Source: Rhizophagus irregularis (taxonomy: Eukaryota > Glomeromycota > Glomeromycetes > Glomerales > Glomeraceae). Taken from it: a stretch of DNA of 64,000 bases. The position numbers and the translations under genes are program-made. Each line of letters starts with the position of its first letter. Position 1 is the stretch's first letter. A model generated the notes under the pieces. That model saw nothing but the letters and a program-made list of their open reading frames with translations. It had not been told where the DNA came from and did not search any database. The stretch covers positions 4,774,001-4,838,000 of the forward strand of contig NC_089441.1 in the NCBI RefSeq assembly GCF_026210795.1, in the 5' to 3' direction. Of this stretch, positions 1 through 64,000 are shown in pieces.

Positions 1-160
1 GACTATATAGAAGCTTTTGATATGCTGTGATTATACAAAGGTTTTTTTTATATAATAATTATATATATTAGTACTTCCCAAAGGTGTGATTATATAGAGA
101 AATTTTATATGATATGAGTCATATGACTATATAGAGTGTGATTATATAGAGGTCTGACTG
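1..160. mobile_element. Terminal end of a pogo/Tigger-like DNA element
   Basis: Only the right end is in the window. Repeated GTGATTATATAGAG blocks lead to a terminus ..CTCTATATAATC/..CTGACTG followed by TA, so read from the other strand the element starts CAGTCAGACCTCTATATAA. This matches the style of the complete pogo ends at 24421 and 27029 (CAGT.., TA target). No coding sequence is visible in this part. Confidence 0.6.
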
Positions 161-162
161 TA

Positions 163-2118
163 TATATATTTTTGTTTTTCCAATAAAATTTATATCCAGT
201 CAACTTATTGCAATAAACAAAGGTGTTATGATACTCTTCCATTAAAACGTTATTTCCAATTCAAAATGGCAAACTTGAAAACTATACAGATCAAAAGTGA
301 GCAGACCTTAAAGAACATGCATAAGTCATACTTACTTTTTTTCTTTCAAAGAAAACTCTGGAAGTCTGGAATAGAGCTCCAAAAATGACTTGCATAAACT
401 CGCATTTTTGACTCACATAATTGTAAATTTTCGTTTAATTATATTCTAACTTAATAAAAAGTACTTTAAAATTAAGGTTTTTGACTTGTGACTCGACTCA
501 ACTCGACTCATTAGGAGCTCTAGTCTGGGATAGTTATAAACTAAATTATCAGTTACTACTGTGAATTCAAACTTGAAAAGGAAGATATTTTGAAAAGGTA
601 GGTTTCAAGATGAAAATGATTAATCAATCTGGTTAATATATTGATTAATCAGTGACTTAGAATTGGCTTAGATGTTATATAAAATCTGATTAGCCGATTA
701 TTCCATGATTTGAGAAACTACAAACCAATATAATTAATTCCCATATATAAATCTAATATTTTATTATAATATACTTATTACAAACTGTTATAATTCACTA
801 ATAATAATATAAAACTGCAAATTATTATTTTATTACTTAAACTCTTATAAAGATGAATTTATATAATATAGCCTACTTTAAGCTTTATTTATCTAATTAT
901 AATAAAACATATAAAAGTATTGTTCTCTTTAAAAAAGAAACATGATAATAAAACATCAAAAATATGATGCTTTTATATTTGTGATTTATTTAGAAAAATA
1001 CTTGAAGAATACCTAGAAATTTTTTTTAAAAATATATTATTCAAATATCCCTATAAAAAAATTCCAAAAAAATCTTCAATAAATAATCATTTTTCTAGAT
1101 TTTATTTTAAAGAAATTCAGACATGTGATTATTTTTCTGAAAAATTTTTATAGGGTATATGCAAGATTTTATAATATTGAAAGGTTTCTTCCTTCTGAAA
1201 TAAAAATAAATTATATATATTGTATTATATACAACTCTTTAGTATTCATTCTTAAAAAAGATATATTTTACTATACAAATAATAACTTGAAAAGGTGTAT
1301 TAATAGAGTTATAGAGATGCTATTTCAAATAAATATATAAAAAGAAAAGAAATTCTTCAATCTATTATTTTAAGGAAAAATCATATCTAACAATATGAAT
1401 AATACATATTATAATAAGAAAAAACTAAAATAAATCATCTTTAACTGGAACTATAATCCAATTTTTTTTACATTCAAAAAAGAATAAATTGATATTAATA
1501 TTATATTTATATAATAATTATACAATTAGCTATAAAATTAATAGTAAAAAATACTATACAAAAGAAATATAAAAAAAGGATAAATTACATAATGACTTTA
1601 CTACTTATTTATTAATAATTTCTTTATTACCACTAAAACCTATTGCATTAATATAATGTAGTGCAAGTAATACAAGTATATCTGAGATTTTCTTTTTTAA
1701 TTTATAGCTTTAAAAGAAATTAGTAAATATTATAAAAAAAAACTTGAAATATAAGTAAATGAATTTAAAAGATGGTAAAAAATAATAGTACTTTAACAAA
1801 AAAAAGTTATAACTTTTTATAATAAAAAATTTATATAGTATATTGGTTATTATACTTTATGCAAGTAGTTTGTGTTCAATTATATAAATAATTAAGTACT
1901 TTACTTTATTATAATACATATAAATAGATATATATAATAAAATAAATGTTTTTTGATTCTTATTAAAGTATATATAATGTAATAAATAATATATTATAAA
2001 TTATTTGTATAACTATTACTTATATAATAAAATATAATATTTATATTTACTTTAGAGAAATAAGCTATTTCTATTACATTTTAACCAAAAGATATTTATA
2101 TAATATTATTAGATTTTA
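163..2118. other. AT-rich DNA without recognisable genes
   Basis: No credible coding region was found. Short open frames here (for example 1125-1340) are low-complexity AT sequence without domain or codon signal. There are poly-A/poly-T tracts and (TA)n stretches, and no repeat unit that I could define. Confidence 0.5.
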
Positions 2119-2448
2119 TTATTGAATGATTAAAGGCTGATTGTCTCTGAACTATAAAAACGAAGTTTGCTTTATAGTTTGGACTCTTACTGTACTTAAT
2201 GTACTGTGCTGAAATGTTTAGTTAAAATGACTAGGATGCATCCAACCTAGTATGGTTATATGGGAGTATGGGAGGATAGTTATTCTACCTTTGCTTATAG
2301 AGTGAGTTAAATGCTTCATACTGTGCCCTGATGTGTTCCTTGGTCAACTACCATAAGGTGGTTAGAGGATTTGTTATCTGGTTCACTTTAGCATTTAGAA
2401 AGTACTCTAAAAAGTATTAAAAAAAAAAAAAATTATTGAATGATTAAA
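2119..2448 (+). mobile_element. Retroposed structured RNA / SINE with 16-bp target-site duplication
   Basis: A ~298-bp body (2135-2432) is flanked by perfect direct repeats TTATTGAATGATTAAA at 2119-2134 and 2433-2448 and ends in an A-rich tail of about 15 As directly before the right repeat. This is the hallmark of LINE-mediated retroposition. The body is less AT-rich than its surroundings and contains several self-complementary stretches (AACTATAAA..TTTATAGTT near 2151-2178, ACTAGG..CCTAGT near 2230-2251, CTACC..GGTGG near 2350). I see no convincing tRNA-type A box; GGTTCACTTT near 2380 is only a weak B-box resemblance. The parent RNA is not recognised. Confidence 0.75.
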
Positions 2449-3070
2449 CAAATAAAATAAAAAAAAATTATATACATTATCTTTAATATCTTTTTAAATG
2501 TTAAAATCTTTAATATATATTCTATATATTTTTATTTCTAATATAAAAATTTAGCATAAAAATTTATTGTATATTATTTTGATTTTTAATATGAATTTAA
2601 GTTTAAAAAAATATGATTGAAAAAATTGCAAAATATTATAGTAAAAAGTTATTGAAATTTACATTATTTTTTTTAGCAATTTTTTAATATTATATGATAG
2701 TAGTCATCTATAAACAACAATTATGAACAATAGTTCAAAATTTGAAATTTTATTTATTTATATTGTATAACCTATTTTTTAAAGTACTTTTAAAATATTA
2801 ATTACTGCATGAGCGGTAAAATTTTTTTTTAAACATATTACATAGAATTCTTGTAAATTTCTATGGAATTTTTGTAAAATCCATAAAAATTACATAAAAA
2901 CTAATCTGAAATTTTATATTTTTATTATTGCTACTTAATAAAATTATTCAATTTTAACCCATAATATTAATTAAAATTCTTATTAAATTCTATAAAATAA
3001 TCCAATAGAAATGTTCAGTACATGTTGTTCTATTATCTTATTGGTTTAGTTTTTTCTTCTTACTATTCAA
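2449..3070. other. AT-rich spacer, nothing recognised
   Basis: Homopolymer-rich AT sequence with no gene, RNA or bounded repeat that I can support. Confidence 0.5.
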
Positions 3071-3235
3071 TGCAATTTACTGGATCAAAAGTTAGCAAAC
3101 TACCTGATTGGTAAATGGTAACATTATTTGGCGAAAATACCAATTAGTCACAATTATTCATCAATCGATTACCTAATTGGTGATCGATCAGTGATTAATT
3201 GATGCCTAATTTTTCACTTTTCAACCTGTGAAATT
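3071..3235. mobile_element. Half-copy (solo terminal repeat) of the 56.5-kb MITE family
   Basis: The stretch runs from GGATCAAAAGTTAGCAAACT through GATTGGT/ATTGGTGA blocks to TTCACTTTTCAACCTGTG. It closely matches the right arm of the MITE at 56483-56985, including TTAGCAAACTACCTGATTGG. Only one arm is present here. Confidence 0.65.
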
Positions 3236-3424
3236 CTAAAACTATAATTTGTAATTCCAGTCAAATTCAAAATTCTGAAATTTCAGCCAAAATGCTAAAA
3301 TTAAATATGTAATTCAGCCAGAATTATACATTTAACTTTGGTAGGAATTATTGAATTTTCTAAAAAAATTTAGGTTACACAAAATCAAATTAATCTTCTA
3401 TATATTAAAAAACACTGCAATCAC

Positions 3425-3755
3425 GTGGGCGTTATGGCGTTATGTTTAGATTAACCATATAAATAAGTCATTTGAATTGTGTAACCCTACTCCTATTCGT
3501 CGCCAATATTACACAAGACCAAAAAAGGAAATTTTATTTCTGGCGGAAAACTGAAATTTGGGTTACACAGGATTCCATAAAAGGAATTGTTGGTTACGCA
3601 AATTTCCAAAAAAAGGAAATTTTGTCTTGTTACTTTTCAGAGAAATTAAAAAAATTGGGTTGCTTAAATTTCCAAAAAAGGAAATTCTTTGCAGATCTTT
3701 TAATTCTGGCCGGAATTACATATTAACTGTTGTCGTAAACAACAGGTGAACACTA
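3425..3755. repeat. Degenerate dispersed repeat with CCAAAAAAGGAAATT blocks
   Basis: Four or more spaced copies of (T)CCAAAAAAGGAAATT-like blocks, each next to GGTTACACA/GGTTGC, end in TTCTGGCCGGAATTACAT. The same words (ATTACACAAGATTCC, AAAAAAGGATATT, CCGGCCAAAATT) recur at 16970-17050 and 30650-30780, so this is a dispersed family. Open frames across it (3472-3749) are repeat translation, not genes. Confidence 0.5.
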
Positions 3756-3889
3756 GTTTCTATAAAAATTGATTTTGTGAAATAGTTATTACCAAAAAAA
3801 AATAATAATTAACATATCTGTTTTAGCTGGAATTTAAAATTATGAATTAATTCTAGCCGGCATTATGAATTTGGCTGAAATTATTAGTA

Positions 3890-4105
3890 TAATCAAATCT
3901 GAAATCTAAATTAAATCTATCAAATACAATCTCAGATTTTGAATAAACCTAATCTGAATCTGATCTGATTTGATTTAAAGCTAATCTGACTTGTTCAAAT
4001 CAAATTTTTTTGATCTGAATTTAAACTATAGATTAAATTCATCTGATTTGATCTGAATCTGATAAATCAGATTTAGATCAAATCTAATCAGATCAGATTT
4101 TTTCA
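3890..4105. repeat. Degenerate AATCTGAT/ATCAGATT low-complexity tract
   Basis: About 200 bp are built of overlapping direct and inverted variants of AATCTGAT, ATCTGATTTGA and CAGATTTAGAT. This is a decayed minisatellite with strong local self-complementarity. It has no coding signal. Confidence 0.6.
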
Positions 4106-4427
4106 AAGCATTAATTTTCAAAATATTAGAATTTTAAAAACAGTATCTTTTTAAAGAAGAATGTATTATTTAATAATAATCTTTTTATTTGTAAAATAAA
4201 GAAAAGCCTTTTACTTCAAAATAAATTAAATATAATATAAATAAACTAAAAGAAAAATCTGCAGTAATTAGTATTACTTTTTTTTATATTATTAGTTAAA
4301 ATAAAATAATTCAGCTTAAATTTAATTAGATTAAATATAAATTAAATAAATATTACAAATTATAATTACTATAATTTTACTTTTAATATTTAATGTAAAA
4401 ACTAAACTGAAAAAACTAAAGGGTTTT

Positions 4428-4645
4428 AGTAAATTAATGAAATATTAAAATAGTGAAACTTTGCTAAAACTATATAAAATCTTATTAAAAAGTTAGTGAA
4501 CTTTCCAAAAAAAATGAAACCTGACAAAACTTATTATAAATGCTAAAACTGCTAAAACCTTGTTAAATTTATAATAAAATTATCATAGTAAATCTTGAAA
4601 AAACTAATTGTAGAATTTTGGAGAATTTAGATAACTTATTCAAAT
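4428..4645. mobile_element. Old copy of the hAT-type MITE found at 22759
   Basis: Words such as AAAACTTATTATAAATGCTAA, AATCTTG..AAAACTAATTGTAG and GAATTTTGGAGAATTTAGA align in order with the interior of the 234-bp MITE at 22759-22992. The terminal TAAGGTTGC repeats are not preserved. A diverged second copy. Confidence 0.5.
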
Positions 4646-5156
4646 TTAAACATATTTACATAGCTAATTAAATTAATTAAAAATTTTTAAATCATAATTA
4701 TATATACATATCGGCGGGTTTGTTTCATTACCTATAATTATTGAATTTTGTTATATGAATAAAAATAAATGTTGCGAAGTTAATGCTTAGTATGATGTGC
4801 ATATAATCCTAAAAAAAAAATTTAAATTTGTCGCAATTTTATTTCCAGCCAGAATTAACATAATTCGGCTGAACTTAATTCTGGCCAAAACTTTATAATA
4901 TTATTTGCGACGGAAAAAAAGAATACAAAAGAATATGTATTCCGTAAAATATATGTTGCGTCGTGCTGCGGTCTTTGATAATATTAATGGGTTAACATTA
5001 AGTGTAAATAAAAAATTGATCATCCAATTGCAAAATTGGTTCATATAAACAAAACATGACGACATAATACATATACAATTTAAGAATCATGTGTAAGTTT
5101 GTATCACACTTGATTTCAAAAAAAAATTTTTCTAACGCTAATTTCAAAATAACAAA

Positions 5157-7380
5157 ATGGAAGAAGATAGCACTTATCCAACAAGTCGTTTTATTAAACT
5201 TTATGATAAAAAAAGAACTTTCTATTACAAAATCATAAAAGAGGGAACATATCCTCTTACCAATCAACTTCATTACACCAGAAATCCAAAACATCCAATT
5301 CCTCACAATTATATTGTTGAAACTCAATATGGAAAAGCAAACCATATTGTAAAATGTTCAATTAATTATGTGGAAGGAAAACCTTTATTTAAAGTCAACT
5401 TTGGAGAAAATTTTGCGAAAGAAGTACATTCTTTAGAATCTTCAACAGAAGCCGCCTGTAAATATTATCAGGTATATTTGATGAATTTTTTTATTATCAA
5501 ATGTTAAATATGAATGCTAAAACAAATAATTAGGAGTTCAAAGAAGCTACTAATAAAGGAAAAATATCTGGCCCTCTACTTTTTGGTCTCAAGTTACTTA
5601 GTGTTGAACGAGTGTATAAGTCAGTGACATTAAAAATTCAACCTTTTAGTGAACTTAGCAACACCACAAGATGCCGAAAGATGCTATGCTTATCACAATG
5701 TATTTTGGATGCTGTTGAAGAAGAAAAGGAAAACATGTTCCATCCAACTGACCAAATAAAACTTAAGCAAGTAAAATTTGAATCTTATAATGATTTATAT
5801 GATATTAATTTTGAGCAGTTAAATATAATGGGAGAAATAAAAAGAATTGAGGCAGTAGTTAAATCTTTAGACAGAAATCATATTTCAAGAGAGGCATATC
5901 GATCTTTAGCACGAATTGAACATAGTATACCACGTGAAGAGGCAGTATCAACTACACGACAAAGAATCAATATAGAAATGAGAAAAAATATTCCATTAAC
6001 TCTTGTTGATTTATTACAACCACCTATTTTTGAGCCAATTACAGAATAGCCTCATATTACTGATAATGCAGTTATTACAAATATGTTAGAATCAATTGGT
6101 AAAGGAGGACAACGGCGTATTACAAATATTCTCAATTACATTGTACCGTTATATATAGAACGAGGAATCTTAACTCCTGAGACATCAACTTTATACATTA
6201 GAATTTCAGGTGATGGACGCAATGTTGGTCGCAAGGTTAAACATGTTATGGTAACAATAACATTATTAAATGACCTTAATGGTTTACAAAAACCAGATAA
6301 CAATTATACATTAGTCTTATATCCAGGAGCTGAATCATATGAATCTCTTAAAAATGCCCTAACTCCTTTAATTTCTGACTTGTCTATATTAAAAGAAAAA
6401 GGATTTGATCAAATAGGAGGTAATCACTGGCCGGTTGAACTATTTTTTAGTTCAGACTGGAAATTTCTATCAATATGTCTAGGAATAAAAGCCGCTAACG
6501 CTCAACATTTCTGTCCATGGTGTGATTGTAGTAAAGATGAAATTAACACTACAACAAAAACAATAAATAAGTCAATGGATGAGATTAAAGATAATTATAA
6601 TCAAATTAATGGTCATATTAAAAAACCACTATTTTATATGATACCTTTACAAAACTGGGTATGTGACGAATTACATGTTTTTTTACGAATAACAGACAGA
6701 TTATGGGAATTGATACTTTCTGATCTTCGTCGTAAAACAACAAATGAAGAAATTTGGAAAGAAAAAATATTATTAGAAATGCAGAGACTTAAGATAACAT
6801 TTCAATTTTGGCGTGAAAAAAATAGTAACAATCTATCATATACTTCCCTTATGGGACCAGACAAGTTAAAAATCCTGAAAGAATTTAATCTTATTGCCAT
6901 TTTTCAGTCAATAGAAAGAGCTATACAAATCCAAGAATTATGGAATCAATTTAATGAACTGTATATCTTGATGCAAAACATGCAAACTACAGGTGAAACT
7001 TTTCGTTATAAGGCTCAAACTTGGCTAAATGCATTTTTAGCTCCTTCTAAAGGTCATCCCAACAGGAGTAATTTTGTTAGAAGAATGTATTGAATTCAAG
7101 ATGTAACTCCCTATATTCATGTATTGGTTAATCATGTAGCAGAGTTTATTGAAATTCATCATGAGTTTGGATTAACTGCTTTTTCATGTTCAGCGGTGGA
7201 AAAGAAAAACCACATGCAAGTGTGCCTTTATTTTCGAAACACATTAAAAGATGGGGACACGAGAATTCACGAAAATCTGCAATTGTAGAAATGTTAGAAC
7301 ATGAAAATCGGCAATTATATTTTGCGTTAAACGAAGTACCAAATTTTTTTGAAAAACCAAAAAAATACAGAATAATTTAG
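5157..7380 (+). pseudogene. RAG1/Transib-like DDE transposase, broken by two stops and a frameshift
   Basis: Exon 1 (5157-5471) is joined by a 62-nt GT..AG intron (5472-5533) in phase to a frame open from 5534, interrupted by TAG at 6047-6049 and TGA at 7091-7093, each continuing in the same frame. Near 7255-7270 the frame shifts and resumes to a stop at 7378-7380. The middle part (from 6083) has GDGR (Asp 44), then FFSSDWKF (Asp 125), exactly 19 residues before CPWC, a DELH motif, and, past the second stop, HVLVNH (H-x4-H) followed 22 residues later by the Glu of AVEKKNH. In RAG1 the second catalytic Asp is 19 residues before CxxC, and H-x4-H precedes the catalytic Glu by about 20. The order and spacing suggest a Transib/RAG1-type core. 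Overall identity is low, and another CxxC-bearing DDE superfamily is possible. The gene cannot make a full enzyme as it stands. Confidence 0.65.
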
Positions 7381-7514
7381 TCTAATAATTAATTTCGTAG
7401 TTTTTTTTATTTAAATAAAGAGAAGATCACAATAATAACTGACATATATTTACAACAAGATGATTTTTTTATTTATTTGTATATGCAAAATTGATTTATT
7501 TCTATAAAAAAAAT

Positions 7515-8123
7515 CTATATTTGACATTGATCCAAAAAAAAATGAAATTGGACGGATCCCGCCTCAAACTTATGATTTTCTTTGTCTTTACCACCCGTCA
7601 TTTGCCATTTTACAGTCATTTCCCCATTAGCTGATAATTTCATTTTAGTTTTTTGTTTGTGATTATCATCTCCATTCTCAGGTATATACAAACGAACAAA
7701 ACTCAATTGCCCCTTTCCATAATTACGTTCTCCCCACTTCTCATCATCTAATATTTGCCCAATTTCATCAAATGCATTTTCCCCCTTGAAACTACAAAAA
7801 TAAAAAGATCCACATGGAGAATAACGCATTATATGATCTTTGAAAACACCAACAAAAGCATTTTCACTACAATGTAATGAAAAGGTTTGTTCTCCAACTG
7901 CAGTATAATTGTTCCTAAGTCACTTTTGTAGCTCCTTAATTATAGCGCTTTTTAAATGGGAGAGTTCTGAATTAAAAATTTGTTGAATATGTGATGGAAG
8001 TTTATTGTAAGATATATGTTTTAGTGTCTCATGTCGTTGTAACCCTGAACGAGTTTTAAACCCTTTGGTACGCCTTGTACAGATTGAACAATAGAACTTA
8101 GCCGGATCTCGAATCATAGGCAT
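7515..8123 (-). pseudogene. C2H2 zinc-finger ORF convergent to the RAG1-like transposase
   Basis: Reading from ATG at 8123, a 67-codon segment carries a C2H2 finger: FYCSICTRRTKGFKTRSGLQ then RHETLKH (C-x2-C..H-x4-H) at residues ~11-36. A single TGA at 7920-7922 interrupts it, and the same frame continues without further stops to 7515 (about 203 codons in all). The C-terminal part, rich in aromatic and charged residues (SPCGSFYFCSFKGENAFDE), matches nothing I recognise. It lies inside the same terminal repeats as the transposase and points towards it, so it is probably a second element-borne gene, perhaps a DNA-binding cofactor. The TGA could be read as decay or as an unrecognised splice. Confidence 0.5.
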
Positions 8124-8586
8124 CTAAAATAATAAAATTTTATGAGAAAAAAAATAACCAAAAATATGAAAAATAACTATTTGTACAGTTTTGCAAGTTC
8201 GAAAAAAAAAATCAGCTGGTTTTAGAGCAAAATACATACCGGGTTAGGTCGGATGGGTTGTTAGGTGGTCGGATGGGTTGAGTGCGCGCTTTTTTTTTAA
8301 GTTTTTTTGTTTTTGCGTGGTGCGAATTAAGAAAAATTCTTTTTGATTGATCTGCACACTCACCTGATACAAGATAACTTACATGCAGATCAGTTTTGAT
8401 ACACAAAAAATTTTAATGCAGCATTATGTCAATTTTACTGCGTGAACTAAATCCGCCCATATGAAACCTCTAAGAAATCATTTTCTATAAATTTTATTTT
8501 ATTTTCATGTTTATTTTCTTCTAGATAAAATAAAGAAAAATAATTATTTTGAATTTTTTGATAAATATAAAAGATATGTTCTAGAT

Positions 8587-9647
8587 TAGAGTTCCGTACG
8601 GGTTAGATTGGGTCAGGTTACCTGGTTAATCTGACCCAAAATTTTTTTTCAGGTCAGGTCAGGTCAGGTAAACTGTTCTGACCTGACCTGACCTATTTGA
8701 CCTGAAAATATTTAAGTCACTTTGGGTAACTCAGGTTACCTGAAGTTTTATTATTAAACTGAATATTTCAAGTAAAAAAAACATTTTGTAACATTTTTTT
8801 TTATTAAATATACAAAAAACGCTGAGTTTGACGTTAAAAAATGATTTTTTTTAATTTTTATTGAAAAAACGTTAGGTTCTGGCATTTTACTTTTTGTTTT
8901 ATATATAAAACCACCAAAACTATTAATTCCAGCATTTTTTTTGATTTTACATGTAAAAATGCCAGAATCATTAGTTTCAGCATTTTTTTTATTTTACATG
9001 TAAAAACTCTGAAACTATTAATTTTGGTGTTTTTTTTTGATTTTACATGTAAAAACGCCAGAATCATTAGTTCTGGTATTTTTCTTTTTGATTTTACATG
9101 TAAAAATGCTGAAACTGATAGTTTTGGCATTTTTTTTTCAATTTTACATGTAAAAATGCTGGAATCATTAGTTCTGGCATTTTCATTTTGATTTTACATG
9201 TAAAAATGCTGAAACTGATAGTTTCAGCATTTTTTTTGATTTTACATGTAAAAATGCCAGAATCATTAGTTCCGGCATTTTTCTTTTTGATTTTACATGT
9301 AAAAATACTAGAATCATTAGTTCTGGCATTTTTCTTTTTGATTTTACATGTAAAAACGCTAAAACTATTAGTTTCAGCATTTTTTTTTCAATTTTACATG
9401 TAAAAATGCTGGAATCATTAGTTCCAGCATTTTTCCTTTTGATTTTATATACAAAAATGCCAGAACTATTAGTTTTGGCATTTTTTAATTTATTTGACCC
9501 AAATATATGTCAGATCAACGGGTTGGATCAGGTATCGACTAGCATTGACCTGATCCGTATCAGGTTATGAATTTGATGACCTGACCTGAATATTTCAAGT
9601 CAACCTGTTGGGTCATCTGATCTGTTGGGTCAGGTTGCAGAGCTCTA
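8587..9647. mobile_element. Non-autonomous hAT-type element carrying a palindromic minisatellite
   Basis: The termini are TAGAGTTCCGTACGG at left and TAGAGCTCTGCAACC on the opposite strand at right. A perfect 8-bp duplication TTCTAGAT flanks them (8579-8586 and 9648-9655). The 8-bp duplication and TAGAG start fit the hAT rule (YARNG). Subterminal regions are dense in GGTCAGGT/ACCTGACC words on both sides. The middle is a tandem array (8870-9485), and there is no transposase. Confidence 0.85.
8870..9485. repeat. ~60-bp minisatellite of nested palindromes
   Basis: About ten units alternate two hairpin-forming modules: TTTTACATGTAAAA (perfect palindrome) and inverted pairs such as GCTGAAAC..GTTTCAGC or GCCAGAAT..GTTCTGGC, separated by T-tracts. 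The open frames across it on both strands give the same repeated peptide (AFLHVKSK) and are not genes. Confidence 0.85.
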
Positions 9648-9655
9648 TTCTAGAT

Positions 9656-10960
9656 GCTTTATCTAAACAAATAAATAAAACTTTCAAAATTAGCAGTAAA
9701 TTGAACTGTATTATTTATTCATTCATCATAATATAATTTGTATTAATATATTATTAAAAATTCAATATACCTTACATTTTACAAAAATATACTGTATATT
9801 AATATAATTTTTATATAATAATATTTTTGCTATATTAAGTAAACTAATTAACTTTGCCTTATTTTTAGTTTTTTAATTCAATTTAAATGAAAATTAAGAT
9901 AAGCTTTTGTATTGTAATAATTGGTCAATATAAACGTGATGATAATTATTTTAGTTAATTAAAATTAAAAATCAAAAAACTTAACATGATCAAAAATTGT
10001 TAAAATTAAAGATTCATCTTAAGAAAGCTAATTCTGTATTAATATCAAAGGTAAATTCAGTAAATATGTAGCAAATCAAAGAATCTTTAAGTTTTAAATA
10101 ATTATATTTCTATACAAATGAATATAACTATACAAGTTTATAAATTTACTTGAAATAATTTAACAATAGACATATAATATAAAAATTATCTGAAACATTT
10201 GAAAGATATAATAAATTTACCAAATAGTTTAAAGTAGTATAATACTAAAATTATAACAATTTCTTTTCTTTATTAGTTAAGCATGACTCTCTTTAAATCT
10301 AAAAGTACAACTAATATTATAATTTTAATAAAAGGCTATTTATCACATTTAGCCAGAAATTATTTTGATATAGAATTATTATAGAATTAAAAAACTAAAA
10401 TATATTAATTCTAATGCAAAATTTCAAATACAAATAAAGCTTATTGCTATGAATTATTGGTTTAACTATGATATTATTGCAATCTTGATTAATTTAAATA
10501 ATTCTTGGAAGTGAGTTTTTCTAAAAAAAGAAATACCAGCTGTATATTCTTATAAGTCAAATTTACTTGAAGTTACATTTAAAACACTTCAATAACTTGT
10601 AAACACAGAACTGATAGAAGTTAATTATACTAACAATATTAGAAATATAGTTGATAGATTTAATAATAATAGTCCACTTATGAAAAGAAAAAAAAAGGTA
10701 AATATGTTTAATGTGCAAATTAATAATATAACAAATTTTAATAATTTTGCTAATATAATGCTTAATATGAAAATAAAGTTAAAGTTAATTGATAAAAAGT
10801 ATTTAAAAGAGGTATTTTGCCTTTAAGATAAAAGCAGAAACATTATATTATATTTCATATAAGTTGATTTATCTACCTTTAATTAAAATATTGATTTTAT
10901 TACATTTTTATTATATATAATATACAGTAAATTGGAGTGAATATTAAAAATTCTTATTTA
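9656..10960. other. AT-rich DNA, nothing recognised
   Basis: No gene or RNA could be supported. The sequence is AT-rich with scattered homopolymers. From about 10964 it runs into an inverted repeat shared with 15298-15340. Confidence 0.45.
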
Positions 10961-11506
10961 AGATCTGATCTGCCTATGATTCACAGAAAATTACTATATA
11001 AATTCAGGAGAAATTATTGCAAAAAATAAACTAAATTACCAAGTTATGTGATGAAACTTAAAAATGCTAAAAAAAATATCAAGAAAAAAATTTTCATATA
11101 ATAACTCACAATAAATGCTAAAATCTGACACCTACCATATTTTAAATATTTATTATTTAGTAAAAATTGCTTATGAAAATTACTCAAATATTATTGTCAA
11201 AATGATGGTTTTTTGGCTAAAAATAAGTGTAACTAACATACAAATAGAAAAGATCTTAAAATGAAAAATTTAACCTAAAATAATCTATCTGCTATATAAA
11301 TTCTTCTAAAAAGCCATTATTACCTATTATTCTGGTAATTGTATGCTATTTTTTTTATATTATTGTTATAACACTTTCAAAAAACTAATAATAAATTGAA
11401 ACTAACGCTAAAAGTTTGTGTAATGCACTCAGATTGAAAAACTAAATAAGAATACATATACCAAAACTTTCATTATTTGAAATTAATTTATGGGTTACTC
11501 CTTATA

Positions 11507-12815
11507 CAGATGGTGCCCAAAATTATCCGGCCACTTTTCAAATTTGAAAAACTTATATATGTTAAATATGATGAAAATAAAAATTTAAGTTTAAAATATT
11601 TATTATGCCTTCCTTTATTGAATTTTACAAAAATTTAATAATTGATTCTATTTCCATTTGCGGAAATAACTGCATCAACCCTCCGAGGCATACTTTTGAT
11701 TAGTTTTCTATAATATTCAGGAGGAATGTCATTCCACGCATCTGTAACATACTCCATAAGCACACTAATGCTGATGTGCGGGTGAACGACATCGAATCAT
11801 CATCTTCATTTCAGCCCAAATATTTTCTATAGGATTAATATCTGGTGACTAAGCTGGCCAGTCAAGAGTCACAATCCCAGCATTTTCACGTGCGGCCATT
11901 GCAACTCTTGAACGGTGTGGCGCAGCATTATCCTCCCCCGAAAGATTCCATTACCCTGTGGAAAATGTGTATGCAAGGTAGGTACAACAAAATCATTAAT
12001 AACTTGAGCATGCGTTTGGCCAGTAACTGAACCATTTAATGGAACAATTGGCCCAAGGCCGCTCCAGGAAAAACACCTCCAAAACATTTTGCTAGGACTG
12101 TGTTTCACAGTAACTGAAATACAATTAGGATTTAACTCCTCCCCAGGTTCACGCCATACCATCCCCTGCCGACCCTGTTGAAATTGAGTAAAGGTGTTTT
12201 CATCTGAAAATAGGACTCTTTTCCATTTTCTTTCAGTCCAATTTTCATGTTCATAAGCCCACTCAAGCCGAGCCTGACAATGTGCTTCTGTCATTGCAGG
12301 TTTACGACGAGGAACACAGGCTGTAAGTCCAACTTTCTTAAGGTTTCGGCGTATAGTATTACGAGAAATAGGTTGCTTTGTTTGGGCTGTCCAAGTGGTC
12401 GCAATTTTTTTTGAACAAAGTCGATGATTTTCATTGTTTTCTTTAATGAAGGACTTAAGTTTTTGTTGAGCTGGTGAGTTAAGAAGTGGTGGACGCCCAG
12501 TTTGTTTTTTTGGTGTTAAAGAGTGAGTTTTACGAAGGCGTTTAAGTATGTCATTAACTGTTGTTTTCCCACACCCCAGTTGTTTGGCAATTGTGCGACT
12601 TGAATGTCCACAATTGTGACCGTAAACAATTGCGCCACGAGTTTTTGGGGTAAGTGGTTTCATTTTTCCGGAAAGTTCCAGAAGAAATGTGGCGCAGAGG
12701 ATTGTTCATTGTAATTATAAATACAAAATTATTGTTTGTTTACATCATAATAACACGTGATGATCAGCATAATTTTGGCAAAATAAAGTGGCCGGATAAT
12801 TTTGGGCACCATCTG
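11507..12815 (-). mobile_element. Complete Tc1/mariner element with ~31-bp TIRs
   Basis: Perfect inverted termini start CAGATGGTGCCCAAAATTAT at both ends and extend about 31 bp. TA lies directly outside each end (11505-11506 and 12816-12817). Size is 1309 bp, typical for Tc1. It contains one transposase gene on the minus strand, which is broken. The intact termini suggest fairly recent insertion relative to neighbouring elements. Confidence 0.95.
11635..12663 (-). pseudogene. Tc1-type DD34E transposase, frameshifted
   Basis: The gene starts at ATG 12663. The N-terminus is a helix-turn-helix (RGAIVYGHNCGHSSRTIAKQ, residues ~9-28) followed by a second DNA-binding helical region (NRTP-like part near residue 60-110). 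The first catalytic Asp is in VLFSDENTF (~residue 150). The frame then slips near 11935. In the next frame EDNAAPH carries the second Asp, and NPIENIWAEMK carries the Glu exactly 34 residues later, with a TAG between them at about 11850. A second slip follows near 11795, and the C-terminal frame ends at TAA 11635-11637. All three catalytic residues survive, but the reading frame needs three repairs, so the element cannot mobilise itself. Confidence 0.92.
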
Positions 12816-13258
12816 TAAAAATAGAAAGAAACTATAGTAATATATGGACTAAAAGCAAGAGAAAATATTAGAATTATAGTAGTTTTAAATATATAAAATA
12901 CATAAAAATATAATTTTAAGTGTTCATATTTGTTAAAATAATGTAGTATATGACTTGAAATTCTCATATATATATGGTGCACATAGTCTAAAGCCACCAC
13001 TTTTATTATGTAATTTCAAATGAATAGAAAAAAAAATTTAATCAACATTTTTTTAAAAAACTTTCTGTAATATTGTAGTTTATTAAACAGTATACTTTTA
13101 TGTAACAGAGAGTTTTTTCAAATTGAATTACTGTAACATAAGATATATAAGTTTTAATTTTGATTATTTTACTATATTTTAAATAAATTTAGAGGAATTT
13201 GGCCAGTTTAATACTAATATAATGCAGGCCAAAATTTATAAACTGGTCTAAATTAAGA

Positions 13259-14066
13259 ATTAATTCGTGATCCGTCTCCAAACCAGTGAAATCTACTAAC
13301 ACATTTTGGAGAATTATTTTGCAAATTAATTTAGTGGGAAATTCAGATAAGAGCAATAAATATAGCACGCAGGAAATGTGAAATGAACTTACAAATTATT
13401 AGAGTAGAAGAACTGACATTCCAAAAGTATCAACTATTCAAAATTACTAGTGATACACCGCTCAATATAAGAAAAATATAGTACGATGAGTTAGACAACC
13501 TGTGTTTAATAGAAATAAATAATTTTAATACTTTTTTTTTGTTTTTTCTTGTTTATAACCTTTAAATAAATTATTTACCAGCATATAAATAATATTTTAA
13601 TAAAAAAATATCAATTTTGTGATTGTCCCACCTCTTGTATTGAATAATTATGGCATTTTTAAAGGCCGGAATCCAGCGTCGCTAAAGAAAAAAATTTTTT
13701 AACTAATCGTTGAATGTAAAAATTTTTGATGGATGCGATTACTTGCCTTTTAAGCAATTGGTTACACTATTTTTCAGCTGGGTTGTAATACAAATTTGGC
13801 TGGTTACTTTTTAGGCAATATCGCCAATTTGTATAACAACGTAGCCTTAAATGGCACATATATGTTGATCAAACTTGTGATATTAATATTTGACGATGCA
13901 AATTTATCATTTAATATACTCAGAACATTATTATATAACACCTAAAAAAAAAAAAATTCTGGGCAAATCAGCTCAAAAGCCATTTAAGGGATAATTAATT
14001 TGTAAAACCAGTTCCCCAAAATTTATTAGTAGTTTTTACTGGTTCGGAGACGGATTACGAATTAAT
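13259..14066. mobile_element. MITE-like element with ~70-bp diverged TIRs
   Basis: The left arm ATTAATTCGTGATCCGTCTC.. (13259-13330) and the right arm ending ..GAGACGGATTACGAATTAAT (about 13993-14066) are inverted copies at roughly 80% identity. The 808-bp unit has no transposase. I could not find a clean target duplication, so the exact ends may be off by a few bases. Confidence 0.7.
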
Positions 14067-14509
14067 ATAAAAATATTTTTGTTTAAAATAACTGAATGAG
14101 AATTATTTATCTATAAACTTTATTTTTTTTTTGAAACAAATTAAATATATATTTATTATTTTAATGAATATAGAAAAAATTTAATGGGTAATAATATGAA
14201 TTTATAAATCATTTTAGCTAGAATTAATATTAATTCTGGCTAAACAATTGGTATTCTATTCTACAAACCCACCTATATATATATATGATTATACTTGTGT
14301 CCAAAATTATTTTAGTATTACGGAAATATGTAATTACGTAATTCTGTAATTATTAAGTAATTCATTAGAAAAACTCCGTATTCTGTAATTAATTTCGGAC
14401 TCCGTAATTAATTTCGTATTACGAAAATATTTGGCCAGAATTAGCCTTAATTTTGGCCGATTTATATATAAAAACTTTAACAAATAATAACTCGGCACCC
14501 AGTGATCCG

Positions 14510-14895
14510 TTTTGAATGATCTTACTACCATTTGATTCGTCTCGATAAGACGATTCTAATGGTAATAAGATTATTTAAATCCAATTACTAGATCGCGCTC
14601 TGATACCAATAACGTTTAAATATTTATAGCGTAATAACTTTGCCAATTTCAATGCTAGAAAGATTATCATACCGCCATTAGAATCGTCTCGTCATGACGA
14701 ATCGAATGGTGGTAAATTCATTCAAATCTAATCACTAGATCGTGTTCCAACACCAAAATTCATTAAATATTTATAGTAATTTTACTCCATCAATATCGGT
14801 GCTGTAGAAATGAAACACATATCATTAGATTTGTTTCGATGAGACGAATCGAATGGTAGTAAGATCATCGAAATTAGATCACTAGATCCTGAGAT
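14510..14895. repeat. Three ~150-bp tandem copies of a hairpin motif
   Basis: Each copy holds a palindrome made of ATTCGTCTC../..GAGACGAATC flanked by ..ACCAT / ATGGTAGTAA, followed by CACTAGATC. Copies are centred near 14545, 14697 and 14840. The same hairpin recurs outside the tandem block at 56668-56700, 56834-56862 and 57887-57925. Confidence 0.7.
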
Positions 14896-15479
14896 ATTTG
14901 CAATTTCGCACTATTATGCAAATTTCAAAATTTCAGAATACGTAATTAATAATTTCAGATTTCGGATTTGCCAATTGAATTTTGGAAACAACTATATATA
15001 TGATAAGTAAATATTAACCAATAAAATTTGCTCATGTAATTTTATAAAAATTTGGCTAAAAAATAAAAAAGTGGTGACTTTAGACTGTGCGCACCATATA
15101 TATACATACCTGTCAAATTTGACGTTGCTTTAAAGTAAAATTTTAAACAAATAAATAAATTTCTCAATTTTTTTTTATTTTTTTTATTTTTGACATTTAA
15201 GAATTCATCATATGAATTTGTTGCTACAGCATAATAATCTGCAGTTTTTATAGCTCATGAAATTTAGCCAATTTTAGCATTTTTATAATAACTTCACCCT
15301 GAATTTATATAGTAATTTTCTGTCATTCGTAGGCAAATCAACTCTTAATGTTATTATACTATCTATAATTTGGTAAATATTCATTTAAATTAATATAATT
15401 CTTAGCACTTACTATATATGTTAAAAATTTGTATCTCAACTTTAAACATAAATATCTTTAAATTCAATGATCTAATCGG

Positions 15480-16217
15480 CAAACTTTTTTCGCTCATATA
15501 GACCAGATCAAGGGCTTTTCAAAGAGCCTAAATTTATAGAAAACGGATCAGTGAATCTTGATATATTTGCGTCTAAAGGTGGTAATACAAACTCTGATAT
15601 AAAATAATTATTTGAAAATATCTATTATGATACCATTTTTTATATGATATTTTTATTATACATTTATAAATATTTATAGTTACTAAGACTATATAAATTT
15701 TTATTTTACTTTATATTTTATTAAAATATACTTATTTTTTAATAATATATGTTAAAAATTCCATATATATGAAAAATAAATTTTTTATTAGTGAAATGGA
15801 TTTTTTCATATTTTTTTTACATTAAATAATTTAAGTTTTGAAATGTAAATTTTTGTTCAACTTATTATTTAGTCAAATGATCATTAATCAGATAATTTTT
15901 TAGTATTACAAAAACAATTTTGAGTAATGAAAATTGTAAAAATCAATTTAATAACTCTTTTTAATGCAGAGTAAATAAATCAGCTCACATGATCAGTAAA
16001 ACATATAAAAACAAAAATATAACATAATTATAGTTTATTTTTAATATAAAAGTTTATTATATACTAGTTAATATAAGTTAATCTTTAATTTATATTATTT
16101 AAATTTAGTAATACATTTCAATCTTTATTTAACTTTTAAGAAAAATTTAAGAATATTTATATAAAAATAAAATATAAGAAAAATAATACAATTAAAATAA
16201 AGGCAATTTCTATTTGT
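15480..16217. other. AT-rich spacer, nothing recognised
   Basis: Apart from CCAGATCAAGGGCTTTTC near 15505 this is homopolymeric AT DNA without coding or bounded repeat signal. Confidence 0.45.
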
Positions 16218-16452
16218 ACACAGGGTGTTTAAACACGGGTCATATTAGTAGATTAAAAACGGCATTCAAAACCTCCTTTAATGCCTTAAGTAAACTTGCA
16301 GAGCAGGTGAAAATACATATATTTATCTGTAATATAATAAGAATAAAAAGTAAAGGAGTATAATGTCAGTAGCATTCAATTTCAAATTAAAAAACAAAAA
16401 ATTAGTCTATTAAAAATTATATTTATATGACCTGTGTACAAACACCCCGTGT
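16218..16452. mobile_element. 235-bp MITE with ACACRGGGTGTTT termini
   Basis: The left end ACACAGGGTGTTTAAACACG and the right end, read on the other strand, ACACGGGGTGTTTGTACACA are inverted copies over about 30 bp, including ..GGTCATAT. No ORF is present. The target duplication is unclear. Confidence 0.75.
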
Positions 16453-16564
16453 AAACTTAGAAATTTTCTAAAATAAATAAAAAAAATAATATAAATAAAA
16501 AAAGGAGTTTGCTATTTATTGCCAGCAGCGATCATCGTGATTTTTTAAATTTGGCTAGAATTAA

Positions 16565-16920
16565 ATGATCGATATAGAAATTGCCTTTGGGCATAGCTAA
16601 AGCGGAGCTAATGTGGCTCAAAAAATTTTCCAGATTCCCCCGATGTGACACGTGCGGAAAAATATTTACCCATGGTGTCCAGCCGGCATAACGTTGAGCC
16701 GTGGCTGAGCTTGGAAGGTCCTTCGTGGGTGTGGCAAGTGCTGGCACGAGCCTCACCGTTATGAAGAACCGGCCCTGCCACGCCACAGTGACACTATTGT
16801 GACGAGCTTGGCCACTGTGGGTAAATATTTTCCCGCTATGTGCCATCGGGAGAATCCGGTACTTTTTTCACCATTTTTTGAGCATTTCTCCCCGCTTTGC
16901 CCCTAAACTTTAGCCGTCTT
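16565..16920. mobile_element. GC-rich MITE with ~100-bp imperfect TIRs
   Basis: GATTCCCCCGATGTGACACG..GGAAAAATATTTACCCA (16630-16672) is repeated inverted as ..TGGGTAAATATTTTCCCGC..CATCGGGAGAATCC (16817-16858). Outer words (GGCTCAAAAAATT, AAAGCGG) also pair. The element is strikingly GC-rich against its AT surroundings. The 104-codon frame on the minus strand crosses both arms and is not taken as a gene. The element appears to sit inside a repeat whose flanks (GGAGTTTGCTATTTAT at 16504, GGCCGGAATTATAAAATTTG at 17021) recur at 30555. Confidence 0.7.
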
Positions 16921-17849
16921 TGTTGGAATATTGTATAACTGATTTTCCTGATTTTTATGAGAAATAAAATTGCCTTTTTAGATTGTGTAATGTTACTTAA
17001 GTTTTCAAAAAAGGATATTTTGGCCGGAATTATAAAATTTGGCTGGAATTATTATAGGGGGTGTTGAATAAGAGGAATAAGGATGACAAATAGGATTTTT
17101 AATACTAAGTCCCTGGAATACATAGTAAAAATAGAAACAAGGAGGGTGTGACGCAGAATGACAAATTATACATTATTAAAAAGCACGTGATACTAGCGAT
17201 TCATAGCAATTTTAATTAAAAAATTACATAAATTTTATTTATTTTTATATACAAAACAAAATAAATTAAAAACCTATTATTATTTAAATTAAAATTGGTT
17301 AATATAATAAGTTTTCCTATAAGATATTTTAGATCACAGTAAAAAATTCAAATAAAATACTAAAAACTACTTTTTTTACTATTTATTTTCTAATTTAACA
17401 TCAGGAAAGTTTTTGGGGTGCAGAACTGCGGAGATCTGTGAAATTAGCAGATCTCCGCATTTTTTTGCACTTTTTTGACGCATTTTTGCGAAGTTCTGCA
17501 AATTTTGCAACTTCGCAGATAATTGAATATTTTTATCTATAAATCAGCAAAATTCTGCAATTTTGCAGATTTCTGCAGATTTATTAGAAAAATTCTGCGG
17601 TAATCTGCGATTTTGCAGATTTTTGCTTTTATTTTTCATTGAAATATCGGCAATTTTATCATTTTGATTAACTCTAATTAATTTAACACGATTGCCAGTT
17701 AGAGTAGAACCCCGAATAATACTAATATAACTCACAAATGATCGGCATGCATTTACTACGATATTAACTCTACACAACTTTTTTTTCATAGTAACACTAC
17801 ACAAATCCAAATCTTAGTTCAAAAAATTTTTGTTACTAATATAATTCGT

Positions 17850-18720
17850 TTCACATTTTTTCTATTAGTAAGATATTAATAAAATCATGCGAAACTCACC
17901 ATTTATTTGTTAAAATAGTGCGTTTCGCACTTTTTTCTATTAAAATATTAATAAAATAGTGCGAAACTCTCCATTTATTTGTTAAAATAGTGCGTTTCAC
18001 ACTTTTTTATATTAAAATATTAATAAAATGGTGCGAAACGCTCCATTTTTTTTATTAAAATAGTGCGTTTCGCACTTTTTTATATTAAAATATTAATAAA
18101 ATGGTGCGAAACGCTCCATTTTTTTGTTAAAATGGTGCGTTTCGCACTTTTTCTATTAAAATATTAATAAAATGGTGCAAAACTCTCCATTTTTTTGTTA
18201 AAATGGTGCATTTCGCACTTTTTCTATTAAAATATTAATAAAATGGTGCGAAACTCTCCATTTTTTTGTTAAAATGGTACGTTTCGCACTTTTTCTATTA
18301 AAATATTAATAAAATGGTGCGAAACTCTCCATTTTTTCGTTAAAATGGTGCGTTTCGCACTTTTTCTATTAAAATATTAATAAAATGGTGCAAAACTCTC
18401 CATTTTTTTGTTAAAATGATGCGTTTCGCACTTTTTCTATTAAAATATTAATAAAATGGTGCGAAACTCTCCATTTTTTTGTTAAAATGGTGCGTTTCGC
18501 ACTTTTTCTATTAAAATATTAATAAAATGGTGCGTTTGCACTTTTTTATATTAAAATATTAATTAAATGGTGCGAAACTCACCAATTATTTATTAAAATG
18601 GTGCGTTCCACACTTTTTTTTCTTAATAAAATGGTGCGAAATTCACCATTTTTTGTTAAAGTAGTGCATTTCACACTTTTTTCCTATTAAAAAATATTAA
18701 AATAATGCGAAATGCATTAC
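17850..18720. repeat. 71-bp satellite array with GTGCG/CGCAC palindromes
   Basis: About 12 units have a measured spacing of 71-72 bp (GTGC marks at 18063, 18135, 18206, 18277). Each unit contains GTGCGTTTCGCAC (hairpin) and a second GGTGCGAAACTC block separated by TATTAAAATATTAATAAAAT. Central units are the most alike and edge units diverge, as expected for unequal exchange. Confidence 0.92.
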
Positions 18721-18919
18721 TTTTTGTTACTATATATCGGGGTCCTGTTGGAGTATATTTGTCAGTTCGTATTATTACAGTAATCATTACCAATCGGATA
18801 TAAACCAGAAATCGATAAAGTTGATCAGACTAGTCAATTATGGTTTGTGTGCTGAATGATAATCTTTAGCTTTAAAAAAAGTTTTTTTAAAAAATTTATC
18901 TTTTCTAATATTTTTTTTA

Positions 18920-21100
18920 GGTATCAGCGAGACTCTTCGCTTTGGATTGGTAAGTTTTGAAAGTTTTTCTTTCAAAACTGTTTTTTTAAAAGATTTTTTT
19001 AATATTTTTTTTATTTATTTTTTTAGGTATCAGTGAGACTTTTCACGGTAAGTTTCAAAAGTTTCATTCTTTAAACTTTTGAAACTTTATTTTTTTAAAA
19101 AAAATTAATATTTTTTTTATTTATTTTTTTTAGGTATCGGCGCCCTTCACATAAGTTTCAAAAAGTTTCATTCTTAAAACTTTTAAAACTTTCGTTTTTT
19201 AAAAAAAATTAATATTTTTTTTTATTTCTTTTTTTGGTATCGGTGAAACCCTTTCACGTAAGTTTCGAAAGTTTCATTTTTTTGAAATTTCGTTTTTTTT
19301 AAAAAAAAATTAATATTTTTTTTTATTTCTTTTTTTTAGGTATCGGCGTTAAACCCTTCGCAAGTTTTGAAAGTTTCGTTTCGAAACTTCATTTTTTTTT
19401 AAAAAAATTTAATATTTTTTTTATTTTTTATTTTTTTTAGGTATTGGCGAGACCCTTCACTTTGCATCAGTAAGTTTCAAGAGTTTCATTCTTTTGAAAC
19501 TTTGATTTGTTTTTTAATTTTAATTTTTTTCTTTATTTGTAGGTATTGGTTGGGATCTTTGGAGTAGTAAGTTTTGAAAAATTTGTTCTTCTTTTTAAAA
19601 CTCTATTATTTTTTTTTAAAAATTTTTTTCTTTATTTGTAAATATCGGTTGGCAGGAACATTTGGATGGTAAGTTTTGAAAAGAATCATATTCTTTTCAA
19701 AACTTCAAATTTTATTTTTTTTAACTTTATTTCTATATTTTGTAGGTATCGGTTGGGATTTTTGGATAGGTGAGTTTCGAAAAGTTTCGTTCCTTCTTTT
19801 CGAAACTTATTTTTTTTCTTATCTTTATTTTTCTATTTTGTAGGTATCATCAGTTGGAAATTGGGATTTTTGAATAAGTGAGTTCGAAAAGTTTTGTTCG
19901 TTCTTTTCGAAACGTATTGGTTGAATAGGTTGTAATAACCGAAAATATAATGAAATAAAATAAGGATAAATAATTAGCCGATGGATAAATAATTAGCCGA
20001 TGGGTAAATAATTAGCCAATAAAATTATATTTATAGTTTAGTTTAGTGTAACGAGATAGTTAAATATGATAATAGATCTTTAAATTTTATTAGAAATATT
20101 AGAAATATTAGAAATATTTTTCTTAAAAATGTATAAATACAAGTGGATTTCGATAGGAAATTCGGCAGTTCAATTTTTGGAAAATAAAAATTTTATTTCG
20201 TCCTTATTAATAAACAAACACATTCTTTTAGCCTTTTTCTTATGAGTAAAAAGTGCCACATTAATTATTCTATTTTAATTAATGGTTTATTAAAAATATA
20301 GAGAAACTATCATAATTTAAAATTTCGGTAAGAAATAATGTTTTGTAATTTTTGTAACTAATTTTTATCTTAAAACCAAGCATAAATACTATACGAACTC
20401 AACACGTCGGTGGCAACATACGATATTTTATTTTAATATCCTATGGGCGGCGTGTCACAAGGTAAGTTTTGAAAAGTATCATTACTTTTCAAAACTTTAA
20501 TTTTTTTTTTAATTTTCTTTCTTTATTTTGTAGGTATCGGTTGAAACCTTTGGAAACGAAACCTGTGGTAAGTTTCGAAAAGTTACATTACTTTTCAAAA
20601 CTTCATTTTTTCTCGAAAAGTTTCATTACTTTTCGAAACTTTAATTTTTTTTTAATTTTTTCTCTTTATTTTGTAAGTATCGGTTGCAACCTTTGGAAAC
20701 GAAACCTGTAGTAAGTTTCAAAAAGTTACATTAACTTTTTGAAACTTCAATTTTTTTCAATTTTTTTTCTATATTTTGTTGGTATCAGTTGCGACCTTTG
20801 GATAGGTGAGTTTTGAAAAGTTTCATTTCTTTTTGAAACTTCAATTTTTTTTAATTTTTTTTCTAATGAAACTTTATTAAGGTATTCTCTTTTTGTAGGT
20901 CTATGGCTTTCTGGGTGTTTCCTGAATGGAACTTCGAAGGTATTCTTCGAAGTTCTTTAAATTTTTATTTTTTTTAATAAAAATTTTTTTTTTAACGAAA
21001 TTAATTTTTTTTCTTTTTTTGTAGCTTTGCAACTTTTTAGATGATATCTGAAGAGAATTTTGAAGGTATTCTTCAAAGTTCTTTAAATTTTGGATGAATA
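18920..21100 (+). repeat. Tandem array of intron/micro-exon-like units (type A)
   Basis: About 14 units of ~100 bp each read ..T-rich tract-TAG | GTATCGGYNNGANNCTTTGGAT-like 25-35 nt segment | GTAAGTTT. The first segment is 18921-18949 (29 nt), followed by an intron-like 18950-19026 (77 nt). Directly after each GTAAGT there is a hairpin of the type GTTTCGAAAAG..CTTTTCGAAAC. Every unit keeps the donor and the T-rich acceptor while the stem sequences vary with compensating changes. It is not known whether it is transcribed or spliced. Confidence 0.75.
19931..20459. mobile_element. Solo LTR (529 bp) with AGGT target duplication
   Basis: It starts TGTAATAACCG and ends GCGTGTCACA, so it has TG..CA ends. 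AGGT flanks it at 19927-19930 and 20460-20463. Removing it rejoins ..GGTTGAATAGGTAAGTTTTG, which is exactly the sequence expected of a type A array unit, an independent proof of the insertion point. A TATAAATAC box lies at about 20132. No internal retrotransposon region remains. Confidence 0.85.
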
Positions 21101-21683
21101 CTTTAGATATATGCGCTGTCAACGTCATTAAAATACATTTGAAAGATGATTATATTTTAATAAGTTGGCATATATTGGGTTTTTTTTTTCAATTTTTATA
21201 TTGTATTTTATTAATTTCAGTTAGTTATATTTGAAATTCTTTAACTTTATAAATTTATTTAGCTATATTCAATTTTGCAATTTTATTTGACAAATTTATT
21301 AGTAAATAAAAATACATAATAAAAAATACAATATATAATGACTGTGACGATTAGTAAATAATTTATTTTTTTGTGAATTATTGCAGAACTTCGTTCTTGA
21401 ATTTTTTCACAGAATTTTGTTCTTGAATTTCTTGCAGAACTTAGTTCTTGAAATTCTTCGCAGATTTAATTTTGAAGATTTTCGCAGAACTTTATTTTCT
21501 TGAAATTCTGCGCAGTTTTTGATGAATTTTTTTTTTCAAAGACTGCCGACAGGGTCGCAGATCTGCGCAAAAATGTCACCTGCAGATCTGCGCAGATCTG
21601 CACCCCAAAAAATTTCCCGATAAATGTAAATATAATAAACTAATAAAACTAAACAGTAATTAAAATAAAAACAAAAATTTATA

Positions 21684-22080
21684 TTATTGCTGTTTTCTAA
21701 TTACTGTGATCTAACATTATTTAATAAAAAAAAAAATTTTTGAGAAAATATGTGAAAATAAAAATTTTATTGCATTTTCAAATAAAGGAGGTTTGATTAT
21801 AAGCTAAAATTATAATTTTAAGAAAAAATTTTCAATTTTTAAATAAGTTTGCTTATAAATAACTTTTTAAAAAACGATTTGTTACACAAAATTTAAAAAG
21901 TTACTTATAAGTAAACTTATTTAAAAATTGAAAATTTTTTCTTAAAATTGTAATTTTCAGCTTATAATCATACCTCCTTTATTTGAAAATGCAATAAAAT
22001 TTTTATTTTCACATATTTTCTCAAAAAATTTTTTTTTTATTAAATAATGCTAGATCACAGTAATTAGAAAACAGCAATAA
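21684..22080. mobile_element. Near-perfect palindromic MITE (397 bp)
   Basis: Two ~190-bp arms are almost perfectly complementary around a short centre near 21885. Outer ends are TTATTGCTGTTTTCTAATTA and its complement, with the shared word CTGTGATCTA. The word TTAGATCACAGTAA also appears alone at 17328. No ORF is present. The RNA or single strand would fold into one long hairpin. Confidence 0.9.
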
Positions 22081-22559
22081 ATAAAATAAAAATAAAAATA
22101 AAAAAAATGAAATATAAAAAAATATAATTTTTGTTAATTTACAAATAGTTAAATTTTTATTTTAGACTTTTAGTCTTTTTTTATTCTTAAAGTTAGAGGT
22201 ATACTCTGGTAGAATCTGTTCAATCCGTCATCCATTTTTTGACTGAATCAAATGATCCAGATTAAAAATAAACAGATTTTAGAAAATCTGGATGGATCTG
22301 TTAGATAATACTGAATTCATCAGATGTTATACGGATGATCTGATTGACCAGATTGATCAGATAATCTGGTCAAATCCGGTATTTTTTTTTTGCTTTTTTT
22401 TTAAAAAAAAAAATATATATAAAATATAAAAATATAGAGCAGTCTTCCTTTCAGAATTCGGCTTAAACAGCTTAGGACGTTCCCTTTACTTCATTTTTCT
22501 AGGGAACACTTTTCTGGAACTGGATTTCAGCTTGAAGATAAGTTAGAGAAGGTCTTTTT

Positions 22560-23735
22560 GTTTGTTTTTTATTTATTTATTTTTCTAACGTTTCTCTTTA
22601 TTCTTTTTTGTAGATTTTGGCTTTCTGGGTTCTTTGGAATATTGGGTAAGTGTATGGCAACGCACTCTTTACAAATTTACTTTGAAGAAACGTACTAACG
22701 TTTCTTTTTTTTATTCTTTTTTGTAGATTTTAACTTCCCAGGTTCTTTTGGATATTGGTAAGGTTGCTTGCTGAAACCTAGGGGTTTAGGCAAGATGGCG
22801 TTTCGCCAAAAAGCAAAATTCTGCCAAAACTATATTAAAGTTATATTAAAAAACTGGTGAAACTTTGGAGAAAGGTGAAATTGCCAAAACTTATTATAAA
22901 TGCTAAACTCTGCTGAAACTATAATGAATCTATAGTAAAATTTTGACAAAACTAATCGTAAGATTTTGAAGAAGTTTAGACAAGCAACCTTAGATATTGG
23001 GTTAATATGTGGAAGTGCGTGGTCTTGGAATTTACTTTGAAAAAACATACTAACGTTCTTTTTTTATTCTTTTTTATAGATTTCAGCTTCTGGATTCTTT
23101 GAAATATTGGGGTGTATTATTTACGAATTTACTTTGAAGAAACGTACTAACGTTTCTTTTTTTTATTCTTTTTTGTAAATTTCGGCTTCCCAGATTCTTT
23201 GGGATATTGGGTAAGTGTGTGGGAGCGCATTCTCTTGGAATTTACTTTGAAGAAACGTACTAACATTTCTTTTTTTATTCTTTTTGTAGATTTCGGCTTT
23301 CTGGGTTCTTTTGGATATTAGGTAAGTATGTGGAAGCACGTGGTCTTGAAATTTATTTTGAAGAAACGTACTAACGTTTCTTTTTTATTTTTTTGTAGAT
23401 TTCTTGGCTTTCAGTTCTTTTCAATTTAATTGTAGAGAAATGCGTTCTTTTAGAATTTTCTTAAAAAAAATGTACTAACATTTCTTTTTTTATTCTTTTT
23501 TGTAGATTTCAGCTTCCTGGATTCTTTTGGATATTGGGTAAGTATGTGGGAACGCGTTCTTTTGGAATTTACTTTGAAGAAACATATTAACGTTTCTTTT
23601 TTTATTCTTTTTTATAGATTTTGGCTTCCTGAGTTCTTTGGGATATTGAGTAAATGTGTGGGGTTAGTTCTTTTGGAATTTACTTTGAAGAAACGTACTA
23701 ACGTTTCTTTTTTATTGGGATATGGGTAAGTATGT
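22560..23735 (+). repeat. Tandem array of micro-exon/intron-like units (type B)
   Basis: About nine units show a 113-bp spacing where undisturbed. Each unit is a ~32-nt segment (22614-22645: ATTTTGGCTTTCTGGGTTCT..ATATTGG), then GTAAGTGTGTGG, a central TTTGGAATTTACTTTGAAG, the exact yeast-type branch-point word TACTAAC inside GAAACGTACTAACGTTTC, a T-rich tract and TAG. Seven copies have exact TACTAAC (22693, 23048, 23146, 23262, 23367, 23471, 23696). About half keep GTAAGT exactly. The 32-nt segments are not a multiple of three, so consecutive joining would change frame. It could be a spliced non-coding transcript or an intron-derived satellite. Confidence 0.8.
22759..22992. mobile_element. 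234-bp hAT-type MITE nested in the type B array
   Basis: Termini TAAGGTTGCTTGC / ACAAGCAACCTTA are flanked by the 8-bp duplication GATATTGG (22751-22758 and 22993-23000). GATATTGG is the conserved 3' end of the array's exon-like segment, so the insertion sits exactly at a donor-site junction. An older copy is at 4428-4645. Confidence 0.9.
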
Positions 23736-24879
23736 GGAGTGGGTTTACTTTAAAGTTTAAGCAATGTAATAATTTTATTTGGTTCAAATTAATAAATAAA
23801 TTTTACATTACTATATAATAAACTATAAAAACTATAAACAATAAATATGAATTATGTTTTTAAGAAAAAAAAAATTGAATGGATTGAACAGATTAAACGG
23901 ATATCTGTTAAACTATCCGGTCAATCTGGTTAAACCGGTGATACAAGGATTGAATGGATATCCATTGATCTATCTGATCAATCCGGTGATACAACCAGAT
24001 TAATCCAAATCCAGTCAATTTTCAGATGGATGACCAGATATCTGAATTGATGGATTTCAGAGCATACCTCTACTTAAAGTATAAAGATAATTGTAAATGA
24101 AATCAGTATTATTATAGTTCATTAAATATTTAAAGATAAATCATTAATCAATTCTATATTCTTAAAAAAAATATTAGCTATAATTGGTATTTAAAAACTG
24201 TTAATATTTAAATTTAATAAATTTAAATATTTTTAATAAGAAATATTTTTATTTAAATTTATAATTTATTATTATTAATCTGAAAAATCAGTTACTGAAA
24301 AATTATAAAAATATGTCTAAAAGTTTTTAAAATATATTTAAAAATGGTGGAATACCTTTTTTTTAAAAAAATATAATTTATTAATATCCGATATTTTTAT
24401 AAAATCATATAACTATTATACAGTTCACCCTCGCTATAGTGAATTTTTATATAGTGAATAACTCACTATAATGAAGAAAAGTCAGGTAGGATTTTTTCGG
24501 ATTTTTTTATAAATAATAATTCTTGATATAGTGAATTTTATAATAAATTTTCTGTATCTCGTAATTCGAATTTAAATACTGGAACCAGTGTTAATAAAAT
24601 GACCCTTGATATAGTAAAGATTTTTGCTATAACGAATTTTTCAAATGTTACACAATTAATTAGTGAATTTTTTATCACGTATAATTTATTTGAATTCGAA
24701 TTTGCCTTTAGAAGCTAGAATTTTTTCGTGATTTAAACTAAAAAGGAAAAGTATCATATTTTATTTTGATTATAATAAAAGTAATCCTGATCTAGTTAAT
24801 TATTTTCTTCACACACTACGCCCAAAACTCAAAATAAAAGAACTTCGCGTACTCAAATAACCATAGGCAAAGGTATAAT

Positions 24880-26396
24880 ATCCCAAGAAAAAACTTTGCC
24901 AAAAAGAGCCTCCTTGACTCTTGCCCAAAAACATGAAATATGTCCTTAAAAAAGTTACTGAACCTTCTCTAAAAAATAAAGAACTAGCGAAATTATTTGA
25001 TGTTAGTGAAGGATGTATTAGTAGTACGTTAAAAAAATTCACAAAAATGGCTTGAAATTGATCCCAAGCACCTGAAGCTAAAGGTAAAAGACAAGATAGG
25101 GTGATTTTTCCAGAAATTGAAGAAGCACTTACGTTATGGGTATTAAAAGCTTTGGAAAATAGTGTTGATATTAGTGATCAAGTTTTACATGAAAAAGCTA
25201 TGATGTTTGCATCTTTATATAAGATTGAAAATTTTAAAGGAAGTAATGGTTGGATTAATGGATTTAAAAAAAGGCACAATCTTTCTTGTTATTTAAAGCA
25301 AGGAGAGGCTGCAAGTGCACCACTTGAGAAACTTGATGAATTTAGGAAAGAGCTTCAAGATTTGATTCGTGGATATAGTCTTGATGATGTTTTCAATTGT
25401 GATGAAACTGGTTTGTATTGGAAAATAGAACCTAAAAGAACGATTTCTGATAAATCTATATCTGGACGAAAGCAATCAAAAGATCGTGTGACAATTCTTC
25501 TTTGTTCTAATGCAACTGGTAGAGAAAAGCTTAAACCAGTATTTATTTATAAATACAAAAACACAAATCAAGCTGAAAAACTTAAATATGTTTCTTTAGG
25601 TAGAATATTCCTGGAATATAAAAGCTTGGATGCAAGTCTCCATTTGGAATGATTGGATTCGTCAATTTGATGCAACAATGAGATTAAAAGGAAGAAAAAT
25701 TCTTCTTCTTGTAGATAACGCTCCTGTTCATGCTTTATACGAAGGTGTAGAATTGACTAATATAGAAATTAAGTTTTTACCTCCTAACACAACCGCGCAT
25801 CTGCAACCTTGTGATAAAGGTATTATTAATAGTTTTAAGGTAATTAATTCTGAAAAATTTTAATGTAATTTTTTAATTATTACGAAATTAAACTTACCAT
25901 ATTTATATATTTGTAGGCACACTATCGAAAATTGCTCCTTAAAAATCGTATCAAGGCCTTTGATTATCAACAAGAAACAGGCAATAGTAAGTCACCAATT
26001 GATATCAAAAAAGCTATTAAGTATGTGGTATTAGCCTGGGATAAAGTTCTTTCTCAAACTATATTTAACTACTGGAGAGATGCAGGAATTTTGCCATTAG
26101 ATGATACAGATTCTCAAGATGAAATAGAAGAGAATGAACGTGAAGAGAATGAACGTAAAGAAATCCAAGATTTAATTGATAAACTTGAATATATACATCC
26201 CCTTACCGCTGAAGAATATATTAAATTAGATCAGGAGAATGAAATTACTGGTGAGACACTAACTGAAGAACAGATAGTTGCCATTCTTAAAGAAAATAAC
26301 TCCATTTCTGATGATGAAAGTGATAGGGAAATTACTTCAGTATCTAGCTCTGAAGTTTTGGCCGCGTTTGATAAAATTTTTATTTATTTAGAATAA
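24880..26396 (+). pseudogene. pogo/Tigger (DDE_1) transposase, decayed
   Basis: N-terminal helix-turn-helix remains are readable in two frames near 24890-25045 (LKNKELAKLFDVSEGCISST). The CENP-B-type second HTH starts at 25101 (NFKGSNGWINGFKKRHNL). The DDE part has FNCDETGLYWK (first Asp, ~25400), then a frame slip near 25615, VDNAPVH (second Asp, ~25715) and LQPCDKGIINSFK (third Asp, ~25812). A 77-nt intron (25840-25916, GTAATT..TTGTAG) lies directly after NSFK and is also present at the same place in element 2. The exon resumes with YRKLLLKNRIKAF. TAA at 26394-26396 replaces a probable Gln, since the frame beyond still reads transposase-like. Confidence 0.9.
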
Positions 26397-26493
26397 AATA
26401 AAAGTCAAGATATTATTGATAAAGGTGCTTTTAAAGCTATGAAAAAAGCTAGAAGGGAAGTTTACAGAAATAATTTTTTTTTCAAAGAAGCAA

Positions 26494-26703
26494 ATGAGTT
26501 TAGACCTATTTGTTAAAACTAATGATAGCGTTGATGGTGTTGATAATAATAATATGAATAGAATAGGTGATAAAGATAATATTATGGACGTTGATAATAT
26601 TAATTTTGAAACTTTATATTTTAACGAAGGGGACTTTTATAATCATGAAGAGTGTGAAGGTTTTATTGAATACCAAATCGATCGGGATAGTCTTTATAAA
26701 TGA
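26494..26703 (+). CDS. Small acidic hypothetical ORF inside pogo element 1
   Basis: Sixty-nine codons from ATG, very rich in Asp, Asn and Glu (for example NNNMNRIGDKDNIMDVDNIN), with no known domain. It lies between the transposase tail and the right terminal repeat. Codon content is better than that of the surrounding noise, but it may be only the out-of-frame tail of the transposase gene. Confidence 0.25.
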   Translation: MSLDLFVKTNDSVDGVDNNNMNRIGDKDNIMDVDNINFETLYFNEGDFYNHEECEGFIEYQIDRDSLYK

Positions 26704-27028
26704 TTGTATTACAGATTTGCAGTATTGCGTTTATCATACTTAATAAAGTAATAATCTTTGAGTGGCATAAATATAAAAAGTATTTATGCGCAGGTTTACA
26801 AAAAAACAAAGAAAATTTATTTTATTGCATGTGTTTTTTATAAAAATAAGCTTAGTCGTCGTGACTTTTAATTATTACTATATAATATACATCACGTGAT
26901 AATAATGGATTTTTAATATAGTGAAAATCTTATCTTTATTTACTATACGTGATTAGTGAATTCCTTACTATAGTGAATTTTAGTTTTCAGCCCATGAGCT
27001 TCACTATAGCGAGGGTGAACTGTATATA

Positions 27029-29376
27029 CAGTCAAAGTTCTCTATAGCGAATCTTGATTTCCGGAGGTTATAATTCATTATAGTGAAAATTTCGGTAATA
27101 ATTGTACCGAATTTTAAACATTTATTCGCTATGATAAGCAATACTGAAAATTATATCCAAATTCGGTATATTGAATATATTCGGAAAGTTAGTTAGTAAT
27201 TAATTTTTTAAATGGTAAATTTGGCACGAACTTTATTACTTCATTATAATAAACTATCACGCTATTCTTTATTTATACTAAAACATGAATCCAAAGTAAC
27301 TTGCTGTTTAGAATGGAATTCTTCCCGCTCTATACTTTACGCAATTTTTTTATGGTTCGAATATGATCATTTGAAAATTCCATTTTATCAAATTTTTGTT
27401 CCATATATGTGATTATTTGATTGAGTGCCGCTAGCGCCTCATAGTTACTGATAATTGGAATTTCTGGCCCCTCAACATTTGGTTCTTCTGGCTCTGTTAT
27501 CATTTCTATAATTTCTTTATCAGTCATCATCTGGTAATTTGTTTCATCCTTTTCATACTCTAAATATTCTTCAGCAGAAATTAGGCTTCTGTATATTTTA
27601 GAAGCCAGCTGGCCAATAAGATCTTGTAGTTGGTCAACTTCTTCAAATTCATCAAAATCAAAATCAATGTCATCGTCAGTACTTGGTGGAAGAATGCCAG
27701 TTTTTCTCCAACCATTTGTAATAGTTACTGGTTGAACTAATTCCCATGCCTTTGCTGCATATTTAATTGCTTTTTTTATTGTAATTTCAGGTATGGGTTG
27801 TCCATTTTTTTGACTATTATCAAATGCTTTAATACGATTCCGCAAAAATAGTTTTCGATATTGTGCCTACATTTATTATTTTATTAATAAATTGGTTTTT
27901 TTTTGTCAATTATAAAACATTTTTGTACTTACTTTAAAACTATGAATGATTTCAGCATCACATGGCTGAAGGCGTGAAGTTGTATTAGGAGGTAATTTAT
28001 GAAGACGAATATTGGAAAATTCAACATCATCAATTAATTTATGAGTGAATGCGCCATCATAAAGTAAGATTATATGTCTATTTTGGAGTCTTAGACGTGA
28101 ATCAAAGAGCTTTAACCAATCGTTCCAGATACTAACTTGCATATAAGCTGTTTTATTCCAATAATATTATACTGGTAGTGACGACTTTGGAACATTTTTT
28201 AAGGCACGTGGATTTTGGCTTTTCCCAATAAAAACTGGTTTTACTTTTTTAGTTCCTGAAGCATTACAACATAATGCAATAGTAACCCATTCCTTAGATA
28301 GTTTTTTACCCACAACTATTGTAAGATAAGTATTATTTTAGTTTATATATGATTTTTTATATTAATTTTATACTAATTAATATTTAATTTACCTGGACCA
28401 GTTGATAAAGTTCGATTTAGCTCCATTTTCCAATAAAGTCCAGTTTTATCAATGTTGAAAATATCATCAGGTGAATATTCTTTAAGAATATTTTGAAGAT
28501 CTTTACGCATCTCATTCAAATCTTCTTCTCGGGGAAGGAGCGCTTGCTGCTTCTCCATGTTTTACATAAGATTCAAAGATTGTGGCATTTTTTAAAACCT
28601 CGCTACCCATCCATCAGATCCTTTTGAGTTTTGTACATCAAGTAATGTTGCAAAATCACATGCTTTTTGTGCCAATAATTCACCACTAATAGTAATATTA
28701 TTATCAATGGCTTTTTCAACCCAAAAGCCCAAAGCTTCATCAACTTGTGGAAAATTTGATTTGACTTGTTTTTTTAAGTGAAGCTTCATAAGAATCCAAT
28801 TTTAAAGCCAACCATTTTTCACTTTCTTTTAAAATATCGGATATCATTCCTTGTGAAACATCATATTCTTTAGCAAGTTCTTTATTTTTAGGTGTTGGTT
28901 TCTGCAACTTTTTTAGACAAACTTCTTGTTTTTGAGCACCTGTAAGAGAGGCTCTGGTTCGTTTTATATAAGAAGCTTTCTCTTTACCTTTAGAAGTTTT
29001 TTGTCTTTTTTCTTGAGACATCTGAAATAAAATGATCAATTATCAAAAAAAAAATTCACACGATTGTTTAATTTATAACGTGAAACTTTCTATTAATGGA
29101 AATTTCGTTATATCCCTTACATTTTAACGTGAAATTTGTTAAAAAAAAATTCGTTACAGTCATTATAAAAATTCGTTATAAAATAAATTCGTTAATTAAA
29201 GATTCATTTATTAATAATTGTACAGATCTTCATTTTCGTTATACGCAATGGTAGGATTTACTATAAAAATTCGTTATTTTTAATTATTTTATTTAATAAA
29301 AAATTGGTACCACTCATGTGATTCGCAATGGCGTAAAATTCGGAATACAGAAATTCGTTATAGAGAACTTTGACTG
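27029..29376 (-). mobile_element. pogo/Tigger element 2, abutting element 1
   Basis: Inverted ends CAGTCAAAGTTCTCTATAGC / GCGAAT-type (right end ..TATAGAGAACTTTGACTG) have TA outside (27027-27028, 29377-29378). Only TATATA separates it from element 1. The termini differ from element 1, so it is a different subfamily. One decayed transposase lies on the minus strand. Confidence 0.93.
27330..29021 (-). pseudogene. pogo/Tigger (DDE_1) transposase, decayed
   Basis: The gene starts at ATG 29021. Basic N-terminus, then a pogo HTH (NKELAKEYDVSQGMISDILK). The frame slips near 28760, with stops around 28590 and 28560. CENP-B HTH remains read GSDGWVARF. The catalytic motifs are FNIDKTGLYWK (first Asp), LLYDGAFTHK (second Asp) and LQPCDAEIIHSFK (third Asp). 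Changes from the element 1 motifs (CDETG, VDNAPVH) suggest loss of constraint. There are two introns: 28316-28392 (77 nt, GTAAAT..ATAG) and 27867-27932 (66 nt, GTAAGT..GTAG), the latter in the same position as in element 1. The C-terminal segment is acidic and ends at TAG 27330-27332. Confidence 0.9.
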
Positions 29377-29746
29377 TAGTAAAATTTTATAATTATTCAA
29401 TAATATTTTATATGTAATATTTAGTACTTTGTATAGGTTAAATCTAGTGTTCTTCATGAGTCAAGTCGAGTCGAGTTTTGAATCAATTTTTTATATGATA
29501 AAATTTGTCCTACACTAATTTTTATAATACTTTAACTTTATTATTTATGTTATGCAAGTCTATGCAAGTCATTTTGAGTCGTATATGTGGGACACTAGTT
29601 AAATCAAATCTAAATGATCAATCTGATCTGAATTTTAAATACTATAAAGCACTGACTAAACTATTCTCCCTCCGTCCTTCTATGTAAACTACCCCCTTTA
29701 TAATTTTGAGGTCAAAATTTTGTAAGAAATCTAGGTATTTTACATA

Positions 29747-29919
29747 CAGTCAACTCTTGTTATAACAAACCCTAAATTCCAGACCTCAACTTTGCTATAG
29801 CTATAGAGGCGAAGATTTTATGAGATTTGATTGGTTAATTCGTTATAGCAAGGGGAAATTTATTATAGTTGTCTGAAAAATTCACTATATCAAGGGTTCG
29901 CTATATCAAGGTTTAACTG
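29747..29919. mobile_element. 173-bp pogo-derived MITE
   Basis: Ends CAGTCAACTCTTGTTATAAC and, opposite strand, CAGTTAAACCTTGATATAGC are flanked by TA at 29745-29746 and 29920-29921. There is no coding capacity. It probably moves with a pogo transposase, as the ends are of the same type as 24421 and 27029. Confidence 0.85.
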
Positions 29920-30149
29920 TAGTTAATTTTTTTTTTATTGAAAAATAACTGATTTATTTATATTTATTAAACCTTTTATTTATTTATATATAAATGAATT
30001 TTTTATTAATTTGATTTATCTTTATAACTATTGAAATTCATTCCAGTTATTGTAATTATTTTCACTATTCGTTACAAAATACTTTTTATATCATATAAGC
30101 ATATTGATTAATATAGTATAACTGTATAATATCAGTAAATTTTTTAAAA

Positions 30150-30345
30150 AGTAGATTTGCAAAAAAACTGTGAAATTTGCAGTTTTTTGCATTTTTTTTG
30201 CACTTTTTTTATGCATTTCTGTGAAATTCTACAAATTTGCAATTTTGCAGATAATAAATATTTTTTCATAAAAATCTGTAAAATTCTGCAATTACAGGTT
30301 TTCTGCAGATTTGTTAAAAAAAATTTATAGTAATCTGCAAAATAA
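30150..30345. repeat. Copy of the left subterminal region of the 17.4-kb element
   Basis: TTTGCACTTTTTTTATGCATTTCTG.., TTTTGCAGATAATAAATATTTTT and TTTCTGCAGATTTGTTA match 17455-17590 in order. Only this end is present; no arrays and no opposite end follow. Confidence 0.7.
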
Positions 30346-30549
30346 TCAAAAGTTAAATCATTATGTATTTGGTAGCAATAAAATTACATAACCTAAAAAT
30401 CAGATAATGAATTAGTAATTTTGTAAATCTGATTAATGTTACATTTATTATATTTATTATATATATTACAATATATATATTATTTTTATTATTTTTATTA
30501 TTATATTATTTTTTTTATTTATATTATTTTTTTTTATTTATATTATTTT

Positions 30550-30800
30550 TTTTATGGAGTTTGCTATTTATCACTGACAGTAATTATCACCGGTATCACG
30601 TGATTTTATAAAATTTGGCTGGAATTAAGGAATTGACATATAAATTTCCTTTTATGGAGTTTGAGTAATGTTATACGATCCAAAAAAGGCAAATTTGGTT
30701 CTCATCAAAAATGGAGAAATGCATTACACAAGATTCCAAAAAAGGATATTTATGTAGATTACTTAATTCCGGCCAAAATTTTAAAAATCGTATAACAGTG
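30550..30800. repeat. Dispersed repeat sharing both flanks of the 16.5-kb locus
   Basis: It begins GGAGTTTGCTATTTATC and includes ATTTGGCTGGAATTAAGGAA, ATTACACAAGATTCCAAAAA and TTCCGGCCAAAATT. The same blocks occur at 16504-16575 and 16970-17050, where the GC-rich MITE separates them. This copy therefore looks like the uninterrupted version of that repeat. Confidence 0.6.
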
Positions 30801-30829
30801 ATGTCACCGATGATTTGTAGCAATGATAG

Positions 30830-31914
30830 TTAAAATAGTTTATCAATTTTTTATATATTACTTTTATTTTTATTATATCTTATTTAATAAATTTATAAAT
30901 GCATTACAATTAAAAAAAAAATGTCAAAATATACAGTATATTTTTTCAAATTTTTAGTTTTATTTTATATTTATAAACATTATTGTATTTCTGTATTTCT
31001 TTAATTTTAATATTATTTTATATTTTATATTTAATTAAATATAAAAAGATATTAAAAAATTTTTAAAATATAAATTTATATTAATTTTACATTTTTTTTT
31101 TTTAATGTTAAACTATATACTACTTTATTATAATATATTTGGATTACATAATAATCACAAATATTCTATGAGTGATATTTTCAGCTCCATGCCAATCTGA
31201 TCAAACATTAAATATTATATCACTAATAAAATTAAAAATAAAAATAAACAAAAAGCAAGCTAATATAACATACTATAAACTGGAAAAATAAAAAATAAAA
31301 ACAAAAACAAAAACAAAAATAATAATAAAAATAAAATTAATAATAAAGTATATCTCTAAAATTATAAATAAAAATAAATATAACTGAGAATAGATAAAAA
31401 TTTAAATTATTTATGAAATTATTAATCCAGTAATTTTTTGCTCATGTATAATGTAACCTTATTAATTTTCTTCTTTATTGGAATCCAATTCTTATATATA
31501 TATTTCTTTACAAAGGTATTTATTGATTTTTTTACCAAAGAAATTAATTTTTATAATCGATCTACTTTTCTTGTTTGTAAATCTTTTACTTTATCTGAAA
31601 GTTGATTTAAATTGTCCTTTATTTTGGATTCTGAAGTAATTTTATCTGTTTAAAAAATATTTTTTCTTTTTTTTCATAAAATAATTTATTCACATCTTGG
31701 TTTTCATATTAATTTTTTAAATGCTAGAATAAATTGAATTAAAATATTGGCCATAAGTATCTGTATTTCAGCAAGAGATATCTTAAAATCATATTAATTT
31801 TACATTATTGATATAAATTTGCATATTATATAAAATATATAAAATATTAATATTTTAAAATCTAGCAATTGTTCAGAATTTTTAAAAGAAAACTTTATAA
31901 GGAAATCATTAAAT
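30830..31914. other. AT-rich spacer, nothing recognised
   Basis: Long AT homopolymers and AAAATAAAAA/ACAAAAACAAAAA runs near 31250-31330. No gene, RNA or bounded element is supported. Confidence 0.45.
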
Positions 31915-32101
31915 TAGGGGAGTTATATATATTACATAATATTCAGTTTAATATAAACTTACTCTCCTCCTCCTTTTGTCAGATTTAATAACCAATCAAA
32001 TTATAATATTTATAAATTATATATTTTATTAAGTGTAACGTAAGATTTTGGTTACCTCCTCCCCCCTTTCGATAATTACGTAATATCTGTAAGCTCCCTT
32101 A
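31915..32101. mobile_element. ~187-bp MITE with TTAGGGGAG-type ends
   Basis: The left end TTAGGGGAGTTATATATATTAC pairs with the right end ..GTAATATCTGTAAGCTCCCTTA. Inner CT-rich tracts (CTCTCCTCCTCC, CCTCCTCCCCCC) are adjacent to both. It is similar in style to the MITE at 63786. The exact borders are uncertain by a base or two. Confidence 0.6.
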
Positions 32102-34017
32102 GTTTTGATTTTTTTTTTTTTTTTTACAAATAGGATTTTCAATACTTTAAAAAATTTTTTTTATAGTTGATTATTTTTTTTTCTTAAATTGGGTTTTTTT
32201 AAAATTTATTACTAACTTTTATTCTTAAATTTTCTTTAGTTCTTTAGCTTATAAGGTACATTTTACTTTGTTAATAAGGTGAAGTAAAATGGGATTTATC
32301 AATGTATTGTATTGTTATTACATATCATCAATAAATAAAATAACCACTTCTGCCCTTTAAGAGTAATTCTAAAAAAAAATTTAGTAATTGAATATTGGAA
32401 TTTTACTATTTAATTTAGTAAATTGCTAAAGTTTACCAGTGATAATGTTTACCATACCAGCATTATGATGTATTTTCAACTAGAATTAAAACTCCAATAA
32501 AATACTGGCTGGCATTATATTAAACAAATTGAATGGTACTAGTAAGATTATTTTATGTTCAATATTGGTAAAGTTATTATTTAATATATTTTTAAATATT
32601 TTAAATGCAGAATTAGTATTTATTATTATTCAAATATTTTAATAACTAATAATAAAAAGAGTTTTGCTAATTTGCCTTTTGAATTAAATAACCTGAATAA
32701 TATTTTTTTTTTTAAAAAAAAAATCATTTGTGTTATTATTCATTTCACTTTTATATAGTTTTTATTTATTTGGATATAATAGAGTATAATGACCAATTTT
32801 TTATATATTTTTGCTCATTTTTTATTGTAATCATAATTTACATTTTTTTTTTTTTGAAAATTTGGGCAAAATTATAAAATTTACTAGTAGGTTAAATCAC
32901 TCTGGTTAAAATTAGTCTTATACTAATAAAAATTATTAATTTAGTTTATTAGATTTCTTTTATAAAGTTTTTGTAATCATTATTAAAAGTAAGCAGAATC
33001 AGTTTAATTTACTAGTTGCTAAAATATTAATTCCTATAAATTTGATTACTTTTGTTTTTAAATAAAATGTTCAAATCTTAAATTAAAAATCTGTATAAAC
33101 TTGAATAAGTATATATATTGAAATATTTTGTTATAATTGCAAGTGTAATTACCTCATAATTACTTTTTTATTTAAAATTTATGAGATTTGTTAAATAATT
33201 ATGGTCTTTTTTTAAAATCAACAATTACTGATCCAATCTTTATTCTTCAAAAATTTGGCGTTTATTTATCCTGTCTGGTTAAATTTCCAAATTTTTACAT
33301 TTTAGGCGTAAAATTCTCTTGTTTTTGATACTCTTAACTGGATTGTACGTGACTATTTGATTATTATGTAATTCAAAACCTTTTGATATTACGTAGTAAT
33401 GTCTTCTTCAAGTTTGTTATCCGATAAAATGTTATCTAAAGTTTATCTTGTACTTTGCCTTTTGCCATATTCGATCAGAATTACGATTGGGCGTTAATTT
33501 GTATAACAATTAACAATACGAGGAAAATTGTTTCTGCGTGTAACTGTGTATCGTATAATTAATAATTCACTGAAATACATACACGTTTGAAAATTTTTTT
33601 TAGCGGATATTAAAAAAATGCGTAAACGCGGGGTTAATTAAATCAACATCCCTTTTATTGTTAGTCAGAATTTATTTAAAAAATTGCTAAGCAATTACAT
33701 GTGATTCCAATATATCGTATTGTAAGTATTGTAATAAAATCTACATTAGCCCTTATATGTATTATGGTCATAAACGTCATTGATCTACGTAGTACCAAGC
33801 ACTACCTGCATTCAGAAAAAATAACTTGTGAGATACGCATTTGTGAAATCACAAATATACAAATTAAGTAAGTGCAAAAAAGAATGATCATTTACAATTT
33901 ATGATTACATTTTATGTGTAAATAAGCACAAGCTTTTATGTATAAACCTATCGAGGAAAGAATTTTTTTTTCCTTACAGTCAATTATTATTTACTACCAA
34001 ATTTGAAAAACTTCTTC
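32102..34017. other. AT-rich intergenic DNA upstream of the LMBR1 gene
   Basis: No coding sequence was recognised. From about 33200 the composition becomes less homopolymeric, as in the gene-bearing region that follows. A degenerate CTAGAATTAAAACTCC..CTGGCTGGCATTA word at 32470-32510 belongs to the dispersed GGCYGGAATTA family. Confidence 0.4.
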
Positions 34018-34143
34018 AGGTTTAAAAGGGAAGGGTAAGGTTTTTATTTTTGCTTTGCGTACGCGAAAAAGTCACTTGTGATTGTATTACAAGTGGAAAA
34101 AATTATTTAATAAACCTTCCTTCCCATACCCTTCTTTTACCCG
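34018..34143. repeat. Short inverted repeat just upstream of the LMBR1 gene
   Basis: AGGTTTAAAAGGGAAGGGTAAGG pairs with CCTTCCCATACCCTTCTTTTACC about 80 bp later, and an inner CACTTGTG..CACTTGTAAT hairpin lies between. It sits about 100 bp before the start codon, so it is either a tiny MITE or a promoter-proximal structure. Confidence 0.5.
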
Positions 34144-34240
34144 ATTTAGTTTTTTATAATTAATTAAAGAAAAATTTTTTGTTACTTTTTTTTTTAAAAA
34201 AAAAGAGATAACATTGATTGTACTGCAGTTCGTTTTTGTA

Positions 34241-35911
34241 ATGACTTCAATAGAAGAAAACTCTATACTTAGCGCAAGTGAGAGAGCAGCAAACGAATTT
34301 TACAGCTGGGTTCGTCAAAACATCATTGCGTTTCTTCTATTTGTCTCCCTGTATTCGATATCTTATAGTTTATTACAACGATTTCGAAGGAAAAACAGAA
34401 TTACAGACATAGAAGAAGAAGAGGATGATCCGTATGGCATAGATAGTTTAATAATTATCATATTGTGTGCGGGAGGATTGGCAATGGCATTAGCTGGATT
34501 TTTGTTATGGCCATTTACTATGATAGCAACAGCTTTGTTACATAACGAAATATTTTCAGGAAATTATTATTTGACTTGGTTGGATGTTGAATTATTGGTG
34601 ACTTTATGGAATTACGCTTTTATAGGCTGTAATATTTCTTTATTTGCCTTATTACCTTTTGCTTTTTTTTATAGTGAAACCGATCAACTTCGAACCTTTT
34701 TTGCCAAGGCAAGGGAAACCTTAATAATTATGGGTTTGGTTGGAATGTTGATGTATGGTTTTATTTATACTTTGAAAATGCTTTTTGGAATATCAAATGT
34801 AGATGAATTAGAGATGTTGAATTTATTTACATGTATAGGAGGTGCATTGATATGTTTAAAAGCAACCCCAAGAGGTTATATTGAAATATTTTCATGTATT
34901 AGCAAGCTTCCTTTGCGACCAAATTATCGAAGATCTTTAAAGGAAAAGTTGAAACGAAATAAGATGGATATTACCGTATGGCAACAAAGATTGGAAAATT
35001 TAGAGCGTGGGTTGAGATCAATATATAGTGTTAATAATACATCACGTTCCGCTATATTAGTTCCTTCGACAGAATCGCAATATTCTTATTCATCTGAAAA
35101 GTTGTATGCATCTGGAATTGCTAATAATATCATAACCAATAGATCAGGGCACCTTTCAAATTCAAGAAATGAAATCATTGCAAAGATTAATAAGCTCGAA
35201 GAAGAAGAGAAGCGATTACAAAAAGATCTCTCGCATTCTCCACTTTATCGAAATATGTTATTTTTAGTTCTTTTCATAGTTAGTCACTTTATTTGGTTGC
35301 TAATACTTGGACATATCTTGTACGCTTTGATGAAGAGTCTATTGGTAGATGATGGAAAGGAATTAAAAAATTTGGAGGCGCTTATCGGCAAACAAACGGT
35401 ATCATTATTTGGATTTGGTACATTAAATGAAATTACACTGATTTTTTGTTTTACCTCAGCAACAATTATTGGAGTTTATTCAATATCCCCATTTAAACGA
35501 ATTAGACCTCGTTTAGGAAAAATGACGGTTCAACAAATTATAGCAAATGTTACGGTTTTATTGGTGATAAGCAGTTCGTGGCCTGTTTTAGTTAGAGTCT
35601 TGGGGTTAACAAGATTAAGTTCAGCTGGACCTTATGAGAATTTTAGTACAATGACTAATATAGGACAATATCTCGCTATGGCTTTTAGAGTTAGCGCTTT
35701 GATTACAACAGTATTCTCAACATTAGAATACTATGTATTGAGAATGATCAGAAATCCTTCTCATACTCCTATCGTAAATGGAACTTCACGTCAACCATAT
35801 AATCATGCAAGATTTTATCAACCACCACGAGACAGAAATACAGATGAATTAAATTTGAATAGATACTTTTTTCATCATTCACCGCCAGATCATCATGGAA
35901 TGAGACGATAG
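34241..35911 (+). CDS. LMBR1/LIMR-family multi-pass membrane protein
   Basis: Uninterrupted 556-codon gene. The ATG at 34241 (MTSIEENSIL) is chosen; nothing upstream in frame gives an ATG. About nine hydrophobic segments are visible: ~26-48, ~70-95, ~120-145, ~160-185, ~195-210, then after a long cytoplasmic-type coiled region (~235-330) further ones at ~335-360, ~395-415, ~440-465 and ~485-505. Family signatures include CNISLFALLPFAFFYSET (compare SNLSL..MPFAYFFTES of animal LMBR1L) and QIIANVTVLLVISSSWPVLV with RVLGLTRL close to the end. Human relatives are about 490 aa; the fungal protein has a longer mid-loop and a polar tail. The family is linked to lipocalin uptake and Wnt/ER signalling in animals; its fungal role is unknown. 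AT-rich but with clear coding bias. Confidence 0.9.
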   Translation: MTSIEENSILSASERAANEFYSWVRQNIIAFLLFVSLYSISYSLLQRFRRKNRITDIEEEEDDPYGIDSLIIIILCAGGLAMALAGFLLWPFTMIATALLHNEIFSGNYYLTWLDVELLVTLWNYAFIGCNISLFALLPFAFFYSETDQLRTFFAKARETLIIMGLVGMLMYGFIYTLKMLFGISNVDELEMLNLFTCIGGALICLKATPRGYIEIFSCISKLPLRPNYRRSLKEKLKRNKMDITVWQQRLENLERGLRSIYSVNNTSRSAILVPSTESQYSYSSEKLYASGIANNIITNRSGHLSNSRNEIIAKINKLEEEEKRLQKDLSHSPLYRNMLFLVLFIVSHFIWLLILGHILYALMKSLLVDDGKELKNLEALIGKQTVSLFGFGTLNEITLIFCFTSATIIGVYSISPFKRIRPRLGKMTVQQIIANVTVLLVISSSWPVLVRVLGLTRLSSAGPYENFSTMTNIGQYLAMAFRVSALITTVFSTLEYYVLRMIRNPSHTPIVNGTSRQPYNHARFYQPPRDRNTDELNLNRYFFHHSPPDHHGMRR

Positions 35912-36057
35912 TACATAAAATGCATGGTATTTCAATATGGTTGCGGGTCAATTAGAATATATAAATGTTATAGGGTGGGATAAAACAATTCATAATATAC
36001 ATATATCAATCATCATTAATGAATCAATCACAAAAACAAACCATATATATATATATA

Positions 36058-37344
36058 TAGGGATGGGGGTTAATTAACCACGGTTAATTAACCATGGTTA
36101 ATTAACCGTTAATTTTGTTAGTTATGATTGATTTAAAATGGTTAATTAACCGTTATTTATAATTAGCCAATCAAAATGCAGAATTTAAATCATGTGATTA
36201 AATGATAATCCATTATTTTGTTACACAATTAAATATTAATTAATATAAATATTGATTAAATCTATGATCTACATATTGCATGATCTTTTTTTTAAGATAA
36301 ATTTTTTTTAAAAAAACACTTTTTTTTTGCAAATTTATTGTTCATTATCATGGTAAAAAAAAAGGGAACTGTTTGGAAACATTGGACAATAATTACTGAA
36401 GCAGAAAGTAATGAAGAAAGTAGTAGGTCTAAGAAAAAAACACATCCTTCTGTACGTTGTAATTATTGTTCTAAAGTTTTTGAACAAGGTACAGCTAAAA
36501 GAATGCAAGTTCATCTTAATGATAGTTGTCCTAGAGCTCCAGAAAGTGCAAAAACAAAGAAACAACAAATTCCTGAACTATTAGAAACTTCTGATGCTAC
36601 TACTTCTACTTTTATTCCTACAGTAAAAACATCAAAAAAGCATTTAAAAAATACAACAATTGAGAATTTTGTTGATCGTATGAGTGAAGAAGAACAAGAT
36701 ACTCTTGAAATTTTACTAGCTCAAGCATTATTTGCTGCTGGAGTTCCTTTTTCTTTTCTTGAAAATAATTATGTTATTCAGTTTTTTCAACAATTACGTC
36801 CAGCATTCAAATTACCTAATCGAAGAAAACTTGCTGATGAATTACTTGATGATGTTTTTGATGAAGTTAAAGCTGAATGTAATGAACAAATTTTACAAGC
36901 TAAATCTCTTACAATGGTTTCAGATGGTTGGTCTAATATTAATCGAGAATCAGTTCAAAATTTTGTTATTTGTACTCCAAAACCATTATTCTTTCGATGC
37001 TATTTATTCTGTGAAGAATCTCATACAGCTAAATGGGTAGTAATTTTAATGAAAATGAAGAAGATAGTAATAATAGTTCTGATAATGAAAATAAAGAAGA
37101 TGATAATAATAATAGTTCTGATAATGATAGTATATTTGGATTTGAAGCAAATGTTATTAATTTAGATGATGAAGAATAAATAAAATATATTAAAATTTTA
37201 TAATATTTAATAAATTATAAATTTATTTTAACTTCCTTAAAATTATATATACAGGTTATTTATGGGTTAATTAACCGTTAACTAACCGTTAATTAACCGG
37301 TTAATTAACCAAATTCATAACTAACGGTTATTTTACCAACCCTA
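36058..37344 (+). mobile_element. Internally deleted hAT element
   Basis: The ends are TAGGGATGGGGGTTAATTAA at left and TAGGGTTGGTAAAATAACCG on the opposite strand at right, with 8-bp TATATATA on both sides (36050-36057, 37345-37352). The duplication is low-complexity, so it is weak evidence alone. Several palindromic GGTTAATTAACC words cluster at 36070-36150 and 37260-37320 and look like subterminal transposase-binding sites. It carries only the two ends of a transposase gene. Confidence 0.85.
36350..37179 (+). pseudogene. hAT transposase remnant: BED finger plus C-terminal tail
   Basis: From ATG 36350 (MVKKKGTVWKHW) a BED-type zinc finger is visible (VRCNYCSKVFEQGTAKRMQV..HLNDSCP, residues ~36-67), then the start of the hAT core: ENNYVIQFFQQLRPAFKLPN and SLTMVSDGWSNINRESVQNF (first catalytic Asp). 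After ..SHTAKW (~37035) the gene jumps, one frame over, to an acidic Asn/Asp/Glu tail (ENEEDSNNSSDNEN) ending at TAA 37177-37179. The missing middle would hold the second Asp, the CxxH region, the Glu and the dimerisation domain, so the product cannot transpose. It could still bind DNA through the BED finger. Confidence 0.85.
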
Positions 37345-37352
37345 TATATATA

Positions 37353-37793
37353 TAAGGATTATCATATTAAGATATTAAGATTATATATATAATGGAAGTA
37401 TTTCTTTTTTTTTTTACAATATATTTTTTTGTACATTTTTTTCTATTATTATCACAATTATTATTATTATTGCATTTTTTTTTTCCTTTTTTTTTTAAAA
37501 AAAAAAAAATCAAGTAGTTTTGTATATTATTAATATTCATTACAAATAGCAGGATTGTTAAAATATATTGTTAAAAAATATATATATATAGATAGATAAG
37601 GCAATAATTCAGGTAATATATTAATAACATATATGTAAAATGGTTAAATTATTGTTAAATTTTTTTTTTTATTTTATTTATTTATTTATTTTTTTTAAAT
37701 CAAATCAAAATAATCTAATTTCTAAATCATTATTCCTCCCACATGCTTCTTTTTTAGGTAATTAAGATCTCCAAGATAACTCGTTTACCTATA
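37353..37793. other. AT low-complexity intergenic DNA
   Basis: Poly-T, ATT and TA runs between the deleted hAT and the 3' end of the wax-synthase-like gene. Nothing else is seen. Confidence 0.45.
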
Positions 37794-39581
37794 TTAATAA
37801 CCTTTATAACCTTTATCACAACCGAAATGAGGATAACAATAATAATGTTTAGCTCTAATATAAGGTTCGGCGAACCAAGGAGCAGATAATATTAAGATAG
37901 AATTCCATAAAACGAAGCCAATAACTTTCTTTGTATAATAATATCTTTTCTGATCGAACGCTGTATTATCATTCTTTCTAAATGAGAGGGTTACAATAAT
38001 TTCCCAAAAGATAGCTATAATACCATGAAATAAAAAGAAAGTAAAATGTTCACCATTAGCTAAACCAAATAATGAATGTATAACATATTCATGAAATATG
38101 CAACTCCATAAAAAACCAGCAAAAGTTCCAAAAATATGAGATAAAACTTTTTTATGAGGTAAAAAAGAAGGATAATAATTATTCATGAATTTTTTACAAG
38201 GTAAATAACCTAATTCAACAAAACAATTACGATAAAGTAAATGCCATCTTTTTGACCAAAATTCAGAAGGAGAACAAGATAAATGAGGGGAATCAAATAA
38301 TGGATTAGTAAAAAATAAGAAATGATATAACCATTGTTCTAAAAGTGAGGAAAAATTTTTCGAAATTTTTAATTTAATTAATAATTTGTTATAAGGATAA
38401 GGAATAATAAAAGAAGTAGAAAAGATTGAATTTGAAAATTTTTTTGTAGATTGAATATAATATAATAAACAAGAAGCTACAAATAAATAAATTTCATAAA
38501 TCCAAATCATATTCCAATAAATTATTCCAGTATAAATTGCACAATAAAACATATAAAATGGTGATATATAATATTGTTGATCTGAATCAGATGATGTAAA
38601 ATAATTATAAAATCGAATTGGATATGGTATAGAAGATATTTCATTTGGCATATAATATTCTATAAAAATCAACCAAAATTCTTGTATTGTCGTTATTTTA
38701 ATAAAAGAAATTAATCTAGTAAGAATATATTTTGAAGGTATTACGGGTATGTAAATATTTTGATTTTGATTGGACAAAATATCCTTTGAAACATCTTTTG
38801 AAACATCATGATTTGAAATATCCTTTGAAATATTGTTGTTTGAAATACGTTTTGAAATATTATCCTTTGAAATACCATTAGAGATATCCTTTGAGATACC
38901 ATTAGAGATATCCTTTGAAATACCATTAGGGATATTTTTTGAAATACTTTTAGGAATATCCTTTGAAATGCTTTTAGGAATATCTTTTGAAATACTTTTA
39001 GGAATATCTTTTGAAATATCCTCCTTTGAAATATCCTCCTTTGAAGGATCCTTATTTGAAAGATCCTTATTTGAAAGATCCTCCTTTGAAAGATCCTTAT
39101 TTGAAATATCCTTCGTTGAAAGATCCTTTTTTGAAACATCCTCCTTTGAAAGATCCTTCTTTAAAATATCTTTTTGATTATTAATCATATCAAAAGAAGA
39201 TTTTCTCCACCAAAATAAACTATGATAATAAGGTTTTATAATTTTATCTTTTTTAGTAGAGGAATTCTCACATTCTCTTAACCAAATCAACATTTTCCAA
39301 GTATATGAAATAACTGTGACAGGAATCACCCCTTGAATTGTACAGTTAAAATGATAACCGTAATTTAACGGTAACAGAAAATAAATCAATAATATAAAAT
39401 AAATGGTATAATAATGATAAGATGATTTTGGTGGAGAAAGTGTTAAAAAGATTAGAAAGAATTGTAAAGAATAGATCAATATAAAATAAATTGGAATTGG
39501 AAGAGTTTGTGGAATGAAATTATTTAGACGAGAAAGAAAGATATCTAAATAGGAAAGGAAAGGTTTAAAAGAGGAAATCAT
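37794..39581 (-). CDS. Wax-synthase-like MBOAT-family membrane protein
   Basis: 595 codons from ATG 39581; the frame is open 34 codons further up but with no ATG there, so a short upstream exon is possible. Hydrophobic segments fill the N-terminus (~15-90). A hydrophilic insert (~150-285) consists of repeats of KDLSKED / SKDIPKSI type. The C-terminal half carries the family motifs FWSKRWHLLYRNCFVELGY, FHEYVIHSLFGL (the His is the presumed catalytic residue) and a last run of membrane segments. Fungal wax-synthase-domain proteins of this layout transfer acyl groups to small alcohols or terpenoid cores in the endoplasmic reticulum; the substrate cannot be told here. The gene is divergent from the F-box gene at 40403. 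Confidence 0.8.
   Translation of the reverse strand: MISSFKPFLSYLDIFLSRLNNFIPQTLPIPIYFILIYSLQFFLIFLTLSPPKSSYHYYTIYFILLIYFLLPLNYGYHFNCTIQGVIPVTVISYTWKMLIWLRECENSSTKKDKIIKPYYHSLFWWRKSSFDMINNQKDILKKDLSKEDVSKKDLSTKDISNKDLSKEDLSNKDLSNKDPSKEDISKEDISKDIPKSISKDIPKSISKDIPKSISKNIPNGISKDISNGISKDISNGISKDNISKRISNNNISKDISNHDVSKDVSKDILSNQNQNIYIPVIPSKYILTRLISFIKITTIQEFWLIFIEYYMPNEISSIPYPIRFYNYFTSSDSDQQYYISPFYMFYCAIYTGIIYWNMIWIYEIYLFVASCLLYYIQSTKKFSNSIFSTSFIIPYPYNKLLIKLKISKNFSSLLEQWLYHFLFFTNPLFDSPHLSCSPSEFWSKRWHLLYRNCFVELGYLPCKKFMNNYYPSFLPHKKVLSHIFGTFAGFLWSCIFHEYVIHSLFGLANGEHFTFFLFHGIIAIFWEIIVTLSFRKNDNTAFDQKRYYYTKKVIGFVLWNSILILSAPWFAEPYIRAKHYYCYPHFGCDKGYKGY
38765..39180. repeat. In-frame minisatellite in the wax-synthase-like gene
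   Basis: Units of 15-18 nt, CCTTTGAAATA/ACATC variants, and longer 36-nt units with ATACCATTAGAGATATCC keep the frame open and encode Lys-Asp/Glu-Ile/Leu-Ser repeats. Frames on the other strand across this block are shadows. Confidence 0.85.
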
Positions 39582-39699
39582 CGTTAATAATATTGATGAA
39601 TAAGAATGTTCTTCTAAAAGTGGTTCTTGTAAGTATGAAATAAATGTTATCGAAAAATGAGAAATAAAAATTGGTATGTTCAAAATATTTTACGATCTT

Positions 39700-40402
39700 A
39701 GGTTTATTTATGATCTTACGTGAGAAAGAAAAAAATCAAAACTAAAAAAAGAAAATCGCCAAAAATCAAAAAAAGGTACCCGCTAAACCTATTTATAAAT
39801 TAAAAACATGATGCAATTGTACCCGCTTTATTTTATTTTATTTATTTGTTTATATTTACGTCTATAAAATTTGACGCATAAAAATTTTGCAATTGTTATA
39901 CATTTATTATTAAACCCGTATATTAAATACTAGAGTTAATCATATAAAATATATAAAATAATAAATCTGAATCGGCCCGTTACGGAAATTTTTAATCCTA
40001 AACTGAAATAAACTGAAACTTTTTTTAATCTGATCGATTAATTTTATTCGTTATATGCATTAAACTTAAAATTATTAATTATATACATTTTGTTATTTAT
40101 TGTATGACGTTTCGCGCGAATCCTTATATGAAGAAAAATTTTTGATATGAAATTCATGAAAAATTTTCCCTTTTATGACTGATGGTTTTAATTTTAATGA
40201 CATGGTTTGAAACCGATATTAAGGAATACTGCGGTGGCCATCCTTAATTGATTAACTCGATTGAACAATAGTATGATATAGCTATATCGTCATGATCTAC
40301 ATCTACTGTATTTGTTAAACAACGCAAAAAAAAAAAAATTTTTTCTATAAAATTATCGTTAATTATTATTATATTATATCTTTGAAAAAAAAAACAAAAA
40401 CA
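39700..40402. other. Divergent intergenic region between the wax-synthase-like and F-box genes
   Basis: About 800 bp between the two start codons. There are runs of A and T close to each start (AAAAAAAAAAAATTTTTTC at 40327), with a less AT-biased middle. No TATA box can be singled out in this composition. Probably a shared promoter region (inference). Confidence 0.35.
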
Positions 40403-41860
40403 ATGATTTCAAAACTTTTAACGGAAACTCTTATTCAAATTTTTAACGAACTTGAACTTGATGAATTATTTTCTTGTATTCTGGTTAACAGAGAATGGTG
40501 TAAAATAGTTGTACCTATTCTTTGGAGTGATCCTTGGAAGAATATTGATATTTATGTTGTATTTAATACTAAATATATTGGACATGGAAATATTAAAAAA
40601 TATATATTACTTATTTCAACATATATATCATGTTTATCAGATGATGATCGAAATAATTTGAAATTATTCGGTATACCAATATCAAATTTAAAACCTTTCT
40701 TTGATTATCCAATATTTTTAAGATATTTAAATTATCATCATTTCATTTTTTTAATAAATAAATTTGTTTTTGAAAAAATTGGAAATAATAATGATGAAAA
40801 TTTAACAAAATTAATTATTAAAAAAATTTGGAATTTATTTAAAGAAAAATGTAAGAAACTTAATCATTTTGGATTATTAAATCCTTATGGAGAAAATATT
40901 AATTATAGATTTGATAAGATTTTTAATGATGATGATGATGATTCTTTTATTATTAATAATAATGGAAGTTTAGTAGAAAATAAAAATATTTTTAAAAATA
41001 TTACTTCATTTCAATGTGATGGGAATTTACAACCTTTAATTTTATTTAAATTGGGAAATATTTGTAAATTAATACAAGATATTAAAATTGATAATATATC
41101 TCAAGATAATGAAGGTATAGCTTATCTTATAAAATCTCAAAAATCTATACAAAAATTATTTTTAGGATTTTATTATGATACTCCTAAATCAGGATTTATT
41201 AAAATTGAAAAAGTTCTTAAAGGTATTGATTCTCTTAATCAATTAATATTATCAGGCAGGTTTCCTTTATCATTAAATTTATTTTCAAAATGTTCTAAAC
41301 TTCAAGAATTAGAATTATTATTAAATGAAAGTAATAATGGAATGGAAGAATTTGTTAGAAATAAATTTCCTGAACTTAGATATTTAAAGATTTGTTTTAG
41401 GAAATTATCTGCTGGTCAGTTATCTTTATTGATTAATAATACTCAAGGAAAAATTGAAAAAATTTTTATAATAGGTTGTAAAATCATTGATCCTGAAAAT
41501 TCTAATATATTTAAAAATTCTATTATCAACAAATGTTCTAATTTACGTGAATTGGCTCTTTATGTTGAACCTATTGGAGATTTTCTTCCACCTTTATCTG
41601 ATCTTTTTCAACAATGTATTCATTTGGAATTTATTATATTGAACGGTTCAAAATTTAATGAAACGTATGATTTTGGTCAAGATTTAATGGAAGTGATTCA
41701 ATATATTCCAAAAAATTTGAAATATATTCTTGTACCAAATAATTTCTGTTCTAATAAAGATTTATTGAAGGAATTTGGTGAATTAGTAAAAGAACAATTT
41801 AAAATATCTATACATGAATCTTCAGATTCAACAAAGATAATTTTTTATAAGTTGAATTGA
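40403..41860 (+). CDS. F-box protein with degenerate leucine-rich repeats
   Basis: 485 codons from ATG 40403 (MISKLLTETLIQIFNELELD). F-box at residues ~1-45, ending in the typical VNREWCKIVVPILWSDPW. The rest shows irregular Leu/Ile-rich repeats of 24-28 residues (SLNQLILSGRFPLSLNLFSK, CSKLQELELLL, CSNLRELALYV). F-box proteins of this kind form the substrate arm of SCF ubiquitin ligases by binding Skp1, with the LRR part choosing the target. The family is hugely expanded in arbuscular mycorrhizal fungi. Asn/Lys-rich codon use reflects base composition. The target is unknown. Confidence 0.88.
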   Translation: MISKLLTETLIQIFNELELDELFSCILVNREWCKIVVPILWSDPWKNIDIYVVFNTKYIGHGNIKKYILLISTYISCLSDDDRNNLKLFGIPISNLKPFFDYPIFLRYLNYHHFIFLINKFVFEKIGNNNDENLTKLIIKKIWNLFKEKCKKLNHFGLLNPYGENINYRFDKIFNDDDDDSFIINNNGSLVENKNIFKNITSFQCDGNLQPLILFKLGNICKLIQDIKIDNISQDNEGIAYLIKSQKSIQKLFLGFYYDTPKSGFIKIEKVLKGIDSLNQLILSGRFPLSLNLFSKCSKLQELELLLNESNNGMEEFVRNKFPELRYLKICFRKLSAGQLSLLINNTQGKIEKIFIIGCKIIDPENSNIFKNSIINKCSNLRELALYVEPIGDFLPPLSDLFQQCIHLEFIILNGSKFNETYDFGQDLMEVIQYIPKNLKYILVPNNFCSNKDLLKEFGELVKEQFKISIHESSDSTKIIFYKLN

Positions 41861-42664
41861 TTTTATTTGATTTGATTGATGTGATTGATTTGATTGATTT
41901 GATTGATTGATTGATTGATTTGATTTGATGATTTGATTTGATTTATTGATTGATTTCTTTTGATTTCTCATTTAAAATAATAAAAAGTTTCGTTACATTC
42001 AATTCAATTCTATATTAGCGAGGGTTTAAAAAAAATATTTTTTTTTTATTATTTTTATTGCATGTATTTTGCGAAATTGCGAAATTAAAATTTTTTTTTT
42101 TTTTTTTAGCGTTCAAAATTAAATTTTTTACAAAGCGAGAGAGTAGTTACAGGGAATTATTAAGATAAAATTAGCTGATATTATTTCTTCATAAGATATT
42201 ATTCACCGGGATTCCTCAACCAGGGTTAAATTATTCAACGGGATTCCCAATTGAAATTATTCACCGGGAATCATAAGATTAAAATTGACCCAGGGGTTAC
42301 ATTATTCATTAACCCAAGGGTTGAAAAGTTGAAATTGTCCATCAGGAAATCATATAGTGAAAAAAAAAAAAATTATTAATAATAATAAATAAATTTTTTA
42401 TATACGAATATAAATATTCTAAGCGTATCATTTTTCATGACCAGCTTTTTCATATACGAATATAAATATTTAAGCGTATCATTTAGCTTTTTCATATGCG
42501 AATATAAATACTTAAGCGTGACATTTTTCATGACCAGCTTTTTCAAACTCATTTTTACATTTCCATATTCTAAAAGAAAAAAAAAAAAAGAAAAAGAAAA
42601 TTAGATATCTTAACGTTATTATATATAAAAATAAATATAATATATATAAAAAAATTTTTTTTTT
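41861..42664. repeat. Intergenic block of three simple arrays
   Basis: 41865-41955 is a GATT/TTGATT microsatellite. 42190-42330 holds diverged copies of ATTATTCACCGGGATTCC. 42405-42545 has three copies (about 50-65 bp) of ATACGAATATAAATATT..AAGCGTATCATTT..CATGACCAGC. These lie between convergent 3' ends of the F-box gene and the spliced membrane-protein gene. Confidence 0.75.
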
Positions 42665-43333
42665 TTACCCTTTTCTCCAAATTATATAACCCAATGAGAT
42701 GAAAGTTAATTCAAATAAAGCAGATAATGAGAATAAAGAGATAGATATTTTCAATAAACCGTCATGTTCAGAACAATATATTTCATCGCATAAATTTTTT
42801 ATAAAATTGATTAAAGATGAATAAAGAAGAATTGGAATTATGTTATATATTATGAAAATAGTATAATGTGGAATTGATCGCGTATAAATCTAAAAAAAAC
42901 GGTTAGAAATAATTAATAATAATGAATAAGAGTTAAATAATGAATAAAAAAAAATAATAATTAAAAGATACTTTACGGTGATAATACTACATATTATTAA
43001 ACCTGGTATAGTTAAAAATAATAACCAGTCAGAAACACGCATATAACCATTAATTTGATCACCTAATATTTCCGTAATTAATGAAATTGAAGATATTATA
43101 TAAATTGTAGTTATAAATATAAATATTCTTTCTAAAGGATGTAAAGGTATAACTATTGATAATTTTCGTAAATTTTGAAATTTTTGTGATAATTGAAATT
43201 TTTGAAATTTTTGAACTATTTTTGAAAAATTAAATATTAATTTAAATAATTTTTCAAAATAATTACTCATTTTTAAAAATGTAAAAGAAAAAGATATAAA
43301 GAAAAAAACGAAAAAAAGTGAAATATTATTCAT
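42665..43333 (-). CDS. Small multi-pass membrane protein, two exons, unknown family
   Basis: Exon 1 runs 43333-42977, an 87-nt intron 42976-42890 (GTAAAG..TTTTTTTTAG), exon 2 42889-42665, giving 193 aa. Without splicing the frame stops at the acceptor TAG, while splicing joins two membrane-rich parts in phase. ATG 43333 (MNNISLFFVF) is chosen; the frame is open further up to an ATG at 43579, so a longer protein is possible. Four or five hydrophobic segments: ~4-20, ~75-95, ~105-122, ~133-150 and ~172-190, with an aromatic/basic linker (KIVQKFQKFQLSQKFQNL). I recognise no domain. The ATG choice is the weakest point. Confidence 0.55.
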
Positions 43334-44206
43334 TGTTCCAAAATTAAAAAGAAAATAAGGAAAAAAAAAAAGTTTTTTGGATAAAGGAAAAAAGGTTTTG
43401 GTGTAATAACTAGTATATATGTGAAAATAATTGTTACACAAGACTCCAATCATTTTTTTACTTTTTTGACTATAGGGAAAGAATTTGATTGGATGATGAT
43501 CATAAACCATAGATTTATAGTTCAAATCATATGTCATATAAAAGTTAAATTTAGCAATTACAAGTTGTACAATAACCATTAGATAAACGATAAACTCGAT
43601 AAACTGTAACACTCTACAATCAATCAAAGTCTTATGAATACTTGGAAAAAAAGTTCTTGAGTCTTGACTTTAGAGTGATAAAGAAAATATCATTATATTT
43701 TAAGATTCTGAGAAGAAACGAAATTATATTAACTTTAAACGAAAAGGTTTCGACATGTTTGAATAATTTATCACATGACGTGATTTATACCTATTAAATT
43801 TCGTAGTAAATTTTCAGAAAATAATCATTAAATGGGAATGATTGGCCAGATTGTAACAATGAAAATCGACATTGATTATTATCGTTATTATTACTTTTTT
43901 TTTGTCGTGTGACCAAAAATATTTAGTATAGCTTTACTAACGGAAATTATAATTATATTTGGATATAAATACGGAATAGACTATTATATACGATTATATA
44001 TTTAAAAAAAAAAAGAAAAGTTTTGACATTTGCGTCCGACTGATTATTAACAGATCTTAACCTATTATGAACGATTAACATTTTGTATACGTGATACAAT
44101 GTGATACAATAAATGAACATTTGAACATTTATGAAACTATTATAATATATATTATTTTATTATTCTATAAATTTTAAACGAAGATTATAAAAAGGATTAT
44201 TTTATA
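43334..44206. other. Intergenic region, nothing firm
   Basis: Contains the possible upstream coding extension of the membrane-protein gene (to 43579). Beyond that is ordinary AT-rich spacer up to the 3' end of the second F-box gene. Confidence 0.4.
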
Positions 44207-45346
44207 TTAATAAAATGATTTTATAAAACGATTTGATGGAACTACATCAATTCCTTGACTCTTTAAAGAATCAATTATTTCTAATTCTTCATCATTCCAA
44301 CAAAATCCATCCTCACTTTCATCAATTCCCAACACTTTTAAAGAATTATGTATCTTTTGATAATTATTCACACAAATTAAATAATCTTTTCTTAAAGATT
44401 CATCATAAGGAATGATCCATTTTTTCAAATTAACTTTAGAATTATTTGTAAAATATTTAAATGATGATAAACAAACATCTACATTTAAATATAAATATTC
44501 AACAGTTATTAAATGATCACCCAAGATTTCAACTAATTGATTACTACCGTTATGATTATTATTATTATTACCATTATTACCATTATTACCATTCATAATT
44601 TCATCAGGATCCATTTGAATATGTAAAATTTTTAATAATGATAAATCACATATTAATGGAATTATTGAATTTAAATGTTTTGAAGAAATTAATCTCATAT
44701 GTAAAAAATTGATTTTTGGACAAGAATCTTTTACCGCTTTAATCGTCTCAGAAGTAATAATATTTAATGATAATTTGAGTAATGATACACCGCCAAGAGT
44801 AATAATCATTCCTACTATAACGTTTAAATTTATTCCAAGTTGATCATAAACATTATCAGAATCATAAATAACATCAAGATCATCGTGCCATAATTTAAAT
44901 TCTTTCAATTGAAATTTCTTTTTAGAAAATATATTACAATGTTCATAAGTAAATCCTTCACAATTATCAAATTCAAGTTTTTCTAAATTTTCTAATTTTG
45001 TTAATGATGATAAATCTATATTTTTAAAATCCATATAAATGAATATTAATTCCCTTAAAGTATTTGATCGATATTCCAATGCATATATAATTTCTTTTTT
45101 ATATTGTTCCAAAAAATTTGTATAAATTGATATTCTTTTTAAAGGTTGTGATTTTATAATATTCACAAATTCTTTAACAAAATTGCAATTTAATTTATAA
45201 ATTAATAAATTACAATTAATTATATTATTACATGATTTATGTATTGATTTTAAAAATTCCATGGTATTTTGATATTTATCATCATTTGATTCCAAATCTA
45301 TATCAATCTTTAATGATCTTAAATTTTTTATACCAGGATAATAATA

Positions 45347-45379
<33 letters not shown>

Positions 45380-45406
45380 GTTATTATTATTATCATCTTC
45401 TTCTTC

Positions 45407-45447
<41 letters not shown>

Positions 45448-45967
45448 CAAATATTGAAAATTTTGGTAAATCAATATAAAAATCACTTTGAAATACTCTC
45501 AAATTTAATTCTTTTAAATTTGATCCTTGTCGAATTATCATATGATAAATAACATTTATCAACTTTTTCACTCTAATATCTTGATATTTTGCTATATTAT
45601 ATCTTTCTGTTAATACTTTTCCATTGGTTGAATTAAGCCATGTTATAATATTTTGTTTAACAAATTCTTGATCAATTATTTTTATAAATTTTCCATATTC
45701 AAATAATGGTGTTCGATTCTCTGTTATATTTATTTGAAATGGTATTAATGTTGTTATTTCTTCTTTATCAAGACAATTAAGTAATGTATTGATTATTAAT
45801 GAATGTTTCGAATTCATAAAACTTGGTTTAAAAGGTCTTTCCCAAAGAATTGGAATCGCATATCTACAATAATTTCTATTAACAAATAAACATTTGTATA
45901 ATGTTTTATTATCAAGATATAAAAGTAATTCGTTTAAACATTCATCGGGTAATAAAATTTGTCGCAT
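44207..45967 (-). CDS. F-box protein with poly-Asn tracts
   Basis: 586 codons from ATG 45967 (MRQILLPDECLNELLLYLDN). F-box at ~1-45 with CLFVNRNYCRYAIPILWERP, the same signature as the neighbour at 40403. Two long Asn runs (~175-205) split by EEEEDD come from an ATT/ATC trinucleotide repeat at 45340-45450; a third Asn/Gly stretch is at ~460-475. Leu-rich repeats follow: LTKLENLEKLEFDNCEGFTY and CDLSLLKILHIQMD. It is probably an SCF ubiquitin-ligase adaptor. Divergence from the other F-box gene outside the F-box argues against a recent tandem duplication. Frames on the plus strand over the poly-Asn tract are shadows. Confidence 0.88.
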
Positions 45968-47430
45968 TTTTTTTTATTTTTATTTTATTTTTTTTTCGTT
46001 TCTTTTTTTTTTATTTTGAAAAGGAAAAAAAAATGAAAAGAAAGAAAAAAAGTAAATAAACAAATAAGTAAAAAAAAGGGGGGGGGATGCTTTTTTTTAA
46101 ACAAATGGAAGTGGCTCAGTCAAACTTACGCACAAAAAATCATGTGACACGTGAATCCCATAATGACTCTCCCGAAATGGCTTAGATTTAACCCATCATT
46201 AAGCCAATTAGATTAATCTTTGAATTTTCAGCCTTAAATGGGTTAGAATTAATTAACAAAATCATATCCTTAAAATCCATTTATAGTAAATAATTAAAAC
46301 ATATGATGAAATATTTCTAATTTGGCGTAAGTTTCAGACGCAGTTGGTTATGTAAATGCATTACATACAAGCGTAATTAAAAATAGTACTATATATAAAT
46401 AAGACCAATACGCCAAATATTTTATGTTATGTTATACACACCCTTGAACAAACTTTGACAAAACCTTTTTTTTTTTTTTTTGCGCCATTAAAAAATATGA
46501 ATGCCGTGAGCCGTGAGGATTAATGATTTTATTTAATGTAAATTGATTTATATAATTATATTTTATTAAATTTATTTTATTTGTGTTATTAATTATTTTC
46601 GTTTTATTAATAATTCAGCATATTGAAGTACTGTATTACGTTAAAAATATTTGACCAAAATCACAAATGTCCAAAAAATTTTGGATTCTCGTTATGTAGT
46701 AATCAATTCTTACAAGGATTATGTAATTTGATGTCATGATTGCGGTTGTTTTTATTTAGTGGAAAAGAAAACATAATATTGTTGCGATGTTGCCTTAATA
46801 CTTAATAGGCTATGACTTTTTACGCGATTGGTCATATTAACAAGGCATAACGTATCTAATGTATCATCTAATTAATTTAGGTTCTGCGTCACCAACTGTT
46901 GTAAACAATAACAACCGTTTTTGCTATTAGATTATCGCTAGTTTCTTTGTTAGAATATCTGATCACAGATGGATGTAGGTAATTGGTTGTATTGTAAGGA
47001 AGTATTAATTATATAGCATTTTAGCATTTACTTCTTTTTTTTCAAATCAAAAAGAGAATATAGAAATTCGCGTTCTAAAAAAGAATTAAAATTCAAATAT
47101 TTTTAGATATATCGGTATATATATATATTATATATATAAATCGTTGTTTAGAGAGTGTTTATTTTAAATTCCAAGCATCATAGAATACATTATATACAAG
47201 AATTGCGTAATATCTTTCTCAATATCAAAGAAATATTTATCTATCAAAAACAAAATAGTCTTGTTTCTAGGATCTATCCATTTTGTACACTGACTCATTT
47301 CCGTGGCAACAGCCAACGGCTTTCGACATGAGGCGTCCCTCCGGCCTTGGACCTTGAGGTCCCTTATTAGCCAACTCCAGAACATTCATAATATTATCAT
47401 ACACTAATTTTTCATCCATCTCAAGAGTAT
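45968..47430. other. Intergenic region with a weak inverted repeat
   Basis: AAACTTACGC (46122) and GCGTAAGTTT (46325) are an inverted pair about 200 bp apart. ATGTAAATGCATTACAT at 46351 is a palindrome. A short GC-rich island at 47260-47380 has frames without recognisable homology. No gene is claimed. Confidence 0.4.
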
Positions 47431-48503
47431 CTCGTGTGTTATTAAAATTTCATTAGTTTACGTTTATTATCTATTAGTTCAGTATTTAAGACAATAAAAT
47501 TGATACCATTTACATCTTGAAAAAGACACTTGCAAGTGAGGCTGACACGATCTCAATCTGGCGGGAATTGAATTATTATTGATCCTTGTGTTAATTCATA
47601 TATCTGATGATCTGAAAATAAAAGGTGGTCAAAATATTATTAAAAGTAGTTTTTATGAAGACTATATATATTAAATTCTAACCTTGTTTGGTGAATTGAA
47701 AATAATTCATTTTCAAGATCATAACAGGTTCGTAGTTCCCAATATCCGTTCAGCTTACCCAACAAGTGCTGTCTGATGACCGTTCTTCAAAACGAAAGAT
47801 TTTGGAACAGCATTCCTTTTTATTACATTCAATTTATGTTTAGTCTAAAATGCATCCAAATATTGTTAGACGCTGTTTCAGAACAAAAAGTTATTAAAAA
47901 TTTTCATATAGCCCTGGCAATTTAAGTGCGTTACATGGCTAATATTAAACTGATTTTACCAGAGTCGAGATTTTTTAACCTTGCATATACCCGATCTTTA
48001 TAAAGTGGAGTACGGCTAAAGAAGATCTTTTGAGCGTCTCTACGGCTAGATTCGATAGAACTTTCATTATGTCTTCATTATGGCTTCATTATGAATATCT
48101 TTGTACTTTTAGAAAAGGTTGGATAATATAATAGGATCATTAATAAAGAATAAATATATAATTAGCTTACTTAAAAGACTAACTGCCTGTTCACCAACAG
48201 AAATTACACTCTTTTATACTATCAAACAGTAATACAATTCTGGATAACCTCACCTTTGAGTAAATCGTAATTCTGTGAGAAAAGAATTTTCAAGCTCTTC
48301 CAGTAAGCTACAAGTATAGTATATTTATATAAATAAAAGTTTTCTCGCTTTTTTTCGCTATAAGAATACAAAGAAATAGATATATTTGCCTTACTGGGAC
48401 TTGATAATACTCGGAAGTTATTAGTAAAAAGACGAAAATCTGATCGATCAGATGATCGAAACTTGATTAATTGTCCGAACGTGCATGAAAAGAGTAGATC
48501 CAT
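47430..48503 (-). pseudogene. Possible decayed or intron-split gene, unrecognised
   Basis: Minus-strand segments with coding-like content: MDLLFSCTFGQLIKFRSSDR.. from ATG 48503 (93 codons); LLGKLNGYWELRTCYDLENE..LFSIHQT near 47790-47690, ending at an AGGTTAG donor-like site; and after an acceptor-like TTTTATTTTCAG at about 47615, ELTQGSIIIQFPPD and VSLTCKCLFQDVNGINFIVL. Stops and frame changes lie between. I do not recognise the protein. Either several exons of a real gene or a remnant. Confidence 0.25.
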
Positions 48504-50655
48504 AACGGGTTAAAAATCTCGATATGGAAGATGCTAATTTGGACTCTTGCATGAACTGATAATCAGCTCCCGATCATCAATTCTCACTTATATTAAACAA
48601 TGATTCATGAACGACCATTTTACTGATTTATGATGTGCTGATGTTCATTATGAATTATATCTTCTAATATCTTCGCGGTATAGTTCGCGATGCATGTGAC
48701 GAAAATCAGGAGCATATGATAATATCGGGTAAAAGTTAGGAAAAAAAAAACTGAAGCACGTGACAGCGACGATTTTCTCGGTGAATATAAAAATGCCAAT
48801 ATAACAAGATCAGAAAATATTTGAGCATCTAATTAAAACCCGGAAAATTTTACTAGCATTATAAAAAGTTACAATATAATTAAATAATTAAACGTCAAAT
48901 AGCCTAGTGATTTTAAACTGATTATACAAAGATTTGTTATTTCTTCGCTTTACTTGGCTTGTATGAAAAATCATCAAGAGAATATGGATCAACAGGCTAA
49001 TATTTATTGAGTACACGAGTAAAAATATTATTACAATTTGTTTAGAAGGGAGCCGTTCAAAATTCCGACAATTCAGAATCCCGCTACACAATCACAAACT
49101 CGACAAATAATTCATTAATTATCCCGACATTCATTATCCCGACATTCATTATCCCGACACTTACTATCCTGACACATTACTTTTTTTATAGACGTAATAT
49201 TATTGTAATATTTTGTAATAATTTTTAAGATATATCGCAAAAATTATAGTTTTATTGATATATATATGTATTAAAAATTAATAATTTTCTAATTTTAGCA
49301 AAATTTTATTATTTTTTTATTAATAGTTAATAATATAGTACATCGCAAAGATTAAGTAACAATTAATTAATATTTGCAAATATTGTTTATTGTAAAAATT
49401 ATTATATTCACACTTGACATTGGTTAGAATAATAAATAGTCCTAACTTCAAAAATAGAAAGTAAAACTATGACATTATGTAAAAATACAAATGTAAAATG
49501 AATTTTTATTGGTAACGCCGACCTATACTATAGCATAACCATACAGCGTGGATCAGGTGGACTAGTTCTAACTTTTATACTGGTTCCACACCTGGATTTT
49601 GATATTTCTTCTTATTATTTAACTTCTCCTTTTCATATTTAACCTTCCACACTTTTGTACTATCGTAACGATCACATTTCTCTAAAGTTAGAGTTACGGT
49701 CCGGATGAATTCGAAAGGGCACATTCTGGTAATTATACACGGATTTTTAATTAATAAAGATTAAATTTTTTTTTTATATATATTATAAGACTGCATCCCA
49801 ATGCACAATCTAGTAGTTAAAAAATTACCATTTAATACAAAATAAAAGAGAAAATAAAAACGGATTGATTTTATCGGATGAATTTCAATCCGTTTTAATT
49901 TTCTCTCTACTTTTATTTTTGAAGACATTTTTTTTTTATTATATTATGTATTGATGATATCTAAAAAAAAAAAATTCTTTTTATTGACTTAATATTCATA
50001 AAATGGCTGAAATGTGTTCTTATGTACCAATATGTATCTGCATTTTATTCTGCTTTCTTTAATAAAATAAAATAAATTAAATACAAATCATCCAATTAAA
50101 TTATTTTAGTGAATTTGATGTGAAACCCCGGAGGGTTCGTTGTATCAAGAGCTGACTGTATTGGAATTGAAAAATTTGAAAGTCTAAATGTACTTCCAGA
50201 ACATCATTGGCTATTACTTTATTTTTTTTAAAAAAAAAGAAAAGGAAGTGCTTATAATCTCACGAGCAGCAGTAGTCACGTGATAGATTTTACTAAACGA
50301 ATTTTTTTCGTACATGAAGTTTCACGTAAAAATAATTACAAAGTTTTGAATGCAGGCCAATATCTAAGAGGCTCCTGAGGTATATAATGACTAATAATGA
50401 AGAAAAGAGACAAAGCTCAAGAGCAAGAAAAAAAAGCCTTACAATCAACATTTCATCTGATCCCATTATATATTCCATGTGTATGCGCCAGATAATCTAA
50501 TAAAATTTAATGGGTCGGTATTAATAAAACCTATATTGTTCCTGTGATCATAGCAGGGGCCTGAATGTAGGAAGTTACAAGTATGTGACAGAAGTATTAA
50601 ATTGAAGCATTGAACGCGTTGGTAAATTAATTATATCGTTTTGTGTGGTGTTACG
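48504..50655. other. Intergenic DNA with a short tandem repeat and a pogo end
   Basis: 49103-49170 has about five units of ATTATCCCGACATTC type. GGGTTCGTTGTATCAAGAGCTGACTG followed by TA at 50133-50160 is a lone pogo-type terminus (compare 29896-29921); I found no partner end. Nothing else is supported. Confidence 0.45.
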
Positions 50656-50990
50656 GTTCAACCGCTTGCGTTTTCTTTTACGTCGATTCTTTTTTTGTAA
50701 CGTTCCCATTCCTTAAATAAAGTATTACGGGTTTCCATATCAATATATTTAAGTTCTAAAAGAGATATCGGATGACCATTCGTTACCTAAAAAAATAATG
50801 GAAAAGACTTTGATTTCTAAATCAGAAGTGAAAGAGGAATCACTATGTTCCTTTAATAAGTTGATGAGTGTTTTTCTTATCAGTTATATTTGGGAAGTAT
50901 CTCTTTAAGTTGTGCAAAGTGGGTCAGACATGTGTTATCTTCCGGGGTTGATTTGCACTTAGGACAGGGGACAGGGGAACGGTGAATTAT
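50656..50990 (-). pseudogene. Possible terminal exons of an unidentified gene or retroelement remnant
   Basis: On the minus strand, SPVPCPKCKSTPEDNTCLTH (near 50970-50880) has a C-x2-C start like the zinc-binding C-termini of some LINE reverse transcriptases. After a TTATTTTTTTAG acceptor-like site at about 50789, PISLLELKYIDMETRNTLFK..EWERYKKRIDVKENASG continues to TGA at 50659-50661. Frame continuity between the two was not established. Low confidence. Confidence 0.25.
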
Positions 50991-52429
50991 ATACTTAGGC
51001 ATATTTATTTTGTTATTTTGTGGTCACATGTCGAACTTGCTTATTTATCTTAATAAAAACCTTGCGTAAGCTATTATAAAATTTTTGACCTTTTCTGTTA
51101 CCTAATTATGCTACATGTTGCTCGGAATCATCGTTGAAATTTGCATGAACAAAGGATTTTTCCAATTCTGTTCATGTGTTTAGTAATGCACATTTACGGA
51201 CTTTTTAATTGATTCTGCCGAAATAATTATATGATTATGTATGATTCAGACAATAACTTCCAAGAGGTGGCTTAAAATATTATTAAATTATTTTCGTTAT
51301 CTAGGTTCGCACATAAATTTTAATAATACCAAATGAGTATTATCTCAAAATATTCTAACCATTATCTATTTTATTTGTAGTTACAATATTTGTTGGTAAA
51401 ACAGGCCATTTAATAGGGGTGATACATATCGGAATTACCGGAACAAGTTATCGATTCAATAATAAAGTCTTGGCTTGTTTATTTACATATAATTATTATA
51501 GCATTAGTGTGCCATAAACTCCGTGCAGAAAGCGTACGCAACTAATTCAACGACATTTCGGAACGTATCGAACAACTTTTTTTTTCGTAAGGTTTATCTG
51601 GTTTGGATATACAAATAATATATGCGTAACATCATGAAATCCATTTTTTAATTAAACAACACGTTGGAATTTGAAAGATGCCAAAATAAGTTTAAACTAT
51701 AAAGAGTAACGAAAATTCTAGAATGATAGATATTGATTGGCGTGCTTGTAGATCCATGAACATGGGACCCTTTTCATACCGAGTGTACAGTAAGTTAAAC
51801 CCATAATCTACCAAAATTTTTTGAAAAATGATATAATAAAAATTATCATTAAAAAACTTATTAACTCCTTTAAGGAAAATCATTTTGACGCTTTTTTTCC
51901 ATATTAAAAGTTTTTATTTATCAGACACCCTCTTTTGTACACTAAACACCTCCGGATTTACCCGAATTTGGTAAGATAGACATTGTCATTGATTTGAAGA
52001 TTGCATTTTATCTTTAGAGAATTTTCCATACACATACATCAGTATAATATTAAAATCGTAAAAATTTATCATACAATTCACCCAATTTGGTTGATCATTT
52101 ATACAGCCTACATGAGCAGTTTATAAACAAAGCCGTAATAAATATTTTGGAAATACCATATAATACGAAAGTTTTTAAGTAGCAATTTATCGTGAATCAC
52201 AAGCGATTGCGAAATTTCTGTTTTTCAAAAAAAAAATCATATCATCCGAGTAACACAATTTAAATTTGGCTTTGAATAAACCGGATTTTTAATGTAACGA
52301 TTCGATTGGTTTTTAGGATGCTGTAGACTGTAGTGCATGGCATTTTTTTTTTTCAAAAAACGGGAAAAAATGAATTAAAATAATTGATTTTCTTTTTCTC
52401 TTCTTTCCGTGAGTAGGAAACTTACAAAT
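50991..52429. other. Intergenic region upstream of the BTB-TLDc gene
   Basis: No supported gene. Composition is typical of the unique, gene-bearing part of the window. A CT-rich TTTCTTTTTCTCTTCTTTCC tract at 52389-52408 lies just before the BTB-TLDc start, a common fungal promoter feature (inference). Confidence 0.35.
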
Positions 52430-54103
52430 ATGTCACCATCATATATTAAACTTGAATCTGAAATATCTGAATCTTTTGGAAACCTGCTAGAAAATAAAAC
52501 GGAATCTAATGTTATTATTCATGTTGGAGAAGGTCATGACTTTAAAGAATTTCATGCGCATTCTATTATTTTACGTTGTAGATCCGAATATTTTGAATAC
52601 AAATTCTCTAATAAATTTATCGATATAAAAGAAAATGGAAAATATATAATTAAGGAGCCAAAGATTCTTCCTCAAGCTTTTGAGGTTATTCTAAAGTAAG
52701 TTGTTATAATTATTAATTTATATATAAATTAATGTAGTTCACGTGTTTATTATAAAATTGATTCTTTTTTTTTTTTTATTAGATATCTTTATACTGGTCA
52801 CATTAATTTTGATAAAAACTCTGGTCCCGTACTTTTAAATATTATATCCGCTTCTAATAAATTCATGTTGAAAAGATTAGTTATAATTACTGAAGACTTT
52901 ATAATTAAAAATCATCAAAGGTTCATACAAAGTGACCCGGTTGGAATTCTTCAAGTCATTCATTATTCTGAATTTATCGATAATTTACAAAAAATTTGTG
53001 TGAAAATAATATGTTCTAATCCTGAATTTTTGTTCGAATCTGATAAATTTATTAATCTTCCCGATTATTTATTGGAAACTATTCTAGAACGAGATGATTT
53101 AAATTTAAAAGAATCTGAAATTTGGGATATTTTAATTAATTGGGTATTAGCACAAAATATGAGGCAACAAGCATTTAATTTAAATCAAATCATCCCTGTT
53201 GGGACTATTCTTCGTAGATTTATTCATTTAATTGAATTTTTTGAAATATCATCTAATGATTACTTTCATAAACTTTCACGTTATGAAGATATTTTACCCC
53301 ACAAGCTAAGAGAAGATATTTTAAAATTTTATTTAAATACTAGATACGAACCAACTCCTACTATGCATATGCCGAGATGTTTAAAACCTCGACCTGATTC
53401 TACAATAATTAATCGAAGACATGTAACACTTTTTTCGAATTGGATTGATAGATGTAGTGGAAACATTACTCATAAATTTGATCTTATTTACAAAGCTAGT
53501 AGAGATGGTAGTACGCCTAAAGATTTTCATGCGAAATGTGACAATAAAGGGGCCGCTCTTATTGTAATAAAAATCAGTGATTCAGAAAAAATAGTTGGAG
53601 GATATAATCCACTTGGATGGGATTCAAGTGGTATTACTAAACCAGCAATGAATAGTTATATATTCAAATTTTCAGATAGAAGAAAACTTCAAACTGCAAA
53701 TATAAGTTATAGTAATGGTAATCCACAATCTATAATTTGTAATTCGGATATATTCGGTTTCAATGATCTATATAATTATAATTGTACTTGGATTGGTAGC
53801 AATCCATCTTCTTATCCTAAACTTGATGGTATACCAAAAGGTGTGTTTTATGTAGATGATTATGAAGTTTTTCAAGTTAAGAGAGAAACAACAATAGATA
53901 ATTCAAGAAGGGTTAGTCGATCAAGTCGAACTAGTCAAAGCTTGAAAATAAATGGTTCAACTAGAACTAGTCAGATTGAAACTGGATTATTGAATGGATT
54001 TAGTCAAGTTGAAAAAGAAAATCTTGGTAATGAAGTGGTCGATGAAAAACGTCTCAGTAGAGTATCTACATTTGTTAAAACTTTGTTTGGAAAGGACAAA
54101 TAA
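52430..54103 (+). CDS. BTB-BACK-TLDc domain protein, two exons
   Basis: Exon 1 52430-52695, 87-nt intron 52696-52782 (GTAAGT..TTATTAG), exon 2 52783-54103, giving 528 aa. ATG 52430 (MSPSYIKLESEI) is the first in frame. BTB/POZ at ~25-120 (SNVIIHVG..FKEFHAHSIILRCRSEYFEY; after the intron YLYTGHINFD). BACK-like helices at ~135-250 (FEISSNDYFHKLSRYEDILP). TLDc at ~285-460 (HKFDLIYKASRDGSTPKDFH, then KIVGGYNPLGWDS). The Ser/Arg-rich tail (RRVSRSSRTSQS) is low-complexity. BTB domains dimerise and recruit cullin-3 ubiquitin ligase; TLDc domains occur in oxidative-stress and V-ATPase-linked proteins. This triple architecture is strongly expanded in Rhizophagus, which supports the organism assignment. 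Confidence 0.92.
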
Positions 54104-55053
54104 AGATAATGAGTTTATTGTATATTTTATGAACAATGTTGCAAACATCATACGGCATATCATCACGGCATATCATCACATTTTTTTAAAAATAATTAAT
54201 TATGTATATATATATATATATTCATTTCAGTTTATAATTTTATTATGTACAGTATATTTTTTTATGTAAACGGTTGTGATCACAGATCACGTGAAATCGA
54301 AATTTATTTAGTCAATTTAAATGCAGTGAATGCAATATAATATAAATCATGTATTAAAAAAAGTTAATATGAACAACATAGTTGTTGGCTTAATTTCGTC
54401 AAGCTGGAATATTCAAGATTTTTGTTTTTATCTTAACATCTCCTCATTTTTTACCAAGTATTATATTCTATTCTATTTACTGCGTGCAATTGCATATCTC
54501 TATTATCTCTTGGCCCCATTATACAAATTTTAAATTGTATTTTAATAACATGAATTCATGTAAATTTGACCAGAATTATAGTTTTTAACCTGATATAGTA
54601 GAAATTATAGTAATAGGAATAAGAATAAGTAAGAAAAATGCAGTGAAAGCCATGATATATATTAGCTAATATGGGGTTAAGCAAAATATGTGACACAAAA
54701 TTAAACATTTTATTGGTTTATAGTATTATATATATAATTGAATATTATTGGTTAAAAAAGATCTTATTTAGGTAGAGTTATAAAACTAATATTAGTTAAT
54801 ATACAGACAAATCTCTATATAATGTACTAGTTCCTAGTATACTGATAATTTTCTGTACTAATAAATTTTATTGTTCTGTTTCATATCATTGATTCATGTA
54901 TAATAAAAAAACCATGTTATATTAATATTGTATATAATTTTGTAATGTTAAAATACTTCACTCTTCTATCTTTCCTATAGAAGTACTAAAATTTCAAACA
55001 TATTAGAATAGCATTCAATGGTACTAAAATACTATTAGGTATTTTAAGGAGCA
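54104..55053. other. Intergenic, AT-rich
   Basis: Includes a (TA)n stretch at 54202 and a pogo-like word CAGACAAATCTCTATATAATG at 54804 without a matching partner. The small frames here are noise. Confidence 0.4.
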
Positions 55054-56482
55054 TAGCAGGCTTTCGATTTTATTACACAAATTTTTTTGATTTTATCACG
55101 TAATATACAATTTCGATATGAAACATTGTTTAATTTTTTGAAAAATTCAGCATATTAATATATACTTAAATTCTATCAATATATATGTCCTATATTAAAT
55201 TTTAATTATACCAATTTTTACTAAAATCAGATTATTATTGGCTAACTTTTATATGTAACAACTTATTAATTTAACGTGATTAATACATTTTTTTGATATA
55301 AATGTTTGGCAAATTCAAAATTCTATATAATAATTATAACTCAAACTTTCCAAAGCAACTTGATATACTTGTATTTAAAATTTTACTGAATATGGATGTA
55401 AAATGAAGAACTTTAATATATATCATTGTGTAAAATTAAAATCAAACATAATTCTTATAAAAAAAATGCAAATAATTTAATTTACTTAGAAACTAGGCGG
55501 ATATTTTTATATTTACTTTAAAGAATAAACCAAGACTATCCAATAAATTAAAAATTACTTTAGTTGAATCATTGGTTGATGAATAAATACGTTCAACACA
55601 TTTATTCCTAATTATAAATTTAATTGTTAACATTTTTATATAGTGAATCAATTGGAAAGATCTTTGATTCCAAAATTAGAGTGTGATTTAATCTTTTAAA
55701 ATGTAAAATTATTTGTTTAGCCAATAATATACACACTGAGAAAATAATACTATATTACTAATATTACATCATAAAATTTCTTACTAATAAGTTATTTATA
55801 AGATTTTATATTTTATTTAAAGAAATGAAAAAAAGTTATTACTATTCAAGAAAATAAATAATAGATAGATCAGTTTTCAACAAAGAAAAATTATGTAATA
55901 ATTTATTATAAAATCCAAAAAATTTGTTTTTTAAGAAGTTGTTAAATATATGAAGAAAAAAGCTTCTTTAAAAGGGTTCTTCTATTATAAATTCAATAAA
56001 CATATAGTAGATTAAAAGACTTAAGTAATAAACAAACCTTTGAATATGTCTGTTTTCATTATTGTAAATAGATCTCATTTCTTTGTTTCTTCAGCTTATT
56101 ACAATTTGAAAGAAAACGTACTATACTTATTTTCATTTTATAAGAAGTTTTCAAGTATTTATAACTTCTGGATTCTGCCTTCAATAGCTGGATTCCTTTG
56201 TAATACATTTAAATATAACCTGATAAATCAATTTTTTTTATTGTTCTTCGCTATTAAATTTTTTGTAGCACAATTAAAATAAATTAATATAATTATCATA
56301 TGCTGATACATTTGATATTCAGCCAATAAAATACATATCTATATAACAAACAATTATGTCAGTGTTACGTCATTTAAAATTACTTGAAAACTTGATGATT
56401 TACTTAAATTTTATTGTTATTTAAGTAAAAATCACATTTACTAATCATTATGTGATTACTTGAAAATTGGAAAGCCTGCTAT
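55054..56482. mobile_element. Possible 1.4-kb TIR element
   Basis: ATAGCAGGCTTTCGATTTT at left pairs with ..AAAATTGGAAAGCCTGCTAT at right (about 14 matching terminal bases). The interior is AT-rich. It has an 80-codon frame (56040-56282, MNMSVFIIVNRSHFF) of hydrophobic, low-information sequence that I do not call a gene. The short terminal match makes this tentative. Confidence 0.4.
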
Positions 56483-56985
56483 CACAGGTCAAAAAGTGAA
56501 AAATTAGGCATCAATCAGTCACTCGATCACCAATCAGGTAGCTGATTGGTGACTGATTGGTGACTGATTGGTGACTGATTAGCATTTTCGCCAAATATTG
56601 TCACCAATCAGACAGTTTGCTAATTTTTAATTCAGTGATCAGAAGAGAATGAAATATAGCTCATTGGAATTATCTCAATAAGACAAATCTAATGGTAGTA
56701 AAATCGCATTTTTAGGATTAATACATAATGAGAAATTAAGTAAAATGTAAAAATAAAAATATATCATTTATATTTTATTTAATTTTTTATTAACTATTAA
56801 TTCTAGAAATATGATTTTACTATCATTAGATTCATCTTATTGAAACGATTCCAATGAGCTATATTTCATCCTTTTCTGATCACTAGATCAAAAGTTAGCA
56901 AACTACCTGATTGGTAACGGTATTTGGTGAAAATGCCAATTGGTGACTGATTGATACCTGATTTTTTACTCTTTAACCTATGATA
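56483..56985. mobile_element. ~500-bp MITE with ~180-bp TIRs
   Basis: The left arm CACAGGTCAAAAAGTGAAAA.. with GGCATCAATCAGTCAC, four tandem GATTGGTGACT units (56544-56580), TTAGC.., CAGTGATCAGAA and ATATAGCTCATTGGAAT is repeated inverted on the right (56815-56985). TGCTAT occurs just outside both ends (56477-56482 and 56986-56991). A half-copy is at 3071-3235. Confidence 0.85.
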
Positions 56986-56999
56986 TGCTATTTTAAGGA

Positions 57000-58170
57000 T
57001 AAAAAATCATTTTCAATACTTATCTTTTATTTATAATAATTTGTTATAAGATTTGTTACAAAAAAAATATATAAAAAATTAAGAAAGAAGAAAATAAGGG
57101 AAAATAAGAAAAAAAAATTAGGAAATAATAAATGTAATAGATAAAACAAATAAACTACTAAAAGAAATTTTTAAAGATGATTTCAGAAAAAAAAAGCTTT
57201 TATTTTACTTTTTTAGATTTATTATATTTATTACAATATATTATATATATTTTCAAAACATTTTCAATTATCTATATAAATTAATAAACTACTAATTTAT
57301 TTTTATTTTTTAATTAGTTTTGTAAATTTATTAAGTATATTTTCATATCTTTTATTCACTTAAAATCTAAGTAGAAGATATATCTTCTATTTATCTGAAA
57401 TACAAGTAAAAATTATAAACTTTTTATTTACTTAAAATCTGCATTTCTTAACATTAATTCAAATTCAAAATCTGCTTATCAAGATCCAAATTAAATTTTA
57501 TTTTATTTATTATAGGATATCTGAAAAATAATTGGGTACTATTTGTTATAAAATGACTTCACTTACTTCTAATAGAAGTATTTCAGATTTACTAGTAATT
57601 TTACCAACCTTTTCTGTCTTATAATTTTACCTTATATATAGTATGATCTTTTAAAATTATATTGAATTTTACCTTAAATTTTTAAAGACCTAAATTTTCT
57701 TTAAAAAATATTTAATCATTAAATAAAGTATTTTACAATAGTTTAAAATTTTTTTAAACATTCATTAAATTCTTATTAATAATATAAATTTTATTATTTT
57801 TATTACTATAAATAAATTTTAATATAAAAAAATACAATTATAAATTTGCAAATTATTAAAAATCCAGTGATCATATTTTGATAAATTTTATACCATTAGA
57901 ATCATCTCATTAAGACAATTCTAATGGTAGTAAAATTATCTTTTTAGATTTAATATTGACCAAGATAAGTTTTAATAAATTTTATTAATTAATTAAAGAA
58001 ATTAACTAGGTAACGCCTCAGGCGTTTTCACCTGATCATGTGATTTATTACGTAATCACCTGATTTAATTATTAAGCTTTCTGATTAACTATTTTGATTT
58101 CCCATGGTTCATAATTTATTTATTTCTTTTTCTTTTACTCTAACCTTTCTTACATTATAACTACCTAATA
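57000..58170. other. AT-rich spacer with one dispersed hairpin
   Basis: ACCATTAGAATCATCTCATT../..AATTCTAATGGTAGTAAAAT (57887-57932) is a copy of the hairpin motif found at 14.5-14.9 kb and 56.7-56.9 kb. Otherwise homopolymeric AT DNA, becoming less biased near 58000 (GGTAACGCCTCAGGCG) just before the MULE gene. Confidence 0.5.
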
Positions 58171-60863
58171 ATGAATATAAATCACAAAATTATTGATTCT
58201 AGCAGTGAAGAAAATGAACCTATTAATGAATATTTTGATTCTAGTGATGAAGAAAATGATTTTCATTATACGATAATTACAGGTGCAAAGTTTCATACTT
58301 GGGAAGAATTTGAAGTTTATCTTGAACGATATGCTTTACAGGAAGGATTTTCTTTTAAAAAAATAAGGGTTGAGTATTATTTGCATCAAAAAGAAATGAA
58401 AGGTTTAACAGTTGATCAGAAAAAACTTCATGTTAAGCGAAGGACATATGAGTGTACTCATTCCGGTAATTATGTATCAAAAGAAGATTATTAATTTTGA
58501 TAACCGAAAGGAATAAGAAGCATTACAGATCAATTGTCCTTGGCATGTTAATGCAACTAAACCCAAAAAAGAAAATACCATAGGTATTACATCTGTTAAA
58601 CTTGAACACAATCATGTTATGAATCCATTAATTGCAGAAATGGCACCTAAATTTAGAAAATTTACTCCAGAAATGATTACTGATGTTGAATTTTATGTGA
58701 AACATAATATATTTAGCGCTACACAGATATATCCATTACTTCGAGCAAAGTATTCTGATTATCCAATTTTAAAAAAGGATCTATATAACATTATTCAAAA
58801 AGTTAAGGTTGGGCAAAAGGAAGTTGTTAAAAATGATAGTGCAAATTTTTTACATTATCTTTATGAAAAGAAACAACAATAACCTGAATGGTTCTTTGAA
58901 TTTCGCTTATTTGAAAATGATTAAAGACTAACATCATTAATCTGGATGTCACCTGATCAATGTTCTTACTATATTAGATTTCACGAAGTCTTAATTTTTG
59001 ATTGTACAGTTGGAATAAATCGTTATGATATGGTTCTATATTTATTTCTTGTTGTTGATAATAATATAAGATCACGATTGATAGCAAGTGTATTGCTAGA
59101 AGATGAAACGGAAAACTCATTTATTTGGGTATTACAACAACTTAAAAAGTTTCAAGTGATGTTTATCATAAGTGTTATATATCTGATTCTGGCTTCTGCT
59201 ATGGCAAATACTATTAGTTTGTTTTCGGCAATGGCAACGAGCACAATCGTATTTCATATTGATCTTAACGCCCAAAAGAATGTGAAACCAAAACTTGGAT
59301 TGCAAAAATTTAGTGAATTTCGGGCTGAATTTTTTTATGCCGTAATAGTTGCTTGTTTATGAGATTTTTGAATCAAAATGGAAAATTTTAATTGAAAAAT
59401 ATCCTGAAATATCAAAATATTTGAAGCGGATGCTTGAACCAACAAAGGAAAGTTAGGCTACTTGCTATATAAATGAAATTTTCAATTGTGGAATAAATAG
59501 CACTCAAAGAGTAGAATCCCTTAATCATCTACTTAAAGCTGCTATCCAAAAAAATTTTCTCTTATATTAACTCACCAATGAGATTCAAAATATACTTAAT
59601 AATGAAATGAAATATGAACGTATAATCAAAATGAGAAATATTTTACCTCTACAAACTTTGGATGATGTACCTTCAAAATTTTTTGTAAGTATTAATGAAA
59701 TTTGTAAGAAATTTTTAATTTCACACATTCTTTTAGCAACTCAAAATCAGATGAAGCATTCATTTTTTTACGATGCATACTTGGTTGATAAAGATACTAT
59801 TCAGCAAGTAAGTTAGGTTTCAGAGTAGCTTTAGGATTAGGATAGCGTTGAGTTAGGGTTAGAGTTAGGGTTAGAGTTAGGGTTAGGAGTTAGGTTAGGG
59901 GTTAGGGTTAAGATCCGTTTAGGATTTAGAAAGGAATTTATTATGAATTTAAAAATTTTATATGGTTGCTAATTTTGTTGTTTCTTTTATTTAGGTTGAT
60001 AATACAGATGATAATGAAGGTTTTCAGGAAGATGATTATGATGCAACACAAATATTACTTCAAACTATAATCAGAAAGATACAAAATTTATTGAATGTCA
60101 AAATTTGGAAAGTTAAGCCAGAATTGTCACAAACAAAATCACATTTTGTAGTTTTGATGGCAGATGGAAGTTTTTCTTGTACTTGTAACCTTCTAATATC
60201 ATATGGTATTCCATGTAGATATTTTTATAGAGTTCTTAGAAAGAGTTCACAAGCAAAATTTCATATTTCTTTAATAAATCAGCGCTGGTATCAAGATTCG
60301 AAGTTAAATATTGATGATAAAGAAATAGCTTTATTAAATATTATATCAATTGTTGAAGATCATAATTCTTCAGCAGTAATTCATGAAGAAATCAATTTTA
60401 ATTATATTCATCATGTTCGTGATGAACAAGTTTATACAAAAAAGCTTCAAGTAATCATTTCGGCAAAATTAAAATATGGAAAAGCATTTGGTTTCACAAA
60501 AAAGGCTTTAGACTTAACACAAAAATTAGATTGTTATAATGAGTTGAATGGGTTACTTCAAATATATATTGAAGAAAAGCAACAAGAATTACTTTGTAAT
60601 TAAACAACTGATGAAAATACTGCAGGAAATCAACAAGAAAATATTGAATGTTCTAATCCAGTAACTTCAAGACGTTATGGACGACCCCAGGTCAATACTT
60701 AAATGAAGGAGAAACTTTAAGATAGAATAAGAAACAAAAGAAAACTGAAGGCAACTTAGAAGTTAATGGAAATGATAAGAAGGAAAGAAAGTGTAAAGGA
60801 TGTGGGGGTACAGGTCATGATTTGCGTAATTGTAAAAGAAGAATCCTTAGTGAGAAAAATTGA
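58171..60863 (+). pseudogene. FAR1/MULE-type transposase gene, decayed
   Basis: From ATG 58171: acidic N-terminus, then a FAR1-like DNA-binding domain (FHTWEEFEVYLERYALQEGF; zinc ligands in YECTH, NCPWH and LEHNH, in more than one frame around 58450-58615). PKFRKFTPEMITDVEFYVKH begins the MULE part. The MULE DDE domain shows IFDCTVGINRYDMVLYLFLV (first Asp) and EDETENSFIWVL. A frame change follows near 59165. After the 187-nt intron 59808-59994 (phase 0) comes a SWIM zinc finger (CTCNLLISYGIPCRYFYRVL, C-x-C..C-x-H-like with Tyr/Phe at the usual His) and finally a CCHC-like knuckle (CKGCGGTGHDLRNC, ~60795). TAA/TGA stops at about 58492, 58523, 58880, 58921, 59453 and 60601 break it. No terminal inverted repeats were identified. 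Confidence 0.85.
59826..59920. repeat. Interstitial telomere-type repeat in the MULE intron
   Basis: About ten exact or near copies of TTAGGG / GAGTTAGGGTTA lie in one block within the intron 59808-59994. TTAGGG is the telomere repeat of many fungi. The copies are degenerate, so this is an old internal tract rather than a chromosome end; unique sequence continues for 4 kb. Confidence 0.9.
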
Positions 60864-63785
60864 TGAATTATAGTTGAAACTAAAGTAAAAGGATTCTTAG
60901 GTAGAGTAATTAAGGAATTTATAATTGAAATTGCATTGTAAAACTGTAAAATTATTATGTATTCATATTTAAACTTTTAAATTAGCTTTTAATAAAATTT
61001 ATTTCAAAACATCGCAACTACATCTTGATCACGTGATTTATTATATGGTGGTGTGGTGATAATTAGAAATTTTCTTAATTAAAAAATTATTAAAAAATTT
61101 TCTATGCTAAAATAAAGTATTAAAATTAGTTATTTAATATAAAAATAATACTGAAAAATTACATAATTTTTAAAAAAATTTATGGACTTATAATATTCTC
61201 GTCTCTTATCCCATTACCATTCTTTTATTCTAAAGTTCTTTATATAAATTTTTGTCATTACACTATTACATCTAAAATAATTTCTATTTTATCTAAATTT
61301 GTTTATATTTTGATATTTAAATTTGTTACATCATCACATCTAAATTTCATTACACCATCATATCTAAAACTTATTATAATTTTATTACACTGTCACATTT
61401 AAAGTTTTTATAAACTTGTTACATCATCATGTCTAAAGTTTTTATAAACTTGTTACACCATTATGTCTAATTCTTTTTAGAAACTTATTATACCATCACG
61501 TCTAAATTATTATGTGTTATTTATTACAATTAAGGGGTAAATTTTCATATTATATTTATATATAAAATTAAGAGTCTAATTTATAATATAATATATAATC
61601 AATTTTACCTTATTATATACTGAAACCTATACAAATTATTAATTAATTTTATCTTATAAAACTGAAAACCTATTTTAACTTTACTTTACATATCCGAAAA
61701 CCTTTATTTGTTATATATATAATTTATTAATTTTACTTTTAATTATTAAAAGACCTAAAATTAAATTTTACTATAAATTTTACTACAGATTTTTGGATAC
61801 TTATATTAGAAGTAAGCAGAATCCTGTTATAAAAGTAAGTAAATTAATTTACCTTTATTTTTTGTATTCTTTTTATTGTGATTTTTTTTATTTTATTCTT
61901 TAAGTATTTAACAATATACTATTAATATGTTTTATTAAATTAAAAAATTTCAAATCTAAGTTCCTTGCATTATTAATTGAAATTTAATTTTAATTACTTT
62001 TCTCTTTTTTTTATTTTAATATGTAACTGTTCATTTTTTATTTATAAATAAAACTATTGTATTTTTATATTTCTTCAATATCTTGAGTTTTATAATAAAG
62101 ATTTCTGCAAATTTTCTTTCAAATAGATTTATAATTATTTTATATCTAAATATTAGTTTCATAAGAGACATACAGTATCAGAAATCATGTAATTATATTT
62201 AATTAGAAGCTTAACCTTCTTATTCCTATATAATTAAATTCTAATTATTAAATAAATATATATAATATATATTATCAGTTATATTAATATATATATAAAC
62301 TATTATTATTTATATCCTTTAATTTTATTATTTATATCCTTTATAATCAGAATTATTGGTTAAGCAATATTATATATTACCTTACAATAAATTATTATAT
62401 TTAACAAAATTTGCATAATAATTTTTATGTTATATATAAGTTTATGAATTTTTATTAAATTCAGCCAGAATTTTTTTATTTGAAAGTTGATTATAAATAG
62501 TTTTATATATCAAAATAAATAAGAAGAAAAATTATAAATATAAAAAATTATGAAATTCTTACTTTTTTTAATAAAGAATCAACTTTTTAAAATTTTAGAA
62601 ATTTTTTTTATTTTTTAATTTTAACAAAAAAATTTTGACTAAATTTTATTGAAAATTCATTTTTATATAGTCTAAAATTTATTAATTATTATTAATTTTA
62701 CTATGTAATTACCAATTTTTATAAGATTTACTAGTAAAATTATTAATTTTTAGGTTATATAAAACTTTATAAATTTTCAATAAAATTCAAATAAAATTTT
62801 TTTGTTTAAAAGCCAATTAATTGTAATTTTCATGTATTAAAAAATAAAGAAAATTTTCTAAAATTTTAAAGAGTTAATCCAGTATTGATCTATTGTTAAA
62901 AATAAGTGAGAATTTCATAATTTTTTATATTATTTTACAATAAGAAATTTTTTTTATATTTATAATTAATCTTATTTATTTATTTAATGCATAAAAACTA
63001 TCTATGATCAGCTTTCAAATAAAAAAATTCTGGCGAATTTTATTAAAAATTTGTAAACTTATATGCAATATACATGAAAATTATTATGCAAATTATATTA
63101 AATCTAGTAATTTATTATAGAGTAGTATATATGTATTAGTATATAATGTTAATTTATTATAAATTAAAAATTTAATTATATATATTTATTGAAGTAAATA
63201 AAAAAATATTCAGGTTCTACTTTATTTTGGATAATTTTAATATTTCTAAATAGTTTTATATTTAGTATTTAGTTGATTTTTGAATATTTTTTTTTGAAAG
63301 AATTATTTAAACTGGATGGAATTGCTACTGATTTTTCTTTATTAATATAATAAAGTTAAAAATTTTTTCTTTTAAAAAAATAAATAAAATTTAATTATAT
63401 TAAAGGTCTTGTAAGTATATTTTTTTTTAGTAAAATACTCTTTATAATATATTGAAAATTCATTTAGTTATATAACTAACTATTCCTTTTTTAAATTTTA
63501 ATTTTGATATTTTCATAAAATATTTAATTTTTCAGTTTGATTTTAAAAAATATTATTATATTGTTAATTAATTTTTGCTTTATATATATATATAAATCAA
63601 GTAAGAATACTTAATTAATTGTCTAAACTGTTTTTATGCTTTTTTGAAACTAATTATAATTTAGAAAAATTTCAGATTTACCAATTTTTTAAATTTCAGA
63701 TTTTTGAATTTATCATTAAATAAGTTTTGGGTAGTAATATTAAAGTTAAGATAAATATATTATTATTAATATATTTAAATCACTG
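60864..63785. other. AT-rich spacer
   Basis: 61240-61510 has about eight degenerate units of TTATTACACCATCACATCTAAA type (a ~30-40 bp minisatellite). The rest is homopolymeric AT DNA with no gene, RNA or bounded element that I can support. Confidence 0.5.
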
Positions 63786-64000
63786 TAAGGGGATGGCCAG
63801 AAATGACGTAATTTAAATTTTAGGATTTTTGACTCCCCCTCCCTATGTCATTATTCATTTTAGGAAATGTAAAGTTAAAACACAATTCTGACTAAAATTA
63901 TATTAACTACAAATGTCTAAAAATGGAAGTTGTGTAATATCATTATGGTCTTAACCTCTCCTCCCCTTAGAAAATGATGTCATTTTTGGCCATCCCCTTA
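63786..64000. mobile_element. MITE with TAAGGGGATGGCCA ends, cut by or ending at the window edge
   Basis: The left terminus TAAGGGGATGGCCAGAAATG pairs with the right terminus (opposite strand) TAAGGGGATGGCCAAAAATG. The last base of the window coincides with the right end. The interior has CCCCCTCCCTATGTCATTA and ATTATGG..CTCTCCTCCCC. No ORF. The target duplication cannot be checked because the right flank is missing. Confidence 0.85.

Follow-up and report, generated by a model that had tools for sequence, protein, structure and literature searches.

A tandem array of intron-like units in Rhizophagus irregularis appears to be cargo of a non-autonomous hAT-type transposon

A tandem array of short intron-like units and micro-exons in the root-symbiotic fungus Rhizophagus irregularis is almost certainly the interior of a non-autonomous hAT-type transposon, i.e. 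transposon cargo. The array lies within a stretch of 64,000 nucleotides, the whole of which we refer to as the window. We consider it probable that such chains represent an intron-chain leader of hAT transposases that was retained and amplified in non-autonomous derivatives; it may also aid RNA accumulation and silencing escape.

The element carries terminal inverted repeats (TIRs) and is flanked by an exact 8-bp TSD; both stand at the ends of the whole 1.9-kb element and not at intron ends. Its assignment to the hAT type, like that of its copies, follows from the 8-bp TSD, which we take to be a pointer to hAT. No transposase was seen in the window copy (22194-24072). The preliminary description of this DNA had placed the feature at 22560-23735; the array is indeed there, but the feature is longer and belongs to the element, whose parts are as follows (window coordinates; introns are predicted).

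22186-22193, no strand: left copy of the 8-bp TSD, CTTAAAGT, repeated exactly at 24073-24080
22194-24072, plus strand: non-autonomous hAT-type element of class I, 1,879 bp, with TIRs and exact 8-bp TSD
22194-22207, plus strand: left TIR, 14 nt, of the pair TAGAGGTATACTCT / AGAGCATACCTCTA
22445-22537, plus strand: leader-exon-like stretch ahead of the array, ending in ...TTTCAGCTTGAAG, donor decayed to ATAAGT
22538-22613, plus strand: intron 1, donor ATAAGT, branch TTCTAAC, acceptor TAG
22614-22645, plus strand: micro-exon, 32 nt
22646-22726, plus strand: intron with all signals, TACTAAC within the palindrome GAAACGT-ACTA-ACGTTTC, fold z -3.09
22727-22758, plus strand: micro-exon, 32 nt, its last 8 nt duplicated by the nested MITE
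22759-22992, no strand: nested 234-bp MITE, class II hAT-type, TIR TAAGGTTGCTT, exact TSD GATATTGG
23001-23079, plus strand: intron with weak donor GTTAAT, TACTAAC and TAG
23211-23289, plus strand: intron, signals all intact
23290-23321, plus strand: micro-exon, 32 nt
23322-23398, plus strand: intron, signals all intact
23432-23505, plus strand: intron with poor donor GTAGAG, TACTAAC and TAG
23506-23537, plus strand: micro-exon, 32 nt
23538-23617, plus strand: intron, signals intact, branch TATTAAC
23618-23649, plus strand: micro-exon, 32 nt
23650-23731, plus strand: last unit, truncated, donor GTAAAT, TACTAAC, no acceptor, terminal GTAAGT at 23726
24059-24072, minus strand: right TIR, of the pair TAGAGGTATACTCT / AGAGCATACCTCTA
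24073-24080, no strand: right copy of the TSD, CTTAAAGT, matching the left copy exactly

The array has a period of about 111 bp and holds nine branch modules with non-coding micro-exons of about 32 nt between them. The earlier account of a tandem repeat with exon-like segments of about 32 nt, T-tracts and TAG was borne out, and so was its count of seven exact TACTAAC words, which lie between 22693 and 23702. The pattern GTAAGT-N30..55-TACTAAC-N18..40-TAG occurs as three exact strings in the window, all of them in the array, versus 0.02 expected (100 shuffles). The presence of all three splice signals in every unit, as first described, was not borne out: only four of the nine introns (22646-22726, 23211-23289, 23322-23398 and, with TATTAAC, 23538-23617) carry the donor, branch, T-tract and acceptor of a spliceosomal intron at proper spacing. 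Two further introns keep GT within a poor donor (GTTAAT at 23001, GTAGAG at 23432), and three units have lost a site: the first donor reads ATAAGT, TAA stands in place of the acceptor near 23177, and an acceptor is missing from the last unit. GTAAGG at 22758, which resembles a donor, marks the junction of the nested MITE insertion that splits the array at 22759-22992. The leader-exon-like stretch (22445-22537) also occurs in locus L003, where it is followed by GTAAGT. The nested MITE has relatives in L042 and L046, and its ends are of the kind that elsewhere bears family C intron arrays.

We searched the genome of R. irregularis DAOM197198 (146,748,485 bases, 32 contigs) for further copies. 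Class I elements, with short TIRs TAGAGGTATGCTCC / GGAGCATACCTCTA, are flanked by exact TSDs in the window (CTTAAAGT) and on contigs C12 (L003, GCGTGGAG), C29 (L028, CCTTTAAT) and C23 (L032 and L040, CCCTAAAA), and by TSDs with one mismatch on C32 (L029) and C30 (L044). TSDs and flanks differ from copy to copy, i.e. the same element resides at unrelated sites. Fifteen of the 21 scanned stretches yielded no pair of ends whose TSD agreed to within two mismatches, and many of these show one end only. Copies with a family A array are 1,334, 1,426, 1,879 and 2,197 bp long, and L003 has 12 recognised exons, the window copy six and L029 five; this variation in unit number is the sole respect in which the term satellite, offered in the preliminary description, is apt.

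The left end of the C12 copy, used as query, matches at least 40 places in the genome. The first 40 matches, which include the left end of the window element, were counted and nine weaker matches on the opposite strand omitted; among the 40, C2 and C30:40856 match query positions 125-184 only, and two C15 matches are halves of one end, C15:3175788 (query 1-115) being the detached front of the end at C15:3177844 (query 99-188). An A or F array lies within 1.5 kb of 29 of these 40 left ends and on the same strand in all 29. Once the unlinked ends were read, L059 and L061-L064 proved to hold F arrays and L034 a decayed F array, and L060 showed a first-exon-like stretch only. Arrays therefore accompany at least 35 of the 40 listed ends, with C14:4826283 and C32:2263657 left unopened. 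In L044 the F units lie some 4.3 kb from the class I end; this locus (C30:1888407-1894567) is a 6.2-kb class I element with several kinds of intron chain and no ORF of 90 aa. Counted from the arrays, grouped by eye among the matches listed, 9 of 19 family A arrays (single rows C2:4033806 and C10:5212627 and E-type rows excluded) have no class I left end among those matches; L005, L011, L012 and L038 show a class I-like end on the other side, and C8 (L001) and C2:4060k (L037) have no class I end on either side, three of the nine being left unfetched.

Transposase-bearing relatives place the chain relative to a gene. With the class I transposase piece from L034 as query, the best two matches are on C9 (itself) and C5 (89% identity), and both fall within units with class I ends (C9:5199789-5205664 and C5:5594714-5601040). 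The C5 unit runs from a terminal repeat through twelve introns (L065, 1303-3130), an ATG at about 3374 and the transposase exons to a convergent F array and the other end. All 12 leader introns have donor, branch and acceptor and lie on the same strand as the transposase, versus a mean of 0.57 introns and a maximum of 3 in local shuffles (n=100) and 0 in the reversed sequence. The C9 leader has ten such introns, likewise on the transposase strand, with F units at the other end. The leader position upstream of the transposase is thus seen only in two related copies of class I. The hAT C-terminal domain (PF05699, 2.8e-10) scores above the Pfam cut-off in the C9 unit; DUF659 on C9 and C5 and the RNase-H-fold model score below their cut-offs, as do PF14372 and PF04937 on the C9 unit. 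Both transposase frames carry stops and neither unit has a matching TSD, so no intact autonomous element was seen. Among the options of the preliminary description, a transcribed multi-micro-exon RNA comes nearest, given the similar intron chain upstream of transposase genes in these relatives.

Related arrays occur in two further end-classes. Of 11 close family C arrays among the matches listed (L014-type rows excluded), ten adjoin a class II end match (TAAGGTTGCTTGCCG), all ten on the same strand. Counted from the ends, which were taken as 20 places out of 59 rows, the array is present at 10 of 20, or 9 of 19 without C9:4257218, a partial match that lies beside an array and was kept; 20 more places matching only about query 39-86 were omitted, none of which is within 3 kb of a close C array. 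Five class II copies were inspected for TSDs, which are exact in L057 and L058, have one mismatch in L024, form an offset duplication in L056 and are absent in L055. DUF659 is a domain known in hAT transposases. The class III element on C23 (4,576 bp) has ends TATACATGGCCTG, an exact TSD TTCCAGAT, a transposase with DUF659 (3.1e-20) and, on the opposite strand, a family E array. This array stands on the 3' side only and converges with the transposase, so the leader role cannot be generalised.

Further chains were found whose borders are less clear. Chains of the L014 type occur as dispersed copies with 98.5% identity to L015 over 2.3 kb, and their homology stops exactly at the CACTGGTC end, so that they look mobile too; their flanks show no TSD. 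TIR/TSD scans gave no convincing border for the chains of C8, C12:4450k, family B (L023) and family D (L018). The window itself holds at 18920-21090 a second, different intron/micro-exon chain with exons such as GTATCGGTTG... and palindromes beside the donors, related to L045 (4.0-7.0 kb) and L023 (2.5-3.2 kb); a TIR/TSD scan of this chain (18.9-21.1 kb) likewise gave no convincing border. Chains C and D (L014, L018, L026) have in common a 3' terminal piece TTGGAATCGAACCAACTGGAA...CAACA that resembles a tRNA T-arm, in which ARAGORN found no tRNA. In L014 and L041 the donors lie inside long palindromes (e.g. GTAAGTTTCGCAACGCGTTGCGAAACTTAC) with arms that differ between introns. No Rfam family exceeded its gathering score in nine loci, and a tRNA search of 11 loci found none.

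Many units have decayed, those of the window among them. Splice-site counts were read directly at exon borders and the background was taken from a separate alignment with a somewhat different unit set; the direct counts were preferred because varying T-tract length disturbs the acceptor counts of the alignment, in which A loci were matched by the family E query as well. The alignment set omits L002, L004, L007 and L008 (overlapping L001/L003), the TCP-1 loci and units with more than 25% gaps, and CpG positions were dropped from the background because CG methylation at transposons is described for R. irregularis (PMC8647823). The intact share of other non-CpG dinucleotides is 0.739 in family A and 0.711 in family F. 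Acceptors are kept in 73 of 81 family A units (binomial 2.5e-4) and 53 of 57 family F units (4.7e-5), and family F donors in 46 of 49 (8e-5); since the units are related and the counts not independent, these rough values are guides only. Family A donors read strictly (51/69, p 0.56) are not above background, and reach 59/69 (0.016) when eight one-base register shifts are read as GT. Counts for acceptors and donors, respectively, are 11/14 and 10/11 in family B, 11/11 and 7/9 in family D, and 14/16 and 10/14 in family E; in family C, where the exon-start register differs between loci, 14/21 acceptors are kept. The preliminary description had named splice words no better kept than the remainder of the unit as evidence against itself; the A and F acceptors and the F donor are better kept, and the A donor only weakly and depending on register. 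The branch adenine is kept in 95 of 96 and 72 of 73 units, which by itself is weak evidence for splicing because the search models contain the branch bases and conservation of the flanking stem is similar (0.93-0.94).

The branch site lies in a palindrome with the common core G[AG]AACGT..ACGTT[CT]C in families A-F. The 18-mer GAAACGTACTAACGTTTC has 504 genome matches with at most one mismatch versus 0 for the reversed control, and any palindrome before a T-tract and AG was found in 215 modules of the loci read versus 3 in one local shuffle (L002, L004, L007 and L008, which overlap L001/L003, are excluded from this second search and from the pair counts). Arms with compensated changes occur, namely GAAACGT/ACGTTTC, GGAACGT/ACGTTCC and GAAATGT/ACATTTC. 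For the pair counts, 318 modules were chosen by their 3' half only, of which 177 with three inner pairs were kept and 141 omitted; the four outer pairs are Watson-Crick in 170, 176, 168 and 158 of the 177, and pair six is A-T in 123 and G-C in 43. The 23 distinct arm pairs have 92 outer pairs, of which 72 match, versus 61.8 by permutation (2 of 2000 as high). Fold z values range from -1.5 to -3.7 in five array introns and from -0.7 to 0.8 in five ordinary introns; minimum-energy folds put the branch site in a hairpin in three of the five array introns and not in the other two (families B and F). Neither TACTAAC nor a G+C-containing hairpin arm above 4 bp was found in 17 ordinary introns of six TCP-1 family genes (approximate borders). 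The branch palindrome may act as an RNA structure or as a DNA palindrome.

In the working that we propose, RNA polymerase II would start near the terminal repeat and transcribe inward, and the near-consensus introns, with a strong donor, the branch site in a short palindrome, a T-tract and TAG, would be removed. On the basis of this anatomy, the arrays are likely to yield spliced transcripts. An efficiently spliced leader could raise the accumulation of transposase RNA, and the spliced transcript could pass the cell's check on badly spliced or intronless transposon RNA. This benefit of better RNA accumulation and less silencing is suggested tentatively, by analogy with Cryptococcus, in which introns are described to increase RNA accumulation cumulatively (PMC3744415) and inefficiently spliced transposon RNA to trigger siRNA (PMC5851062); for R. 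irregularis 40 Argonaute copies are given (PMC11075540). Derivatives that lack transposase would keep the ends and the chain and move by transposase acting in trans, and chains could grow or shrink by unequal exchange between units. A more far-reaching version, an 'intron passport', is speculative and on balance unlikely: a chain of idealised introns with covarying branch palindromes, common to several end-classes and set between terminal promoter and transposase, would cause the RNA to be read as well-spliced self and to escape spliceosome-coupled RNAi, and non-autonomous copies would amplify the chain.

The intron-chain leader has to be weighed against readings in which the chains have another origin or role. 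They might come from host long non-coding genes, picked up in the manner of Pack-elements, so that the introns serve host RNA. The C8 array (L001) fits this, as it runs on into further, different exons and has no class I end, and so do families B (L023) and D (L018), which stand in long exon chains without a convincing border in TIR/TSD scans; but related chains occur in three TIR classes and at both ends of two transposase-bearing units, and the dispersed L014-type chains, with homology ending exactly at CACTGGTC, look mobile too, which makes a captured host gene improbable. Lower still do we rate a role at the DNA level, with the palindrome G[AG]AACGT..ACGTT[CT]C as a putative repeated subterminal binding site of the transposase and the resemblance to introns incidental. 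hAT elements use repeated subterminal motifs, and a palindrome of the same core runs throughout families A-F. However, such a role leaves unexplained the donors, T-tracts and AG kept at fixed spacing across families with different exons, as well as the leader of 12 introns versus 0.57 in shuffles.

The preliminary description had also considered an introner-like element. In that case a 112-bp unit would insert singly as a new gene intron and be amplified in tandem later. The introns are near-perfect and their copies many (allowing one mismatch, the 18-mer has 504 places and its reversed pattern 0), and in L020, one of the 14 opened loci, an 85-codon coiled-coil-like frame leads into a decayed module. 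This locus (C6:1147600-1150600, minus strand, plus coordinates 425-679) has the frame, then the decayed branch module and a chain micro-exon, and is the sole such place seen; no Pfam family scored above the cut-off for the frame. We take L020 to be a fragment of a chain that came to lie next to a coding piece, with intron-like use as the alternative, and the next exon is a chain micro-exon again. Twelve of the 14 opened loci lack a frame of 80 codons within 150 nt on the module strand, and the frame of L024 lies inside the element. No TSD or TIR was seen at unit ends, and the TCP-1 family introns lack the TACTAAC and hairpin arms of the units. At the 14 of 504 places opened the module sits in chains or chain pieces, and TSDs flank the whole transposon, so that we regard the introner-like option as very unlikely. 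Least credible, to the point of being negligible, is a protein gene built of repeated micro-exons. Three joined copies of the family A consensus exon contain no stop (by eye), and L003 is open over 127 codons, which only 7 of 500 shuffles reach; but exon copies are not independent, most exon lengths in families A (32/31/23/22/29), B (32) and E (22/19/25) are not divisible by three, with family F mixed and family D at 45 or 27, and 500 of 500 shuffles for family D (L018) and 491 of 500 for family F (L032) are as open or more. A protein-coding array was rejected, as most spliced arrays are no more open than shuffles, with L003 as the exception.

hAT DNA transposons include the Ac/Ds, hobo and Tol2 group as well as MITEs. 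The present elements have in common with them the 8-bp TSD, short TIRs, a partner transposase with the hAT C-terminal domain and non-autonomous derivatives, and differ in the chain of some 10-25 short introns and non-coding micro-exons carried as leader or cargo. No hAT element with such an intron chain was found among the titles and abstracts listed from the open-licence literature. Maize Ds (PMC5432752) is a hAT-family element with usable splice sites, as here, but its sites are described as joining host exons, whereas many complete introns stand in tandem inside the present element. Introners (PMC9860276) are likewise repeats that have the borders of introns, and some possess TIR and TSD; they are described as single introns in genes, whereas here the mobile unit is the whole transposon flanked by TSDs, and the main text of that paper contains none of the whole words Rhizophagus, hAT or tandem. 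The stwintrons of Hypoxylaceae (PMC12403724, PMC8469720) are also near-identical fungal intron families, some internally symmetrical, but are reported as nested twin introns of coding genes and not as transposon-borne tandem chains. The SP7-like effectors of Glomeromycotina (PMC11333574) are genes that combine repeats and introns in the same fungi; their repeats code for protein and a conserved intron precedes the first of them, and these genes were rejected as an explanation, since the present exons are not coding-like and the units sit in transposons.

About two thirds of R. irregularis transposable elements are reported to be unclassified (PMC11075540), and the chains offer a recognisable label for a small but definite share of transposable elements, with hundreds of units in at least three end-classes. 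Within one genome they form natural series that range from few to some 25 similar introns, which together with RNA and small-RNA libraries that already exist would allow a test of whether introns protect transposon RNA from silencing, and the role of a palindrome around the branch point can be asked in the same series. Furthermore, the transposase relatives with chains could be used to test whether introns help transposon expression and silencing escape.

The window has other features outside the element. Interstitial TTAGGG-like repeats lie at 59831-59910, TTAGGG being described as the telomere word of R. irregularis (PMC10234402). At 24922-25841 there is a decayed relative (64-73% identity) of the transposase-like frames flanking the class III element in L009/L039, pogo-like by eye. 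A 71-bp tandem repeat of 9.6 copies with 94% matches occupies 17847-18703 and contains the inverted words GTGCGAAAC/GTTTCGCAC.
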